64,000 nt of DNA from Crocinitomicaceae bacterium (GTDB lineage: Bacteria; Bacteroidota; Bacteroidia; Flavobacteriales_D; Crocinitomicaceae). A model generated the notes under the pieces. It had not been told where the DNA came from. It did no database searches and saw nothing but the letters and a program-made list of their open reading frames with translations. Shown piece after piece: positions 1 to 64,000 of the stretch. The stretch spans positions 1 to 64,000 of the forward strand of contig JAIPAL010000003.1 in NCBI GenBank assembly GCA_021740085.1, in the 5' to 3' direction. Numbering within the stretch: position 1 is the first letter of the stretch; each line of letters opens with the position of its first letter. The position numbers and the translations under genes were made by a program.

Positions 1-2
1 AT

Positions 3-257
3 AGTGCACTGACTTCACCTGTGAATAGTGGAATAGTAGAGTTTTCAACGCAAGCTAATGGAGCGGGACAGTTGATGTATACGATTCAAATTGATTCCTA
101 TGGAAACTTTTACACCACTGCAGACATGAACGTTGCCGGTTTATTCCCAAGAGTTACAGGGCCAACTGGCACGCAACAATCCATGTCGAGCAGCTTGAGT
201 TCTGGAAAATGCAATTCCTGCCATAATGCTTCAACAGCAAAGATTTGGGCTGACTAA
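3..257 (+). CDS. C-terminal end of a protein with a CxxCH haem-type motif (5' truncated)
   Basis: The reading frame is open from the first bases of the window to a TAA at 255-257, so this is probably the tail of a larger gene that starts to the left. A GTG at 21 could be read as a start, but nothing marks it as real and the frame continues upstream. The last 20 residues hold a CNSCH motif, the CxxCH signature for covalent haem c attachment, which places the protein in the periplasm or outside the cell if it is functional. The rest (Thr/Ser/Gly rich, beta-strand-like) looks like an extracellular domain. Family not recognised. No terminator is obvious between it and the next gene. Confidence 0.55.
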   Translation, partial: SALTSPVNSGIVEFSTQANGAGQLMYTIQIDSYGNFYTTADMNVAGLFPRVTGPTGTQQSMSSSLSSGKCNSCHNASTAKIWAD

Positions 258-340
258 AAACACTCACCTTCATAAATAGGGGAAAATAGGCGTTTCGGCT
301 TTTCTCCCTTAAATTTAATGGTGCTCAGGCTAGATTTTTT

Positions 341-348
341 TATCTTTG
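341..348 (+). promoter_or_regulatory. TATCTTTG -7 promoter element
   Basis: A perfect TAnnTTTG element of the Bacteroidota housekeeping sigma factor lies 5 nt before the ATG at 354. No clear TTG -33 element is visible. The expected transcription start falls on or next to the ATG, which argues against the in-frame ATG at 318 and predicts a leaderless message. Confidence 0.45.
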
Positions 349-353
349 AAAGT

Positions 354-1721
354 ATGGTTAATAATCGCTTTCTTCTACTAATCTCTTTCTTGTTTCTTAT
401 TGTTGCAGAATCTTCTGCACAGCTTTTTCGTGTGGAATTAAAAAATAGAACTGATTTATATTTTATTGATGCTAAAAAAAACAGCTTACTAATTTTTGAT
501 GATTCTACTCACTATACTCAAATCGATTTAACTACTGGCGCAACAAAAGTGCTTCCCTATTACAGAGATGCGTATGATATTTTTTCTGAATTTGTAAAGG
601 GGTATAAAATAATAACAGACGAGCAAAACCATGTCTATTTTGTAGATCGAGGTTGTGGAATTGTTTATAAGTGGCAGCACGATTCCATAATAAGAATTGA
701 TCGCTCTTTTCATCATAAAAATCAATTTCATGGAGATGTCTTCTTGCATAATGGAAGCCCCTACATATTTGGAGGCTACGGGTATTTTTTATATAAAAAT
801 ATGATAACCTCTTTTGATTTCTCCACCAAAGAATGGCATAAAGTCACCACTATTGGAAACCAAATTCCTAGCGCCGATTTAAATCGGTATGCAACTAAAT
901 TGAAAGATAAATTGAATTTTATCGTTTTTAAGCCAAACTATACAGGTGATTCAACACAGGTTTTTTCATTTGATTTGAATAAATTAAAATGGAGCGCAAT
1001 AGGGACGCTCAATTTAAAAGTTCGTTTTTCTGATTTTTTTGATAAAACCGAACCCTCTCCTTTTCTAGTAATGAATCGCTTTTTTTATTATTTAGATTAC
1101 GAAAACAACAAGATTACTAAATATCTATTACCTCAAAATTTACAAATCCGTACTATTCTAGAAGTAAAAAATAAAATAATTGCATTTTCCTATTCTCCCA
1201 ATAGCAGTGGTTACAAGGTTTTGGTATATAACAAACCTGATTTCTTTAAAAATAAAGTAGAGTCTAGGCCATTATTGGTGCCTATAGTCGCTCCTTTCAA
1301 TTATTCGAGGCTTACCTCTATTATTATAGGTTTCCTTGTTCTATTACTGATTTATTTAATCATTTGGAAAAGAAAGAAAAGAACAGCGAAACCCAAGGAA
1401 TTAATCCTTTATGAATTTAAAAAAGTGGAAGTAGAATTACTGGCTTTATGGTTAAGCAAGCCAGATTTAAAAATTGAAATGAATGAAATCAATGATTTTG
1501 TAGCCCATGACAAGCCAAGCATTGATACCTTGAAAAAAAGAAGAGAAACCTTGCTCAAGGGTTTGAAACAAGCACTGGACTTCTATTTAAAAAATGAACT
1601 TGGGGAGGAAAAAGCAATTTCTGAATGCCTCCATCCTCAAGACAGCCGCATGAAGATCCTAATGCTCCATGAAAAAGTGGCGCTGGCTTTAAAACACAAT
1701 AAAATAGGGGAAAAGGCCTAG
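354..1721 (+). CDS. Kelch-like single-pass membrane protein with a cytoplasmic helical tail
   Basis: The start is set at ATG 354, not 318, because a signal peptide (NNRFLLLISFLFLIVAESSA) begins there and a TATCTTTG promoter element lies between the two ATGs. After the signal peptide about 300 residues of beta-rich, kelch-like sequence follow (GGYGYF, YSFDLNKLKW-type blades). A single membrane span (residues about 334-352, rich in I/L/V) is followed by KRKKR as a cytoplasmic stop-transfer. The final about 100 residues are helical; one part (EINDFVAHDKPSIDTLKKRR) resembles the small winged-helix-like tails of Bacteroidota surface-sensing regulators. The topology suggests a periplasmic sensor domain linked to a cytoplasmic output, but DNA binding is my inference only. 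It stands alone as a transcription unit. Confidence 0.6.
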   Translation: MVNNRFLLLISFLFLIVAESSAQLFRVELKNRTDLYFIDAKKNSLLIFDDSTHYTQIDLTTGATKVLPYYRDAYDIFSEFVKGYKIITDEQNHVYFVDRGCGIVYKWQHDSIIRIDRSFHHKNQFHGDVFLHNGSPYIFGGYGYFLYKNMITSFDFSTKEWHKVTTIGNQIPSADLNRYATKLKDKLNFIVFKPNYTGDSTQVFSFDLNKLKWSAIGTLNLKVRFSDFFDKTEPSPFLVMNRFFYYLDYENNKITKYLLPQNLQIRTILEVKNKIIAFSYSPNSSGYKVLVYNKPDFFKNKVESRPLLVPIVAPFNYSRLTSIIIGFLVLLLIYLIIWKRKKRTAKPKELILYEFKKVEVELLALWLSKPDLKIEMNEINDFVAHDKPSIDTLKKRRETLLKGLKQALDFYLKNELGEEKAISECLHPQDSRMKILMLHEKVALALKHNKIGEKA

Positions 1722-1857
1722 TTCGCTCTTATTCACTTTATTTACTTTAGTTGTAAAAGTCAAATTCTTTTTCTTTGTTGTGGCTTGATGGTGAATGCTG
1801 TTCATTCTCCCATCCCCCTAAACACAATGGGTAATTGTGTGTGACTTAAAATAAAAC

Positions 1858-2232
1858 ATGACAATGAAAAAATTAATGATTGTAGCTACGATGTTGTTCG
1901 CTTTTGGATCTTTAAATGCCCAGATCTCTGAAGTATTTAATAATTTAAATGATGGCAAAGAATTGTTATACACGGCAACCAATAAAGGCTGTTTAACAAT
2001 TACAAAAAAATCTTTCAAACAGAGTTATTCTGATAACTGCGATAAGCCTATTGACTTTACTATAAATAACATGGCACTAAAAGACAATAGAATTCAAATG
2101 AGTATGACTATGCATTTTTACGGAGATGTTAAACTTGTGGGATTTATGGAAATAAAAGATAATGTATTAGTTCTTAGTTATGGAGAAAGTCCAACAAGTG
2201 AGCAACAAGTCGATAAATATAAATTAAAGTAA
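1858..2232 (+). CDS. Small secreted hypothetical protein
   Basis: A 122-124 residue protein. The ATG at 1858 is followed two codons later by ATG 1864 (MKKLMIVATM), which gives the more typical signal-peptide start; either is possible. The signal peptide ends around residue 22 (SLNAQ). The mature part of about 100 residues contains two Cys (CLT, NCDK) that could form a disulfide and beta-strand-like stretches such as MSMTMHFYGDVKLVGFMEI, reminiscent of lipocalin-like small domains. Family not recognised. It is flanked by 100-140 bp gaps on both sides, so it is probably monocistronic. Confidence 0.6.
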   Translation: MTMKKLMIVATMLFAFGSLNAQISEVFNNLNDGKELLYTATNKGCLTITKKSFKQSYSDNCDKPIDFTINNMALKDNRIQMSMTMHFYGDVKLVGFMEIKDNVLVLSYGESPTSEQQVDKYKLK

Positions 2233-2337
2233 AAAAATACCTCGTAAAGGAAACAACTAGAATTCTGGAATTGCAATTCCAATTAATCATCCCTAATCTA
2301 GATTTGGGTAGCACTAAAATTCTTAAAAACAAAAGCC

Positions 2338-3669
2338 ATGAAATCTATTTTAACATTATTAATTTGTATAATATCACTTTATAGTTCTGCACAATGTGTA
2401 AAGTTATACATCCAGGAGCATATAGGTGGTTCTCCTATATGCAATTTAAGTGCTGGGGATTATATTGAAATCTGCGAAGACGAAAATGAAGTTAATGGCT
2501 GCCCTAGAAATTTTTATATCTATGACAAAGGGTATTTAAGTGGTTCGCTTACTTATGAATTGTCCTTGGATAGAGGTTGGAGCACACATTACATGACTCT
2601 TATGGTTAACCCCAACACTAAAAGAATTGGCTTTTCTTTGCAAGGTCAAAATGGTTTTTATTCCTATATTACTGAGAAAGAAATGGAATTAATAAGAGCG
2701 GAACAAGAGGAGAAACAAGCGGTTGAAAATCAAAAACGAATTGAGTTAGCCAAATTACAAGATGAAAAAAGATATCTACTAATTGACCAACTCTATTTAG
2801 AGAAAAAAATAGAAGCTGCAAAAAATGAAATGGACCAACTTAATTATCCTCAAAATTATAAAAACAAAAAAAACATTGACACGGAGTATTTATCATTTAC
2901 AATTGCTAAAAAGGAAAGGGAAGCAATAGAAGATCTTGTAACAATAAATGATATCAGAAGATTATTAAATTCAAATGACATCGAAAAGGTTGTAAAATCT
3001 TGGGTAAGCCTTCATTCCAAAACAAATATTCAAAACATTAAAGATTCTATTTTTCAGTTCATTCTCAGAAATGAGACTGGAAATATTCCTGTTTCTTTAA
3101 CTAATTCAGATCTGATCAAATTTATCGAACTAAATAAAGTTCAGATTGGCAATTCATATACTTCAATTACAAAAGACACGAATATTATTATACAATTCGA
3201 TCAACTTGGTAAATGTTTACAAAAAGATTCATATACGTGGAATTCTACTGTTTTTAAAAAATATAGTGATGAGTTTTTTACATATCAAAGTCTTAAAATT
3301 CCTGTTTCTTTAAAAATAAAGGACGCAAAAATTGAAAACAAAGATCAGGTCTTTTATTCAGGAAGTAATAAAAATCTGGCTATATCTTCATCTGGTAGAA
3401 ATTTTTATCAATATAACTATTTCACTAAACCAATTTTGATTGAATCTAATGTTATAGAATATACATTTAATAAAGATCTACCAAGTAATGAGGTTACAAC
3501 AGGGGTTTTTTGGGGACATGAAGTTTATGCAAATAATATTAAAATATCCACTACAGAAATAGAGAAACAATTTACTTCAAAAATTAAAAAAAGAATTTTT
3601 AGAATAGTAGGAAGATCAGTCGTTTTTGCAACTACTTTGTCATTATTAGGTTTAATTTCCATTTTATAA
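2338..3669 (+). CDS. Secreted coiled-coil hypothetical protein with C-terminal hydrophobic segment
   Basis: A 443-residue protein with a signal peptide (MKSILTLLICIISLYSSAQ), then an N-terminal domain of about 95 residues with several Cys (CVKLYIQ, ICNLSAGDYIEICEDE, NGCPRN). Residues about 110-165 form a charged coiled coil (MELIRAEQEEKQAVENQKR onward). A middle and C-terminal alpha/beta region follows, and a hydrophobic stretch at the extreme C terminus (VVFATTLSLLGLISIL) could be a membrane anchor. I do not recognise the family. Its TAA stop shares one base with the ATG of the following 55-codon gene, which suggests translational coupling. Codon use is AT-rich like the neighbouring genes. 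Confidence 0.6.
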   Translation: MKSILTLLICIISLYSSAQCVKLYIQEHIGGSPICNLSAGDYIEICEDENEVNGCPRNFYIYDKGYLSGSLTYELSLDRGWSTHYMTLMVNPNTKRIGFSLQGQNGFYSYITEKEMELIRAEQEEKQAVENQKRIELAKLQDEKRYLLIDQLYLEKKIEAAKNEMDQLNYPQNYKNKKNIDTEYLSFTIAKKEREAIEDLVTINDIRRLLNSNDIEKVVKSWVSLHSKTNIQNIKDSIFQFILRNETGNIPVSLTNSDLIKFIELNKVQIGNSYTSITKDTNIIIQFDQLGKCLQKDSYTWNSTVFKKYSDEFFTYQSLKIPVSLKIKDAKIENKDQVFYSGSNKNLAISSSGRNFYQYNYFTKPILIESNVIEYTFNKDLPSNEVTTGVFWGHEVYANNIKISTTEIEKQFTSKIKKRIFRIVGRSVVFATTLSLLGLISIL

Positions 3670-3836
3670 TGAGAAAAATATATGGAGACAATGTGATACG
3701 TCCCATAATATCGTTCTATACGAAAACAGGAGAGGCTCTTAAATTGTATAACGAAAGTTATTATCGCAAGGATAAAGTTCAAAAGTACTTAAAACAAGTA
3801 ACGTTTTCAAACGAGGCCGTTCAAGATAATAAATAA
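3669..3836 (+). CDS. Small 55-residue hypothetical protein coupled to the upstream gene
   Basis: ATG 3669-3671 overlaps the TAA of the preceding gene by one base (TAATG) and opens a 55-codon frame ending at TAA 3834-3836. The product starts MRKIYGDNVIRPIISFYTK and continues with a basic, Tyr-rich stretch (SYYRKDKVQKYLKQV). It has no signal peptide or membrane span. The overlap suggests translational coupling and is the main reason to call it. No family is recognised. It may instead be a degraded C-terminal part of the upstream gene. Confidence 0.4.
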   Translation: MRKIYGDNVIRPIISFYTKTGEALKLYNESYYRKDKVQKYLKQVTFSNEAVQDNK

Positions 3837-3938
3837 CAAAAGAATAAACTCCTCTTTACCGATTATAGACCTATTTCCAACTGATGGGTAATTTATAATC
3901 TTTTTTAGTGAGTATTATACAACGTTAAGATATCAACC

Positions 3939-5351
3939 ATGAGAAAAATAATTCTAGTTACCTTCTTTCTTTGCAGCTTAACTTCTTTGTTAGCACAGCG
4001 TTTTGTTGTTATAGAGAAAAACAGTGCCTCCCAATCAGTTTTTGATTATAATGACCAATTAAGTTTAATGGGTTTATTAAATAATAACATTGGTTCATTA
4101 AAAGACTATATTCGAGACTCATACGAATATTCATACCGTAATAATTTAGATTATGGGTTGAAGGATGGGTCAGAAATGAAAGAATATGAATCAATTCGTA
4201 ATGAATTTGAAAAATTTGAAGTTCGTAAAGACCTTAAAATACCCCGGATGTCTGATCCTGAGGATACACTACTTATCGTAAGAACAGACCAAACACTGCA
4301 AGTGTTTCTTGATTCAGTTATAGCAGCAGATCCGGATTATGAATCTTTGTTAGCTATTGATAAAAACAAACTCTCTCGTTGGTGGGAAGCGGCAAATGTT
4401 AACACTATTGTTAAAGTTCGTACTGAAAAACAATTTTGTATTAAAGGAATTGATTTGATTTTGATTCAAATCAATGAAACCGATTCTTCCGATTCCAGAA
4501 TAGTTCATTTTTGCCGATCGATTAAAGAAGGTGAAAAAAAACAGGTGGTGTTTTCAATCCCGATGGAGGAGCTATTTAATAATAGTTATTCCGGTGGTTT
4601 CAACACATTAGTTAAACTAAACCCTCCCCTAACGAAGAAATTGTACAAAGCTTTCAGAAAAAAGCAGTTTGTTGCCTACAATGACTGTGCAAATGCTAGC
4701 TACTTTGGTGAAGATTTTAATGACTTCGCTTCTTTACCAGAAGAATCAAACCTTATAAATCAATTTGATGCTGGCTCCTTACCTATTTATGAGAAAGAAT
4801 ACCGTTGTAAAGAAGAAATTGGTGAATACCTGAGATTGCCTCGGTTATCTGATCCTGAAGACACGCTATTTTTGGCAAGGACAAATCAAACAATTCAAGT
4901 ATTTCTTGATTCAGCTATAGCAGCAGATCCTGATTACGAGTTACTTTTGACTGTGGATCCAGATAAATTGAACAGCTGGTGGGAACAAACAAAAATTAAC
5001 GACTTTGTTAGAAAAGACCTACAGGAAATAATTTACTGGCGAGATATCGAGGAGCCAAACGCTTATGCACTAATGGCATGGAGTGATGGTAAAAATGTGG
5101 TAAGAAATTTACTGTTCACCAAAGAAAATAAAGCCACATCAAAACAATCAATTTTCTTAAACTTTAGTTCATATAATTTATCAGAAGTGGAACTTAAGGA
5201 TATTCCTTCCACAAAATTCGAACAGTTACCTTGGGCCAAAACAATAACAAAAAGTAAAGGTGAAAAATTCAGTTTTGATAAAAAAAACAGTAAAGAAATA
5301 ACAACCTATTCCTATCTAATTGAAGAAATAATTAAAAACTTAAATCAGTAA
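3939..5351 (+). CDS. Secreted protein with an internal duplication
   Basis: A 470-residue protein with a signal peptide (MRKIILVTFFLCSLTSLLAQ). Residues about 99-153 and 298-352 are clear copies of one another: both carry SDPEDTL, then R-T-[DN]-Q-T-[LI]-Q-VFLDS, then IAADPDYE, then a WWE motif, so the protein is two repeats of about 200 residues. After each duplicated block comes a less similar alpha/beta region. The family is not recognised. It lies 3 bp upstream of a GldM-C-terminal-domain gene, so the two are almost certainly co-transcribed and may work together in the periplasm. A distant relation to GldN-type proteins crossed my mind because of the neighbour, but I cannot support it from motifs. 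Confidence 0.6.
   Translation: MRKIILVTFFLCSLTSLLAQRFVVIEKNSASQSVFDYNDQLSLMGLLNNNIGSLKDYIRDSYEYSYRNNLDYGLKDGSEMKEYESIRNEFEKFEVRKDLKIPRMSDPEDTLLIVRTDQTLQVFLDSVIAADPDYESLLAIDKNKLSRWWEAANVNTIVKVRTEKQFCIKGIDLILIQINETDSSDSRIVHFCRSIKEGEKKQVVFSIPMEELFNNSYSGGFNTLVKLNPPLTKKLYKAFRKKQFVAYNDCANASYFGEDFNDFASLPEESNLINQFDAGSLPIYEKEYRCKEEIGEYLRLPRLSDPEDTLFLARTNQTIQVFLDSAIAADPDYELLLTVDPDKLNSWWEQTKINDFVRKDLQEIIYWRDIEEPNAYALMAWSDGKNVVRNLLFTKENKATSKQSIFLNFSSYNLSEVELKDIPSTKFEQLPWAKTITKSKGEKFSFDKKNSKEITTYSYLIEEIIKNLNQ
4233..4391 (+). repeat. Internal coding repeat, copy 1 (partner 4830-4988)
   Basis: This encodes residues about 99-153 of the protein at 3939-5351. At protein level it shares most positions with the second copy 199 residues later; at DNA level the conserved core covers TCTGATCCTGA and TTTCTTGATTCAG. 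The divergence, mostly at third positions, indicates an old duplication kept by selection. Confidence 0.7.
4830..4988 (+). repeat. Internal coding repeat, copy 2
   Basis: Second copy of the duplicated block (residues about 298-352) in the protein at 3939-5351. It has the same SDPEDTL, VFLDS, AADPDYE and WWE landmarks in the same order and spacing as the first copy. Confidence 0.7.
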
Positions 5352-5354
5352 ATC

Positions 5355-5951
5355 ATGAAAAAAATAATCTGCTTCGCTTTTTTAAGCATGAATCTACTTG
5401 TTAGTGCTCAAGGAACAATCTCCACCCCCGAGCTTTCTATTATGTACACCGGCTGGAACAATAAAATTGTAGCAGCCGCTACAGGCATGGAAAGGTGCGA
5501 AATAAGTGTTGAAGGTGGTACAGCAGACACGGCATCTTGGAGCGATGCGAATGGTGATTACAAAGGCTACTATGTTCATGTATCTGCAGGAACAAAACAG
5601 GTTGCTATTACCTTAACTGGTATCGATAAAGATTCACTAAGACATGCATTTGGAACGTATAGATATAAAGTCAAGCCATTTCCAAACGCGCAAGTAACAG
5701 GGTCAACCATATCGAAATCTACAGGATTTATTGCTAATATTTCTCTTGGGGCTGATTCACCTTTTACAGGTATTGCATTCAATGTTATTGGTGGAACGAT
5801 TGATGATGTACCATTTTCTGGCAAAGTTATCCCGGCAAGCTATGTCGATAAAATAACAACAGGAAAAAGAGTGGCCATCGAAATTTTTTACACCCGAAAC
5901 GGTGTGAGATCAGCAGTGCCTGCAGCAGGCATTTTAAGGGTTGTTGACTAA
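5355..5951 (+). CDS. Stand-alone GldM C-terminal-domain-like periplasmic protein
   Basis: A 198-residue protein with a signal peptide (MKKIICFAFLSMNLLVSAQ). The mature part follows the pattern of the last two periplasmic domains (D3-D4) of the T9SS motor protein GldM: a Y-x-G-x-x-N strand near the start (IMYTGWNNKIVAAATG), then FGTYRYKVKPFPNAQVTG (GldM has F-R-[IV]-K-x-I-P-x-P-x-x-x-x-G), then a second beta-sandwich ending IEIFYTRNGVRSAVPAAGI. Full-length GldM is about 500 residues with an N-terminal membrane helix and helical D1. Here both are missing and a cleavable signal replaces them. It is probably a soluble periplasmic protein that could dock where GldM D4 does, or an adaptor for a subset of T9SS cargo. 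Function is inferred; homology is moderately secure. Confidence 0.6.
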   Translation: MKKIICFAFLSMNLLVSAQGTISTPELSIMYTGWNNKIVAAATGMERCEISVEGGTADTASWSDANGDYKGYYVHVSAGTKQVAITLTGIDKDSLRHAFGTYRYKVKPFPNAQVTGSTISKSTGFIANISLGADSPFTGIAFNVIGGTIDDVPFSGKVIPASYVDKITTGKRVAIEIFYTRNGVRSAVPAAGILRVVD

Positions 5952-6116
5952 TTGAAGCGTACCTTAATATTCCATATTAGATCTATTTAATTCGTGTATT
6001 CCCAGTGCTTAATTGTCCACCTTCACGTTAGTACAGCTTATATTATTATTGAACCGCAGGTTTAATTTATTATTGAAATCAATTAGTCTTTATTATTAAA
6101 AAATAAAGGTGACAAA

Positions 6117-6148
6117 TTGAACTTTTTCAAAAGGTAGCTGTATTTTTG
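6117..6148 (+). promoter_or_regulatory. Promoter TTG-N21-TATTTTTG
   Basis: TTG at 6117-6119 and TATTTTTG at 6141-6148 fit the Bacteroidota -33/-7 pattern. They lie 26 bp before the ATG at 6175. Confidence 0.5.
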
Positions 6149-6174
6149 AACACCAAAACGATTGCCTTCATTCC

Positions 6175-8376
6175 ATGAATTTATATCCCTTTCTACTGCT
6201 ATTTGTTTCCCACATCGCCTTTTCACAAAACGATTGTGAATTCAAGTACCAGAATAAAAAAGGCGGCAACTATCTTTTCTCAATTTACTACGAAACAGAT
6301 CTAAAGACGCCCTTAAATGGCACGTGTGAAAGAAGGTACAACGACAATCGGATCTTTGAAAAACGGACGTTTAAAGACGGAAAATTGATGGAGGAAATAC
6401 TGAACTATGAAAGTGGAAGTTCAAAAACAACTGTCAATTCTGGGTGGAATCCGCGTGATACCATCATTGCAACGATGGAACTCTTTTGGGAAAGTGGAAA
6501 TCGGAAACAAACGAATATATATTATTGGGACAAAAATAAACGGCGCTGCGAAAAATACACCGATTATCATCTCAATGGAAAAATTCGATTTGTAAATTTT
6601 AACGCCTTTGCGAAATTGTCTGAAATCAATGAATACGACATCAAAGACTATCCGCCTCACACGATTGATTACGATGGCTACACCACCTTGCGCGTTCCTT
6701 TTGGTTTAGCCTTGGAATACGATGATACAGGAGTGTTAAAATCGAAAACGACCCACAAAATGATCTTGAATGGTGGTCATGAGCATTCTTCAAGAGAAGG
6801 TTTGTATGAAGACTATCACCACAATGGTAAAGTCAAAACTAAAGGATTTTATAAGGACGGTGATCCTGATGGGAATTGGTTAGTTTATAATTTCTTGGGG
6901 CAAAAAAGCGAAGAGCAATTCTACCAACGCAACATGAAAGTGGGCACGTGGAAAGGCTGGCACGACAATGGGAAACCGCGTTTTGAACACGTTTACGACA
7001 CTTTGTCTAATTTTATTTTTCACGCCAATAAAAAAGAATGGAACGAAGCTGGTTTACTAGTTTTTGAACGTTTCATCGACCGAAAAGGAACGGGATTTGA
7101 GAAAAAATGGTCAGATGATGGCACGCTCATTCAACACCTAGAATTAGTAAATAACACGAAAATAGAAGGTTCAGAGAAAAATTGGTATCCCAACGGTCAA
7201 TTGAAATCGTATTTGAATAATCAACGAAATGCTGATACCACGTATGTGAGCTACTTCCAAAATGGAAAAATGGAGGAAATTCATTTGAAAACCAAAATCG
7301 AGTTGGACCAAGTGCTTTCAAATAAAAAATGGAACGAAAAGGGACTATTAATTTCAGAAGTAAACAAGAAATCACGTCCTGAAAATGAGTTTATTGAATT
7401 GTATGAATTTTGGGCAACAGGGAAAATGAAATCACACATTTACCAATTGAATGAAACAAGATTGGAAGAAAACTATTTTCAGAATGGAAGTTTGAAATCG
7501 GGGATTCGCTTTTTAAATTCAAAACTAGATGGCAAAACACAACATTTTGATAGTTTAGGAACTTTGTTATTGGAAAATAATTACACCAATAATCTACGAA
7601 ATGGCTGGTGCAAACGCTTCGATAAAACGGGTAAATTGCTTTTTGCACAATACTACGAAAATGGTTGTCCGAAAAAGATGACGGGTGAATTACCTGCCAA
7701 AAAACGAAACTTCGAAGGACTTTCTAAAGACGAAAGAGAATCATTTGTTAGCTTTATTTACAACAACTTAAGTCAATACGTTTCGCCAAATGAAATACAG
7801 TTATACTACACGAAAAAACAAGTAGATTCCATGGCAAGCTATTACCTATATTTGTTTGATACATGGTCAAAATACGCGCCTTTTCCTTTTCCTGGTCATG
7901 AAATTACAAGTCAAGTAATCAGTTTTCGTTTGCCTAGTGTTTATTTAACGGGGCTCCTAAAAGGCGATACTACGGATAAATATGTAAAAGAAGTTGTTAC
8001 CGCTTTTGAGAAAAATGGATGGCGTACCACTCAATTAAAATCAGAAAGTGGCTATTACAATTGGGATTTAAAGGTAGAAGGGTTTTATACTCAAAAGTTT
8101 ATTCAAAAACACTTTCCTTTACTTCAATCCTTTATTTACATTTTACCGCAATCAAAAAATGTCGAGCCACTAGAGACATTCAACAAAGTTCGTCATTCGC
8201 GTCCGCTAACAATTGGCCAATATTCAGATTGTGTTGCGATTGCCTCCTCCAGTTCTTATGAAAGAACGTTTCAATTTTTAATTTACTCCGATGGAGAAGT
8301 GGATTTAATGAACGGAATCTCGTGGGAAGACACCAACGACATCAACGATTTTTCAAGAGAATTACCGTATGACTAA
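6175..8376 (+). CDS. YwqK/MORN-variant repeat protein, exported
   Basis: A 733-residue protein starting with a signal peptide (MNLYPFLLLFVSHIAFSQ). Residues about 60-500 are repeats of 20-25 residues of the YwqK/MORN-variant type: W/Y-x-x-NG-[KQ]-[LKP]-[KR], for example YHHNGKVKTKGFYKDGDPDG, WHDNGKPRFEHVY, WYPNGQLKSY, YFQNGSLKSG. The C-terminal 230 residues form a different globular domain, which I do not recognise. Such proteins are common in Bacteroidota; the YwqK label as antitoxin is a database name, not a proven function. It overlaps the next gene by 8 bp, which indicates one operon. A canonical promoter precedes it. Confidence 0.7.
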   Translation: MNLYPFLLLFVSHIAFSQNDCEFKYQNKKGGNYLFSIYYETDLKTPLNGTCERRYNDNRIFEKRTFKDGKLMEEILNYESGSSKTTVNSGWNPRDTIIATMELFWESGNRKQTNIYYWDKNKRRCEKYTDYHLNGKIRFVNFNAFAKLSEINEYDIKDYPPHTIDYDGYTTLRVPFGLALEYDDTGVLKSKTTHKMILNGGHEHSSREGLYEDYHHNGKVKTKGFYKDGDPDGNWLVYNFLGQKSEEQFYQRNMKVGTWKGWHDNGKPRFEHVYDTLSNFIFHANKKEWNEAGLLVFERFIDRKGTGFEKKWSDDGTLIQHLELVNNTKIEGSEKNWYPNGQLKSYLNNQRNADTTYVSYFQNGKMEEIHLKTKIELDQVLSNKKWNEKGLLISEVNKKSRPENEFIELYEFWATGKMKSHIYQLNETRLEENYFQNGSLKSGIRFLNSKLDGKTQHFDSLGTLLLENNYTNNLRNGWCKRFDKTGKLLFAQYYENGCPKKMTGELPAKKRNFEGLSKDERESFVSFIYNNLSQYVSPNEIQLYYTKKQVDSMASYYLYLFDTWSKYAPFPFPGHEITSQVISFRLPSVYLTGLLKGDTTDKYVKEVVTAFEKNGWRTTQLKSESGYYNWDLKVEGFYTQKFIQKHFPLLQSFIYILPQSKNVEPLETFNKVRHSRPLTIGQYSDCVAIASSSSYERTFQFLIYSDGEVDLMNGISWEDTNDINDFSRELPYD

Positions 8377-9406
8377 AACAACATTGCTTTTTTGTCTTTT
8401 CCTGCTTTTTACAAATTTTAAAGTACATGCTGACCTGAGACCGTGTTATTTGACCGTTTCCTTAAGCGCTACGAAAACGAAATTTTCAACTACTGAATTG
8501 GTTCAGATTAATGTCACATTAACCAACGGAACTAATGCATCGCATTCCATTGTTGTCCCTGGAAATCAATCAAAAGGACTTAAGTTAATCTATTTTTCTT
8601 GGTACAAGGTCGATGAAAAGAACTTTTACACAGAAGTTTACCGTGATTCGAGAATCATCTCGATGGACACAAGCGTAAAAGGATACGTTAATTTTAATCG
8701 GCTGGGGGCAAATGAATCGACCAGTATTCCGTTTTTCTTTAACGATCTAAAAAATGCCAAAAAACGCATCAATTCCAATTACGAAATTCCCAAATTACCT
8801 CCCGGCAACTACAAAATCATTGCTTGGTATTATCCTTGGGACGAAGAACTCGCCAAATACGCTTTTAACAAATACGATTGGAAAGGGCAAGATGAAAATC
8901 CAGATAAAAACACAGAATTATTAGACTTGTCTGAATCTGGTACACAAAGCACTTATTTTGATGTTGAAATTATAACAGATGAAGCCTCTATTGCCAACAT
9001 TTTGAACGAAAACTGTTCTAAAAGCTGTTCGCTTTGTCGTGCCATTGAACAGGAAAGGTGGAACAAAATAAAGCGAAAAATTCGCCATAATTCACGCCTT
9101 GTTAATGAACTTAATATGGGGGTAGATACCAGTGGGAATTGGCAGAAACCCCATAGAAACATCGCTTTTTTAGGCGATACTCCCGATGCTATTTTGGCTT
9201 CTTTGCCTGCTTTTTTCTCACGGGAAATTATCTTTCAAAACAAGAATGGCATTCATTATTTTTATCTTACCTGGCAACTTGGAAAAACAAGCAGAGTCGG
9301 TTCTCGCATAAATCAATTTTTCTACCTGATTGGACTAAGAAATGTAAGAATCAGAGCTTCAAGAATTAACTATTCGAGGTTGAAATATATGAAGGGAATA
9401 CAGTGA
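8369..9406 (+). CDS. Secreted hypothetical protein with N-terminal beta-sandwich
   Basis: A 345-residue protein. The ATG at 8369 overlaps the upstream stop by 8 bp (translational coupling). The signal peptide is MTKTTLLFCLFLLFTNFKVHA. The first 180 residues look like an immunoglobulin-like beta-sandwich: TELVQINVTLTNGTNASHSI, then PPGNYKIIAWYYPW. A Cys cluster follows (ENCSKSCSLCRAIEQERW), then a basic C-terminal half with a hydrophobic stretch near residue 290-330. The protein probably works with the YwqK-repeat protein encoded just upstream. I do not recognise a family with known function. Confidence 0.6.
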   Translation: MTKTTLLFCLFLLFTNFKVHADLRPCYLTVSLSATKTKFSTTELVQINVTLTNGTNASHSIVVPGNQSKGLKLIYFSWYKVDEKNFYTEVYRDSRIISMDTSVKGYVNFNRLGANESTSIPFFFNDLKNAKKRINSNYEIPKLPPGNYKIIAWYYPWDEELAKYAFNKYDWKGQDENPDKNTELLDLSESGTQSTYFDVEIITDEASIANILNENCSKSCSLCRAIEQERWNKIKRKIRHNSRLVNELNMGVDTSGNWQKPHRNIAFLGDTPDAILASLPAFFSREIIFQNKNGIHYFYLTWQLGKTSRVGSRINQFFYLIGLRNVRIRASRINYSRLKYMKGIQ

Positions 9407-9458
9407 CTTTTTAATTGTATTCCCCTGTGAACTTGTGAGGATTAGTTCATGATCCAAT

Positions 9459-9520
9459 GCGCATTGGGCATTCCAAGCAAAGACCCAAACTGCTTACGCA
9501 GTTTTAGGGCTTTTCCTTTT
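9459..9520. repeat. Direct repeat with hairpin, copy 1
   Basis: It starts with a 21-bp block identical to copy 2 and then carries the inverted repeat AAACTGC-TTAC-GCAGTTT followed by TAGGGCTTTTCCTTTT. The similarity continues weakly for another about 35 bp. The hairpin plus T-rich tail looks like an intrinsic terminator read on the plus strand, fitting the end of the gene that stops at 9406. Confidence 0.6.
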
Positions 9521-9580
9521 CCGTCGCTTTTCAAAATACATTTTGATTGGTTTTAACGGATTATGCTGCGCATGTTCCCA

Positions 9581-9642
9581 GCGCATTGGGCATTCCAAGC
9601 ATAGAACCTCAACTGCTCTGCAGTTGTAGGGTTTTTCCTTTT
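9581..9642. repeat. Direct repeat with hairpin, copy 2
   Basis: This lies 122 bp after copy 1. It has the same leading 21 bp and then CAACTGC-TCT-GCAGTTG followed by TAGGGTTTTTCCTTTT. The outer base pair of the stem differs from copy 1 (C-G instead of A-T) with both sides changed, which suggests that the hairpin itself is conserved. Confidence 0.6.
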
Positions 9643-9675
9643 AAATTGCTTTTTAAAGTAAACTTTAATCGCTTT

Positions 9676-9708
9676 AAAAGGAAAAACCCAGCACTTTCGT
9701 GCTGGGTT
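9676..9708 (-). terminator. Rho-independent terminator of tRNA-Arg
   Basis: The plus strand reads AACCCAGCAC-TTTC-GTGCTGGGTT (9685-9708), a perfect 10-bp stem. On the minus strand the loop is GAAA (a GNRA-type tetraloop), and a T-rich run (TTTTTCCTTTT) follows the stem, ending near 9676. It begins just 7 bp after the 3' end of the tRNA. Confidence 0.75.
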
Positions 9709-9715
9709 CCTTTTG

Positions 9716-9789
9716 TGACCCCGGAGGGATTCTAACCCCCAACCCTCAGAGCCGAAATCTGATGCGCTATACAGTTGCGCCACGGAGCC
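9716..9789 (-). tRNA. tRNA-Arg(TCG)
   Basis: The minus strand folds into a full cloverleaf of 74 nt: acceptor GGCTCCG/CGGGGTC (with two G-U pairs), D stem GCGC/GCGC, anticodon stem TCAGA/TCTGA with loop TTTCGGC (anticodon TCG, reading CGA and probably other CGN codons for arginine), variable loop GGGTT, T stem GGGGG/CCCTC and T loop TTAGAAT. CCA is not encoded. Two nearly invariant bases are changed together: the D loop reads AACTGTATA (position 19 is U not G) and the T loop has A at position 56 instead of C, so the 19-56 tertiary pair is U-A. It has its own promoter and terminator, so it is probably expressed. Confidence 0.85.
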
Positions 9790-9801
9790 GATTTGAGATT
9801 G

Positions 9802-9832
9802 CAAATGTAGTGCGAACGAACGAATATTACAA
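9802..9832 (-). promoter_or_regulatory. Promoter TTG-N20-TACATTTG of the tRNA gene
   Basis: On the minus strand TTG (9832-9830) and TACATTTG (9809-9802) are separated by 20 bp. The -7 element ends 12 bp before the first base of the mature tRNA, leaving a short 5' leader for RNase P. Confidence 0.65.
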
Positions 9833-9857
9833 GGCGGGCGATTAAGCAATATAAATC

Positions 9858-9888
9858 TTGCTTAAAAAATTTAATTGCCTTAACTTTA
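9858..9888 (+). promoter_or_regulatory. Promoter TTG-N20-TAACTTTA
   Basis: TTG at 9858-9860 and TAACTTTA at 9881-9888 (one mismatch to TAnnTTTG) stand 18 bp before the ATG at 9907. Confidence 0.45.
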
Positions 9889-9906
9889 TTGCCAAATCAC
9901 CCTGCT

Positions 9907-12738
9907 ATGAAATTATTTTTACTCGGATTCACCTTTTTATTATCGATTTTTGGGACTTATTCTCAAGGGATTAATTGGTCATCCTTTATTGATTCTATCC
10001 CTTCGCTTTCTTCCCCAAGAGCCTTTGATCTAAATCAAGATGGAATTAAAGATATTATTTATGGAGGAGGAACCGATGGTGTTGCTAGTAACAATGGTAT
10101 AATGGCAATTAATGGAGCGAATGGGAATTTACTTTGGAAAAGGCCTTCTAGAAATGAGGTTTTTGGCAGCGCTATTTTTATGGATATTACAAATGATGGG
10201 ATTCGTGATGTTTTTATTTCGGGACGGCAAGCACAACTGCTAGCGATTAATGGAGCAACAGGCGCCTTGTTATGGGATTACTTTCCTTACAATGTAAATC
10301 CAGGGGACAGTGGCCTATATAATTTTTATAACCCTCAATTTATAGACGATGTTACCGGTGATAACAAGCCAGATTTATTAGTCGCAAATGGTGGAGATCA
10401 CACCGCTCCTGAATGGGAAACCAACAGGCCTCCTGGTCATTTAATGGTAATTAACTCAATGAATGGCCAATTAATATCAAAAGCAGTTGTTCCTGATAGT
10501 GCAGAAACATATTGTTCTGCGATTGTTGCTGACATACAAAACAATGGCGTTAAGTGGGTGTTGTATGGTACCGGCGGGGAAACCTTAGGCGGTTCATTTT
10601 GGGCCTGCCCTTTAGCCAGTTTATTACTGAATTCACTGGCGCCTTCTATCGCATTAGCAACAGATCCACAAAAAGGATTTATAGCACCCGCCGCCATGTA
10701 TAAAACATTGTCTAATCAATATGACATTGTCATACAATCTTTTTCTGGCAAGGTCACTAAAATAAAGGGGGCTGACTTTTCTACCACATGGACCTATGAT
10801 TTACCGGGCACTCAAAGCAGTGCAGAACCTGTTTTAGGAAACTTTACAGGTAATCTTTCACCCGATGTGTTTTTAGTGCTTTTTAAGGGTGTCGCACCTT
10901 CCTATACTGATTATTACCAAGTTATGCTTGATGGACAAAGTGGATTAGAAATATTTAAAGATAGTTTAGGATCCATGCATTATGCCTCTGCCAACGCAGT
11001 AGATTTAAACAATGATGGGCGAGACGAAGCCATTATTTCTCTTAATTATTTTGAGAATGGCCATTTCAAAAACAGAATTCAGCAAATAGATTTTCAAAAC
11101 AATACCATTCAACAAATTAGTACTACACAGGCAGGGGTAAATATTGGTTCTACACCATTAATCACCGATTTAGACAATGACAATTTACTGGATATTGTAT
11201 ACTTAGTTAAGAGAGATAGTATCAATCCAGTTGGATGGAAAGGAGTCTATACAAAAAGATACGAAACTAGTTCCATCACACCAAATGCTGGCATTGCGTG
11301 GGGGAGTTATTTAGGAAGTCTAAATGATGGTGTTTATACCTATGACCCTATACTTTGTGGGCCAGGTAGCGTAATTTCATCCGTTGCGATTGTACAGCCC
11401 TCTTGCAATGGTTTTGCTGATGGATCCATAACTCCAACTGTAGTTGCTGGAAATGGGCCCTACACCTATGTTTGGACGAATGGCGGAACCACGGCACAAT
11501 TAAATAATGTTGGCGCGGGATCATACACTATGCAAATCACAGACGCCCTAGGTTGTTATGAAGTGTACACGGCCATAGTTTCTGATCCGTTTATTATTTC
11601 ATTTGGAGGTATTGCCGCACCTACTTGTCCGGGAGGACTGAATGGAATGGCGACTTTAAATTCTTCAGGATGTCCTTGTATGTTTAGCACCTGTACTTTT
11701 CTATGGGAAAATGGCATAACTACCAAGCCGAACAGCACCTTAGCGGAAGGATGGAATTCTGTAAGCATCACCCATCCAAATGGTTGTGTTGTTTTAGATT
11801 CGGTATACGTGCCTTTAAGTGCACCTCTTTATGATTCGACATTAATAGTTAATGTAAGTTGCGCAGGATTCGTTGATGGTAGCATTACTGTTTTGTCAAG
11901 CGCTCCTCCCTCCGTTTTATATACTTGGTCAACAGGGTCGAGTAACAATTCAATTAATAGTGTCGCCGCTGGGAATTACCAAGTTATCATAACAGATGCT
12001 CGACCTTGTACCGACACTGTGCTCTTCACCATTGCGGAGCCGGCCATCCTCACCGCTCAAGTTGTTACGCAAAATGTTGATTGTTTTGGGAATTCAACGG
12101 GATCTTTAGAGATTTTGCCAAATGGTGGAAATGGCTATTACACCTATTTTTTTAACAGCATTCCTTCTCCAACTGCTAATTTCTCTCAATTAGCGGCAGG
12201 GCAATATATCGTATCGGTGAGTGATACCTTAGGATGTACCTCCGCAATACAAAATATTACTATTTCGCAACCACAACAATTGATCTTGAGTTTAAGTTCT
12301 ACTCCTGAAAGCGCTGCAAACGCACTTGACGGAACGGCGAGCGCAGTTGTATCGGGTGGGACGGCGCCTTACATTATTGAGTGGAACAATCTAGCAATTG
12401 GGACACCAAATGTATATTTAACACAAGGATGGTACGTTGCCAATGTTATTGATTCTAATGGCTGTGCAACAAGTGATTCTGTATTTGTTGGAGTTTCGGG
12501 TCTCAATTCATTAAGTGCCGACCAACTTTTCATGTATCCGAATCCATCAAAAGACCAAATAAACTTTCCATATGAAGTGGAGACGGTTTCCATTTATGAT
12601 CAATCGGGCGCATTAGTTCTTAAGGAGAAAAATAAATTACAAATCAATACATCCCAACTAGCAAACGGTGTTTATTCTGTACACATCGGTATTCATGGAG
12701 ATTCATCCGTCATACGCTTAATTATTTTGAATGATTAA
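9907..12738 (+). CDS. T9SS type A cargo protein with FG-GAP and SprB repeats
   Basis: The start is ATG 9907, where the signal peptide begins (MKLFLLGFTFLLSIFGTYSQ); a TTG at 9889 in frame lies next to the promoter and is unlikely. The 943-residue product has three parts. Residues about 30-460 hold FG-GAP/VCBS-type repeats with calcium-loop patterns (DLNQDGIKDI, DITNDGIRDV, DDVTGDNKPDL, DLNNDGRDEA, DLDNDNLLDI), predicted to make a beta-propeller. Residues about 485-850 hold four to five SprB-type repeats (PSCNGFADGSITPTV, GPYTYVW). The last about 75 residues are a type A sorting domain (LFMYPNPSKDQI, LANGVYSV, VIRLIIL). It is a secreted or surface-attached adhesin-like protein. Its stop overlaps the start of the next gene by 8 bp. 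Confidence 0.85.
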   Translation: MKLFLLGFTFLLSIFGTYSQGINWSSFIDSIPSLSSPRAFDLNQDGIKDIIYGGGTDGVASNNGIMAINGANGNLLWKRPSRNEVFGSAIFMDITNDGIRDVFISGRQAQLLAINGATGALLWDYFPYNVNPGDSGLYNFYNPQFIDDVTGDNKPDLLVANGGDHTAPEWETNRPPGHLMVINSMNGQLISKAVVPDSAETYCSAIVADIQNNGVKWVLYGTGGETLGGSFWACPLASLLLNSLAPSIALATDPQKGFIAPAAMYKTLSNQYDIVIQSFSGKVTKIKGADFSTTWTYDLPGTQSSAEPVLGNFTGNLSPDVFLVLFKGVAPSYTDYYQVMLDGQSGLEIFKDSLGSMHYASANAVDLNNDGRDEAIISLNYFENGHFKNRIQQIDFQNNTIQQISTTQAGVNIGSTPLITDLDNDNLLDIVYLVKRDSINPVGWKGVYTKRYETSSITPNAGIAWGSYLGSLNDGVYTYDPILCGPGSVISSVAIVQPSCNGFADGSITPTVVAGNGPYTYVWTNGGTTAQLNNVGAGSYTMQITDALGCYEVYTAIVSDPFIISFGGIAAPTCPGGLNGMATLNSSGCPCMFSTCTFLWENGITTKPNSTLAEGWNSVSITHPNGCVVLDSVYVPLSAPLYDSTLIVNVSCAGFVDGSITVLSSAPPSVLYTWSTGSSNNSINSVAAGNYQVIITDARPCTDTVLFTIAEPAILTAQVVTQNVDCFGNSTGSLEILPNGGNGYYTYFFNSIPSPTANFSQLAAGQYIVSVSDTLGCTSAIQNITISQPQQLILSLSSTPESAANALDGTASAVVSGGTAPYIIEWNNLAIGTPNVYLTQGWYVANVIDSNGCATSDSVFVGVSGLNSLSADQLFMYPNPSKDQINFPYEVETVSIYDQSGALVLKEKNKLQINTSQLANGVYSVHIGIHGDSSVIRLIILND

Positions 12739-14437
12739 GTTTTTCTATGTTTTTTCTTTTACAATACTATTCGTGTTATTCAGCGGATGTACTAATAATA
12801 ACCCGCGCGAAAAAATTGGAAAGGGCAATGTCCGTTATGGTGACACGCTTTGTTTTTTTACACAAAATGCTATTGGGGACCTATTTCCATTGTTTTCGAC
12901 CGATATTTATAGCCATCGTGTTAGTTCACAGGTATTCGAAACCTTGTTACAAATAGACCCGACGAGTAGTAACGTAGTTGGAAACCTTGTGGAAAAAGTG
13001 GCTACAAGCCATGACAATAAAAAACTTACGTTATATCTCCGAGATGATGTATACTTTCATGAGGATCCTTGTTTTCAAACACAACCAAATAAATTGACAG
13101 CATTTGATGTAAAATTTTCATTAGATTTCGCTTGTTCTAACAACCCCCTTAACAATAGCGGTCAAGTTCTTTGCGAAAAAATTGTAGGGGGAGAAGAATA
13201 TTATAATTCTATAAAGAATAAAAGTGAAAAAGGCGTTTCAGGCATCAAGGTAATTAATGATTATTGTTTAGAAATAACCTTGAAAGAACCCTATGTCAAT
13301 TTTCAAAAACTACTAACTAGCAGCAGCTATGGCATCTTTTCAAAAGTCGCCTATTCATTTTACGGAAAGGATATTGTGAAGCATCCAATTGGAAGCGGAG
13401 CTTTTATTTTTGGGGAAAGAACAGCTGAAAATTTACTCCTTAAGTTTAACCCAAAATATTGGAAAAAGGATCCTTATGGTAACCAATTACCGTATTTAAA
13501 TGCCATTATCGTTAAAAGTGGGAAAAACAAAAAGACAGAATTCAAACTCTTCAGACAAAGAAAAACAGACGTAGTTTTTGAAGTTCCTTCAGAATCATTA
13601 AGCGATCTTTTAGGAACCATTCAAGATGCACAAAATGGCGGGACAATTACACATCGTGTATTAGTAGCACCTGGCACGCGGGTTTCCAGTATCGCATTCA
13701 ACCTAAAGAAAGGCCCGTTTACCAACCCGAAACTCAGAAGGGCATTTGACTATATCATTAACCGGGTTGAATTATGTAATCGCGTGTTAAACGGAGATGG
13801 TGCTCCAGCACAAAAAGGATTTGCTCCTCAATCCAACTATTACAATAACCAAAACATTCCTGATCGAGAATATAATGTTTCAGAGGCAAAGACGCTTTTA
13901 GCTTCATCAGGGATGTTTAAAGACAATACTTCCCCCGCCATCAAATTATTCGTTGCAGGAAAGAAAGAAAGTAATGTCTATAAATGGTGTTCCTATATTG
14001 CCGAAGAGTTAAAATTTCATTTAGGAATTAACACGGAAATTATTTCGGGTTCATTTTCCGACAGAGAAAAGGCGATTACCAATAATGAAGTAGATGCATG
14101 GAACGTTGGTTGGGTCGCTGATTACCCCGATCCCGAAGGGTATTTCAGTCTTTTTTATGTCAAAGACAAAGCTTCACCATTACTTCAAAATCTTTTCCCG
14201 TTACTTTCCTCCAAAGAATATAACCAGTATTATTATCTAGCAACCATTGAAAAGAACAATGAAAAGAGAAATTTACTTTTCAATAAATGCGATTCCATAA
14301 TAAAAAGTGAGGCTATAATCTTGCCGATATTAATTGACGATTTTGTCGCCATAATTAATTTAAGGGTTCGTAATTTTAAATTAAGCCCATTAGGGCTGGT
14401 TGATTTTTCGAGTGTTTACATTAAAGAATTGAAGTAA
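12731..14437 (+). CDS. Oligopeptide-type ABC transporter substrate-binding lipoprotein (SBP family 5)
   Basis: A 568-residue protein with a lipoprotein signal (MIKFFYVFSFTILFVLFSGC, lipobox FSGC). The body fits the DppA/OppA family: N-terminal SSQVFETLLQIDPTSSNVVG, then LTLYLRDDVYFHED and AFDVKFSLDFAC, and late WNVGWVADYPDPEGYFSLFY, which is the typical W-x-x-DYPDP ligand-site motif. It would bind peptides or similar solutes in the periplasm, held by lipid. No permease or ATPase genes are adjacent, so it is an orphan here. It overlaps the T9SS cargo gene by 8 bp. It ends base-to-base against the convergent dioxygenase gene, with no space for a separate terminator. Confidence 0.8.
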   Translation: MIKFFYVFSFTILFVLFSGCTNNNPREKIGKGNVRYGDTLCFFTQNAIGDLFPLFSTDIYSHRVSSQVFETLLQIDPTSSNVVGNLVEKVATSHDNKKLTLYLRDDVYFHEDPCFQTQPNKLTAFDVKFSLDFACSNNPLNNSGQVLCEKIVGGEEYYNSIKNKSEKGVSGIKVINDYCLEITLKEPYVNFQKLLTSSSYGIFSKVAYSFYGKDIVKHPIGSGAFIFGERTAENLLLKFNPKYWKKDPYGNQLPYLNAIIVKSGKNKKTEFKLFRQRKTDVVFEVPSESLSDLLGTIQDAQNGGTITHRVLVAPGTRVSSIAFNLKKGPFTNPKLRRAFDYIINRVELCNRVLNGDGAPAQKGFAPQSNYYNNQNIPDREYNVSEAKTLLASSGMFKDNTSPAIKLFVAGKKESNVYKWCSYIAEELKFHLGINTEIISGSFSDREKAITNNEVDAWNVGWVADYPDPEGYFSLFYVKDKASPLLQNLFPLLSSKEYNQYYYLATIEKNNEKRNLLFNKCDSIIKSEAIILPILIDDFVAIINLRVRNFKLSPLGLVDFSSVYIKELK

Positions 14438-15433
14438 TCACTTTATCGCGTCATTCACCCACTGCCTGCCCCAATTTTCCATTTCATCTTGGTTCCACAA
14501 AGCAGGATAGAAAATTCTTTTTTGAAAACGTGGCGGTAAGTATTTTTGCCAATTGGTGCCTCCCGTTGCGGCAACATCGTACTTATCTTTGTTAAGGTAG
14601 CGAACCGCCGATTTATAATGAGCTAAAGGCCAATCGATATTTACATTAAGGTCATTCGTACGAAGAGCATTGATCACCGCTGGCTGTGACTTTTCTTCTT
14701 CCGTTAATCGTAAATAGACTTGCCACAAATTATTAGTGGTACAGTACGTCGCTAATTCTATAAATCGCGCCTTATACTTCTCCTCAAATTGTGTTAGGGT
14801 AAGAGTTTTTTTACCCGTCAACTCTTCAGTAGCGCCTTCTTTCCAATAGATATGCTCAAAAAGCTTCGCTACATCTTTTTCGTTTTTTAATGATTCCCGT
14901 TTACTTTTATCTACTAAATTTATTAAATCCGTACTAAAAAACTCGATCTCACGATATTGCGCTGATTGAAAACCACTAGCTGGAAGTAAAGACATTCGAA
15001 ACTTTAAAAACTGATCCCTTTCCATTCCACTTACCATTATTTCGAAACTCTTAATTAATGCTTCGAAATAACGATTTATTCTATTAACACGGTCAATAAA
15101 AAACACGGCATCTATAGTTGTTTTTTTTCCCAACTGCTCAAACTCATTCAATGCTAATTTAAAATACAGCTCAGTAATTTGGTGGTATATGATGAAAACC
15201 ATTTCGTCGGGAAAACTAGTCTTTGGTTTTTGTAAGCTCAACAAAGTTTCTATTTCAATATAATCCCAATAGGTTGTCACTTCCGCATACAACAAACCGT
15301 CCAAATAGGAAGATAAGTCTTGCCCCAACGCAGCATACTTTTCATTTAATAATTCAAGTTTCTTATTGATTTCTGGTGTAATATCCATTTTATTGCCGGT
15401 TTTCAAGTCGAAATTACTAAAAATAGTAGTCAC
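14438..15433 (-). CDS. Tryptophan 2,3-dioxygenase family protein
   Basis: A 331-residue protein (or 316 from the internal Met at 15388). Family landmarks: TYWDYIEIETLLSLQKPKTS, DEMVFIIYHQITELYFKL, LLPASGFQSAQYREIEF (substrate carboxylate-binding region), and WPLAHYKSAVRYL with the expected haem-ligating His, followed by AATGGTNWQKYLPP at the GTGGS position. The reaction is opening of the tryptophan indole ring to N-formylkynurenine with haem iron and O2, the first step of the kynurenine pathway, in the cytoplasm. The GTGGS loop is altered to ATGGTN, which I recall as common in Bacteroidota members. No other kynurenine genes are adjacent, although a glutaryl-CoA dehydrogenase-like gene occurs at 36.8 kb. 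Confidence 0.85.
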   Translation of the reverse strand: MTTIFSNFDLKTGNKMDITPEINKKLELLNEKYAALGQDLSSYLDGLLYAEVTTYWDYIEIETLLSLQKPKTSFPDEMVFIIYHQITELYFKLALNEFEQLGKKTTIDAVFFIDRVNRINRYFEALIKSFEIMVSGMERDQFLKFRMSLLPASGFQSAQYREIEFFSTDLINLVDKSKRESLKNEKDVAKLFEHIYWKEGATEELTGKKTLTLTQFEEKYKARFIELATYCTTNNLWQVYLRLTEEEKSQPAVINALRTNDLNVNIDWPLAHYKSAVRYLNKDKYDVAATGGTNWQKYLPPRFQKRIFYPALWNQDEMENWGRQWVNDAIK

Positions 15434-15645
15434 TTATTATAGAAATTGATGGCCAAGCTGTTTTTCAAGCTGACTTGCTTAAAAAAGCGTGGTTTTGGAA
15501 ACTTTTGAATGTGCCATTAGAATTATAAAGCGACTAGTTTAATTTCCTTTGATATTTTCTATAAGTATAATCAAGCTTTATCATTGGCGCCTTCTTTTGA
15601 GGAAAATTATTTAATTATATTTACGCGAAAAAAAACAAACTCCAT

Positions 15646-16512
15646 ATGATAAACTACAATCCTAAAAGCTGGGCGGCATTAATTTTCTCTTTAAATAAAA
15701 GTGATACAATTCGGATTCTTTGGAAACAGTTGATTTATATCGCAATTCTTGCAACTTTAATCATTCTAGCATTGCATAGACTGCCACAAGAATATCAAGA
15801 CATATTAAAAGGCTTTACAAGAGAGTTAACTGCTATCTATTCTTTAATCGGTTTTGTGATGTCATTACTGTTATTGTTTCGTACAAATGGCGCCTATGAC
15901 CGTTGGTGGGAGGGGAGAAAACTATGGGGAGCAATCGTCAATGATTGTCGAAGTGCTTATATAAAAATTGAAACGCGAATAGAAAAAAAAGAGGACCGAG
16001 AGGAAATCGCACGTCTATTAACTTTATTCGTTTTTAACGCCAAAAATAATTTAAGAGCGAGCAAGAAGAAAATTAATTATGCCCAATACGAAAATCGATT
16101 ACACGATAACAGTCCAACGCATGTAATGAAAATGATTTACATTAAATTAAAGCAGCTGGAAAAGGAAGGGCAATTAACGCAACAAGACTTGATCCAACTA
16201 GACGTTAATTTTGTAGGGCTCATTGCCTCGCTAGGAGGGTGCCAGCGTATAAAAAACACGCCCATACCATACTCATACAGTATTTTTATTAAGAAGTTTA
16301 TCTTTTTGTATGTTATTACCTTGCCAATAGTGTTTTTTCACTTTGATTATTGGGCCATCTTAATAACCACTTTTGTCTTTTATGCCTTAGTAAGTATGGA
16401 AGTATTAGCAGAAGAAATAGAAGATCCTTTTGGTACAGATGTTAACGATTTGCCACTTGATCAAATCTGTCAACAAATCGAAAATGACCTAAAAAACTTA
16501 GCGTCGAATTAA
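15646..16512 (+). CDS. Bestrophin family ion channel
   Basis: A 288-residue membrane protein matching the bestrophin/UPF0187 family: N-terminal helix segment LIYIAILATLIILALHRLP, then the signature SLIGFVMSLLLLFRTNGAYD and RWWEGRKLWGAIVNDCRS, and a C-terminal pair of hydrophobic helices followed by AEEIEDPFGTDVNDLPLDQI, which is the conserved acidic stretch of the family. Prokaryotic members form pentameric channels in the inner membrane. The length is typical. An AT-rich TATATTTA lies about 20 bp before the ATG. Its stop overlaps the convergent murI stop by 4 bp. Confidence 0.88.
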   Translation: MINYNPKSWAALIFSLNKSDTIRILWKQLIYIAILATLIILALHRLPQEYQDILKGFTRELTAIYSLIGFVMSLLLLFRTNGAYDRWWEGRKLWGAIVNDCRSAYIKIETRIEKKEDREEIARLLTLFVFNAKNNLRASKKKINYAQYENRLHDNSPTHVMKMIYIKLKQLEKEGQLTQQDLIQLDVNFVGLIASLGGCQRIKNTPIPYSYSIFIKKFIFLYVITLPIVFFHFDYWAILITTFVFYALVSMEVLAEEIEDPFGTDVNDLPLDQICQQIENDLKNLASN

Positions 16513-17330
16513 ATTGATATTTGTTGGGAACTTATTTTTCGGTGTAAGAAATTGCTTGCTGCCTCATCAAAAAACGCACTGTTTTCCGATGTGTAAAATT
16601 CCACACTACTGCCTTTCGTTAGACTAGCATCTAAAATTTTGTGCCTAGCCAAATAGTCAACTAGTTTCTCAGCAACTATTTCACCTTGAGGAACGACTTT
16701 TACTTTCTCACCAACAAGTAGTTGAATGTAATCTAATAATACTGGGTAATGAGTACATGCCAAAACAAGGGTGTCAATCGTTGGGTTTTTTGTTAAAAAT
16801 CCTTCAATATCCGACTTAACAATCAACTTGCCCGCCTCTGTATTATGCATGTTATTTTCAATCAAGGGCACCCACATAGGACAAGCTTGCTGCGCGACGG
16901 TAAGAGATGGAAAAAACTTTTTAAGTTCAATGGGATAGGAGTTTGAATTAACCGTGCCTTCGGTGCCTAGAATACCAATGCTGTTTGATTTCGTTACCTG
17001 ACCAATATATTCAGTACAAGGTCTTATGACCCCTAGCACGCGTTTTTGGGTGCCATAATTCGGCAAATCATTTTGTTGAATGGTCCGTAATGCCTTAGCC
17101 GAAGCCGTATTACAAGCAATAATTACTAATTCACAGCCTTGATTAAACAAAAAATTGACGGCCTCAAGCGTATAAGAATAAACTACATCAAAGGATCTGT
17201 TCCCATATGGCGCCCTTGCATTATCACCAAAATAGATATAGTCATAATCGGGCATTTTCTTCAATAACTCAGCTAATATCGTTAAGCCACCATATCCAGA
17301 ATCAAATACACCAATCGGTTTTTTAATCAT
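16509..17330 (-). CDS. murI: Glutamate racemase
   Basis: A 273-residue enzyme starting at MIKKPIGVFDSGYGGLTIL (ATG at 17330); an in-frame ATG 27 bp further upstream would add an atypical tail. Landmarks are the N-terminal FDSGYGG, YFGDNARAPYG, catalytic Cys in ACNTASA and catalytic Cys in ACTHYP. It interconverts L- and D-glutamate for peptidoglycan in the cytoplasm. It ends the uppS-bamA-ompH-ompH-murI run, 62 bp after the second ompH gene, the usual order in Bacteroidota. Confidence 0.93.
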   Translation of the reverse strand: MIKKPIGVFDSGYGGLTILAELLKKMPDYDYIYFGDNARAPYGNRSFDVVYSYTLEAVNFLFNQGCELVIIACNTASAKALRTIQQNDLPNYGTQKRVLGVIRPCTEYIGQVTKSNSIGILGTEGTVNSNSYPIELKKFFPSLTVAQQACPMWVPLIENNMHNTEAGKLIVKSDIEGFLTKNPTIDTLVLACTHYPVLLDYIQLLVGEKVKVVPQGEIVAEKLVDYLARHKILDASLTKGSSVEFYTSENSAFFDEAASNFLHRKISSQQISI

Positions 17331-17392
17331 AAACAAAACTACATTAAAAAAGGGCAACCAACGATTGCCCTTCTAAAATTGATGGAATAAAA

Positions 17393-17908
17393 TTATTTCT
17401 TCATTGCCTCGGCATCCAAACGTAATAATTCAATTAGAACCTCAGCCGTAATATCCATACCACCTTTAAAATAAAGAGTAGTGGATTCATCAAGAACATA
17501 ATTAATCTTTTTTCTATCCGAAACAATTTCGACCGCCTTTTGAACACGCTCTAAAATTGGTTTGTTTAATTCTTGCGTATAGATTTGCATTTCCTGTTGC
17601 AAGGCTGTTTGTCTGTCTTCAAGCCCTTGTTGTTTTTTCATGATTTTTTCTTCTTCTATCTTCAAAATAACTGGAGACCAAGTGCTTTTATTTTGCTCGT
17701 ACTTCTTGTACGCAACCTCTAAATCCTTTTGGATTTCACCTAATTCTTGGTAACCGTCTTGTTCGAATTTTTTCAGTTTCTCTAAAGCATCTAATCGAGA
17801 AGGCATGGTGTCTAATAACTGTTGAGAATTAACATGAGCTAATTTCATTTGTGCACTAGCAGAGAGAGCCGTGAACATTAAAGCGATAATAAGGATTGTT
17901 TTTTTCAT
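17393..17908 (-). CDS. OmpH/Skp-family periplasmic chaperone (second copy)
   Basis: A 171-residue protein with a signal peptide (MKKTILIIALMFTALSASAQ), then MKLAHVNSQQLLDTMPSRL, the family's N-terminal strand, a long charged coiled coil (residues about 40-125) and the C-terminal strand region KKINYVLDESTTLYFKGG. Skp proteins form trimeric jellyfish-like chaperones that hold unfolded outer-membrane proteins in the periplasm. It lies 26 bp after a paralogue and in the bamA operon, which supports the role. Confidence 0.9.
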   Translation of the reverse strand: MKKTILIIALMFTALSASAQMKLAHVNSQQLLDTMPSRLDALEKLKKFEQDGYQELGEIQKDLEVAYKKYEQNKSTWSPVILKIEEEKIMKKQQGLEDRQTALQQEMQIYTQELNKPILERVQKAVEIVSDRKKINYVLDESTTLYFKGGMDITAEVLIELLRLDAEAMKK

Positions 17909-17934
17909 TTAAATATATAGATTAAATTAACTAA

Positions 17935-18450
17935 TTACTCTTTACTAATTCCCATTTCTTCTAATACGATTTCACTTATATCATATTCTTTTTCAGCATA
18001 AACAAGGTTACTTTGATTGGCTTTGTCAAAAACAAATGCATACCCCTCTCGTTTGGCTATTTTTTTCATGGCAGTAAAAACTCGATCTTGAATTGGCTGC
18101 ACAAACTCCTGTCTTTTCAAAAAATATTCACCGTTAACACCAAAATACTGGCTTTGAAGTTCAATTGTCTCTTTTTCCAATTTTTCAATTTCATTTTTTC
18201 TTTTTTCTTTTTCCTCGTTTGGTAAAAGAACCTCTTCTTTATTAAAATTATCTTTTTTTGTTTTTATAAAGGCATACCTGTCTTCCACTTCTTTGGTCCA
18301 TTTAACTGCTAGCTTATCAATTTTTTCTTTTGCTTCTATGTATTCAGGGACATTTTTCATGATGTAATCTGAATCAATAAATGCGTAGGACTGCGCCTTG
18401 GCAAAGCCTATGCCAAATAAAAATAAAAAAATAAAAAAAACTCTTTTCAT
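17935..18450 (-). CDS. OmpH/Skp-family periplasmic chaperone (first copy)
   Basis: The start is ATG 18450 (MKRVFFIFLFLFGIGFAKAQ), giving a signal peptide and 171 residues; an upstream in-frame ATG at 18510 would add 20 residues that do not fit a signal peptide and would overlap bamA. The mature part starts SYAFIDSDYIMKNVPEYIEA and continues into a Lys/Glu-rich coiled coil, then GYAFVFDKANQSNLVYAEKE near the C terminus. It is a paralogue of the next gene. Chaperone for outer-membrane proteins on the way to BamA. Confidence 0.9.
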   Translation of the reverse strand: MKRVFFIFLFLFGIGFAKAQSYAFIDSDYIMKNVPEYIEAKEKIDKLAVKWTKEVEDRYAFIKTKKDNFNKEEVLLPNEEKEKRKNEIEKLEKETIELQSQYFGVNGEYFLKRQEFVQPIQDRVFTAMKKIAKREGYAFVFDKANQSNLVYAEKEYDISEIVLEEMGISKE

Positions 18451-18506
18451 GAAGAAATTTTTGGTGCTCGGTAACGGCGAAGTTAAAAATTTATTGCCAA
18501 TTACTA

Positions 18507-21071
18507 TCATAATTCACCGAGGTTCATGCCAATTGTGAAACTTAATTTAGGATTAAACCCTTTCTGCTGTATGGATTGATCAGAAGTGCCACCTATGCCA
18601 CTTGACCAACTATCCAACTTATCAAAGCCCAAACCATAATCTAATCCTAACATTCCAAACATCGGTAAGAAAACTCTAATACCAACTCCCGCTGTTCTTT
18701 TCACATTAAAAGGATTAAATTTTTCAAATGTTGGATACGAATTCCCCGCCTCCAAAAATGCTAAAGCATAAAAAGTTGCTTGTGGATTTAACGAAATCGG
18801 ATAACGGAGTTCTAAAGTATATTTAGCCACAATAGGATCACCACCCGTAGAAGAAAGTGATTGGTCTTCGTAGCCTCTTAAAGCTATGATTTCTCGGCCG
18901 CCCAATTGATTAACCCCTGACAAACCGCTGCCTCCAACTGAGTACCTTTCAAAAGGAGTAACCCCTTTAGAACGGTTATATGCGCCAATGTAGCCAAAGC
19001 CGAATCTTGGCATTAATATCAACTTTTTATCTGGCGTTAGTGGAACGTACCACTCCCCCGTGAACTTAAAACGATAATATTCAAGGTAGTGATAACGATC
19101 TCTTGGAGACAATGAGCTGTAATCCTTATCGCCTGCAAAAACAGAATAAGGAGCCGTTGCCTTCGCTGTAAAGCTAAAATTAGAGCCGCTTTGCGGATAA
19201 ATTGGAGCACTTACTGAACTTCGTTGTAACACATATTTAAGCGCTATATCATTGGCATAGCCTTCTGGAAAAAGAGGAAATCTAAAGTCCTTTACCACAT
19301 CGTAGTATTGATAACTCAATTCGTAATATGCTGTAAAATAATCATCAGGCCACTTTTTTCTGCGCTGTAATCCGACGCCCGTTCCTGTAATGGATAAGCC
19401 TGTATAATCGGGATTAGATCGTATTAAACCGTTAGAAGATAGTGCGGTGTTATTAACCCAAAAAGACAAGGAATTGGCTTTCTTTCCACCTAACCAGGGC
19501 TCAGTGAAGGAAAAGTTATACCCTTGATAAAAGCGGCCATTAGATTGGGCACGAATGGAAAGTCGCTGCCCATCACCTGAAGGTAAGGGCGTCCATTGGG
19601 ACTTCTTAAACATATTTTTAACTGAAAAATTGTTAAATGTCAATCCCAAAGTACCGATAATCCTTCCAGATGATGTGGGGCCTGCACCGCCGTACCCACC
19701 TGACAACTCAATTTGATCAGATGATTTTTCCTCTACGACATACTCAATATCCACCGTTCCTTTTGCTGGATCAGGAATCGGATTAACTTGGAAACCCTGT
19801 TCATTAAAAAAGCCCAATTGAGAAAGTTCACGTTGCGTTCTAATGATATCCGCTTTGTTAAATAAGTCACCTGGCTTGGTTCGGATTTCACGCAAAATAA
19901 CATAGTCGTTGGTCTTATTATTTCCACGAATAGTAATCTCCCCTATTCTTGCCTCTTTACCTTCTATAATCCTAATTTGATAACTTATTTTATTATCTGT
20001 CACATTTGTTTCAACTGGTATTACTTGAAAAAACAAGTATCCTTTGTCCATATATAATGAAGAAATGTCCCTTCCGTCACCACTTCCTTTTAATCGTTGA
20101 TCCAGTAATTCTTTATTAAAAACATCCCCGTTTTTTATTCCTAATACCGTATCGAGGAAACTTGACCGGTATTTTGAATTCCCAATCCAATCAATGTCAC
20201 CAAACAAGTACTTTTCCCCCTCATTAATGACAATATCAATTTTAAGATTCTTTTCATCAAGTTTATATACGGTATCAAAAACAATCATAGCATCACGCAA
20301 GCCGGCAGCGTTAAACTTGCCTAACATAGCCAACTTGTCTTTCTCATAGGTTGACTCAGTGAATTTTGATCGTTTAAAAATTCTAAGTATTGACTTTGAT
20401 TTGGTGTCTTTCATGGCCAGTTTTAGTTTCCATGTAGGCACACTTTCGTTCCCTGAAATTGTTAATGGTTTAATGCCAATTTTAGATCCTTTATCAATTT
20501 CTATTAAAAATATTTCCGAGTCATTTATCATGGTATCTTTTATCCGTTGGATATCAACCATAACTCCGTAATAAGCTTTTTCCCTAAAATATCCTTTTAT
20601 TTTACTTTTCGTTTGAAAAACGAGGTTCTCAGTTATGGTTTTACCCGAAAACAATTCAATTTCTTCGCGCACTTTATCTGCTTCCCGTTTGGAGACCCCA
20701 ATAAACTTAAATCGAGATAGTTTTGGTCTTGGCGATAACTCAATAACGAGATAAATTATTCCTGCCACTTCTTTTTCAGCATAGATGGAAATATTAGAAA
20801 ATAATCCCTCTTCCCATAGCTTTCGAATGGCTTTGCTAAGTTGATCACTTGGTAATGTAATTTTTTGACCTTGCTTTAACCCCGCAATTAACTTTATTCC
20901 TTGATGATCATAATTGTCGGCACCAACAATTCGAATAGGACCTATTTCGTATTCAACAGGTGCGGCATAATTGAAGTTAAGTCCACCAATTGTTAGTGGA
21001 TCCGTTTGAGTAAAAGCAATTAGCGTAAAGAACAAAAAAGAAATGATCGTTATTATTTTCATACTATTCAT
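18507..21071 (-). CDS. bamA: Outer-membrane assembly factor BamA (Omp85)
   Basis: An 854-residue protein with a signal peptide (IITIISFLFFTLIAFTQ). Residues about 40-460 hold POTRA domains (IRIVGADNYDHQGI, RFKFIGVSKREADKV, LTISGNESVPTWKLK, IDWIGNSKYRSSFL, ITIRGNNKTNDYVILREI), and the remainder is the beta-barrel with the L6-loop motif LRGYEDQSL at about residue 728. It folds and inserts outer-membrane proteins. ATG 21071 overlaps the uppS stop as ATGA, which supports that start. The C terminus ends in GEL instead of the usual aromatic residue. It heads the chaperone genes in the same operon. Confidence 0.93.
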   Translation of the reverse strand: MNSMKIITIISFLFFTLIAFTQTDPLTIGGLNFNYAAPVEYEIGPIRIVGADNYDHQGIKLIAGLKQGQKITLPSDQLSKAIRKLWEEGLFSNISIYAEKEVAGIIYLVIELSPRPKLSRFKFIGVSKREADKVREEIELFSGKTITENLVFQTKSKIKGYFREKAYYGVMVDIQRIKDTMINDSEIFLIEIDKGSKIGIKPLTISGNESVPTWKLKLAMKDTKSKSILRIFKRSKFTESTYEKDKLAMLGKFNAAGLRDAMIVFDTVYKLDEKNLKIDIVINEGEKYLFGDIDWIGNSKYRSSFLDTVLGIKNGDVFNKELLDQRLKGSGDGRDISSLYMDKGYLFFQVIPVETNVTDNKISYQIRIIEGKEARIGEITIRGNNKTNDYVILREIRTKPGDLFNKADIIRTQRELSQLGFFNEQGFQVNPIPDPAKGTVDIEYVVEEKSSDQIELSGGYGGAGPTSSGRIIGTLGLTFNNFSVKNMFKKSQWTPLPSGDGQRLSIRAQSNGRFYQGYNFSFTEPWLGGKKANSLSFWVNNTALSSNGLIRSNPDYTGLSITGTGVGLQRRKKWPDDYFTAYYELSYQYYDVVKDFRFPLFPEGYANDIALKYVLQRSSVSAPIYPQSGSNFSFTAKATAPYSVFAGDKDYSSLSPRDRYHYLEYYRFKFTGEWYVPLTPDKKLILMPRFGFGYIGAYNRSKGVTPFERYSVGGSGLSGVNQLGGREIIALRGYEDQSLSSTGGDPIVAKYTLELRYPISLNPQATFYALAFLEAGNSYPTFEKFNPFNVKRTAGVGIRVFLPMFGMLGLDYGLGFDKLDSWSSGIGGTSDQSIQQKGFNPKLSFTIGMNLGEL

Positions 21072-21793
21072 TGTATTTGTTCTGATGTTTTTCCAAATCT
21101 ACGCTCTCTCTTTTGATAATCCTGAACTGCCACAATCAAATGTTCTTTACGAAAATCTGGCCAGCATACACTTGTAAAATGTAGTTCTGTATAGGCAATT
21201 TGCCATAACATAAAATTACTAACCCGATTTTCACCACTCGTTCGAATTAATAATTCCGGATCTGGAATATCTTTCGTAAACAGGTGTTTTGAAATTAATT
21301 CAGGCGTTATCACGTCCGCACTAATGGATTTTTCATTCAATAAAATAGACTGAAAAGCTTTTGCTATTTCAATACGTGCGCTATAATTTAAGGCAAGAAT
21401 AAGCGTAATTCCCAAGTTGTCTTTTGTTTTATCAATCGCTTGGATCATACTTCGTCTGCAGTTTTCAGGAAGGCCATTTATTTCCCCAATTGTTAATAAT
21501 CGAACACCATTATTGTCTAAACCATCCAATTCTGAAGTAATCGCGTTGATTAATAAGTCCATTAATCCATCAATTTCAAGTTGAGGCCTCGACCAGTTTT
21601 CTGTTGAAAAAGCATAAAGCGTAAGGTATTTAACTCCCAATTCTTTGGCTGCTTTTAAGGTTTCACGAACTGATTCCACACCAGAAGCGTGTCCAAAAAG
21701 ACGATCTTTTCCTTTTGCTTGAGCCCATCGTCCGTTACCATCCATAATGATAGCAATGTGTTGCGGTATATTAAGCAAATCTAAAGAAAGCAT
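21068..21793 (-). CDS. uppS: Isoprenyl transferase (undecaprenyl diphosphate synthase)
   Basis: A 241-residue cis-prenyltransferase: IAIIMDGNGRWAQAKG near the N terminus (catalytic Asp at about residue 18), GVKYLTLYAFSTENWSRP, LLIRTSGENRVSNFMLWQIAY and the late WPDFRKEHL. It builds the C55 lipid carrier from FPP and IPP in the cytoplasm at the membrane, for peptidoglycan and surface glycans. It is the first gene of the bamA operon with a 4-bp overlap to it. Upstream a weak TTATTTTA lies about 25 bp before the ATG. Confidence 0.93.
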   Translation of the reverse strand: MLSLDLLNIPQHIAIIMDGNGRWAQAKGKDRLFGHASGVESVRETLKAAKELGVKYLTLYAFSTENWSRPQLEIDGLMDLLINAITSELDGLDNNGVRLLTIGEINGLPENCRRSMIQAIDKTKDNLGITLILALNYSARIEIAKAFQSILLNEKSISADVITPELISKHLFTKDIPDPELLIRTSGENRVSNFMLWQIAYTELHFTSVCWPDFRKEHLIVAVQDYQKRERRFGKTSEQIQ

Positions 21794-21896
21794 TGAAACT
21801 GATATTTTTAAGTTGCTAAAATAAGGAAACTATTTGCGCAAAAAAAATAAAGCTAGTTATCCTGGTGATTTTTGATCATGAATTCGATGCCCGCGA

Positions 21897-22178
21897 TTAT
21901 TCGGCTAGCACAATAGCTGTATCGTTTAACATTTCAAGGACCCCTCCATTAATATCAAAAACACCTATTGATTTATCAGTTGCATCCACAATAACATTTC
22001 CGGTATACTCTGCTGAATCACCTGATTTTTTTATCCTTATTTGTCCTTTTTTTAAACCTGAAATGATCGCGGTGTGGTTATTCAATAGTTGAAATTCGCC
22101 ATCCATTCCAGGCAATGTTACAGAAAGAACATCTCCTTTAAAGATTATTGCTTCCGGGGTAAATATTTCAAGTTTCAT
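21897..22178 (-). CDS. atpC: ATP synthase F1 subunit epsilon, short form
   Basis: A 93-residue protein: MKLEIFTPEAIIFKGDVLSV, then PGMDGEFQLLNNHTAIISGL, the beta-sandwich signature of the epsilon subunit. It lacks the C-terminal helical hairpin of the 130-140-residue form, so it cannot act as an extended-helix inhibitor. This short form is normal for Bacteroidota, as I recall. It lies 10 bp after atpD. Confidence 0.92.
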   Translation of the reverse strand: MKLEIFTPEAIIFKGDVLSVTLPGMDGEFQLLNNHTAIISGLKKGQIRIKKSGDSAEYTGNVIVDATDKSIGVFDINGGVLEMLNDTAIVLAE

Positions 22179-22188
22179 TGTTGTAAAA

Positions 22189-23703
<1,515 letters not shown>

Positions 23704-23716
23704 TTAAATTTGGGTG

Positions 23717-23750
23717 CAAATATAGCTATATATTTTTGATAGTTAATCAA
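23717..23750 (-). promoter_or_regulatory. atpDC promoter TTG-N23-TATATTTG
   Basis: On the minus strand TTG (23750-23748) is followed after 23 bp by TATATTTG (23724-23717), a perfect -7 element. The ATG of atpD is 25 bp further on. The spacing is at the long end of the known range. Confidence 0.55.
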
Positions 23751-23774
23751 ACAAGAAGGCTAAAATTATTGGTT

Positions 23775-24992
23775 TTATTCGATATCATTTACAAGATATC
23801 TAGCCGTAAAAAAAGAAAACGCGGTGGCTGTTATTATCAAAACAATTAATACGCTTAAAATTTCTGTGATTTTTACCTCAACAGGAAATGCAATCCCAGC
23901 GCCTGGAATCGTAATTATTGTATATTTCAATTGCGCTAAACAAATCCCAAGTCCTAAAAAAAAGCCTAGCAATATTCCTGTTCCCGCAATTAAGATCCCC
24001 TCTAAAAAAAAGACCTTAAAAATACTCGTTTTAGATAATCCAATGCTTTTTAATACACTTATCCCATCCTTTTTCTCGAGATAAATCATAGTAATAGACG
24101 CTACTAAATTAAACGCAGCCAAGAGAAAAATAAACAATAATATCATTATGACGATAAGCTTTTCGCTTTTACTCGTTTTATAAATCAATTCATTTTTCTG
24201 TGCATTCGTTTTTACAACGAAATTGGGGCCTACTAATTCTTGAATTTTCAGTTTAAGGCTCTCGTTATCAATAGTGCTTTTGGGCTGAATATAAATGTGC
24301 GTTATCTGCCCCTCTAAATTGAGTAGATTCGTTACGAAGCCTAGATTCGCAACAACAAATGCATCATTCGTTTCTTTATTATAGTTAATTATCCCCGAAA
24401 CATTAAAGGCTGTTTGAAAAAACGGGTTTTTTCCAAACTTTAATTTTAGGTCATTTTTTGGGGCATAAATAATAATATTGTCTGGCTCGGTTTTAATGTT
24501 ACTTATTGCTAAATTATTGGCAAGTCCCGCTCCAATAAGCCCAAAATCATTTTGCTCTTGGTTATTCCCTGGCAACAAGGCTCTTCCCATTATCAAATGA
24601 TCTTTGTTATGAATATTAATCATCTCTAAAAACTGAGGCTCTACTCCTAAAATAGTGGCATTTACCCACTTTTCTTCGTTGCGCAATATCACCGTTTCTT
24701 CAATGCCTTTTGACATTCTCAATATCCCATCAGTTTTAGCTAGCTTCGCCCAAGGAACCTGACTTTCAAAAATAGTCTTACCCTTGCTTGGAGTGATGGT
24801 AACGCCCTGGTCAAATTCGGTATAAAGCTCGCTAATCATCGATTCGATACCATTAAAAGATGACAAAACAATAATTAATGCGGCTGAAATAACCATGACA
24901 CCAATAACAGAAATACGCGTAATTATCGTTACTGCTTGGCGCTTGTTTTTCGAAAACAAGTATCTAAGCGCTATGTAAAATGGGACCTTAAT
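23775..24992 (-). CDS. LolC/LolE-type ABC transporter permease (FtsX fold), probable ATT start
   Basis: A lipoprotein-release-type permease: N-terminal cytoplasmic segment and first membrane span (TRISVIGVMVISAALIIVLSS), a periplasmic MacB-like domain (residues about 55-270), then three C-terminal spans. The segment VPFYIALRYLFSKNKR, typical of the family's N terminus, is encoded upstream of the first usable TTG (24959), so translation should begin before it. The frame back to the stop at 25004-25002 has no ATG, GTG or TTG; the best candidate is ATT at 24992-24990, which overlaps the rbfA stop. From TTG 24959 the protein would be 394 residues, from ATT 405. Role: release of lipoproteins from the inner membrane, or another FtsX-type export function. 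Confidence 0.75.
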   Translation of the reverse strand: MKVPFYIALRYLFSKNKRQAVTIITRISVIGVMVISAALIIVLSSFNGIESMISELYTEFDQGVTITPSKGKTIFESQVPWAKLAKTDGILRMSKGIEETVILRNEEKWVNATILGVEPQFLEMINIHNKDHLIMGRALLPGNNQEQNDFGLIGAGLANNLAISNIKTEPDNIIIYAPKNDLKLKFGKNPFFQTAFNVSGIINYNKETNDAFVVANLGFVTNLLNLEGQITHIYIQPKSTIDNESLKLKIQELVGPNFVVKTNAQKNELIYKTSKSEKLIVIMILLFIFLLAAFNLVASITMIYLEKKDGISVLKSIGLSKTSIFKVFFLEGILIAGTGILLGFFLGLGICLAQLKYTIITIPGAGIAFPVEVKITEILSVLIVLIITATAFSFFTARYLVNDIE

Positions 24993-25329
24993 TTTTTGGC
25001 TTTAAAAGTTCTTCTATTCTACTCGCATATTCTAAAGAATCATCAATGTAAAAAGTTAAAGACGGAATTTTCCGAAGATTCTTTAAGCGTTGACCTATCT
25101 GGCCTCTTATTTTTCCTTGGTTGGTTTGAATGGATTTTAATACATCTGCTGCGCTTGGATGGGCATAAACGCTCAAATAACATTTTGCCAACGATAAGTC
25201 CGCTGTTATTCTCACCACCGTTACAGACACCATGGCGCCTAAACAAATTTCTGCAGAAAGTCGCTGAAATAACACGCCTAATTCCCCTTGGATTGCCGCT
25301 TCAATTTTTTGTTGTCTAACACTACTCAT
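24988..25329 (-). CDS. rbfA: 30S ribosome-binding factor A
   Basis: A 113-residue KH-fold protein: start SSVRQQKIEAAIQGELGVL, middle VSVTVVRITADLSLAKCYLS, and IRGQIGQRLKNLRKIPSLTF with FYIDDSLEYASRIEELL at the end, the standard RbfA pattern. It helps 16S rRNA 5' end maturation and 30S assembly in the cytoplasm. A perfect TAACTTTG lies 4 bp before the ATG. It is followed by the permease gene in the same operon, an association known in Bacteroidota. Confidence 0.92.
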   Translation of the reverse strand: MSSVRQQKIEAAIQGELGVLFQRLSAEICLGAMVSVTVVRITADLSLAKCYLSVYAHPSAADVLKSIQTNQGKIRGQIGQRLKNLRKIPSLTFYIDDSLEYASRIEELLKPKN

Positions 25330-25333
25330 AATA

Positions 25334-25341
25334 CAAAGTTA
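25334..25341 (-). promoter_or_regulatory. rbfA TAACTTTG -7 element
   Basis: A perfect TAnnTTTG on the minus strand ends 4 bp before the rbfA ATG, so the transcript should start at or within a few bases of the start codon. No TTG is visible at the right distance upstream. Confidence 0.45.
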
Positions 25342-25361
25342 AGAAACTTAGGTGCTACTAA

Positions 25362-25391
25362 TTGAAAAACAACTAGACAAATGTATCTTTG
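25362..25391 (+). promoter_or_regulatory. Promoter TTG-N19-TATCTTTG
   Basis: TTG 25362-25364 and TATCTTTG 25384-25391 with 19 bp between them are a textbook Bacteroidota promoter. It lies 8 bp before the TTG at 25400 and therefore defines that start for the ABC exporter. Confidence 0.65.
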
Positions 25392-25399
25392 CTGTTAAA

Positions 25400-27238
25400 T
25401 TGAATGCCCTAAAACAAATATATAGGTATACCTTCAGGTATAAAGGCGTCGCTCTACTTGTAGTGTTATGCAATTTATTATTCGTTATTTTCAATTTATT
25501 ATCGCTTGTATTATTTATTCCCATACTGCAGTTAATTTTTAGAAAACCCGAAGAAATTGCACGTATAAGTTCTCCTATTTGGGACCATTCTTTTGGTGGA
25601 TTGTTTGTTTACATTAAAGACTGGTATAATTTCACCATGTATGAATTGGTGTCTGACAGTCCTAAATCCGCTCTATTATTTGTTTGTCTTACAGTAATGT
25701 TGGCCTTTTTATTCAAAAATATTTTTCGATACGGGGCGGTTTGGTTTCAATCACAATTACGTATGGCGGTGGTTAGAGATGTTCGCGATAAATTGTTCGA
25801 AAAAATCCTTGTACTGCCTTTGTCATATTATTCGAATGAAAGAAAGGGCGATTTAATGGCGCGTATGAATAGTGATGTTGGGGAAGTGGAAGTTGCGGTC
25901 GTAAGTATGTTAGAGCTTCTATTCCGCGAACCAATTGCCGTTGCAATAAACATCGTTTCTTTAGTTTACCTCAGCCCTGAATTGACTTTAATTTCCCTGT
26001 TTCTATTGCCAATATCAGCATTTGTAATCTCTCGCATTGGCAAAAGCTTAAAGAGGACAGCCAAAGCAGGACAAGAACAAACGGGCTTGCTGTTTTCCGC
26101 GATGGAAGAGGCGCTTTCTGGAATTCGCATTATTAAAGCGTTTAATGCGAATGGTTTCATCTTAAAAGGCTTCAAGAAAATAAATCTCACACATCAAAAA
26201 TTAATCACGAAAACATTCCGTAAAAAAGACCTGTCTCCTTTGTTAAACGAAACTTTGGGTGCGATGGTAATGCTCTTATTAGTTTGGTTTGGTGGGAATT
26301 TAATTTTAGATCAAAAAGGAAATGGGCTGACGGGGGAAGTCTTTATGACTTTTATAATTGTTTTTTCTCAATTATTAAGACCAATTCAAGGAGTCTCCTC
26401 TTCTATAGCAAATATGACCAAGGCCAACGTTTCACTGGAGAGAATAAATAATATTCTGGAAGAGGACGAACGGATAATTGAAAAGCCGAATTCAATAGTA
26501 ATCAAGGACCTAAATGATTCCGTTGAATTCAACAATGTGTCTTTTGGATATGGGCAAGAAGTCGTGTTAAATTCGATTAATCTTAGCGTGAAAAAGGGGA
26601 GTTCGGTCGCGTTGGTGGGGGAATCTGGTAGTGGAAAGTCAACTATGATGGACTTACTAACGCGCTTTTACGATGTCGAGTCTGGTGAGGTCTTAATCGA
26701 TGGGATTAATGTGAAAGATTTAGCTATAAAGTCGCTAAGAAGTTTAATTGGAATTGTTTCTCAAGAGTCAATATTGTTTAACACCAGCGTTACGGAAAAC
26801 ATAGCTTTTGGTGATGAAAACCCCTCTATCGAAAAGGTTATTGAGGCATCTAAAACAGCGAACGCCTATGATTTTATTATGGGATTAGAAAATGGATTTG
26901 ATACCGTAATTGGAGAGCGAGGAAACAAACTTTCAGGTGGACAAAAGCAACGGTTAAGTATTGCTCGAGCAATATATTTAGACCCTCAAATATTGATCTT
27001 AGATGAAGCAACATCAGCCTTGGATACGGAGTCTGAGCAACTCGTTCAGTCTGCTTTGGAAAGAATAATGCTTGGAAAAACCACTTTTATTATTGCGCAT
27101 CGATTAAGTACCATCATCAATGCTGAGCAAATTATTGTTTTATCAAAAGGGACAATTGTAGAAAAAGGAAATCACCAAGATTTATTGAAACTCGATGGCT
27201 TTTATTCCAAGTTTTGTGCTTTACAAGGTATCAACTAA
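25400..27238 (+). CDS. MsbA-type ABC exporter (fused permease and ATPase)
   Basis: A 613-residue half-transporter. The start is placed at TTG 25400 because the promoter -7 element ends at 25391; a longer frame begins at 25352 but would start upstream of the promoter. Six membrane spans occupy residues about 15-320. The ATPase domain has Walker A GESGSGKST, signature LSGGQKQR and Walker B ILILDEATSALD followed by the H-loop IIAHRLST. It works as a homo- or heterodimer in the inner membrane. Substrate is not known; lipid or lipid-linked precursor export (MsbA-like) is the default guess. Transcribed divergently from rbfA. Confidence 0.88.
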   Translation: MNALKQIYRYTFRYKGVALLVVLCNLLFVIFNLLSLVLFIPILQLIFRKPEEIARISSPIWDHSFGGLFVYIKDWYNFTMYELVSDSPKSALLFVCLTVMLAFLFKNIFRYGAVWFQSQLRMAVVRDVRDKLFEKILVLPLSYYSNERKGDLMARMNSDVGEVEVAVVSMLELLFREPIAVAINIVSLVYLSPELTLISLFLLPISAFVISRIGKSLKRTAKAGQEQTGLLFSAMEEALSGIRIIKAFNANGFILKGFKKINLTHQKLITKTFRKKDLSPLLNETLGAMVMLLLVWFGGNLILDQKGNGLTGEVFMTFIIVFSQLLRPIQGVSSSIANMTKANVSLERINNILEEDERIIEKPNSIVIKDLNDSVEFNNVSFGYGQEVVLNSINLSVKKGSSVALVGESGSGKSTMMDLLTRFYDVESGEVLIDGINVKDLAIKSLRSLIGIVSQESILFNTSVTENIAFGDENPSIEKVIEASKTANAYDFIMGLENGFDTVIGERGNKLSGGQKQRLSIARAIYLDPQILILDEATSALDTESEQLVQSALERIMLGKTTFIIAHRLSTIINAEQIIVLSKGTIVEKGNHQDLLKLDGFYSKFCALQGIN

Positions 27239-27302
27239 AATAACCAATAAAAAGTTACTTAAAAACCACAACGTTTTGCTTGTAATTGCGTTAATATAGA
27301 CA

Positions 27303-29690
27303 ATGCTATTTAATCTTCGTTTTTCTTTAATGGCCGCACTTTCTATTCTTCTTTCATCGAAGGCTAATAGTCAATTGGTAACAAATACCGGGCAATCGCC
27401 TCAAGGGCTAGTTCAAAATGTTTTGTTAGGGCCTGGTGTTGTTGTTTCAAATATCATGTTCAATGGAAGCAATTCGGCAATTGGCTCCTTTTCTGCAACT
27501 GGTACAAATCTCGGAATTAACCAAGGAATTGTAATGACTACAGGGACCGTTTTAAATAATGGTTCAGGACCTCAGGGCCCTAATAACCTGCCTAGTGCAG
27601 GAATGGATAATAACGTTGGGGGGTCTGGCTTGCTATCAAATTTAATTGGCGGGACACAAACCTATAATGCAGCGATCTTAGAATTTGACTTTATTCCCTA
27701 TTCTGACACTGTCAAATTTAAATACGTATTTGGTTCTGATGAATACCCTGAATTTGCACCGCCTAATAATTCCGGGTATAACGATGTGTTCGGTTTTTTT
27801 ATTTCTGGGCCAGGAATAGTTGGAATGCAAAATATTGCGCAGCTTCCAAATAATGGTAGCATTGTTTCCATTAACAATGTGAATGCAATCACCAACCCTC
27901 AATATTTTAATGCGAATGGAGACGGGAATATGGCACCTTACAATTCGTCGCCTTTTTACATTCAATACGATGGATTCACGGATGTTTTGGAAGCCATTTC
28001 TCAGGTTCAATGTGGAGAAACATATCATTTAATTTTAGCAATTGCGGATGTCGGAGATGGAAGTTGGGACTCGGGAATATTCCTTGAAGCAAATAGTTTA
28101 AGTTCACTTACCCCGATTACCGTTTCTTATGCATTATCACAACAAGCCTATCCAGATCCTTCTTGGATGGCAGAGGGTTGTGTTACTGCTACTGTCACAT
28201 TACAAAGAACTAACAACCTAAATAGCAGTTTAACTATTCCTATTCAAACAAGCGGTACAGCTCAAAATATCCTCGATTATACAGGCGTGCCAAGTAGCAT
28301 CACTTTTCCCGTTGGTCAAAACACAACCTCCTTTACAATAACATCTTTACCAGATGCTTTGGTGGAGGGATTAGAGAGTATAATTATGAATTTTAGCGTC
28401 ACGGATCCTTGCGGAAACATTACGCCAATCCCATTGACAATTAATATTCAAGATGTAGCACCACTATTACTATCAATTCCAGATACAAGCGTTTTGTGTC
28501 CAGGGGCCTCTTTATCAATTGTGCCCACCCTCTCTGGAGGGGTTCCTCCTTATTCATACCTTTGGAGTAATGGGGCAACTACTACTTCAATTTCAGTAAT
28601 TGCCAATACAAACAGTTCGATATTTCTTACTGTAAGTGATAATTGTTCTGGACAATCTGTTACCGATTCGGCAACGATAAGTGTTCCCTTATATCCGCCA
28701 TTGACATTAACTGCATCAAATGACATTACCGAACTCTGCCCTAATATCTCGCAAACAATCTATGCAAATGTAAGCGGCGGTAGCGGCGTTTATATTTATT
28801 CATGGACGCAAGGTAATACGATAATTGGAAATTCCGATAGTATAACCGTGAGTCCTTCTACTTCAACTAATTACATGGTTTCTGTAACGGATAATTGTGG
28901 AAACTCCCTGTCGGATACTGTTTCATACACAATAACAAGTCCGCCACTTATTGTGACTAACAGTCCCGTAATTCAAGTTTGCCCTGGAGATAGTGCTTAT
29001 ATTTCTGCCAGCGCAAGTGGAGGATATGGGAATTATTATTTTTTATGGCCCGCCACCGGTGAAACAACGACCGGTATTTGGGTACATCCCACTGCAAGTT
29101 CTATATACCAAGTTATTGTTTCAGATGAATGTCAAACCTTCACTGTTAGTGGGTTTAGCCAAGTATTGGTTGTTAAGCCAATAGCAGATTTCAGTATCAT
29201 TAGCCAATCAATAACAGAGGGCTTGCCCATCTCTTTTCTAAACCAAACACAAAATGGCTATGGGTACACCTGGTATTTTGGAGATGGGGGGACATCTAAT
29301 GACATTCATCCGGTTCATACCTATCCAAGCGAAGGAACCTACCTTGTCACCTTGTATGCCACAGATCTTTACGGTTGTAAGGATAGTGTGTCAATACCCA
29401 TCGTTATTCAAGAGGAGTTATATATTTATATTCCCAACTCGTTTATACCGGACGAAAATAGGATAAATGATTATTTTTCGGGGTCATTTGTTGGGGTGGA
29501 ATGGATAAAAATTGAGATTTTTAATCGTTGGGGAGAATTAGTCTTCGAATCGGAAGATCTTAATTTTGCCTGGGATGGCAAGTATAATGGGGAAGACATT
29601 CAAAGCGGGTGCTTTACCTGGAAACTTCGTTATAGACCTAGGCATCTTCAAGAATTACTGATGACGGGACACGTAAATATAATTCGTTAA
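27303..29690 (+). CDS. T9SS type B surface protein with choice-of-anchor L, Calx-beta-like, Ig-like and PKD domains
   Basis: A 795-residue protein with a signal peptide (ending SKANSQ). Residues about 25-270 are a choice-of-anchor-L-type domain (GINQGIVMTTG, FKYVFGSDEYPEF, YNDVFGFFISGPG). About 285-370 resemble a Calx-beta motif (PDALVEGLESIIMNF). About 375-620 hold three Ig/SprB-like domains, with CPGASLSIVPTLSGGVPPYS as an example. About 625-705 is a PKD domain (WYFGDGGTSNDIHPVHTY). The C terminus is the gliding-motility-associated type B sorting domain (YIPNSFIPDENRINDYF, IFNRWGELVFES, TGHVNIIR). It is an adhesin-like surface protein exported by T9SS. Confidence 0.87.
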   Translation: MLFNLRFSLMAALSILLSSKANSQLVTNTGQSPQGLVQNVLLGPGVVVSNIMFNGSNSAIGSFSATGTNLGINQGIVMTTGTVLNNGSGPQGPNNLPSAGMDNNVGGSGLLSNLIGGTQTYNAAILEFDFIPYSDTVKFKYVFGSDEYPEFAPPNNSGYNDVFGFFISGPGIVGMQNIAQLPNNGSIVSINNVNAITNPQYFNANGDGNMAPYNSSPFYIQYDGFTDVLEAISQVQCGETYHLILAIADVGDGSWDSGIFLEANSLSSLTPITVSYALSQQAYPDPSWMAEGCVTATVTLQRTNNLNSSLTIPIQTSGTAQNILDYTGVPSSITFPVGQNTTSFTITSLPDALVEGLESIIMNFSVTDPCGNITPIPLTINIQDVAPLLLSIPDTSVLCPGASLSIVPTLSGGVPPYSYLWSNGATTTSISVIANTNSSIFLTVSDNCSGQSVTDSATISVPLYPPLTLTASNDITELCPNISQTIYANVSGGSGVYIYSWTQGNTIIGNSDSITVSPSTSTNYMVSVTDNCGNSLSDTVSYTITSPPLIVTNSPVIQVCPGDSAYISASASGGYGNYYFLWPATGETTTGIWVHPTASSIYQVIVSDECQTFTVSGFSQVLVVKPIADFSIISQSITEGLPISFLNQTQNGYGYTWYFGDGGTSNDIHPVHTYPSEGTYLVTLYATDLYGCKDSVSIPIVIQEELYIYIPNSFIPDENRINDYFSGSFVGVEWIKIEIFNRWGELVFESEDLNFAWDGKYNGEDIQSGCFTWKLRYRPRHLQELLMTGHVNIIR

Positions 29691-29727
29691 TAGAACAACT
29701 AAATATCAATTAATTCCTAAATCCAAG

Positions 29728-29757
29728 TTGTGTTTTGTTGCTTTTAGCGTAATTTCG
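29728..29757 (+). promoter_or_regulatory. lepA operon promoter TTG-N19-TAATTTCG
   Basis: TTG 29728-29730 and TAATTTCG 29750-29757 (one mismatch) with 19 bp between them. It lies 7 bp before the lepA ATG, so the mRNA leader would be 0-3 nt. Confidence 0.55.
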
Positions 29758-29764
29758 CAATCGT

Positions 29765-31561
29765 ATGAAAAACATAAGGAATTTTTGCATTATTGCACAC
29801 ATTGATCACGGAAAAAGCACGCTAGCGGATCGACTACTTCAAACCACCGGGACGATTTCTGATAGAGATATGAAGGCGCAAGCATTAGATGATATGGATT
29901 TGGAGAGAGAGCGCGGAATTACGATTAAGAGTCATGCAATCCAAATGAATTATTCAAAAGATGGCGTTGATTATATTCTTAATTTAATTGATACTCCAGG
30001 ACACGTAGATTTTTCATACGAAGTTTCTAGATCAATTGCAGCATGTGAAGGGGCGCTCTTAATCGTTGATGCATCACAAGGAATAGAAGCGCAAACAATC
30101 TCTAATTTATATTTAGCTTTAGAACACGATTTGGAAATTATTCCCATTTTAAATAAAATGGATTTACCTGGGGCGATGCCTGAAGAAGTTTCTGATCAAA
30201 TAATTGAATTAATCGGCTGTGATATAAGTGAAATTATTCAAGCTTCAGGAAAAACTGGATTAGGGGTGGATGCCATACTTGACGCTGTGATTAATCGAAT
30301 CCCGGCACCTAAAGGAGATGAAAACGCGCCGCTCCAAGCCATGATTTTTGATTCTGTGTTTAATTCTTTCCGAGGAATTATTGCCTATTATAGAATTAGG
30401 AATGGCGTGATAAAAAAAGGACAGAAAATTCGATTCATGAATTCTGGTAGGGATTACAATGCAGATGAAATTGGCATTCTTAAAATGGATTTGTCCCCAC
30501 GAAAACAAGTTTCTGCTGGAGATGTTGGTTATATTATATCTGGTATCAAACAGGCGAATGAAGTTAAAGTTGGCGACACAATTACCAGCTCCGACAATCC
30601 TTGTGAAGTAGCTATTAAAGGTTTTGAGGATGTGAAACCGATGGTTTTTGCAGGGATCTACCCGGTAGATACTGAGGATTACGAAGAACTTCGTTATTCT
30701 ATGGAAAAATTACAACTTAATGATTCCTCCTTGATTTTTGAACCGGAGTCTTCCCAAGCTCTTGGTTTTGGTTTTCGATGTGGATTTTTAGGAATGTTAC
30801 ACATGGAAATTATTCAAGAAAGACTTGAACGAGAATTCAATATGACGGTTATAACAACGGTTCCGAATGTTTCCTATAAAGCTTTTATGAAAAAGGATCC
30901 TGACAAAATGATGATTGTCAATAATCCCTCTGAATTACCTGACCCTTCTGGAATGGATCGTATTGAAGAGCCCTACATTTCAGCTCAAGTTATTACCAAA
31001 ACAGAATACGTCGGATCAATTATGACCCTTTGTATTGAAAAAAGGGGAGAATTAAAAAACCAAGTGTATTTAACGCAAGACCGAGTTGAAATCTCATTTG
31101 AAATGCCCTTGGCTGAAATCGTTTTTGATTTTTATGACCGTTTAAAGTCGGTCTCTCGGGGATATGCTTCTTTTGATTATCACCCCATCGGATATAGAGA
31201 GTCTGATTTAATTAAATTAGATTTGTTGTTGAACGCTGAACAAGTAGATGCGCTTTCGGCCTTGGTTCATAGAAACAATGCCTTTGATTTAGGGAAAAGG
31301 ATTTGCATGAAATTAAAGGAGTTAATTCCACGTCAACAATTTGAAATTCCGATTCAAGCAGCTATTGGAGCCAAAATTATTGCACGTGAAACTATAAAAG
31401 CGCTTAGAAAGGATGTAACCGCTAAATGTTATGGTGGAGACATCTCAAGAAAAAGAAAATTATTAGAGAAACAGAAAGAAGGTAAAAAAAGAATGCGACA
31501 AGTTGGACGAGTTGAAGTTCCTCAAGAAGCATTTTTAGCAGTTTTAAAACTTAACGATTAA
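29765..31561 (+). CDS. lepA: Elongation factor 4 (LepA)
   Basis: A 598-residue translational GTPase: G1 AHIDHGKST, switch [14 protein letters not shown] (NKMDLPGA), domain 2, and the LepA-specific C-terminal domain ([40 protein letters not shown]). It back-translocates or remodels stalled ribosomes in the cytoplasm. It heads an operon with two membrane/cytochrome genes and hflX, spaced 4 bp, then overlapping. Confidence 0.96.
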
Positions 31562-31565
31562 CACT

Positions 31566-31994
31566 ATGAATATTCTAAACCACACTCATTCAGGATTGAG
31601 ATGGATCGCATTAATTCTATTGATTTGGGCGATCTCTAACGCTTTTACAGCAAAACGTTTTGAGAAAAAACATAAAATGATCAATCTTTTTGCCATGGTC
31701 TGCTTACATATCCAATTGGTAATTGGGTTGATTCAATATTTCACCTCCGCGAAAGTGCAATTTACCGCTGGGTGGATGAAAGAACCATTGCTACGTTTTT
31801 ATGGCATGGAACATTTGGCCGGTATGTTATTGGCCATTATTTTAATAACTATCGGATATAGCAAAGCGAAAAGAAAAGAAAATGATGCAGATAAATTTAA
31901 AGTAATTCGCTTGTTTTATTCGATAGGATTAATCATTATTCTTTTATCTATTCCTTGGCCATTTAGGGCAAATCTTGGTGGGGGATGGTTCTAA
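31566..31994 (+). CDS. Four-helix membrane protein, cytochrome b-like
   Basis: A 142-residue protein with four hydrophobic spans and several His inside or close to them (NHTHSGLRW, CLHIQLVIGL, GMEHLAGMLL). It resembles the small 'cytochrome B' membrane proteins annotated in Bacteroidota; whether it binds haem is not shown. It lies 4 bp after lepA and overlaps the following cytochrome c gene by 10 bp, so a redox partnership between the two is plausible. Confidence 0.65.
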   Translation: MNILNHTHSGLRWIALILLIWAISNAFTAKRFEKKHKMINLFAMVCLHIQLVIGLIQYFTSAKVQFTAGWMKEPLLRFYGMEHLAGMLLAIILITIGYSKAKRKENDADKFKVIRLFYSIGLIIILLSIPWPFRANLGGGWF

Positions 31995-32314
31995 AGATTA
32001 TTTATTTCTGCTCTTGCTTACTTTTAGTAGTAAGTTGCTCTTCATCTGGCGATAATGCTATTCCTGAGCCACCTGAGACCCCAGAAGTAGTAGGCGAAAA
32101 TTTATTCATTATGCATTGCGCAGCTTGCCATGGTGATGACGGAAAATTAGGGGCTTCGGGAGCGAAAGATTTAACCTCTTCAAGATTAGATGATGCTGCA
32201 CTCACGAAAATAATTAATGAAGGAAAAAATGGAATGCCGCCAATGAAAGAATTACTTGGAAATAACAAAAACATACAGTTGGTTATTAATCATGTTAAAA
32301 AATTAAGACATTGA
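31985..32314 (+). CDS. Cytochrome c lipoprotein
   Basis: A 109-residue protein with a lipoprotein signal (MVLKIIYFCSCLLLVVSC, lipobox VVSC), a Pro/Glu-rich linker, then a class I-type c domain: haem motif CAACH (in HCAACHGDDGKLGASG) and a distal Met in NGMPPMKELL. It is a lipid-anchored electron carrier outside the inner membrane. Overlaps the upstream cytochrome b-like gene by 10 bp and hflX by 4 bp. Confidence 0.85.
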   Translation: MVLKIIYFCSCLLLVVSCSSSGDNAIPEPPETPEVVGENLFIMHCAACHGDDGKLGASGAKDLTSSRLDDAALTKIINEGKNGMPPMKELLGNNKNIQLVINHVKKLRH

Positions 32315-33498
32315 CAGAAGGATATGACACGTCCGTGCCGAATGAAGAAGCCTGTGTTTTAGTTGGTGTCATCAGTGCAGATATCACCGAAGCAATCGCT
32401 ATAGAATATATTAACGAGTTATCCTTTTTAGCTGAAACAGCTGGCGCAATCACAAGTAAAAAATTTATGCAACGATTGCCCTTTCCAAATCCAAAGACCT
32501 ATGTTGGGAAAGGAAAATTAGAAGAAATTAGAGAATATATCAAGGCAGCAAACATTGAATTGGTGATTTTTGATGATGAATTATCTCCCTCGCAATTACG
32601 TAACATAGAACGGGAATTAGAATGCAAAGTGCTGGATAGGCCTATCCTAATTCTTGATATATTCGCGAGTAGGGCCAGTAGTTTCCATTCAAAAACACAA
32701 GTGGAATTAGCCCAGCTTCAATACATGCTCCCGCGATTAACACGCATGTGGACGCATCTTGAGCGACAAAAAGGAGGGATTGGTCTTCGTGGGCCCGGTG
32801 AGTCGCAAATTGAAACCGACCGTCGAATTATACAAATGCGTATTTCGTTAATGAAAGAACGTCTTCAAGATATTGATAAACAAATGACTATTCAGCGAGG
32901 TAATCGGGGACAATTGGTGAGAGTAGCTCTTGTTGGATATACCAACGTTGGTAAAAGTACCTTGATGAATTTATTGGCAAAATCAGATGTGTTTGCAGAA
33001 GATAAACTTTTTGCAACATTAGACACCACCGTTAGAAAAGTTGTTATTGAGAATCTCCCTTTTTTATTAACAGACACTGTTGGATTCATCCGAAAATTAC
33101 CTCAGCAATTAGTGGAGTCTTTTAAATCAACTTTAGACGAAGTAAGGGAAGCGGATATACTTGTGCATGTTTTAGATCTCTCACATCCAAACTTTGAAGA
33201 GCAATTTAATGTGGTAAATGAAACGCTTCATGAAATCGATAATACAGAAAAACCAAGTATACTTGTTTTTAATAAAATTGATGCTTTTTCACCACAAGAA
33301 CTTGATGGTGATGAAGATGAGACGGTTAATAGCATCGAGGTTCTTAAAAAAACATGGATGGCTAAAATGCAAAAAACAACATGTGTTTTTATTTCCGCGA
33401 CCGAAAAAGACAATATTGAGGAGCTGAAGTCTGTAATATATGAAGAGGTAAAAACTGTTTTTAGTATTCGCTACCCGTATAGTAATTTCCTTTATTAA
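32311..33498 (+). CDS. hflX: GTPase HflX
   Basis: A 395-residue GTPase. The start is TTG 32311, which overlaps the upstream TGA by 4 bp (TTGA). The N-terminal HflX domain contains NPKTYVGKGKLEEI, FDDELSPSQLRNIE, and the Gly-rich linker RQKGGIGLRGPGESQIETDR. The G domain has VGYTNVGKST, DTVGFIRKLP and NKID. It binds 50S/70S ribosomes and rescues stalled or stressed ribosomes. Being in one operon with lepA links two ribosome-associated GTPases. A strong hairpin terminator follows. Confidence 0.94.
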   Translation: MTEGYDTSVPNEEACVLVGVISADITEAIAIEYINELSFLAETAGAITSKKFMQRLPFPNPKTYVGKGKLEEIREYIKAANIELVIFDDELSPSQLRNIERELECKVLDRPILILDIFASRASSFHSKTQVELAQLQYMLPRLTRMWTHLERQKGGIGLRGPGESQIETDRRIIQMRISLMKERLQDIDKQMTIQRGNRGQLVRVALVGYTNVGKSTLMNLLAKSDVFAEDKLFATLDTTVRKVVIENLPFLLTDTVGFIRKLPQQLVESFKSTLDEVREADILVHVLDLSHPNFEEQFNVVNETLHEIDNTEKPSILVFNKIDAFSPQELDGDEDETVNSIEVLKKTWMAKMQKTTCVFISATEKDNIEELKSVIYEEVKTVFSIRYPYSNFLY

Positions 33499-33522
33499 AC
33501 AAACCCGAATCGTATTAAATAA

Positions 33523-33548
33523 AAAAAGGGGAGCAAGCTCCCCTTTTT
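33523..33548. terminator. Bidirectional Rho-independent terminator
   Basis: The sequence AAAAAGGGGAG-CAAG-CTCCCCTTTTT is a perfect palindromic stem with A and T runs on both sides. It sits between convergent hflX (ends 33498) and the exported thioredoxin-fold gene (ends 33570), so it can stop transcription from both. Confidence 0.85.
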
Positions 33549-33569
33549 CAATGTGCATTAATTGTTAGC

Positions 33570-35090
33570 TTATCTAACAACAACATTTTTTGTAGTCGTT
33601 GCTCCATTTGAAGTAACTGTAACGATGTAACTTCCTTTTGCAATACTTTCTGTTGAGAAAGATACCAATTGAGAACCTACTAAGTTTGTAAATGATTTAG
33701 AAGCAATTGTTCTTCCTTGAATGTCAACTAATGAAACTGAAAAATCATTGTTGTTTGCTTCAAAAGAAACATTAACTAAATCAGATGCTGGGTTAGGGAA
33801 TACATTCAATGCGATTGTTTCCATTTCATTTAAACCTGCAGCGCCAGTTTTGAATACTTTTTGCTCGCTATCTCCAAACGTTCCTCCAGAAGCTAAAGTC
33901 GCTCCAGATGCATCAATAATCGTGTATCCACCATCACCATATTGACAGCAAATTCCATCGCCATAAGCGTCAAGGATTTCAAATGTATAACACGTGTTTG
34001 GTGTTAGGTTAGCCTGAACTGGTGTTTCTACTGTTTGACCTGCAGCTCCTAAATTTGGTCCAAAACCAGTACCTGAAGCTACAGTTGTTCCAGCAGCATT
34101 TTTAATTGTCCAAGAAGTTTCATCAGCATATTGATCTGTAGTAAGGTTTACTGTTACATACTGATTAGAAGCAACTAATGCAGTAGAAACCGTTGCATTA
34201 ACACCGTTGTTTGCCGCGTTTGCATCAGCTGCTGTAGCAACCGTAACAACCAAAGCGCCACCCATGAAACTTGCAATTGGTGTACAAGTAACCGTTGCAA
34301 CACCATAAGTAGCTAAACTTCCAGAATATGTACCAGTTGAAACTGTTGTTCCACCTTGAGTAACAGTAACAGTTGCAGCAGTTAAAGGACTAGTTCCATT
34401 GTTTTGGATTTTCACCTCTGGAGTATAAGACCCTTGGCAATGAACTAAAGAGCCTTCGTAAGAAAGAGCGGCAACATCAGCAGGATTGGAAGCTGGAGGA
34501 GGGCAAGAAGCAATTGAAGTATATATTGCAGCTGCTGTTGCTTGTCCTATTTCTGAAACTATCCGGTTAGGACATATTTTGTAGATTGTTGGAAAATAAG
34601 CAATACCAAAGTTTGTGTTTATGGTATTTGCTGTAGCAGTGATTGGATTCGCCATTGGGAATTGTATTTGACCTGCTGCATTAGGATTTGTCCAGTCGCC
34701 AATAGCACCTGATCCATCTAACATCGTAGCATCTGCAGTTGCACCATCTCCCTCAATCCAAATAACCATAAGGTCATCAGTTGTTGTTGCAGAAACACCA
34801 GGCTGACCTGCTGGACCGTGTGCAGCATACGCATCTTCTAATGCACCTGATAAATGATAATTCCAACATGGACCACACCAAGTTGCAGAAACATCTAAAA
34901 TAACTGTATAACCAGCATCAAGATAGTCATACAATTTATAAGAACCATTGTTTGTCATTCCAGCGGTAGACAACCAAGGCTGATAAGCACTTACAGTGAA
35001 GTCTGGAGCAAGGCTTCCAGGCGCCAACTGTGCAAAAGTTGTAGCGGATGTTGCAGAAAGCAACAAGGCTGATAGTAAAAGTTTTTTCAT
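33570..35090 (-). CDS. Exported thioredoxin-fold protein with T9SS type A sorting domain
   Basis: A 506-residue protein: signal peptide (ending TTFAQ), then a TlpA/peroxiredoxin-like thioredoxin domain (APGSLAPDFTVSAYQPW, redox motif WCGPCW at residues 71-76, cis-Pro region AYFPTIYKICP), then a CARDB-like beta-sandwich (SYTPEVKIQNNGTSPLTAAT), a second beta domain (about 320-420), and a type A sorting domain (LNVFPNPASDLVNVSFEA, IAKGSYIVTV). It is expected outside the cell or on its surface. The active CGPC pair indicates a thiol-disulfide role there, which is inferred. Base composition here is more GC-rich and Ala/Thr-rich than neighbouring genes, as for many abundant secreted proteins. Confidence 0.87.
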   Translation of the reverse strand: MKKLLLSALLLSATSATTFAQLAPGSLAPDFTVSAYQPWLSTAGMTNNGSYKLYDYLDAGYTVILDVSATWCGPCWNYHLSGALEDAYAAHGPAGQPGVSATTTDDLMVIWIEGDGATADATMLDGSGAIGDWTNPNAAGQIQFPMANPITATANTINTNFGIAYFPTIYKICPNRIVSEIGQATAAAIYTSIASCPPPASNPADVAALSYEGSLVHCQGSYTPEVKIQNNGTSPLTAATVTVTQGGTTVSTGTYSGSLATYGVATVTCTPIASFMGGALVVTVATAADANAANNGVNATVSTALVASNQYVTVNLTTDQYADETSWTIKNAAGTTVASGTGFGPNLGAAGQTVETPVQANLTPNTCYTFEILDAYGDGICCQYGDGGYTIIDASGATLASGGTFGDSEQKVFKTGAAGLNEMETIALNVFPNPASDLVNVSFEANNNDFSVSLVDIQGRTIASKSFTNLVGSQLVSFSTESIAKGSYIVTVTSNGATTTKNVVVR

Positions 35091-35101
35091 TTTATAAAGA
35101 T

Positions 35102-35129
35102 TAAAGTTATGCGTAAAATTAACTCCAAA
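35102..35129 (-). promoter_or_regulatory. Promoter TTTG-N16-TAACTTTA
   Basis: On the minus strand TTTG (35129-35126) and TAACTTTA (35109-35102, one mismatch) precede the ATG at 35090 by 11 bp. Spacing is a little short. Confidence 0.45.
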
Positions 35130-35214
35130 TTTCTAGCAAACAAAACTTTTAGCTTATTAATATTAATTTAATAAGAAGGCACTTTAAAGAAAGGACGAAA
35201 AAAAGTGAAGGGGT

Positions 35215-35964
35215 TTATTTTTTCTTGAGTTGTTCTAGGATAAAAAGCTCTATTGCCCCAACCATAGATGGCGCTTTCGGGTGCGGTGCATTTACATCAA
35301 GACGTAAGTTATGCTTTTCAACTGCCATAGCGGTTGTGGGGCCAAAAGCGGCTATCGCAGTGGTGTTTTGTTTGAAATCGGGAAAGTTTACTAATAATGA
35401 TTCTATCCCTCCAGGACTAAAAAAGACTAATAAATCGTAGTAGACATTTTCTAAATCAGAAAGGTCTGCTGCAACAGTTCGATATAAAATCGTTTTGGAA
35501 AACCGCATTTTACTTTGCTCCAAGGTTTGAGGTATCTTATCGCGTAGAATGTCCGTGCATGGCAAAAGAAAGTTTTCCGATTTATGCTTCTTCATTACCT
35601 CAACTAAATCCTCAATAGTTTGCTTTCCAAAGAAAATTCTCCGCTTACGATATGCTACATATTTTTGTAGGTAAAGCGCCACCGCTTCAGAAATACAAAA
35701 ATATTTCATCTCTTCTGGAACAGTAAATCTTGATTCTTCAGCAATTCTAAAAAAATGATCCACAGCAACTTTAGAGGTAATAATTATCGCAGTATGATCA
35801 ACTAAATTTATTTTTTGGGCACGAAATTCTTTCACAGAAACTCCTTCCACCTTAATAAATGGCCTAAAATCAATCTTTATTTTGTATTTTTTTGCTAATT
35901 CAAAATAAGGCGAGTTTTCCCCTTCTGGTTGAGGTTGAGAAACAAGAATAGTTTTAATTGCCAA
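35215..35964 (-). CDS. hemD: Uroporphyrinogen-III synthase
   Basis: A 249-residue protein fitting the very divergent HemD family: N-terminal KTILVSQPQPEGENSPYFEL, the first-domain end TAIIITSKVAVDHFFRI, central NFLLPCTDILRDKIPQTLE, and FSPGGIESLL and AFGPTTAMAVEKHNLRLDV near the end. It converts hydroxymethylbilane to uroporphyrinogen III in haem synthesis. The DUF4271 gene 21 bp upstream is a regular neighbour in this phylum and supports the call. Confidence 0.85.
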   Translation of the reverse strand: MAIKTILVSQPQPEGENSPYFELAKKYKIKIDFRPFIKVEGVSVKEFRAQKINLVDHTAIIITSKVAVDHFFRIAEESRFTVPEEMKYFCISEAVALYLQKYVAYRKRRIFFGKQTIEDLVEVMKKHKSENFLLPCTDILRDKIPQTLEQSKMRFSKTILYRTVAADLSDLENVYYDLLVFFSPGGIESLLVNFPDFKQNTTAIAAFGPTTAMAVEKHNLRLDVNAPHPKAPSMVGAIELFILEQLKKK

Positions 35965-35985
35965 GTCTAAAAGTTTAAAGTTGTG

Positions 35986-36660
35986 CTACTTAACAAATGA
36001 AGACAGTTTGCTACCAAAGAACACATATAGAGCTATAATGGGCAAAACTTCAACGGCGCAAAAATACAACAAAATGTAATACCACCTAATTCCCATTAAC
36101 ATTGAGGCGATTATTCCTTTTATTACACGATTTAGATACATAAGAAAAAACCCTATTAAAAAGACGGAAAACATCATTTCAATTAATGATTTATTTAATG
36201 TAATAATAATGGCAATCGTTAAAAAGAAAAATCCTCCGGCACAGATTGCAAATCGCAAGTGATATTTTAATTGGCGTATTATAGGGTGTTTTCCTATCAT
36301 CGCGTAAATCAAACCTTGTCCGGCCTTCCAATATGTTACTAATATAACTGGAATTAGAAATGCAATTAGCCATGTTCTAGGGCCTTCCGCATTCAAATCA
36401 ATGATTAATAAAAGTGCTAAAGCGGCACCAATGACAAAATTCAAGGTTAGTAGACGAAAAGTAGCCAAACTCATTCTCTCTGAATCATGATTAAATGAAT
36501 CTTCTTTTTGAATCCTATAAAACCCTAAGAACACTAAAGGAATCAACTTTACCTGTCTAGCGGATGCAATAGCTATAAGAATTAGAGAAAAAGAACACAT
36601 TAGCACCCACCCCATAGAAATTTGTGGCTCACGAAGATGAAGTGATAAAGTTTCATTCAT
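35986..36660 (-). CDS. DUF4271 membrane protein
   Basis: A 224-residue integral membrane protein with about six hydrophobic segments; motifs such as FLGFYRIQKEDSFNHDSERM and FLMYLNRVIKGIIASMLMG match the DUF4271 pattern, including the C-terminal YFCAVEVLPIIALY. The function is unknown. It is upstream of hemD in one operon; a TAATTTTG promoter element lies 29 bp before its ATG. Confidence 0.8.
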   Translation of the reverse strand: MNETLSLHLREPQISMGWVLMCSFSLILIAIASARQVKLIPLVFLGFYRIQKEDSFNHDSERMSLATFRLLTLNFVIGAALALLLIIDLNAEGPRTWLIAFLIPVILVTYWKAGQGLIYAMIGKHPIIRQLKYHLRFAICAGGFFFLTIAIIITLNKSLIEMMFSVFLIGFFLMYLNRVIKGIIASMLMGIRWYYILLYFCAVEVLPIIALYVFFGSKLSSFVK

Positions 36661-36689
36661 AATTTGAACAGCTTTTTACAGTAGCCCCA

Positions 36690-36697
36690 CAAAATTA
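36690..36697 (-). promoter_or_regulatory. TAATTTTG -7 element for the DUF4271-hemD operon
   Basis: A perfect TAnnTTTG on the minus strand, 29 bp before the ATG at 36660. The -33 element is weak (TTTA). Confidence 0.4.
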
Positions 36698-36734
36698 AAT
36701 AGAAACTCCTTTAAATTAAGTTTTATTTATTGAT

Positions 36735-36742
36735 TACTTTTG
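36735..36742 (+). promoter_or_regulatory. TACTTTTG -7 element for the acyl-CoA dehydrogenase gene
   Basis: A perfect TAnnTTTG on the plus strand, 19 bp before the ATG at 36762, in the divergent gap shared with the DUF4271 promoter. Confidence 0.45.
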
Positions 36743-36761
36743 CACCACCAAAATATACTTG

Positions 36762-37958
36762 ATGAAAACCGATCTTTTTAAGCATCCTGATTATTACAAT
36801 TTAGATGATTTATATTCCGAAGAACACAAACTAATCCGTGACACAGCCAGACAATGGGTTAAAAAAGAAGTGTCGCCAATTATAGATGAACACTACGAAA
36901 AAGCAACTTTTCCCATGCACCTTTTAAGTGGACTTGGGGAAATTGGGGCTTTTGGTCCATATATTCCTGTTGAATACGGTGGTTCAGGTTTAGACCAAAT
37001 TTCTTATGGAATCATCATGCAAGAATTAGAGCGTTGTGATTCAGGTTTGCGATCTACTGCTTCCGTTCAATCCTCCTTGGTAATGTATCCAATTTGGAAA
37101 TACGGTTCTGAAGAGCAGAAAAACCGTTTTTTACCGAAACTTGCTTCCGGAGAAATGATGGGTTGTTTTGGATTAACAGAACCTGATTTTGGATCGAATC
37201 CAGGCGGCATGCTTTCTAATTTTAAAGATGACGGGGACCATGTAATTCTTAATGGTGCAAAAATGTGGATCTCCAATGCCCCTTTCGCGCAAATTGCCGT
37301 TGTATGGGCCAAAGATGAAACCGGAAGGATTCATGGCTTGATCGTAGAAAGAGGAATGGAAGGGTTTTCTACGCCAGAAATGCATGGAAAACTATCCCTT
37401 AGAGCCTCTTCAACTGGCGAATTAATTTTTGAAAATGTTCGGGTGCCAAAAACTAATATATTGCCAAACAGATCTGGATTAGGTGCGCCTCTAAGCTGTT
37501 TAGATTCGGCAAGATATGGAATTGCTTGGGGAGCTTTGGGTGCAGCTATGGATTGTTACGACCAAGCGGTAAGATATTCCAAAGAAAGAATTCAATTTGG
37601 GGTTCCAATTGGAGCGTTTCAGTTGGTTCAGAAAAAACTCTCGGAAATGTTAACGGAAATAACCAAAGCACAACTATTAACATTTAGACTTGGTCAATTG
37701 CGAAATGATGGTAAAGCAACAACCGGTCAAATTTCAATGGCAAAAAGAAATAATGTGGAAATCGCCTTAAATATTGCGCGTGAAGCGAGACAGATTCACG
37801 GTGGTATGGGAATAACAAGTGAATACTCAATGATGCGTCATATGGCCAATCTAGAATCAGTTGTCACTTATGAAGGTACTCATGATATACACTTACTTAT
37901 AACGGGTATGGACATTACTGGTATTCCTTCTTTCACAAGAGATCTTCCTGAATTATAG
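36762..37958 (+). CDS. Acyl-CoA dehydrogenase, glutaryl-CoA dehydrogenase-like
   Basis: A 398-residue flavoenzyme starting at ATG 36762 (an in-frame TTG lies one codon earlier). Landmarks: CFGLTEPDFGSNPGG (FAD region), KMWISNAPFAQIAVVWAK, RIQFGVPIGAFQLVQKKL, AREARQIHGGMGITSEY, and the catalytic Glu in VTYEGTHDIHLLITG near residue 370. The combination RHMANLESVVTYEGTHDIH and ITGIPSF is typical of glutaryl-CoA dehydrogenase, which oxidises and decarboxylates glutaryl-CoA to crotonyl-CoA in lysine and tryptophan breakdown. It ends in a 6-bp overlap with the convergent TPR gene. Confidence 0.88.
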   Translation: MKTDLFKHPDYYNLDDLYSEEHKLIRDTARQWVKKEVSPIIDEHYEKATFPMHLLSGLGEIGAFGPYIPVEYGGSGLDQISYGIIMQELERCDSGLRSTASVQSSLVMYPIWKYGSEEQKNRFLPKLASGEMMGCFGLTEPDFGSNPGGMLSNFKDDGDHVILNGAKMWISNAPFAQIAVVWAKDETGRIHGLIVERGMEGFSTPEMHGKLSLRASSTGELIFENVRVPKTNILPNRSGLGAPLSCLDSARYGIAWGALGAAMDCYDQAVRYSKERIQFGVPIGAFQLVQKKLSEMLTEITKAQLLTFRLGQLRNDGKATTGQISMAKRNNVEIALNIAREARQIHGGMGITSEYSMMRHMANLESVVTYEGTHDIHLLITGMDITGIPSFTRDLPEL

Positions 37959-39782
37959 ATCGTCAATTATAACCTTATCGCCACGCAACTCCCGAATTTT
38001 GTTTCTGGATTCATCGGAATATAAACTGTTAGAATAATTGAAAAGAAGCTCTTTGTAATAGAACAATGCTTTCTCTTTATCTTTTATGTTATTCTCGTTG
38101 ATCTTTGCTAATCGATATATTGCATCATCTCCTAAAATGTCTGTCGGGTATTTGGACACCACCTGTTCATAAAAAGCACTAGCTTCTGCCCATTTTTTTT
38201 GACGTTCCATCGCCTGGCCTTTTTTATATAAAATCTCATCGTTTAAGGAATGAAAGGGATAATTGAGTTGAATGCTATCGAAGAGATAGAAGGCGCTGTC
38301 TACTTGGTTTTGTTCAAGCAACAAGTCGGCGCTTGCATACCACATCATCGCTTGATAATTACTGTCTAAACCAAAATTATCCGTAATCGCAACAGATAAT
38401 TGCATCGCATCATTTGCAATTAACTTAGAGGTAGATTCTTTTAATACACTTAATTGGGATTGTGCAAAATCAAATTCACCATCAAAATAAAAAACCCGCG
38501 CATTCTTATACTTTGCCTCATTACCAATAATATCAAACTTATAATCATTATCAATTTGCATATATAAAATAGAAGCGTCCCAAATTCGTGCATTTAAGAC
38601 ATAAAAGTCGGCGAGCAACATTTTAACCGTTGCACGTTGCATGTCAGAAAGTCCTGGCGTAGTAATAAATTGCTCGAGGATTGAAATGGCAGCTGCTTTT
38701 TTACCAGCATATTGGGCCATTATCTTCGTGTATTCTAATACGACATTAAATGATTTTCGTGAGTTGGCCATCCTATCAATTACCGTTTTATATTCTTTCA
38801 GAGTTGTTTCCAACTCCTCATTAGTATAAATTTTATAGAGACTTAGTTCTACAAAACGCGTGTTTAAGATCGCCATTTCGGCTTCAAAATAATACGGTGC
38901 ATCAAGGCCCAATTCAACTACATAATTAAAGCACTTTCTTGCTTCATCAAAAGATTCGTTTTCAATAGCCATTTTACCAAGTTCCATAACACGTGCGCCC
39001 ATGTTTCGTAAACGCTTGTCCAAGGCAACAACTTGTACAAAAGCAGCAGAGAAGTTTTTGTTTTGTAAAAAAAGCCAAATTAACATTTCACTAAATTCAA
39101 ATCGACTGTTTGGCTTTTGTATTTTTTCTAAAAAAGCACTTTTAATAGCTTGAAGGTCTGGACCGTCTTCTGAGAAATCAAACTTTTCCTCCAAACCATA
39201 TTGAATCGCTTCTTGGTATTCTGGATATCTATCCAATAAATCAAGATATGTATCAATAACTTTTGATTTATTCCCTATTGAATGATAATAGTCAGCATAG
39301 ACTAATTGAAAGGGATAATCAGGCATTTGTTTACTCCCTCTATCCAACACTTCTTTTGCTAAATCAGATTTATTCTGCTTTATAAAAGCTTTAAAAACCT
39401 CGATGACACTTGTCGGATTTTGAGCTGTAAGCGCTATTACCTCATTGAACGTTTTTTTTGCTTTGTTTTCCTCCTTTATCTTTTCATAAAAAAAACCTAA
39501 TTGTAATTGTATTTCTAGATCTTTCTTGTTTAATGAGATTTGTTTTTTAATCGTTTTTTCCGCTGTATTAAAATCTTTTGTTGCGATTAAACAATCTAAA
39601 TATGAATTGTAGACCGTTTTGCTTTGGTCTGAATTGTATATTTTTTCGTAATAGGTAATCGCTTTTTCGAAATCCCCATTTTGATAATAATGTTGAGCCA
39701 GTTTCAAATCGTTCTCTGTCTGTGATAAGGACAAAAAAGAAAAGAAAAGAAAAAATAAAGACAAACTCCTTTTAAATGGCAT
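37953..39782 (-). CDS. Exported TPR-repeat protein
   Basis: A 609-residue protein with a signal peptide (MPFKRSLSLFFLFFSFLSLSQ), then TPR units from residue about 27 (AQHYYQNGDFEKAITYYEKI, LQLGFFYEKIKEENKAKKTF) and again near the C terminus (LYKKGQAMERQKKWAEASAF, AIYRLAKINENNIKDKEKAL). It is a periplasmic scaffold of unknown partner. It lies 1 bp downstream of the lipoprotein gene that follows serS, so the three form an operon; this arrangement occurs in other Flavobacteriales, as far as I recall. Confidence 0.75.
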   Translation of the reverse strand: MPFKRSLSLFFLFFSFLSLSQTENDLKLAQHYYQNGDFEKAITYYEKIYNSDQSKTVYNSYLDCLIATKDFNTAEKTIKKQISLNKKDLEIQLQLGFFYEKIKEENKAKKTFNEVIALTAQNPTSVIEVFKAFIKQNKSDLAKEVLDRGSKQMPDYPFQLVYADYYHSIGNKSKVIDTYLDLLDRYPEYQEAIQYGLEEKFDFSEDGPDLQAIKSAFLEKIQKPNSRFEFSEMLIWLFLQNKNFSAAFVQVVALDKRLRNMGARVMELGKMAIENESFDEARKCFNYVVELGLDAPYYFEAEMAILNTRFVELSLYKIYTNEELETTLKEYKTVIDRMANSRKSFNVVLEYTKIMAQYAGKKAAAISILEQFITTPGLSDMQRATVKMLLADFYVLNARIWDASILYMQIDNDYKFDIIGNEAKYKNARVFYFDGEFDFAQSQLSVLKESTSKLIANDAMQLSVAITDNFGLDSNYQAMMWYASADLLLEQNQVDSAFYLFDSIQLNYPFHSLNDEILYKKGQAMERQKKWAEASAFYEQVVSKYPTDILGDDAIYRLAKINENNIKDKEKALFYYKELLFNYSNSLYSDESRNKIRELRGDKVIIDDL

Positions 39783-39783
39783 T

Positions 39784-40320
39784 TTATTCTTTTTGCAAGG
39801 TCCGTGATAAAGAATCTAAACTGGGGTGAAGACGAAAATAAGTTTTCATTGTTTCCTCTTTATAAGAAATATAAGCCTCCATTAACGTAGTTAATTGATT
39901 GGTTTTATTTGTTTCAAAAGCAATGTATTCATTGTATTTACCGCGTTCACCTTCCCCGTTTTGAACATCTAATTTTAAGTTCTTTAATGCCAAGCGCTCT
40001 TCATTTATTCCTTTGATTAATTGGCTGTATGATTTTGCTAATGGCTCAAAGGATCTTCGCATTACTTTATAGTCGTCCATTTTTTTACCTAGTTCCATAT
40101 TAATGGTATCTAAATAAAGGTTCTTTTTGATCCGTAATTCAACTTCCGATGTTGCTAACTTAATTTCGGAAATTTTAGCAATTTTATTCTTCGTTACTTG
40201 CCCTTCTAAAGCACTTATTTTTTTTTGAAGATCCGTTATTTTAATCAATTGGTCTTTTTTTGCAAAGTCGGAACATGCTACTAAAAGAATTCCTGCTATT
40301 AATAAAAAACCATTTTTCAT
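39784..40320 (-). CDS. Coiled-coil lipoprotein of unknown function
   Basis: A 178-residue protein with lipoprotein signal (MKNGFLLIAGILLVAC, lipobox LVAC). The rest is helical and charged: LIKITDLQKKISALEGQVTK, a hydrophilic middle and TMKTYFRLHPSLDSLSRTLQ at the end, predicted to be coiled coil. Family not recognised. It is between serS (15 bp) and the TPR gene (1 bp) and probably acts with the TPR protein in the periplasm. Confidence 0.65.
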   Translation of the reverse strand: MKNGFLLIAGILLVACSDFAKKDQLIKITDLQKKISALEGQVTKNKIAKISEIKLATSEVELRIKKNLYLDTINMELGKKMDDYKVMRRSFEPLAKSYSQLIKGINEERLALKNLKLDVQNGEGERGKYNEYIAFETNKTNQLTTLMEAYISYKEETMKTYFRLHPSLDSLSRTLQKE

Positions 40321-40335
40321 GTTACGCTGTTTAAA

Positions 40336-41607
40336 TTATTGGATGCTACTGAATCCCGTATAAGACTGCAATATAGTCGGTATTGTTATTCCCTCTTGTG
40401 TTTGGTTATTTTCTAATATCGCCGCTAAAATTCTTGGAAGCGCTAGAGCTGAACCATTAAGTGTATGACACAAATGAGATTTCTTTTGGTCGTCTTTATA
40501 GCGTAGCTTTAAGCGATTGGATTGAAAAGTATCAAACCTAGAGACAGAACTTACTTCTAACCATTTTTCTTGCGCTGCAGAATAAACTTCAAAATCATAG
40601 GTCATTGCTGAGGCAAAGCCCATATCGCCACCACAAAGCCTTAGTATACGAAAGGGTAATTCTAATTTAACTAATAATTCACGAACATGAGCCACCATTT
40701 CATTTAGGGCTTTTTCAGAGTTTTTTGGATTTTCTATCCGTACAATTTCCACCTTATCAAACTGATGTAAACGGTTTAGACCTCGAACATCTTTCCCATA
40801 AGAACCCGCTTCCCTTCTAAAACAGGGCGTGTAACCCGTTAATTTAATTGAAAAGTCTTCGTTGGGCAATAGCACATCCCTATAAATATTTGTTAGGGGA
40901 ACCTCTGCGGTAGGGATTAAATACAAATCGTCTGCCTGAGAATAGTACATCTGGCCTTCTTTGTCAGGGAGCTGTCCGGTCCCTATGCCACTTGCCTCAT
41001 TTACCAAAAGAGGTGCGATAAACTCTTCATAACCGGCTTTTTCAGCTTCATCTAGAAAAAAGGAAATTAATGCGCGTTGTAATTTTGCTCCTTTTCCTCT
41101 ATAAAAGGGAAAGCCAGCACCGCTTACTTTTACCCCTAATTCAAAATCAATTAGCTCGTATTTTTTTACTAAGTCCCAATGAGGTGACGCAGAAAAAGCG
41201 AAGGTGGGAAAGTCACCAGAACGTTCAATTTGCTCATTGTCTTCCGGCGTTTTTCCCTGAGCAACATCTTCGTGGGGAACATTCGGAAGAGAATAAAGTA
41301 GAGCACTGATTTTTGACTCCATTTCCTCCACCTTTAACTTCAAGTTCGTTTCCTTTTCTTTAAGGGAGGTCGTTTCTAGTTTGAGTTGGGAGGCCTCTTC
41401 TTGATGTCCTTCTTTTAAAAGAAGACCCACTTTTCGTGATAATTGATTTAATTCTGCGAAAATTGACTCAAGTTCTGTTTTGGATGATCTCCAAAGACTA
41501 TCAATATCAAGAATTTCATTAATTGTATTGGTAGCATCAATGTTTCTTTTAAAAAGTCCGTTTAACACTCCTTCTTTATCCGATCGTAATCGTTGAATCT
41601 CTAACAT
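40336..41607 (-). CDS. serS: Seryl-tRNA synthetase
   Basis: A 423-residue class II synthetase: N-terminal long helical hairpin (residues about 30-100) that contacts the tRNA-Ser long arm, then motif 1 region with GAKLQRALISFFLDE, TAEVPLTNIY, motif 2 FRREAGSYGKDVRGLNRLHQ and motif 3 with NGSALALPRILAAILENNQ. It charges tRNA-Ser in the cytoplasm. It heads an operon with the lipoprotein and TPR genes. Confidence 0.96.
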   Translation of the reverse strand: MLEIQRLRSDKEGVLNGLFKRNIDATNTINEILDIDSLWRSSKTELESIFAELNQLSRKVGLLLKEGHQEEASQLKLETTSLKEKETNLKLKVEEMESKISALLYSLPNVPHEDVAQGKTPEDNEQIERSGDFPTFAFSASPHWDLVKKYELIDFELGVKVSGAGFPFYRGKGAKLQRALISFFLDEAEKAGYEEFIAPLLVNEASGIGTGQLPDKEGQMYYSQADDLYLIPTAEVPLTNIYRDVLLPNEDFSIKLTGYTPCFRREAGSYGKDVRGLNRLHQFDKVEIVRIENPKNSEKALNEMVAHVRELLVKLELPFRILRLCGGDMGFASAMTYDFEVYSAAQEKWLEVSSVSRFDTFQSNRLKLRYKDDQKKSHLCHTLNGSALALPRILAAILENNQTQEGITIPTILQSYTGFSSIQ

Positions 41608-41626
41608 AGCTTATTGGTAATTTGTA

Positions 41627-41634
41627 CAAATTTA
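41627..41634 (-). promoter_or_regulatory. serS TAAATTTG -7 element
   Basis: A perfect TAnnTTTG on the minus strand, 19 bp before the serS ATG. No clear -33 TTG. Confidence 0.4.
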
Positions 41635-41732
41635 ATGAAATAGGAGCTAACTAATCGATAAAAAGAACTTGATTGATTTGAATTTGTAACTAACAATTAA
41701 AAATCGCTAACTAGACTCCTAAAAAACATGGA

Positions 41733-42575
41733 TTAATTAAATACTGAAAGCTCAACACCATCAAAAGAAGCATAAACTATGTTGGGATGCGATTCTTTGT
41801 AGTACATGTTGCCCTTAAAATCAATACCAATAGCACCAGCGAAACCATCGAACTCTTTTAATTCGTCGAATGATTTTGTAAATGCCCCTTCAATTGAGTG
41901 ACCATCAGTAACCCGTGTAACAATCTTTGCCGCCAAAGCACAAGCAACAATATCCTCACCAACGCCTGTGCAACTAATGGCACAAAAATCATTCGCATAA
42001 TTCCCCGCAACAGTAGCTGAATCGGATATCCTACCAGACATTTCAAAGCCCTTACCCCCAGTAGACGTTGCCGCCGAAAGCTTTCCATCTTTATCAATAA
42101 CAACGCAACCCACTGTGCCTTGGCCTGAAGAGATTAATCTTTCTTGATATTCTTGACGACGCTCAATGGTTTCAACATTAAAAAACGGGAGGCCTATTCT
42201 CTCGGCAAATTCATTCGCCCCCTCTCCACCGAGCACACGATCATTTTCAATCTGTAAGGCTTGAGCAACGTGAATTGGGTGTTGAATGGACTCAATATTT
42301 AGGACTCCGCTAAACTTTTTTGTTTTTCCATCCATCACTGAAGCGCTCATGCGGATTTTGCCATCTTTTTGAATTTGAGAACCTAGCCCTGCATTAAAAA
42401 GGGGATTGTCCTCCATTAATGAAACAGCATAAACCGCCGTATCAATAGCTGAGTTTAACAAAAGAAACTGATACGATTTTTGTATGATATCTTTGAGAGC
42501 AGCCTGCTTTAGCTCTTTCGTTTCCGAGGTCTGCGTTGACTCACTAAAAAAGCCACCGTGAATTATTAACTTCAT
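41733..42575 (-). CDS. Isoaspartyl peptidase/L-asparaginase (Ntn hydrolase)
   Basis: A 280-residue plant-type asparaginase: N-terminal LIIHGGFF, LFNAGLGSQIQKDGKIRMSA, self-cleavage and nucleophile site GTVGCVVIDKDGKLSAATST with Thr at about residue 154, and VAGNYANDFCAISCTGVGED. The precursor cleaves itself before that Thr into alpha and beta chains. Substrates are beta-aspartyl dipeptides and asparagine. It overlaps the cyanophycinase gene by 4 bp (ATGA), so both are made together; beta-Asp-Arg released by cyanophycinase would be its natural substrate. There is no signal peptide. Confidence 0.9.
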   Translation of the reverse strand: MKLIIHGGFFSESTQTSETKELKQAALKDIIQKSYQFLLLNSAIDTAVYAVSLMEDNPLFNAGLGSQIQKDGKIRMSASVMDGKTKKFSGVLNIESIQHPIHVAQALQIENDRVLGGEGANEFAERIGLPFFNVETIERRQEYQERLISSGQGTVGCVVIDKDGKLSAATSTGGKGFEMSGRISDSATVAGNYANDFCAISCTGVGEDIVACALAAKIVTRVTDGHSIEGAFTKSFDELKEFDGFAGAIGIDFKGNMYYKESHPNIVYASFDGVELSVFN

Positions 42576-43447
42576 TCTAAACTAGGTTTATTGTTAATCG
42601 TTAAATCATTTGTTTCCAAACAATAAACGTCACCCTGACTCATTACATGAACCACTAGGTTTTTAATTGAGATGGGTTCTCCCAAGGCTACGTCCGAAAT
42701 ATTAGAGTCTAAAATTTGTCGACCATCTACAATAATTACGAGGCCTGACCCTAGAGCCTCCATGGAAACACCATTTTTAATAAGAAGCCCTGTGTCCTCA
42801 CCTAAACCAATTCCCAGCGTTTTTGGATTACCAACAACCGCTTGAAAAAGCCGTCCAATTCTTCCACGCTGAACAAAATGAGTGTCAATTATCACATTGT
42901 CCATAAAGCCTAATCCACTTGTGATTTTAATTTCACCTTTTAATAAAGCCTCCCTACTCGATCCTTGATAAATCATGTTTTTTGAAGCGCAAGCCGCACC
43001 TGCCGATGTTCCTACATATAAAAAATCTTCCTCAAGGTATTTTTTTAATAACAAATCGTGAATGGGTGTTCCTCCAAATATTGATGTTAATCTTAGTTGA
43101 TCTCCCCCGGTAAAAAAAATAACATTTGCATTGGTGATTCGTTCAAGTGCTTCCGGTGAAAGGGCATCTTCCCTATTTTCAACGTTTAAGACCCCAACGT
43201 TTTCTGCACCTAAATAACCAAATGCCCTCGCATACTCAACACCGACAATGTCTGGCACCTTGGACGCAGTTGGAACAATTTCTATTCTAGAGTTCTTCTG
43301 ATGTTTAGACTCATCAATGATTCGCTTTAAAATTCCTTTTTCAAAAAAATTTAAATTTTCCTCTACTTGGTCGGCGAAAGTGTTTTCTGTAAAACTCCCT
43401 TTATCTAAAGCGCCACCTATAATAATTAACTTTCCTTTTGGCATCAT
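42572..43447 (-). CDS. cphB: Cyanophycinase (peptidase S51)
   Basis: A 291-residue serine hydrolase. The start is taken at ATG 43447 (the next codon is also ATG), because the in-frame ATG at 43456 falls inside the promoter -7 element. Landmarks: KLIIIGGALDKGSF, RIEIVPTASKVPDIVG, VIFFTGGDQLRLTSIF, and the nucleophile Ser in FLYVGTSAGAACASK at about residue 149, then FMDNVIIDTHFVQRGRIGRL and GIGLGEDTGLLI. It cuts the storage polymer cyanophycin into beta-Asp-Arg dipeptides. No cyanophycin synthetase is in the window. No signal peptide is present, so it would act on internal polymer. Confidence 0.9.
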   Translation of the reverse strand: MMPKGKLIIIGGALDKGSFTENTFADQVEENLNFFEKGILKRIIDESKHQKNSRIEIVPTASKVPDIVGVEYARAFGYLGAENVGVLNVENREDALSPEALERITNANVIFFTGGDQLRLTSIFGGTPIHDLLLKKYLEEDFLYVGTSAGAACASKNMIYQGSSREALLKGEIKITSGLGFMDNVIIDTHFVQRGRIGRLFQAVVGNPKTLGIGLGEDTGLLIKNGVSMEALGSGLVIIVDGRQILDSNISDVALGEPISIKNLVVHVMSQGDVYCLETNDLTINNKPSLE

Positions 43448-43453
43448 AAGCGA

Positions 43454-43484
43454 CAAATTTAATCTTAAAATGACTATTTTGAAA
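43454..43484 (-). promoter_or_regulatory. cphB promoter TTTC-N19-TAAATTTG
   Basis: On the minus strand TTTC (43484-43481) is followed by 19 bp and TAAATTTG (43461-43454). The G of the -7 element is 6 bp before the ATG at 43447, so the transcript should be leaderless or nearly so. Confidence 0.55.
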
Positions 43485-43589
43485 CGTAACGTTTATGAAA
43501 TTATCAACATAAATAAGGTTTTGAGTCAATTGTTAATTGCTTTGTTGATTACTCAGGGCATTATACGATTAGTAACACGTGCTTTTAGT

Positions 43590-43597
43590 TAATTTTG
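43590..43597 (+). promoter_or_regulatory. TAATTTTG -7 element for the dut operon
   Basis: A perfect TAnnTTTG, 18 bp before the dut ATG. A purine-rich AAAGGAAAGAAG stretch just before the ATG could serve as a ribosome contact site. Confidence 0.4.
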
Positions 43598-43615
43598 AAT
43601 TGAAAAGGAAAGAAG

Positions 43616-44050
43616 ATGGATGTTAAAGTTTTGAATAACTCAAAGTATGAGCTCCCAAATTATGAAACCGTTGGTTCGGCGGGGATGGATGTGAGAGCGA
43701 ATACTCCCGATCCCATTTCTTTGGGGCCATTAGAAAGAAAGCTTATTCCGACGGGTATTTATTTAGAAATCCCAACAGGTTTTGAATGTCAAGTTCGGCC
43801 CAGAAGTGGTTTAGCATTAAAACATGGCATCAGTGTTTTGAATGCGCCAGGAACCATTGATTCTGATTACAGAGGAGAAATTGGCGTTATTTTAATTAAC
43901 CTTTCCGCGGTTCCATTTTTAATCAACCCTGGAGACAGAATTGCACAGTTGGTTTTTTGTGAAGTAGCGAAAGCAAATTGGATTGAGCAAGGAGAATTAA
44001 ACAAGACGGATAGAGGCCAAGATGGCTTTGGTAGTACCGGAAAAAATTAA
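43616..44050 (+). CDS. dut: dUTP diphosphatase
   Basis: A 144-residue trimeric dUTPase with all five motifs in order: GSAGMDVRA, RPRSGLALKHGI, NAPGTIDSDYRGEIGV, GDRIAQLVF, and RGQDGFGSTG at the C terminus. It hydrolyses dUTP to dUMP and keeps uracil out of DNA, in the cytoplasm. It is the first gene of a five-gene run; the following gene starts 4 bp after its stop. Confidence 0.95.
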   Translation: MDVKVLNNSKYELPNYETVGSAGMDVRANTPDPISLGPLERKLIPTGIYLEIPTGFECQVRPRSGLALKHGISVLNAPGTIDSDYRGEIGVILINLSAVPFLINPGDRIAQLVFCEVAKANWIEQGELNKTDRGQDGFGSTGKN

Positions 44051-44054
44051 TGCG

Positions 44055-45065
44055 ATGAATATAATAATCCCAATGGCCGGTAGAGGCAGTAGATTAAGAC
44101 CACACACCTTGACGGTTCCAAAACCATTGATTCCGGTTGGTGGAAAACCAATTGTACATCGACTAGTGGAAGATATTGTCGCTGTCTGCGGTTCAGAAAT
44201 TGAAGAAATTGCATTTGTTGTAGGACACTTTGGCGAAGAAGTGGAGCGCGAATTAATCGCCGTTGCCGAGAAATTTGGAGCGCGTGGATCAATACACTAT
44301 CAAGAAACGCCACTAGGAACTGGACATGCTGTTTTATGTGCTAAAAACTTACTAAAAGGGCCTGTAGTTGTTGCGTTTGCGGACACCTTGTTTCACGCTG
44401 ATTTTAAAATCGGGCCGGACGACGATGGAATATTATGGGTTAAACAAATAGAAAACCCAAGCGAATTTGGAGTGGTGAAATTAAATCCACAGGGTGAAAT
44501 TATTGATTACATAGAAAAACCACAGGTTTTTGTTTCCGACCTAGCCATGATTGGCGTGTATTATTTTAAGGAAGGGGAGAAACTATTACATGAATTAGAG
44601 TATTTAGTAAGTAACCACGTTATAAAAAGTGGGGAATACCAACTGCCTGATGCACTGCGTCGTTTAACAGAAAAAGGCTGTTTATTTAGACCCGGGGCGG
44701 TCAATGAATGGTTAGATTGCGGGAATAAAAATGTAACGGTCCATACAAATAGCCGGGTTTTAGATTACGACTTTCAGAAGAATCCAACTCCGGTCAGAAA
44801 GAACGTTAAAAGCAGCCAGTCTATAATAATTGAACCTTGCTTTATTGGTGAAAACGTCATCATAGAAAATTCTATCGTTGGGCCTCATGTTTCAATAGGA
44901 AACAACAGCTGCATTGTTGATAGTAGGATTTCTGATTCGATTTTACAAAATGATTGCACGATTAACAACATGAATATAACTAATTCCATGATAGGCTCAC
45001 ATGTTGTGCTAAAAAACCCTCCCTCTGTACTCAGTATCGGTGATTTTTCGACAGTTAATGAATAA
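44055..45065 (+). CDS. Sugar-phosphate nucleotidyltransferase with left-handed beta-helix tail
   Basis: A 336-residue protein starting at ATG 44055 (NIIIPMAGRGSRLRPHTLTV); an earlier in-frame start inside dut is not credible. Nucleotide site GRGSRLRPHT with KPLIPVGGKP, sugar site VAFADTLFH and EFGVVKL, then a C-terminal stretch of hexapeptide-like repeats (VIIENSIVGPHVSIGNNSCI, IVDSRISDSILQNDC). Related to glucose-1-phosphate thymidylyl-/uridylyltransferases that make NDP-sugars for surface glycans. The exact sugar is not readable. It overlaps the TPR lipoprotein gene by 8 bp. Confidence 0.85.
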   Translation: MNIIIPMAGRGSRLRPHTLTVPKPLIPVGGKPIVHRLVEDIVAVCGSEIEEIAFVVGHFGEEVERELIAVAEKFGARGSIHYQETPLGTGHAVLCAKNLLKGPVVVAFADTLFHADFKIGPDDDGILWVKQIENPSEFGVVKLNPQGEIIDYIEKPQVFVSDLAMIGVYYFKEGEKLLHELEYLVSNHVIKSGEYQLPDALRRLTEKGCLFRPGAVNEWLDCGNKNVTVHTNSRVLDYDFQKNPTPVRKNVKSSQSIIIEPCFIGENVIIENSIVGPHVSIGNNSCIVDSRISDSILQNDCTINNMNITNSMIGSHVVLKNPPSVLSIGDFSTVNE

Positions 45066-46755
45066 GTATTGCATCATTTTATTTTCGGCACTTCTGTTGG
45101 GGGCTTGCAAAACTTCTTCTGACGTAACGGGTCCAATTAGCAGCGCTAATAATTTTAAGACATCCTTTCATCAAGGGATTAGAAACTATATTACAGGAAA
45201 TTATAATAAGGCCATTATCGATTTTGAATCTTGTCTTAAAATAAATCCTTCAGATGATGCTGTTCATTTTGCATTGGCCCAATTATACTTAATAAATCAA
45301 CAATTTGACAAAGCGGCTGAACACAGTGAGCTAGCGGCAAAGCTCGATCCAAAAAACACGTATTATATAGCCGAACTTGCTTACATGTATTCGGAAATGA
45401 AAGATCATAAAAAATCTGCTCAGTTTTTTGAACGCTTAATATTGACCGACCAAAGCAATGCAACTTATTACATGGGAGCAATAAATAATTATGCTGAAAT
45501 AAAAGAATATGCCAAAGCATTAAAGATTCTTAATCGGCTTATTGAACAAAATGGACAGGAAGTTTCTTTGCAAATGGAGAAATATAGGCTTTATGAATTA
45601 ATGATGAAGCCCGATCTTGCTATAAAAACACTAGAGGAAGGCCGGAAATTATTTAATGATGACCCTGTCTTTTTAGCCGTACTCGTTGATACCTATATGG
45701 AGAATCACAAATATGAGCTAGCGTTTAATTTATTAAATGATTTGGTAGAAAAAGATCCAGATAACGGGCTTGCCACCTTATTGTTAGGAGAAATGTACAT
45801 GGAAAAGAAGGAGTACAATAAAGGACTCGCCTTATTGAAAACTGCCGTTAAAAAAGAAGGGCCAAGTATTGATCAAAAAATGAATATTCTTATTCAAACA
45901 CAAAAAATAGAAGGCTGCGGGATTGAAGTGGTTGAGCTTGTTAATTATATGGTGGAAAGATATCCGGAAAATGAAAAGTCGCACACTATTCAAGGGGATT
46001 GCTTTGTGAAGAACAATGAAATTAAATCCGCCATTGAGGCCTATCAAAATGCAGTGAAAATCAATCCAGATTTATTTCCCGTTTGGCAACAAATACTATT
46101 ACTTGAGTTTCAATCTGAAAGCTGGAACTCCTTGTATAAAAATAGTTTGGAGGCACTTTCATTATACCCGACGAATACTTTTGTGAATTTAACCGCTGGA
46201 TTAGCGGCAAATAAACTTAAGAAGTATAATGAAGCACTAATCTATCTTGAATCTGGCCTACAATTTGTTGTCAAAGATGATGGCACAGAAGCAGAAATGA
46301 TGGCGCAAATGGGGGAAGCTAATTTCGGCTTAAAAAAACCAGTTGTGGCTTGTGAATACTTTGAAAAAGCCCTTAAAAAAGCCCCTGAAAGCGCGACAAT
46401 TCACGCCTCATTTGCCTTACAGCTTGCGAAAAACAATTTAACACTTGACTATGCTAACAAGCTAAGCGATTTTGCAATTTCAAAATCAACTGACAACGGT
46501 TTATTTCTGGCTATTAAAGGTTTTATTCTTTTAGTGAAATTAGATTATCTAGAAGGCCTGTCAATTATGAAGAAAGCAAAGGAAATAGACCCTAATAATT
46601 CGCTAATTCTTGATTGGCTAGGCGATGCCTACTATTTTAATGGACAAATACAAGAAGCAATAATTGAATGGACAAACGCGATAAAGCTCGGATCAACAAA
46701 CGAACTTTTGCCCAAGAAAATTGAATCAAAAAAATATTATGCGCCTTCTAATTAG
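45058..46755 (+). CDS. TPR-repeat lipoprotein
   Basis: A 565-residue protein from ATG 45058 with lipobox LGAC (NKYCIILFSALLLGACKT). TPR units start near residue 40 (YITGNYNKAIIDFESCLKIN, AQLYLINQQFDKAAEHSELA) and continue through the protein (GDCFVKNNEIKSAIEAYQNA, LGDAYYFNGQIQEAIIEWTN). It would be anchored by lipid and serve as a scaffold in the envelope. The cluster dut-nucleotidyltransferase-TPR-DUF4292-EnvC-like recurs in Bacteroidota. It overlaps the next gene by 17 bp if that starts at 46739. Confidence 0.82.
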   Translation: MNKYCIILFSALLLGACKTSSDVTGPISSANNFKTSFHQGIRNYITGNYNKAIIDFESCLKINPSDDAVHFALAQLYLINQQFDKAAEHSELAAKLDPKNTYYIAELAYMYSEMKDHKKSAQFFERLILTDQSNATYYMGAINNYAEIKEYAKALKILNRLIEQNGQEVSLQMEKYRLYELMMKPDLAIKTLEEGRKLFNDDPVFLAVLVDTYMENHKYELAFNLLNDLVEKDPDNGLATLLLGEMYMEKKEYNKGLALLKTAVKKEGPSIDQKMNILIQTQKIEGCGIEVVELVNYMVERYPENEKSHTIQGDCFVKNNEIKSAIEAYQNAVKINPDLFPVWQQILLLEFQSESWNSLYKNSLEALSLYPTNTFVNLTAGLAANKLKKYNEALIYLESGLQFVVKDDGTEAEMMAQMGEANFGLKKPVVACEYFEKALKKAPESATIHASFALQLAKNNLTLDYANKLSDFAISKSTDNGLFLAIKGFILLVKLDYLEGLSIMKKAKEIDPNNSLILDWLGDAYYFNGQIQEAIIEWTNAIKLGSTNELLPKKIESKKYYAPSN

Positions 46756-47524
46756 TCTTGGTTTCGTCACTATTTTATTCTCGTGTTCAAAAAAATTGAG
46801 TGATGTGGTATTGGTGGAACAAGCCCCCGTGATAACAAAAGAAAAAGAGCTGATTCATCGGCTCGATAGCCTTTCTAATGTCGAGGTAAAGACTTTTTAC
46901 TCAAAGTTAAATGTGGATTATACCGACTCATCGCAAGAGTTTTCATTTAAAACAAGTTTAAAAATTATTAGCGATAGTGCTATTAACACCATAATAAGCT
47001 ATCTAAATATCCCAATTGTTATTGCCCATATCAACGAAGATAGCGTGGCTGTTGTTAACAAAAGAGAGAAGTGTTACTCCATTAAAACACTAGATTATTT
47101 TAAAGAACTAATTGGACTTAACCTTGAATTGAAAAATTTAGAAGAACTCTTCATGGGACGCCCTATCTATTTTGATACTATAAGGCCAGTGTTTCTTTCT
47201 TCAGAAAAACCCGTTAATATAATTACTTCGAAAATTAGTCGTGGTCAAGAAGACAACGATATACAAATCAATTATATTTTTAATAGTGCGTCCAACAACC
47301 TAAGCGGAACTGAAATACTTAGCCCGGCAGACGAAACAAGCGTAACAATTAATTATTTATCTCGGCAGCTCGTTAATGGGATAAACGTACCCTTCGAAAC
47401 AGAAATTCTAATAATAACCAAACAAAACAGGCTGTTTATTCGTATGCGATATGACAAGGTCGAAATTAATGAAGCCTTAGAGTTAATTTTTATAATCCCC
47501 GAACAATATGAAACATGTAATTAG
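46739..47524 (+). CDS. DUF4292 lipoprotein
   Basis: A 261-residue lipoprotein from ATG 46739 (MRLLISLGFVTILFSC, lipobox LFSC). The body matches the DUF4292 pattern: LIHRLDSLSNVEVKTFYSKL, DSSQEFSFKTSLKIISDSA, a long beta-rich middle and FIRMRYDKVEINEALELIFI at the end. Some members resemble LolA/LolB-like folds, so lipid or lipoprotein handling is conceivable, but unproven. Overlaps the TPR gene by 17 bp and the EnvC-like gene by 17 bp. Confidence 0.78.
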   Translation: MRLLISLGFVTILFSCSKKLSDVVLVEQAPVITKEKELIHRLDSLSNVEVKTFYSKLNVDYTDSSQEFSFKTSLKIISDSAINTIISYLNIPIVIAHINEDSVAVVNKREKCYSIKTLDYFKELIGLNLELKNLEELFMGRPIYFDTIRPVFLSSEKPVNIITSKISRGQEDNDIQINYIFNSASNNLSGTEILSPADETSVTINYLSRQLVNGINVPFETEILIITKQNRLFIRMRYDKVEINEALELIFIIPEQYETCN

Positions 47525-48854
47525 CCTCTCTTTAATGTTAGTCATTTGTAATTTTGTCAATGGACAAGTAAAAAGTGACAAATTACAAAAAGAACAAAAA
47601 ATTATTGAAAAAAAGATCTCGCAAACAAAAGCATTACTTAACAAGGTAAAAAACAATGCGAAAAACTCCTTTACAGAACTAAAGTTGCTGGATAATCAAA
47701 TCAAAAATAGAGAGGAGCTTGTCCGAATTTATGACGGGCAAGTAAGGGTGGCAGAAATAAAAGTAATTGAAAAAGAAAATGAAATTAAGCGCTTGCTAGA
47801 GCGGCTCTCCAACTTAAAAAAGCAATATAAAAAAATGATCTTTTTTGCTTATAAGAATCGCAATAAAGTTGGAAAGCTAATGTTTTTGCTCTCTTCAAGG
47901 TCATACAACGAGGCTCAAAAAAGAAATTTATATTTAAAAAAGGTCGCTGGATTACAACGTAAACAAGTTGGATTATTAAGGCTACACCATGGCTTAATCG
48001 ACACGGAAATAGTAACAATTAAACAGGAAAAAACAGCGAAAGAAATAGCATTAGATGAAAAGAAAAGTGAAAGAGAAAAAATTGAGGGGGACAAGCTGTT
48101 GAAAGAAAAAAATTATCAAAAATTCAAGGCGGAAGAAGCTAAATTATACGCCCTACTGAAGGAAGACGAAAGGAAAAAAGAAGAGTTGAAAAGCCGAATA
48201 AACGCAGCAATACGACAAGAAATAGCCGCTTCTCAAGAAGTCGAAAGAAAAAAAGAGGAAGCACGCAAAAAAGAAGAGGTGCGAAAGAGAGAAGAGGCAG
48301 CAAAAAAAGAAAATAAAAAAGAGAACAAAAAAGAGGTGCCAAAAACTGATAACGGTGCTACAGAAAAGAAAGTGGATCCTGTCAAAGTCGTAAAATATGA
48401 AGCACCAGTTTCATCAGAAGGATCTATTACTGGTAAAAATTTCGAGGCAAATAAAGGACGTTTACCTTCGCCGGTTTCAAACGGAAGCATCACAGAGAAA
48501 TATGGGAAAAACGCCCACCCGACATTGGCCGGTGTATACACAAACAACAATGGAATTGATATTACCTGTGCAGGAAACTCGAAAGCAAGAGCTGTATTTG
48601 AAGGGGTTGTAAGCGCAATAATTAATGTAAATGGAGCAGGGAAAGTTGTTATTATTAAACATGGAAATTATCGCTCCGTTTACAGTAACCTACAAGATGC
48701 GAATGTAAAAGTAGGAGACAAAATAAGTGTTAAACAAAATATTGGGACAATAATGCTCGATAGTGGTTCATTTTCGGTGTTACATTTTGAAATACACATG
48801 GTTGTTGGATTAGGCACCCAATCTTTGAATCCATCACTTTGGATTAGTCGATAA
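47508..48854 (+). CDS. EnvC-like murein hydrolase activator with degenerate M23/LytM domain
   Basis: A 448-residue protein with a signal peptide (ISLSLMLVICNFVNGQ), a long coiled coil (residues about 22-245) broken in the middle, a Lys/Glu-rich linker (KKEEARKKEEVRKREEAAKK) and a C-terminal LytM-fold domain (about 320-448). The M23 zinc and catalytic residues are mostly lost: the HxxxD site reads NGID, the YAHL site reads VYSNL, and the HLHFE site reads VLHFE. This matches EnvC, which activates amidases during cell separation and is not itself a peptidase. It probably has this role here. The 3' end overlaps the convergent O-antigen ligase-like gene by 21 bp. Confidence 0.85.
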   Translation: MKHVISLSLMLVICNFVNGQVKSDKLQKEQKIIEKKISQTKALLNKVKNNAKNSFTELKLLDNQIKNREELVRIYDGQVRVAEIKVIEKENEIKRLLERLSNLKKQYKKMIFFAYKNRNKVGKLMFLLSSRSYNEAQKRNLYLKKVAGLQRKQVGLLRLHHGLIDTEIVTIKQEKTAKEIALDEKKSEREKIEGDKLLKEKNYQKFKAEEAKLYALLKEDERKKEELKSRINAAIRQEIAASQEVERKKEEARKKEEVRKREEAAKKENKKENKKEVPKTDNGATEKKVDPVKVVKYEAPVSSEGSITGKNFEANKGRLPSPVSNGSITEKYGKNAHPTLAGVYTNNNGIDITCAGNSKARAVFEGVVSAIINVNGAGKVVIIKHGNYRSVYSNLQDANVKVGDKISVKQNIGTIMLDSGSFSVLHFEIHMVVGLGTQSLNPSLWISR

Positions 48855-50267
48855 ATGATGCCTCATGTTGAGGGCCACAACAATAGCACACAAAGCAAAA
48901 ACGGGAACGGCAGCTTTGTCGGTATCTAAAAAATTATTTAGAAATGCATGTGTAAAATAGGTAGATAAAGAAATAATTATTGCCATTATAATTATTCTAG
49001 TTGTCATTTCATTTGGCGGAGTTTTATAATATAATTGTATGGAAGAGTAAAAAACAGCAAAAACAAACGCTATAAAAAATATCATTCCTGGTAGGCCCAT
49101 TTCTGATAGTGTACCTAAATATTCACTATGAGCATTTCCTAAATCACCAAAATTAGTGGATATTATTGTGAGGTTCTCAGGGCGTTGAAATCTTGCATAC
49201 TCAAAAGAATATGTCCCTGGACCGAAGCCTAAAAATGGTCTTTCTTTGAACATTTCGATGGCACATGTCCAACGGTTAATTCTTTCAAGGTTGGAGGCAT
49301 CTGTTGTTACATTTCCTGCGCTTTGAAGTCGCTCTCCAAAATCTTCAGTGGTGTGATCCTGCTTATTACGAGACAATTCTAATTGAATTGAATCCCATTT
49401 AAAAGTCACAAATAACAATAATAGAATTCCCGCACCGATAATTAATTGCTTTTTTAGCTTAATATGGACGGACAATCCTATCGCTAACGCTATAATAACA
49501 CTAAGCCAAGCGGCGCGAGTATATGAAAAGTACAAACCTAGCAGTAATATTATTGCCATTAAGAGCAATAAAAATTGTGTTAATGGCCGTTGTTTTACGA
49601 TCAATAACAAAGAGATGGAAATCGGTATAGATAGAGCCACTGTAGCGCCATAAATGGTGTGGTCTTTAAAAAAAGGATACATCACCCAATGACTTTCTTT
49701 TTCGCCAAAATTATAACTTGCATGGTGTAAAATCGTGTATAGTGCTGTAATGGAAACGCCAATGGTTAGCAGAATAAAGAATCTTACTATGTTTTTCTCG
49801 TTCCGAAAAAAGGAAGGTCCAAAAAATATAATAGGTATTACAAACCAACACTTTACTAACAAAAACTTAAAGGAAATTAATGGGTTTGAACTCGTAACTG
49901 ATGTGATAAAAACCCAAAATAATAGAATTAGCCAAGTATAAATAATAGGATGTTTCCATACTTCCCTCCCTAAAAAAGGTGTTTTTATTTGAGTGGCACA
50001 AAGGAATAATAGCAAGCCAAATAAAATTGGTTCTGTTGGAATATACAAACCAATGTTGCTTGTGTATTCCTCAATATTGACTGATAATGGGGCAAATAGG
50101 GCCAGCGAGAGAAAGGCTTTTTCTGTATAAAAAACAGTAAAATAAACCGCAGCCAAAAAGGGAGGAATAATAAAAATTAAGGGGGTGTCGTAATATACTG
50201 AAAGTCCAAAAGAAGCGCTTAAAATAACGCCTATAATGAGTAGAATCCAATTTGCTCGTGCTTGCAA
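48834..50267 (-). CDS. O-antigen ligase/polymerase-like membrane protein
   Basis: A 477-residue protein with about 11-12 hydrophobic spans and a large extracytoplasmic loop. The family motif region is NRWTCAIEMFKERPFLGFGP and GNAHSEYLGTLSEMGLPGM (Wzy_C pattern with conserved H-S-E-Y-L). These proteins join or polymerise lipid-linked glycans on the outer face of the inner membrane. It stands 5 bp after the chain-length regulator gene and is the last of three export genes. Confidence 0.83.
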   Translation of the reverse strand: MQARANWILLIIGVILSASFGLSVYYDTPLIFIIPPFLAAVYFTVFYTEKAFLSLALFAPLSVNIEEYTSNIGLYIPTEPILFGLLLFLCATQIKTPFLGREVWKHPIIYTWLILLFWVFITSVTSSNPLISFKFLLVKCWFVIPIIFFGPSFFRNEKNIVRFFILLTIGVSITALYTILHHASYNFGEKESHWVMYPFFKDHTIYGATVALSIPISISLLLIVKQRPLTQFLLLLMAIILLLGLYFSYTRAAWLSVIIALAIGLSVHIKLKKQLIIGAGILLLLFVTFKWDSIQLELSRNKQDHTTEDFGERLQSAGNVTTDASNLERINRWTCAIEMFKERPFLGFGPGTYSFEYARFQRPENLTIISTNFGDLGNAHSEYLGTLSEMGLPGMIFFIAFVFAVFYSSIQLYYKTPPNEMTTRIIIMAIIISLSTYFTHAFLNNFLDTDKAAVPVFALCAIVVALNMRHHLSTNPK

Positions 50268-50272
50268 TGTGC

Positions 50273-51262
50273 TTATTTTGACAACTCTTTATACTTATCC
50301 AAAATGAGGAGGCTAAATATTGACAATACAAATCCTGCAATAGTTGCAATGAATACAATTATCATTCGCTTGGGCTTTTCTTTTCGATCAGCAACCACAG
50401 CCCTTTCGACAATAAATTTATGATTAAATTTTGCGTTAGCATCCGATTCCGCTTGTTCATAAGAAATTCTAAAGTCTTCTAGTTTAACCGTCTTCTCATT
50501 TCGTATATATTCAAGACCATCGTATTTTGCGCCATGCTTCATGTTGATCTCTATTTTCTTTTTTAATTCTGCGCGATCCGTGGCATCTTTAGAATCTACA
50601 TAGGCCTGAAATAGATTTGACCTGACATCTAAAGCAATAACCCCCATCTCTGCTAAACTATCTAAGCAGTTTAATACAGAATCTCTCTCCCGTTCCATTT
50701 GCTCTTTTTTCCGGCGGTTAACTTCAAATGCTGGGATGGTCCGCTCAGATATCATATCGTTTTTTACCGTATCTATCAAATCCACTATTTTATTTGCCAT
50801 TAATGCGGCAAGCTTAGGGTCTTCATCTAGAACTTCAATTTTTATGGAGCCGTATCTTGTTCTTCCAAATGAAAAATGGCCATCATACGCTTTTGTAAGT
50901 TTGTAATTCTTATTAACATCAGAGGCTGCTATTTCATAATGCGCCATTAGGTTAAATTGTTGCACTATTTTATCCCTAATTCTAGAAGACTGAAGGATTT
51001 GTACCAATTGTTCCGTTTGTTCTTCTTCTCCAAAATCCATTGCTGCTGATTTAGCGTTTCGTTGTTCAGAAAAAGAAACACTGCTTGTTGCCGCCGGGAA
51101 AACGATGGCTGTAGATAAATACAAGGGAGTCATTAACAAACTTGCTACAACGGAACCCAATGAAATAAGGGCTGTTATTATTATAATTGGTTTTCTTTTT
51201 GCTAAAAGGAAACGAAGTAGCGTTTGTCTGCTTTCAGCTAAATCTGGTTTGTTGTTTTCCAT
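50273..51262 (-). CDS. Wzz-type polysaccharide chain-length determinant
   Basis: A 329-residue protein with two membrane spans, at residues about 25-50 (IIIITALISLGSVVASLLMT) and about 300-322 (MIIVFIATIAGFVLSIFSLL). The periplasmic coiled-coil domain lies between (RKKEQMERERDSVLNCLDSL). This is the Wzz/GNVR layout without a kinase domain. It controls the length of a polysaccharide in step with the neighbouring ligase/polymerase and flippase genes. Confidence 0.82.
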   Translation of the reverse strand: MENNKPDLAESRQTLLRFLLAKRKPIIIITALISLGSVVASLLMTPLYLSTAIVFPAATSSVSFSEQRNAKSAAMDFGEEEQTEQLVQILQSSRIRDKIVQQFNLMAHYEIAASDVNKNYKLTKAYDGHFSFGRTRYGSIKIEVLDEDPKLAALMANKIVDLIDTVKNDMISERTIPAFEVNRRKKEQMERERDSVLNCLDSLAEMGVIALDVRSNLFQAYVDSKDATDRAELKKKIEINMKHGAKYDGLEYIRNEKTVKLEDFRISYEQAESDANAKFNHKFIVERAVVADRKEKPKRMIIVFIATIAGFVLSIFSLLILDKYKELSK

Positions 51263-51318
51263 TGAAGTAATTATTTTAGGCGAAGTTAATCTATTTTCAA
51301 GAGTTGTTTTAACTAGTT

Positions 51319-52779
51319 TTAAGGATAATTATTGGGTGGTGGCCTAAAAAACAGTGTTTTTTTAAGCTGTTTTATATCAATGAATGATAATATAAATAAT
51401 AATGAGCCGCCCAGTAGTAATTGGATAAAGACAATAAGTCCATGAGATAAGCCCGCAGATAACAATAAAAGACTAGTGGCTAATAGTGTGATTATCAGCA
51501 ATATATATTTATTAATTTCTTTCCAAACGATGCTCAGGTGGATGGTGTTATAGGCATAATAAAATTGAACTGAAGCAACAAAAAACTGGGTTGTTAAGGC
51601 TGAAATTGCCGCCCCTTTTGCACCAATCACCTGGATTAAAAGGGCATTAGAAATAAAATTTAATAAGACACCAAAGAAAGAAATAACATTCAATGTTTTC
51701 AAATTTCCATTAGCTGTTAATAGCGTCCCAAAAATAAAGCTCATACTAATCGGAATAAAACAAATGATTAATAGGCAAAATGAAATAACAGCGCTTTCCT
51801 CTACATTTGTATAAATTAAAGATAACAACCACTCGGCATTGAATGTTGTTACCGCAACAATGACTATAGCGCCACCAATCAGAAGGTTTCCAGCTGTTTT
51901 CATAAGTAAAAAAACTTCTTTTAAGGACTCCTTTAACAAGCGAGAGAACATGGGAAACAATAATCCTGCGAAGATCATCCCAAACATATAAACGGCATCT
52001 AATAAGCGATAGCCCTGAGCATAATAACCCGCTTCTACGCGCCCATTTATATGAAGCCTTTCCAAAATAACGGCATCACCTCGATTGTATAATAACATTA
52101 GAAATATCAACAGGGCATATGGCAGACTTTGTTTAATTATAGATAAGCTAAATTGAAAGTCCCAATTTAATAGTGGCCCCTTGACTTTTTTTCTCAATAG
52201 AAAGATGGAAATTAAAACCGTGATTAAATAACAGCTAGTTTGTGTGTAAATAAACCAATCGATTTTATTTGTGTCCCTATGTAACACAAATAGGATCGCT
52301 CCGGCAAATATTATGAGTAGGGTTCTGTCCAAAACAGAAATGATCGCATCCGTTTTAAATAAATGGAGTCCAGCGAAATGACTTCTAAAAAAGGCTATAA
52401 ACAATATTAGCAATTGATTAATGGCAAGAAATAGTAATAAATAAAATTCTCGCCAAGAGTAGCCTAGAAGATAAGAAAGACTAAAGATAAGTAAGCAATA
52501 GATGACAAACAACAAAAGCCTAAACGCCATTAAGCTACCAAAATAAGTGTTCGTTTGCTGTGTGTTTTGGGCGATTGTTTTAGTCGTGTAATTATTAATT
52601 CCGAAATCTAAAAAAATATTGAAAATTACCGTTAAATTCAAAAGCGTAAAATAAAGGCCATATTCTTCTTGTCCCACCCTATTTTGAACTGTTGCGTCAA
52701 TGGCAAATATTGCGATTGGCTTAATGAGCAAATTCAAGAAAAGTGTTAAAAAGAGATTGGAAAAGAATTGCCGCTGCAT
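51319..52779 (-). CDS. Wzx-type polysaccharide flippase (MATE/MOP fold)
   Basis: A 486-residue membrane protein with 12-14 hydrophobic helices. The N terminus (LFLTLFLNLLIKPIAIFAID, then NRVGQEEYGLYFTLLNLTVI) fits the polysaccharide biosynthesis family, and FGINNYTTKTIAQ follows it. It moves lipid-linked sugar units across the inner membrane. It is first of the flippase-Wzz-ligase operon; no glycosyltransferases accompany it. Confidence 0.85.
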   Translation of the reverse strand: MQRQFFSNLFLTLFLNLLIKPIAIFAIDATVQNRVGQEEYGLYFTLLNLTVIFNIFLDFGINNYTTKTIAQNTQQTNTYFGSLMAFRLLLFVIYCLLIFSLSYLLGYSWREFYLLLFLAINQLLILFIAFFRSHFAGLHLFKTDAIISVLDRTLLIIFAGAILFVLHRDTNKIDWFIYTQTSCYLITVLISIFLLRKKVKGPLLNWDFQFSLSIIKQSLPYALLIFLMLLYNRGDAVILERLHINGRVEAGYYAQGYRLLDAVYMFGMIFAGLLFPMFSRLLKESLKEVFLLMKTAGNLLIGGAIVIVAVTTFNAEWLLSLIYTNVEESAVISFCLLIICFIPISMSFIFGTLLTANGNLKTLNVISFFGVLLNFISNALLIQVIGAKGAAISALTTQFFVASVQFYYAYNTIHLSIVWKEINKYILLIITLLATSLLLLSAGLSHGLIVFIQLLLGGSLLFILSFIDIKQLKKTLFFRPPPNNYP

Positions 52780-52809
52780 TTAGTAAATCTCGCTTTTAGT
52801 AATTAACAA

Positions 52810-52817
52810 CAAATGTA
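52810..52817 (-). promoter_or_regulatory. TACATTTG -7 element for the polysaccharide export operon
   Basis: A perfect TAnnTTTG on the minus strand, 30 bp before the flippase ATG at 52779. The -33 element is not evident. Confidence 0.4.
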
Positions 52818-52957
52818 ACAATTGATTTTCCTTTACAGGGAGTTTCAGTGGCGTTTTGTTAATTTAAGCGTTCTGTTTGATGGATTGAATTAAAAAATAC
52901 TAAAGTGTAGTAATTGATTGGTTTAATTTAATCTTTGCTACGATACGATAACCGTTA

Positions 52958-55423
52958 TTATCGGATTAAATTAACATGTCCCGTAATTATAACTCGATCG
53001 TCATTTTCTGGAACTTTAATATTAATAGTATAGGTATAGGATCCTGGTAAAGCATCCGCACCGCCTAATCCATAAGAACCATCCCAACCAAAGTCTAAAT
53101 TATTGGTTTCAAACACAACTTCTCCCCATCTGTTGAAAATCAACATGTTATATTGATAAATATCATACCCCGCTGTAAAAACCGGCTTAAATACTTGATT
53201 GTACATATCTCCATCAGGTGTAAATGAATTTGGAATGTAATAGATTCCTCCTTGTTGAGGAGCAATAGATAATGAAGTGCTATCGATACAACCCATACTT
53301 GTTGACGCAATTAGAGTGATTTCGAATCCGGAGCCTGTACCCATAAATAAATGGGCAGGTGAAAATTCAGTTGAAAATTCGCCATCACCGAAATCCCAAA
53401 GGTAAGTCGTTGCTCCTAAACTGCTGTTTTCAAAATTAACAGTTTGAGATGTTTCCGTAAACAACAAGGTGGATGCATCAAATTCCGCTGTTGGATAGTT
53501 TTCTACGCAGATATAGTCAATCATGGTGGAGCTATCAACACAACCATTAAGTGTCCCAACAACCGACATGTCATAACATCCGCCAACAGTATATAATACT
53601 TGTACCTGAGAACCCGCACCTGAATAACCATTGGTAGAACTCCATTGGTAGGTTGTTAATGGATTACTAACCGTAGGTGTAAATGTCACATTTAAAGGAA
53701 TACAACCATAGGTCGTATCTGCTGTGAAATTCATTAAAGGCAAAGGTTTTACCGTTACTTGTCCTGAAGCAACAGGGCTAATACACCCTAACAAGCTATA
53801 TGTCGCAGAGTAATTTGTCGTTACAGATGGTGTGACATTTATTGAATTCGTTGTTTGTCCTGCTGGTGACCAAAGAAATGCTCCTCCTGGTAGGTTGGGA
53901 ACCGCTGTAAGTGCCGCCGTTTCACCAAAACAAATAATAACTGGCGCAATAGTAATCACTGGTACGGGATTTACTGTTACTGTTCCAGATGCTTGTGCTG
54001 TACAGCCCGTCAATGTATAAACCACTGAATAGGTGGTTCCTGGAAGCCCTGGATTTACATTAATAGACTGAAGGGTTTGACCGTTGGACCATTGATATGT
54101 TCCGCCTAAGAGATCTGGTGTTGCAACGAGCGTGGTTGTATCACCATTACAAATCGTATCGCTATTAACCGATACACTTGGTTGAAGATTCACGATAACT
54201 GTTGCTGAATCTACTGCAGAACAACCATTCCAAGTATAGGTTGCCGTATAAGTTGTTGTTTGAATTGGATTTACTGTTATGGTGGTGGCTGTTTGTCCAG
54301 AATTCCAAGCAATCGTTCCACCAGCTGGCGAAACCGCAGCATTTAATGTAGTAGACTGCCCTTCACAAATTGTAGCGCCATTAAAACTAACCGTTGGCGT
54401 AGGCGCTACAGATATAGCTATTGAAGCGGTATCGGTACAGCCTTGTGCATTTGTTACCGTTACTGTATATAAACCCGCGTTGGAAATAGAGGCTGTATTA
54501 TTGGTGCCGAGGCCGTTATCCCAAGCGTATGTTGTACCTCCACCCGCTGTTACGTTAATAACAGGCGTGTTACAATCAATTATATTTCCTCCTGTATTAT
54601 TGGTTATCGTCGCAGTTGGACTTGGGTTTACAATAACTTGTGTCGTTACCTGAACAGAGCCACAGGGGGAGTTAATCGTGCACGTATAGGTTCCTGAGGC
54701 AGCAATCGTGGGATTCGGAATTGATGGGTTTTGCAGATTGGATGTGAAACCATTAGGGCCCGTCCAAGCATATGTATAGACACCATTTAATGGAATTGCT
54801 GGGGTTGGGGAGGCCGTGAGTAAAAGTGGATTTCCAACACATACTGGTCCAGAATTAGTTGCAACGCCAGTTGGAGGAGCACAGCAATTTATATACATGG
54901 TGATTCTACCTATATTATAAAATACTTCTGACCATATATTTGTCATTGGGGCCCCACCAGGAGTTGGGCATGATTGCATACCACTTCTTTGTAATGTGGT
55001 GTTAAATCCTAGAATGCTTGTCACAAAATTCGGTGGACCATAGCTATTTACACATGACCCGCGGACACCGTATACACCAATAATTTGACCTGCCGTCACT
55101 GGAATATTACAAGGAACAATGCCGTTTGCTGCATTGGTAATGGTGAATAATTGGATAAATGCATTTGTGTTTCCAGGGAAGGCTGGCGGAGCAGCGGCTG
55201 TAAACCGAACAACTCGAATTGTTTGTAGCCCATTACTTGCATCTGTAGGCACTTGTAAACCACAAATTGTAAAGTTTGTGGGGGCCGTAAAATGATACCC
55301 GCGAATCATGGAAGTAAAAGTGTTTAGCTGATTGCCAACACTAATTGGTACTTGACTGAAGGCATTAGATAATCCTACAAAAAAAAGAAATAGGACGAAG
55401 AAGAGATTATATACAGTTTTCAA
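52958..55423 (-). CDS. T9SS type B surface protein with Ig-like and PKD domains
   Basis: An 821-residue protein with a signal peptide (ending LSNAFSQ). Residues about 22-180 form a Cys-containing beta-sandwich of unknown family (LQVPTDASNGLQTIRVVRFT, MYINCCAPPTG). About 180-600 hold six or so Ig-like domains of about 80 residues (PVCVGNPLLLTAS, ATICEGQSTTLNA, DTICNGDTTTLVA), then a PKD-type pair (TTYLWDFGDGEFSTEFSPAH), and the type B sorting domain (YYIPNSFTPDGDMYNQVFKP, IFNRWGEVVFET, ITGHVNLIR). The C-terminal about 540 residues are paralogous with the neighbouring giant gene. Preceded by a good promoter. Confidence 0.85.
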   Translation of the reverse strand: MKTVYNLFFVLFLFFVGLSNAFSQVPISVGNQLNTFTSMIRGYHFTAPTNFTICGLQVPTDASNGLQTIRVVRFTAAAPPAFPGNTNAFIQLFTITNAANGIVPCNIPVTAGQIIGVYGVRGSCVNSYGPPNFVTSILGFNTTLQRSGMQSCPTPGGAPMTNIWSEVFYNIGRITMYINCCAPPTGVATNSGPVCVGNPLLLTASPTPAIPLNGVYTYAWTGPNGFTSNLQNPSIPNPTIAASGTYTCTINSPCGSVQVTTQVIVNPSPTATITNNTGGNIIDCNTPVINVTAGGGTTYAWDNGLGTNNTASISNAGLYTVTVTNAQGCTDTASIAISVAPTPTVSFNGATICEGQSTTLNAAVSPAGGTIAWNSGQTATTITVNPIQTTTYTATYTWNGCSAVDSATVIVNLQPSVSVNSDTICNGDTTTLVATPDLLGGTYQWSNGQTLQSINVNPGLPGTTYSVVYTLTGCTAQASGTVTVNPVPVITIAPVIICFGETAALTAVPNLPGGAFLWSPAGQTTNSINVTPSVTTNYSATYSLLGCISPVASGQVTVKPLPLMNFTADTTYGCIPLNVTFTPTVSNPLTTYQWSSTNGYSGAGSQVQVLYTVGGCYDMSVVGTLNGCVDSSTMIDYICVENYPTAEFDASTLLFTETSQTVNFENSSLGATTYLWDFGDGEFSTEFSPAHLFMGTGSGFEITLIASTSMGCIDSTSLSIAPQQGGIYYIPNSFTPDGDMYNQVFKPVFTAGYDIYQYNMLIFNRWGEVVFETNNLDFGWDGSYGLGGADALPGSYTYTINIKVPENDDRVIITGHVNLIR

Positions 55424-55463
55424 AATAATAAAGAAATAATAATATTCATATAATAAGTGAACA

Positions 55464-55495
55464 CAAAGTTACGCGTATTTAACGTATATTTTCAA
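55464..55495 (-). promoter_or_regulatory. Promoter TTG-N21-TAACTTTG
   Basis: On the minus strand TTG (55495-55493) and TAACTTTG (55471-55464, perfect) are 21 bp apart, giving a leader of about 35 nt before the ATG at 55423. Confidence 0.55.
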
Positions 55496-55603
55496 ATGAT
55501 GGTTGCTTTTTAGGCATAAATTCATTGAAAAAAACAAAACATGATCGACTTAAAATTCGTAGCAAAGATTTTTTAATCCCTAAAAACATTGCTGATTTTA
55601 CTA

Positions 55604-58600
55604 TTATCTCAACAAATTAACATGTCCCGCGATAATTTTTCGCTCGTCTGTTTCGGGTATTTTTACCATTATCTGATAGGTATATACCCCTGGTTGAGCA
55701 TCTAGTCCTTCTGTACCATAGGAGCCATCCCATCCTATCGCTACATCATGTGTTTCGAAAACAATTTCTCCCCAACGGTTATATATCAGCATGGTATAAT
55801 TTTGATAATCTATCCCTGAAGAAAATATAGGATTAAACGTTTGGTTAAACTTGTCGCCATCAGGCGTAAAGGTATTGGGAATATAAAACGATGCCGTTTC
55901 TTCATAACCAATCGTCATTGATGTGCTATCCATACATCCCATAGAGGTAGTGGCAATTAATGTGACTGTAAAACCATTATTGGTTCCTGAATACAAATGA
56001 ATCGGATTCATTTCATTCCCCAACGTTCCGTCACCAAAACTCCAAATGTAGCCACTTGCACCAATACTATTGTTGATAAACGTTACTGATTCATTTGGCT
56101 GAGTGAAATCATTGATAGAAGTGGAGAAATTTGCAGTCGGGTTTTCTTGAACACATATATAACCATTTGTCGTGGTGGAGTTCACACAACCATTCATAGT
56201 GGCTGTTAAAGTAATGTCATAGCAGCCTGTATTTGAAAAAACAAGACTCGCTTGATCTCCTATCCCAGAAGCTCCGTTTGAACCTGCCCATTGATAAGTC
56301 GCTAGTTGATTTGTCGTGTCGGCATTAAACTGCACGCTCAAAGGCGCACAACCAGTTAATGTATCAGCAATAAAGATGGCTGCGGGAAGTGGATTTACGG
56401 ATACCGTTCCTTGTGCAGAATTACTTACGCAACCATTTAGCGTATAAACAACTGAGTAGTTTGAGTTGAGTTGAGGATTAACGGCTATCGTTGAAGTCGT
56501 CTGTCCACCTTGTGCCCATAAATAAGTCCCGCCTGGTAAGTTTGGTGTAGCTGTTAAAGAATCAACATCCCCTTGGCATATTGTTATGGAATTAACAGTT
56601 ACCGTTGGAATTGGATTAACAGTAACTGATCCATTTGATGGGGCACTAGCACAACCGGCTAAGGTATAAACAACAGTATAGTTCGTGTTTGTCGCTGGAG
56701 ATATAGAAATCGAAGAGGTTGTTTCGCCGCCTAGCGTCCATAGATAAGATCCTCCAGGCGCGTTTGGTGTAGCTGTTAATTGAGCATTGTCGCCTAAACA
56801 TATGGTTGAGTTGGTGACATTTACCGTTGGTGTTTGGTTTACAGTAACCACAACATCCTCTGTGGCAGGACAACCATTGTAATTATACAATATATTATAG
56901 GTGGTCGTTGTTGCAGGGCTTACGGTAATTGTAGGAGTAGATTGTGCCGTAGACCAAATTATAGTCCCTCCAACTCCTCCAGGAAAATAATTGGGGCTTA
57001 AAGTAACACTTTGACCTGAACAAATTGCCGTGTCTGAAATTGTCACTAATGGCGTTGGAGCAACTGTTACTATCACTGTCGAACTATCAACACAACCGTT
57101 TGACGCTGTAACGACTACAGTATAGGTTCCCGCTGTAGCGATACTAACATTTGCAAGACTTCCTAAACCATTGTTCCAAGCATATTGACCGCCACCACTT
57201 GCGCTTAAGTTTATAGTGGCATTGTTACAATCAATAACCGTTGCCCCTGAATTGTTTGTTATTTGTACCGGTGGTAAAACAACGTTTTGTGTCAAGGTTA
57301 TGTTCTGAGAAACAGGACAACCGTTGGGATCAATCATGTTTACAGTATATTGACCTGGTAATGTGAAACTATTTGCTGCCGTATTCAACGATGAACCACC
57401 TGTCCAAGTGTAGGTAACTCCTCCTGTTGCCTGAACATTAATAATTGGACTAGCACAAGTTAATACCGTTGTTCCTGACAAGTTGTTTATTGCAACGGGT
57501 ACTTGACTTAACGATTGTAAAATTGTAGCCGTTGCATTTACAACACAACCATTGGCATCAGTCACTACCACTGTATAAACACCTGCTTGTAAATTAGCTA
57601 AATCTTCTGTTGTTACTTGATTGGACCACAAATACGTATACCCAAGGGTGCCGCCACTTACAGTAAGGTTGATGGAACCAACGCCATTCAAACATAGGAT
57701 ATTTACCTGAGTGGTCGTTGCTGCTAAAGCCGCTGCCGGCTGAGTGATCACTGCCGTTGCAGTTGCCGTACAGCCGTTTGCATCAGTAACTGTTACCGTA
57801 TAACTTCCCGATGGAAGTGCCGTGAGGTTTTGAGTGGTCGCATTATTTGACCAACTATAGGTGTAAGGGGCAGAGCCTCCTGATGGAGTGGCGTTTATAG
57901 CACCCGTGCTATTTCCAAAACACAACACATTGGTTTGAGTAGTACCTAACGTTAAGCCAATTTGCGGCTGAGTGATCGTTACACTTGCATTGGCGGTACA
58001 ACCATTTGCATCTGTTACAACAACAGTATACGTACCTGCTGGTAGCGATGTAAGATTTTGGGTGGTCGCATTATTTGACCATAAATAACTATATGTAGGG
58101 GTTCCTCCCGCTGGGGTGAGGTTTATGGATCCTGTACTCGTACCAAAACATAAAATATTAGTTTGTGTATTCGTTAATGTCAATGGAGCTTGGGGTTGCG
58201 TAATGGTAGCCGTTACTGTGGTAGTACAACCATTCGCATCCGTAACAGTTACTGTATAGGTTCCTGCTGGTACACCAATAGCACTTTGAGCTGTTGAACC
58301 ACCTGTCCACACATACGTGTAAGGCGCTGTTCCTCCCGTTGGTGTCATGTTTACACTTCCGGTGTTTCCTCCAAAGCATGCAATCATTACCTGGGTAGTC
58401 GTTGCCGCTAAAGCTGCGGCCGGCTGGGTGATGATCGCCGTTGCCGTTGCCGTACATCCGTTCGCATCCGAAACCGTTACTGTATAACTTCCTGATGGTA
58501 TTGCCGTGAGGTTTTGGGTGGTCGCACCATTGGACCAACTATAGGTGTAAGGAGCCGAACCTCCTGCAGGCGTTGCGTTAATAGCACCCGTGCTATTTCC

Positions 58601-61600
58601 AAAACACAATACATTCGTTTGAGTAGTAGTAACGGTTAAACCAGTCTGAGGTTGGGTGATCGTTACACTTGCATTGGCGATACAACCATTTGCATCTGTT
58701 ACAACAACAGTATACGTACCCGCTGGTAACGATGTGAGATTTTGGGTGGTCGCATTATTTGACCATAAATAACTATATGCAGGCGTTCCACCCGCTGGTG
58801 TAAGGTTTATAGCTCCTGTACTATTACCGAAACAACTTACGTTTGTTTGTGTATTCGTTAATGTGAGGGGCGCTTGGGGTTGTGTAATGGTAGCCGTAAC
58901 TGTGGTGGTACAACCATTCGCATCCGTAACCGTTACTGTATAGGTTCCGGCAGGTACACCAATAGCACTTTGAGCCGTTGAACCACCTGTCCATACATAC
59001 GTGTAGGGAGCGGTTCCTCCCGTTGGTGTCATGTTTACACTTCCTGTGTTTCCTCCAAAGCATGCAATCATTACCTGGGTAGTCGTTGCTGCTAAAGCTG
59101 CGGCTGGCTGGGTGATGATTACCGTTGCCGTTGCCGTACAACCGTTCGCGTCCGTAACAGTTACTGTATAACTTCCTGATGGTATTGCCGTAAGGTTTTG
59201 GGTGGTCGCACCATTGGACCAACTATAGGTGTAAGGAGCAGAGCCTCCTGCAGGCGTTGCGTTAATTGCACCCGTGCTATTACCAAAACACAATACATTG
59301 GTTTGAGTAGTAGTAACTGTTAAGCCAACCTGAGGTTGGATAATGGTGATTGTTACCGGAAGAGAAACACAACCAGATGCACTTGTAGCCACATAAGTGT
59401 ATGATCCCGGTGCAAGGTTTGTTGTTGGTGTAGCGCCATAATTGAAAGGAGCTGTACCGCCGCTGGCACTTAAAGTAACACTACCGCTTCCGCCAAAACA
59501 AGCAATGTTGTTTGGTGTTACCGTTAATAAAGGCGTGCCATCTACAGTTACTATAGCTGTTGCTTGACAACCATTTGAAGAAGAGTAAGTAATCGTTGTT
59601 GTGCCTGCACTAAGTCCAGTAACTAAACCACTTGGACTTATCGTTGCAACAGCAGTATTAGAACTCATCCATGGAGAACCAGATGGCGCTACAGGGTTTG
59701 ACAACTGAGTTGTTGTTCCAGAACAAATCGTAAGGTTTCCAGTTATAGGTTGCATAGGGTTAACAGTCACCGTTGCTGTTGCAGTTGCACCTGGACAGCC
59801 GACAGAAGTATACGTTACTGTATAAGCGGTCGTCGTATTAGGATTTACTGTAATACTTTGGCCTTGTAAGTTCCCTGGTGACCAAACGTATGTACCTCCT
59901 GGTAAATTGGCATTTGCTGTTAATGTTGCCGATTGACCAGCACAAATAGTTGTACCTGTAAGTGTAACTGTCGGTTGTGGGTTTACTACAACAGTCACCG
60001 GAATTATTGGTGATATACAAGCATTTCCACCACCAATACCGCCGCTAATTGTGACACTACCGTGACCTGTATTAAGGCTATTTGAAATATACGTTCCTGT
60101 GAAAAAGTTTCCACCGCCGCCGCCGCCACCAACTCGACAAGCTGCACCACCACCACCACTATATCCACCGCCGCCGCCGCCGTTTGCCTCATAATTGTTG
60201 TGTCCGCCTGCACCTGCGCCTCCACCAAATCCACCTGGAACGTTCGATGTTACACCTCCTGTGTACATTGTATGTGTCCCTCCTAATCCGCCTGAAATAA
60301 ATGACTGGCCTACGGCTCCACCGTAAGTGCTTTGTGTTCCATTTCCATTTAGGCCACCGCCACCGCTTCCACCATTTCCGCCGCCGCCACCGTTACCACC
60401 TGTACCAGCTGCACCAACAGCACACCAACTACCTGGAGTAGCAAGTCCTTGCATTCCATTCGTAGAATTATATGGTGCGGCATCTCCACCATTAGTTATA
60501 AAATTCCAAGAAGGGGATCCTTTTCCTGCACCACCACCGCCACCACAGACCAATATTGGCTGATTCGTTGTGTAATTATAAACGAATGTTCCTCCACCAC
60601 CACTTCCCGCGTAACCCGTATTAAATTGAAGTTGACCACCTTGTTGTCCAACAATCATTCCTATCTGATGACCCGCTGTTAAGGCTACTTGAATTTGAAT
60701 AACTCGTCCTTGTCCACCAACAGCAATGTTCGCATTTCCTCCAGATGCTCCGCTTCCTGTTATGGTATACATTCCAGACTGAGGAACCGTCCACCTTTGT
60801 GTACCATTACCCGTAACAGTCACAACCCCTGGACCATAAGTCGCATTACATTGTAATTGGGTTGGCCCCACATTAGACGTAGCCCCACAATTTGTAAATA
60901 TCCAATTTCCAGGCACCTGATTTGGCGGAGCTGATGTTGCTGCTAAGTAATAGGTGGTGGTGGTGGTTAATATGGGTGTTGTATATGCCGCAGTGGTCGC
61001 TAATTGATTCGTTCCAGCCGCATTGCTATACCACAAATAATTACCGGAGCTACCTGAAGCTGTTAATGTGGTTGATCCCGTTCCACAAATAGTAAGGTTT
61101 CCCGATACTGTTGGGGCAGGTGGCGATGGATTTACAACAATTGTAATTGAGGCACAAGATGGGCTAAATTGCCCGCCACTGTTATTATTCACATAATATG
61201 TTGTTGTAGACAAAGGAGTCACTGATATGGAGGCGCCAGTTCCGATTTGTGTTCCGCCACATGAACCTGTGTACCAATATTGTGTACCCATTGTACCTGT
61301 TGCAGTAAGCGTTACCGGTTGACCTTGACAAATTGACATGGCAGATGCTGTTATACCAGATGGTGGTTGAACCCCTGCAACACAATTGGTAGACCGATAA
61401 CCTAAGTTACGATTTTGACCGCACGCACATGTTCCACCCTGCGCCCAATTTCCCATTTGTAAATAATAGGTTTGAGTTGCCGGAGCAGTCCATGAAATAT
61501 AAGATCCAAGACCACAGTAATCGTCGTTGGCAGCAACAGCGCCAGACATAGGATTACTGCTGTTTATCGTTAAATAGGGGTCACCAGAATAATATGCTGA

Positions 61601-61816
61601 AGGGGCTACAGAATTACAATAAGTAAAGACATATGTACACCCAGCCTGAGCAGGAAAAGCAACATAACCCATACAAGAATGCTGAAAATACTGCCAAGTC
61701 ATGTTTGGGGAAATATTTCCAAGATTGGTAGCACAACAACATTGAGACCAAGAGGAAAAAGAACTCAGTGTTAAAAAAAATATAAAAGAGACTCTTAGAA
61801 GTAACGATTTAAGCAT
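55604..61816 (-). CDS. Giant T9SS type B adhesin with ALK/LTK-like glycine-rich module and SprB repeat array
   Basis: The start is ATG 61816 (LKSLLLRVSFIFFLTLSSFS signal peptide); an ATG 54 bp earlier would begin upstream of the promoter. 2070 residues: about 25-145, a Cys-rich CUB/PPC-like domain (CCCATNLGNISPNMTWQYFQ); about 150-300, two Ig-like domains; about 303-590, a segment like the TNF-like plus glycine-rich domain of ALK/LTK (FTNCGATSNVGPTQLQCNAT, then poly-Gly runs, ending GHGSVTI); about 600-830, Ig-like/Big_2-like domains; about 830-1440, SprB repeats of 76 residues; then further Ig-like domains, a PKD domain and the type B sorting domain (FYIPNTFTPDGDKFNQTFNP, AGHVNLLR). A secreted or surface adhesin, possibly mobile like SprB. 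Confidence 0.87.
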   Translation of the reverse strand: MLKSLLLRVSFIFFLTLSSFSSWSQCCCATNLGNISPNMTWQYFQHSCMGYVAFPAQAGCTYVFTYCNSVAPSAYYSGDPYLTINSSNPMSGAVAANDDYCGLGSYISWTAPATQTYYLQMGNWAQGGTCACGQNRNLGYRSTNCVAGVQPPSGITASAMSICQGQPVTLTATGTMGTQYWYTGSCGGTQIGTGASISVTPLSTTTYYVNNNSGGQFSPSCASITIVVNPSPPAPTVSGNLTICGTGSTTLTASGSSGNYLWYSNAAGTNQLATTAAYTTPILTTTTTYYLAATSAPPNQVPGNWIFTNCGATSNVGPTQLQCNATYGPGVVTVTGNGTQRWTVPQSGMYTITGSGASGGNANIAVGGQGRVIQIQVALTAGHQIGMIVGQQGGQLQFNTGYAGSGGGGTFVYNYTTNQPILVCGGGGGAGKGSPSWNFITNGGDAAPYNSTNGMQGLATPGSWCAVGAAGTGGNGGGGGNGGSGGGGLNGNGTQSTYGGAVGQSFISGGLGGTHTMYTGGVTSNVPGGFGGGAGAGGHNNYEANGGGGGGYSGGGGAACRVGGGGGGGNFFTGTYISNSLNTGHGSVTISGGIGGGNACISPIIPVTVVVNPQPTVTLTGTTICAGQSATLTANANLPGGTYVWSPGNLQGQSITVNPNTTTAYTVTYTSVGCPGATATATVTVNPMQPITGNLTICSGTTTQLSNPVAPSGSPWMSSNTAVATISPSGLVTGLSAGTTTITYSSSNGCQATAIVTVDGTPLLTVTPNNIACFGGSGSVTLSASGGTAPFNYGATPTTNLAPGSYTYVATSASGCVSLPVTITIIQPQVGLTVTTTQTNVLCFGNSTGAINATPAGGSAPYTYSWSNGATTQNLTAIPSGSYTVTVTDANGCTATATVIITQPAAALAATTTQVMIACFGGNTGSVNMTPTGGTAPYTYVWTGGSTAQSAIGVPAGTYTVTVTDANGCTTTVTATITQPQAPLTLTNTQTNVSCFGNSTGAINLTPAGGTPAYSYLWSNNATTQNLTSLPAGTYTVVVTDANGCIANASVTITQPQTGLTVTTTQTNVLCFGNSTGAINATPAGGSAPYTYSWSNGATTQNLTAIPSGSYTVTVSDANGCTATATAIITQPAAALAATTTQVMIACFGGNTGSVNMTPTGGTAPYTYVWTGGSTAQSAIGVPAGTYTVTVTDANGCTTTVTATITQPQAPLTLTNTQTNILCFGTSTGSINLTPAGGTPTYSYLWSNNATTQNLTSLPAGTYTVVVTDANGCTANASVTITQPQIGLTLGTTQTNVLCFGNSTGAINATPSGGSAPYTYSWSNNATTQNLTALPSGSYTVTVTDANGCTATATAVITQPAAALAATTTQVNILCLNGVGSINLTVSGGTLGYTYLWSNQVTTEDLANLQAGVYTVVVTDANGCVVNATATILQSLSQVPVAINNLSGTTVLTCASPIINVQATGGVTYTWTGGSSLNTAANSFTLPGQYTVNMIDPNGCPVSQNITLTQNVVLPPVQITNNSGATVIDCNNATINLSASGGGQYAWNNGLGSLANVSIATAGTYTVVVTASNGCVDSSTVIVTVAPTPLVTISDTAICSGQSVTLSPNYFPGGVGGTIIWSTAQSTPTITVSPATTTTYNILYNYNGCPATEDVVVTVNQTPTVNVTNSTICLGDNAQLTATPNAPGGSYLWTLGGETTSSISISPATNTNYTVVYTLAGCASAPSNGSVTVNPIPTVTVNSITICQGDVDSLTATPNLPGGTYLWAQGGQTTSTIAVNPQLNSNYSVVYTLNGCVSNSAQGTVSVNPLPAAIFIADTLTGCAPLSVQFNADTTNQLATYQWAGSNGASGIGDQASLVFSNTGCYDITLTATMNGCVNSTTTNGYICVQENPTANFSTSINDFTQPNESVTFINNSIGASGYIWSFGDGTLGNEMNPIHLYSGTNNGFTVTLIATTSMGCMDSTSMTIGYEETASFYIPNTFTPDGDKFNQTFNPIFSSGIDYQNYTMLIYNRWGEIVFETHDVAIGWDGSYGTEGLDAQPGVYTYQIMVKIPETDERKIIAGHVNLLR
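57506..59330 (-). repeat. SprB repeat array: eight 228-bp units in a 684-bp higher-order repeat
   Basis: Cys-Phe-Gly landmarks recur every 76 codons (minus-strand positions near 59290, 59062, 58834, 58606, 58378, 58150, 57922, 57694). The units follow the order A-B-C-A-B-C-A-D, so a three-unit block of 684 bp is duplicated (59330-58647 and 58646-57963); aligned stretches of the two blocks look about 95% identical at DNA level. One more divergent unit precedes the array (near 59500). Typical core of a unit: SGSYTVTVTDANGCTATAT. Confidence 0.85.
60045..60910 (-). other. ALK/LTK-type TNF-like plus glycine-rich domain region
   Basis: Within the giant adhesin. The order of landmarks is F-T-N-CGAT...GPTQ-L-QC-N-A-x-Y, then QRWTVPQSGMYTITGSGASG, then MIVGQQGGQ, then GGGGTFVYN-(6)-PILVCGGGGGAG, then many Gly runs, then a Cys in a Gly-rich context (GGAACRVGGGGGGG) and GHGSVTI. 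Human ALK, as I remember it, has TTCGA..G..GPTQ..C..AY, QIW.VP..DTYSISGYGAAG, YILVGQQGE, GGGGATYVF...VPLIIAAGGGG and EGHGEVNI in the same order. Pfam has a Gly_rich family for this region. Confidence 0.65.
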
Positions 61817-61834
61817 AATCAAACAATTTTTATG

Positions 61835-61864
61835 TAAAGTTACCCAATCTGACGCAATAACAAA
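61835..61864 (-). promoter_or_regulatory. Promoter TTTG-N18-TAACTTTA
   Basis: On the minus strand TTTG (61864-61861) and TAACTTTA (61842-61835, one mismatch) are 18 bp apart and precede the ATG at 61816 by 18 bp. This supports that start over the one 54 bp upstream. Confidence 0.5.
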
Positions 61865-62011
61865 GAGCAAGTTGCCTAAATGATTATTTCTACCAAATAA
61901 ATTAATATTCCCTTAATTTTATTTGAGAAGTTTAATTCTTAAGCAAGCTCTTTTATAGTTTTAATCATCTATCCTAAAAGAGAAAATTGCATTAAACCAA
62001 CACTAATTGGT

Positions 62012-63346
62012 TCACATTTCAAATGATTCCATAAATTTTGTGGTGAAATTCCCAGAATTAAATTCTGGGTTTTCCATTAGCTTTTGATGAAATGGAATCG
62101 TTGTTTTTACCCCCTCAATAATATATTCATCAAGGGCTCTTTTCATTTTTAGAATCGCTTCTTCACGAGTTTGAGCTACAACTATTAACTTTGAAATCAT
62201 GGAGTCGTAATGCGGCGGTATAGAATATCCAGCATAAACGTGGGTATCAATTCTAACACCGTGTCCGCCCGGCGAGTGATATTGAAGTATTTTTCCTGGA
62301 CTTGGCCGAAAATCATTGAGTGGGTCTTCAGCATTTATGCGACATTGAATAGCATGCATAAGCGGGAGGTAATTTTTCCCTGATATTTTTTCGCCTGCCG
62401 CAATTTTAATTTGCTCCTTTATCAAATCAAAATTAATAACCTCTTCAGTAATGGTATGTTCTACTTGAATTCTTGTATTCATTTCCATGAAGTAAAAATC
62501 TCTATTTTTATCCACTAGAAATTCAACCGTGCCCACGCCTTCATATTTTACTGCTTTCGCCGCTTTGATTGCAGCTGTGCCCATTCTTTCGCGGAGTTCG
62601 TCCGTCATAAATGGCGAAGGCGTTTCTTCAACTAATTTTTGATGGCGGCGCTGAATAGAACAGTCTCTTTCAGACATGTGGCAGGCATTTCCATATTGAT
62701 CACCCGCGATTTGAATTTCTATATGACGAGGTTCTTGTATGAATTTTTCCATATAAATCCCATCATTTCCAAAAGCTGCGGCTGCTTCTTGTCTAGCAGA
62801 ATCCCATGCGGCTTGCATTTCATCCGCCATCCAGACAATACGCATTCCTTTGCCACCGCCACCAGCAGTTGCTTTTAAAATAACCGGATATTTTACCAAA
62901 TCAGCATTGGACAGGGCCTCCTTGACATCTTTTATTAAGCCTTTAGAGCCGGGGATACAAGGAACTCCAGCTTTTATCATAGTTGCTTTCGCCGTTGCCT
63001 TATCACCCATTCCTGCTATTTGCTCAGGCAGGGCACCTATAAATTTAATGCCGTGTTCTTGACAAACTTTAGAAAATTTTTCGTTTTCAGACAAAAAACC
63101 GTAGCCCGGGTGAATTGCATCAGCGTTCGTTATTTCAGCGGCAGCGATAATGTTTGGGATAGAAAGGTATGATTTTGAACTCATGGGTGGTCCGATACAA
63201 ACCGCTTCATCAGCGAATCTGACTGGAAGACTGTCCTTGTCTGCCGTTGAATAAACAGCCACTGTTTTTATTCCCATTTCCTTACAGGTTCGAATAATGC
63301 GCATAGCAATTTCCCCCCTATTGGCGATTAGTATTTTTTTAAACAT
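62012..63346 (-). CDS. accC: Acetyl-CoA carboxylase, biotin carboxylase subunit
   Basis: A 444-residue ATP-grasp enzyme: start [20 protein letters not shown], then [20 protein letters not shown] loop [44 protein letters not shown] and the C-terminal [20 protein letters not shown]. It carboxylates the biotin of BCCP using ATP and bicarbonate, the first half-reaction of malonyl-CoA synthesis. It lies 18 bp downstream of accB in the fabH-accB-accC operon. Confidence 0.96.
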
Positions 63347-63364
63347 TTGTCTATTTTATTAGTG

Positions 63365-63832
63365 TTATGGCTCAACTAAAAATAAAGGTTGGTCGTACTC
63401 AACTGGCGATGAGTCATCTACCAAAACCTTCACTATTTTTCCAGACACCTCTGACTCAATCTCATTAAACAACTTCATTGCTTCAATGATACAAATTTTA
63501 TCGCCTTTTTGAATCATCGTTCCCACTGAAACGAAGGGGTCCTTTTCAGGGCTAGTAGAACGATAAAAAGTTCCTATCATACTCGATTTTATCGTAATTA
63601 AATTACTTGCAACCTCAGCAACAGTCTCCGCAACAACCTGAGCTACAGGCGCGGGAGTTGAAACAGCAGCTTGTTGAATTACTGGTGTGTGTTGAATAAC
63701 TTGCGGTGCCTCATGAATGGAATTTGTTCCTCCATCAATTGCAATAAAAAAATCATCCCGCTCAATTTCCACCCTCCCAATACCTGTTTTCGCGACAAGT
63801 TTAATTAGTTCTCTTATTTCTTCCGTTGTCAT
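63365..63832 (-). CDS. accB: Biotin carboxyl carrier protein
   Basis: A 155-residue carrier. N-terminal helix [20 protein letters not shown], a flexible Ala/Pro/Val/Gln-rich linker (about 41-75), then the biotinyl domain with the biotin site [11 protein letters not shown], Lys at residue about 120. It carries CO2 between AccC and the carboxyltransferase. It lies 25 bp after fabH. Confidence 0.95.
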
Positions 63833-63857
63833 ATTGTTTGTGTTAAAAATTTACTAT

Positions 63858-64000
63858 TTAAGAATTGTATGCCCATTTGATATAAACCGCTCCCCACGTA
63901 AACCCACCACCAAATGCCGATAAAATAATATTGTCACCTTTTTTAAGTTGATTTTCATAATCCCAAAGACAAAGGGGAAGTGTTCCCGCTGTTGTATTGC
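63858..64000 (-). CDS. fabH: 3-oxoacyl-ACP synthase III (FabH), C-terminal part (runs off the window)
   Basis: Only the last 47 codons are inside. They read [15 protein letters not shown], a basic stretch, then [20 protein letters not shown] and a short tail ending in TAA. The conserved Asn of the Cys-His-Asn triad is the first residue visible (N in NTTAGT), and [10 protein letters not shown] is the family's C-terminal signature. The full enzyme condenses acetyl-CoA with malonyl-ACP to start fatty acids. It is upstream of accB in the same direction. Confidence 0.93.

Follow-up and report, generated by a model that had tools for sequence, protein, structure and literature searches.

The tertiary pair G19-C56 counts as conserved in tRNAs, and the elbow closed by positions 19 and 56 is contacted by the ribosome (through protein L5 in the P site), by RNase P and RNase Z, and by T-box RNAs. 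Positions 19 and 56 form a Watson-Crick pair with an exposed distal face, on which ribosomal elements, RNase P and others stack (PMC4810234). In human mitochondrial tRNA-Ser(UGA), the charging lost in the mutant G19C is regained with A19:U56 or C19:G56 (PMC10412605), so that pairing and not base identity is what matters in this mitochondrial tRNA. The bacterial arginine identity set consists of A20, C35, U/G36 and A/G73 (PMC9976931), and TruB substrates follow the consensus 53-GUUYRANYC-61 (PMC7912444). Our searches of the open literature turned up no account of either A19-U56 or U19-A56 in the tRNA-Arg of bacteria; older tRNA-covariation papers could mention either, and tRNA databases very likely contain such sequences.

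An intact tRNA-Arg(UCG) gene with a U19-A56 elbow pair

The window (the whole stretch of 64,000 nucleotides analysed here) holds a single tRNA gene, a 74-nt tRNA-Arg(UCG) on the minus strand (9716..9789), identified by ARAGORN, by Rfam RF00005 and by direct reading. ARAGORN predicts tRNA-Arg(tcg) at 9715-9789 on the minus strand, while the Rfam match spans 9716-9789 and covers model positions 1-71 of 71, the full length, with a score of 57.8 bits (gathering cut-off 29). The tRNA reads GGCUCCG UG GCGC AACUGUAUA GCGC A UCAGA UUUCGGC UCUGA GGGUU GGGGG UUAGAAU CCCUC CGGGGUC A, with CCA unencoded, as in the majority of tRNAs of the host genome. Numbered against the Rfam alignment, the D loop AACUGUAUA (9768..9776, minus strand) places U19 at 9771 and the arginine identity base A20 at 9770, and the T loop UUAGAAU (9729..9735, minus strand) places A56, which covaries with U19, at 9733. 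The anticodon UCG (9753..9755, minus strand), assigned by direct reading and by ARAGORN, reads CGA and CGG.

The canonical G19-C56 pair is therefore replaced by U19-A56 with complementarity retained, and the agreement of ARAGORN with Infernal on RF00005 bears out the earlier note, which had described this swap in a complete cloverleaf. By direct reading every stem pairs, and the other tertiary pairs are unbroken (U8-A14, A15-U48, G18-U55 and U54-A58). All arginine identity bases, A20, C35, G36 and A73, are present. A pseudogene, to be recognised by broken stems, relaxed conservation and loss in relatives, is not what we see: the stems are intact, and the tRNA is identical across congeners in which the flanks cannot be aligned. 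Single-strand RNA folding gives z = -0.69, and folding is uninformative on the tertiary pair.

The gene had also been credited with a good promoter and terminator. The terminator stands: a strong hairpin, AACCCAGCAC-GAAA-GTGCTGGGTT, followed by the T-rich tail TTTCCTTTT (9676..9714, minus strand). The promoter holds only as a promoter-like TAnnTTTG box, TACATTTG (9802..9809, minus strand), which lies 20 nt before the tRNA start, with a TTG another 20 nt upstream; a sigma-70 scan of the upstream region found no good promoter at the proper distance. A sigma-70 scan is expected to be uninformative in Bacteroidota, and we take TACATTTG to be a -7 box of the Bacteroidota type (consensus TAnnTTTG). 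Of 79 related tRNA-Arg genes, 34 have TAnnTTTG at a distance of 10-30 nt upstream. We note two features of the neighbourhood. Immediately 3' of the terminator, at 9629-9690, lies a big imperfect palindrome (AGGGTTTTTCCTTTTAAA ... TTTAAAAGGAAAAACCC), and an ORF of 949 aa at 9889-12738, pointing away from the tRNA, looks, from its sequence, like a repeat protein that is secreted and carries a sorting tail at its C-terminus.

The host assembly comprises 2.41 Mb in 101 contigs and is 87.6% complete. Among the 27 tRNAs detected in it, G19-C56 is present in 25, including tRNA-Arg(TCT) and tRNA-Arg(CCT), and U19-A56 in two, the tRNA-Arg(TCG) of the window and a tRNA-Arg(ACG) on contig 71, the sole other CGN reader found. 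A second intact tRNA-Arg(TCG), which the earlier note had named as evidence that would count against the gene, was not found in this 87.6%-complete genome, from which a gene could be missing. Nor, under the same limit, do the 27 tRNAs include a tRNA-Arg(CCG), while CGG makes up 45 of the 530 Arg codons in the ORFs of the window. Consequently, tRNA-Arg(UCG) appears to be the sole CGG reader and seems to be needed. The genome has one argS gene, so that a single ArgRS must accept both G19-C56 and U19-A56 Arg tRNAs.

Covariation and conservation in related genomes

Scans for tRNA-Arg(NCG) left positions 19 and 56 free and fixed A20 and several loop bases, so that only loops of this kind were sampled. 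In 30 relatives, positions 19 and 56 are complementary in all 42 matches. At the level of the order, the 66 distinct sequences among the matches listed comprise 42 A-U, 12 U-A, 11 G-C and one A·C. Positions 19 and 56 are complementary in 65 of the 66; when base 56 was shuffled among these sequences 100,000 times, the number of complementary pairs averaged 31.6 and never exceeded 46. The normalised mutual information of 19-56, computed over 40 distinct full-length genes, reaches 1.0, a value shared with stem pairs. A15-U48 and G18-U55 are present in 40/40 distinct related tRNAs, a result partly fixed by the search pattern. As related sequences are not independent, these covariation figures measure consistency and not the number of events.

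Across Bacteroidota, tRNA-Arg(NCG) covaries among three states, G19-C56, A19-U56 and U19-A56. A scan of the phylum (395 genomes) gave no unpaired 19:56 combination among the approximately 155 matches listed, which were read by eye. In many Bacteroidia families, the tRNA-Arg(ACG) among these matches usually has A19-U56; in other families, and in many TCG genes, G19-C56 is the rule.

The sole mispaired real tRNA among the 66 distinct order-level sequences is an intact tRNA-Arg(ACG) with A19/C56 (G706:C40:29741-29788), from a 99%-complete genome of the host's family; it could be a stepping stone between G-C and A-U, or an error. One further match (G747:C48), the anticodon stem of which is unpaired, was dropped as a chance match.

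At the level of the genus, the tRNA region was matched in 51 of 61 genomes, the host's own included. The tRNA-Arg(UCG) of congeners is often 100% identical across species, while neither the upstream nor the downstream flank can be aligned, which points to purifying selection on the tRNA itself. U19-A56 extends through much of the host's genus and family, and related assemblies lack G19 and C56 at this gene, the observation in relatives by which the earlier note had proposed to recognise sequencing errors. That note had also taken the two changes as independent and as a sign of selection: the covariation upholds selection for pairing, and the gene is conserved and looks functional, but the pair is an inherited state and not the product of two fresh changes.

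Distribution among tRNAs and lineages

In 30 genomes of the class scanned with 19 and 56 free, essentially all tRNAs listed carry G19-C56, except Arg(ACG). A generic tRNA pattern with A or U at both positions retrieved 45 tRNAs from 149 class genomes, every one of them A-U or U-A, with neither A-A nor U-U among them; Arg(ACG) makes up most of the 45, next to a few Gly(UCC), a single Arg(UCU) and a single Ala(UGC). The same pattern, applied to 299 genomes of the Clostridia phylum, had no match beyond the starting genome. The statement that G19-C56 is nearly invariant outside mitochondria thus keeps its validity for other tRNAs and for the Clostridia phylum tested, but has to be given up for CGN-reading Arg tRNAs of the Bacteroidia, with A19-U56 usual for ACG in many of them. 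The rarity suggested for the single gene is likewise not borne out, since U19-A56 runs through much of the genus and family and A19-U56 is common. We note that A19-U56 tRNA-Gly(UCC) occurs in three Bacteroidia families, and that G104 has A19-U56 in tRNA-Arg(UCU) and tRNA-Ala(UGC) (genomes noted for these cases together: G299, G307, G416, G420, G513 and G104); elbow-pair swaps therefore extend beyond Arg(NCG).

Among the species genomes scanned for the U19-A56 form, about 85,000 in number, at least 118 stretches hold it. Among the matches listed, ARAGORN calls tRNA-Arg(ACG) or (TCG), and the sources are Flavobacteriales, Bacteroidales (Paludibacteraceae, Salinivirgaceae, Prevotellaceae and Dysgonomonas), a Saprospiraceae MAG and uncultured Clostridia. 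The tRNA-Arg of the uncultured Clostridia has CCA encoded, and its V-loop/T-arm is identical to that of Bacteroidota, with a Clostridia-like anticodon arm. One such genome, G759, has an ordinary G19-C56 tRNA-Arg(ACG) alongside the U19-A56 gene, and a U19-A56 TCG gene is present in just 2 of the 121 genomes of its order. Either an independent origin or lateral transfer would account for the Clostridia gene. On the Clostridia contig CALVMK010000012.1 (L136), a divergent second tRNA-Arg(TCG)-like gene (gctcccatggtgaaatggatatcacaatcgacttcgg...) with a canonical UUC in its T loop adjoins the U19-A56 gene. The stretch examined of the viral contig IMGVR_UViG_3300003319_000064 (L236:1127-11778) holds 22 tRNA genes, and here U19-A56 is found in tRNA-Arg(ACG), in tRNA-Gln(TTG) and apparently in tRNA-Cys(GCA).

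On a tree of ArgRS from 28 genomes, the 19-56 state changes a minimum of eight times for ACG and five times for TCG. These genomes were chosen to cover the states and are not a random sample, several branches are weak, and the Clostridia branches, which are implausibly long, were used solely for this minimum count. The pair 19-56 has thus switched several times, a statement to which we attach no exact number.

Explanations for the switch and comparison with known systems

With a probability of roughly 0.8, we regard tRNA-Arg(UCG) as an ordinary, probably essential elongator tRNA. Its elbow pair would be drifting from one isosteric Watson-Crick pair to another, with selection acting on pairing and not on base identity. 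Presumably the tRNA is expressed and functions in translation: it would be charged by the cell's single ArgRS and would read CGA and CGG, with U19-A56 closing the elbow in place of G19-C56. The outer face of 19-56 serves mainly for stacking, so A-U and U-A can replace G-C, and the choice among these pairs is presumably close to neutral. On this reading, the pair in the CGN-reading Arg tRNAs of the Bacteroidia has drifted several times among G-C, A-U and U-A, while selection kept complementarity. The stacking role (PMC4810234) and the rescue in mitochondrial tRNA-Ser(UGA) (PMC10412605) together lead us to read the switches as such drift under selection for pairing. Two features are left unexplained by neutral drift alone, namely the far more frequent switching in CGN-reading Arg tRNAs than in other tRNAs of the same genomes, and the near-confinement to Bacteroidia among the groups tested.

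An unlikely alternative is an adaptive swap in which the ArgRS of the lineage evolved together with its tRNAs towards a preference for, or tolerance of, A19-U56 or U19-A56, so that 19-56 became a new identity element or anti-determinant. Among synthetases, ArgRS stands out in that it reads a base of the D loop. Switching is concentrated in tRNA-Arg, Arg(NCG) with U19-A56 is seen in distant groups, and A20, which adjoins the elbow, is the main arginine determinant and is directly contacted by ArgRS (PMC9976931). However, one ArgRS must charge G19-C56 tRNA-Arg(TCT/CCT) and U19-A56 tRNA-Arg(NCG) in the same cell, and A19-U56 also occurs in a few non-Arg tRNAs (Gly-UCC, Ala-UGC). Moreover, no residue of the N-terminal tRNA-binding region convincingly tracks the 19-56 state across 28 ArgRS, the single discriminating N-terminal column varying inside both groups, and a change of ArgRS specificity is therefore disfavoured. 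As an observation in its own right, the host ArgRS (L248) has an apparent family insertion at residues about 177-250, which splits the TIGR00456 match in two; several other families of the order lack it.

The possibility that the swap tunes modification or recognition of the elbow, which we judge quite improbable, starts from the TruB consensus (PMC7912444), which the gene's GUUAGAAUC does not match, having A56 for Y56. The consequence would be reduced or absent pseudouridine 55, with a softer elbow or avoidance of a nuclease that targets the elbow; T54 and the handling by RNase P/Z might change too. A19-U56 retains Y56 and satisfies the consensus, which fits the far commoner occurrence of A19-U56 and the rarity of the R56 forms, and predicts altered pseudouridine 55 in the U19-A56 tRNAs. 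In its widest form, and with as little probability, a purine at position 56 would let the Arg tRNAs that read CGN in some Bacteroidia, in a Clostridia lineage and in a phage escape the TruB rule. The result would be a naturally hypomodified but paired elbow that serves a specific purpose in decoding arginine codons or in withstanding an enzyme that reads the elbow. The consensus, however, derives from model enzymes, and modification is invisible in DNA. TruB itself is encoded by the host as well as by other genomes with U19-A56, and the enzyme shows no consistent change; it was found in 25 of 26 genomes searched, the genome without a match being 81% complete and one match, at a contig end, being partial, and loss of TruB was rejected as a cause. 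Finally, there is next to no chance that U19 and A56 are assembly errors or that we are dealing with a pseudo-tRNA, be it decaying or mobile. The fragmented, 87.6%-complete host assembly is what could raise this suspicion, but the occurrence of the same tRNA in dozens of independent assemblies rules out sequencing error and pseudogene alike; the paralogue tRNA-Arg(ACG) has U19-A56 too, and the stems and tertiary partners are whole, with promoter-like box and terminator in place.

A lineage with G-C, A-U and U-A in one isoacceptor group provides natural controls for whether the machines that contact the elbow read base identity or only a flat paired face, and the U19-A56 tRNAs offer a clean in vivo test of the Y56 rule of TruB. 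For Bacteroidota, a fixed G19/C56 is too strict a requirement in tRNA models and in design rules for orthogonal tRNAs.

Compared with known systems, the nearest published variants of supposedly conserved tertiary pairs, R15/A48, A54/A58 and G30-U40, are likewise isoacceptor- and lineage-specific, but are reported, in the part of that literature to which we refer, as absent from bacteria, and 19-56 is not among the variants named there. The human mitochondrial tRNA-Ser(UGA) mutants show by experiment that charging tolerates a different Watson-Crick pair in place of G19-C56 (PMC10412605); those tRNAs are, however, engineered, mitochondrial and specific for serine, and the pairs described are A19:U56 and C19:G56, with no mention of U19:A56 in the passages on them. 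With canonical bacterial tRNA-Arg(UCG/ICG) the window gene shares the cloverleaf, A20, C35, G36, A73, G18-U55, U54-A58 and A15-U48, as well as a length of 74 nt without encoded CCA, and differs in having U19-A56 where those have G19-C56. The A19-U56 tRNA-Arg(ACG) of the Bacteroidia belongs to the same isoacceptor group and has the same D loop except for base 19 and a similarly compensated elbow pair, but keeps at position 56 the pyrimidine that the U19-A56 tRNA has exchanged for a purine.
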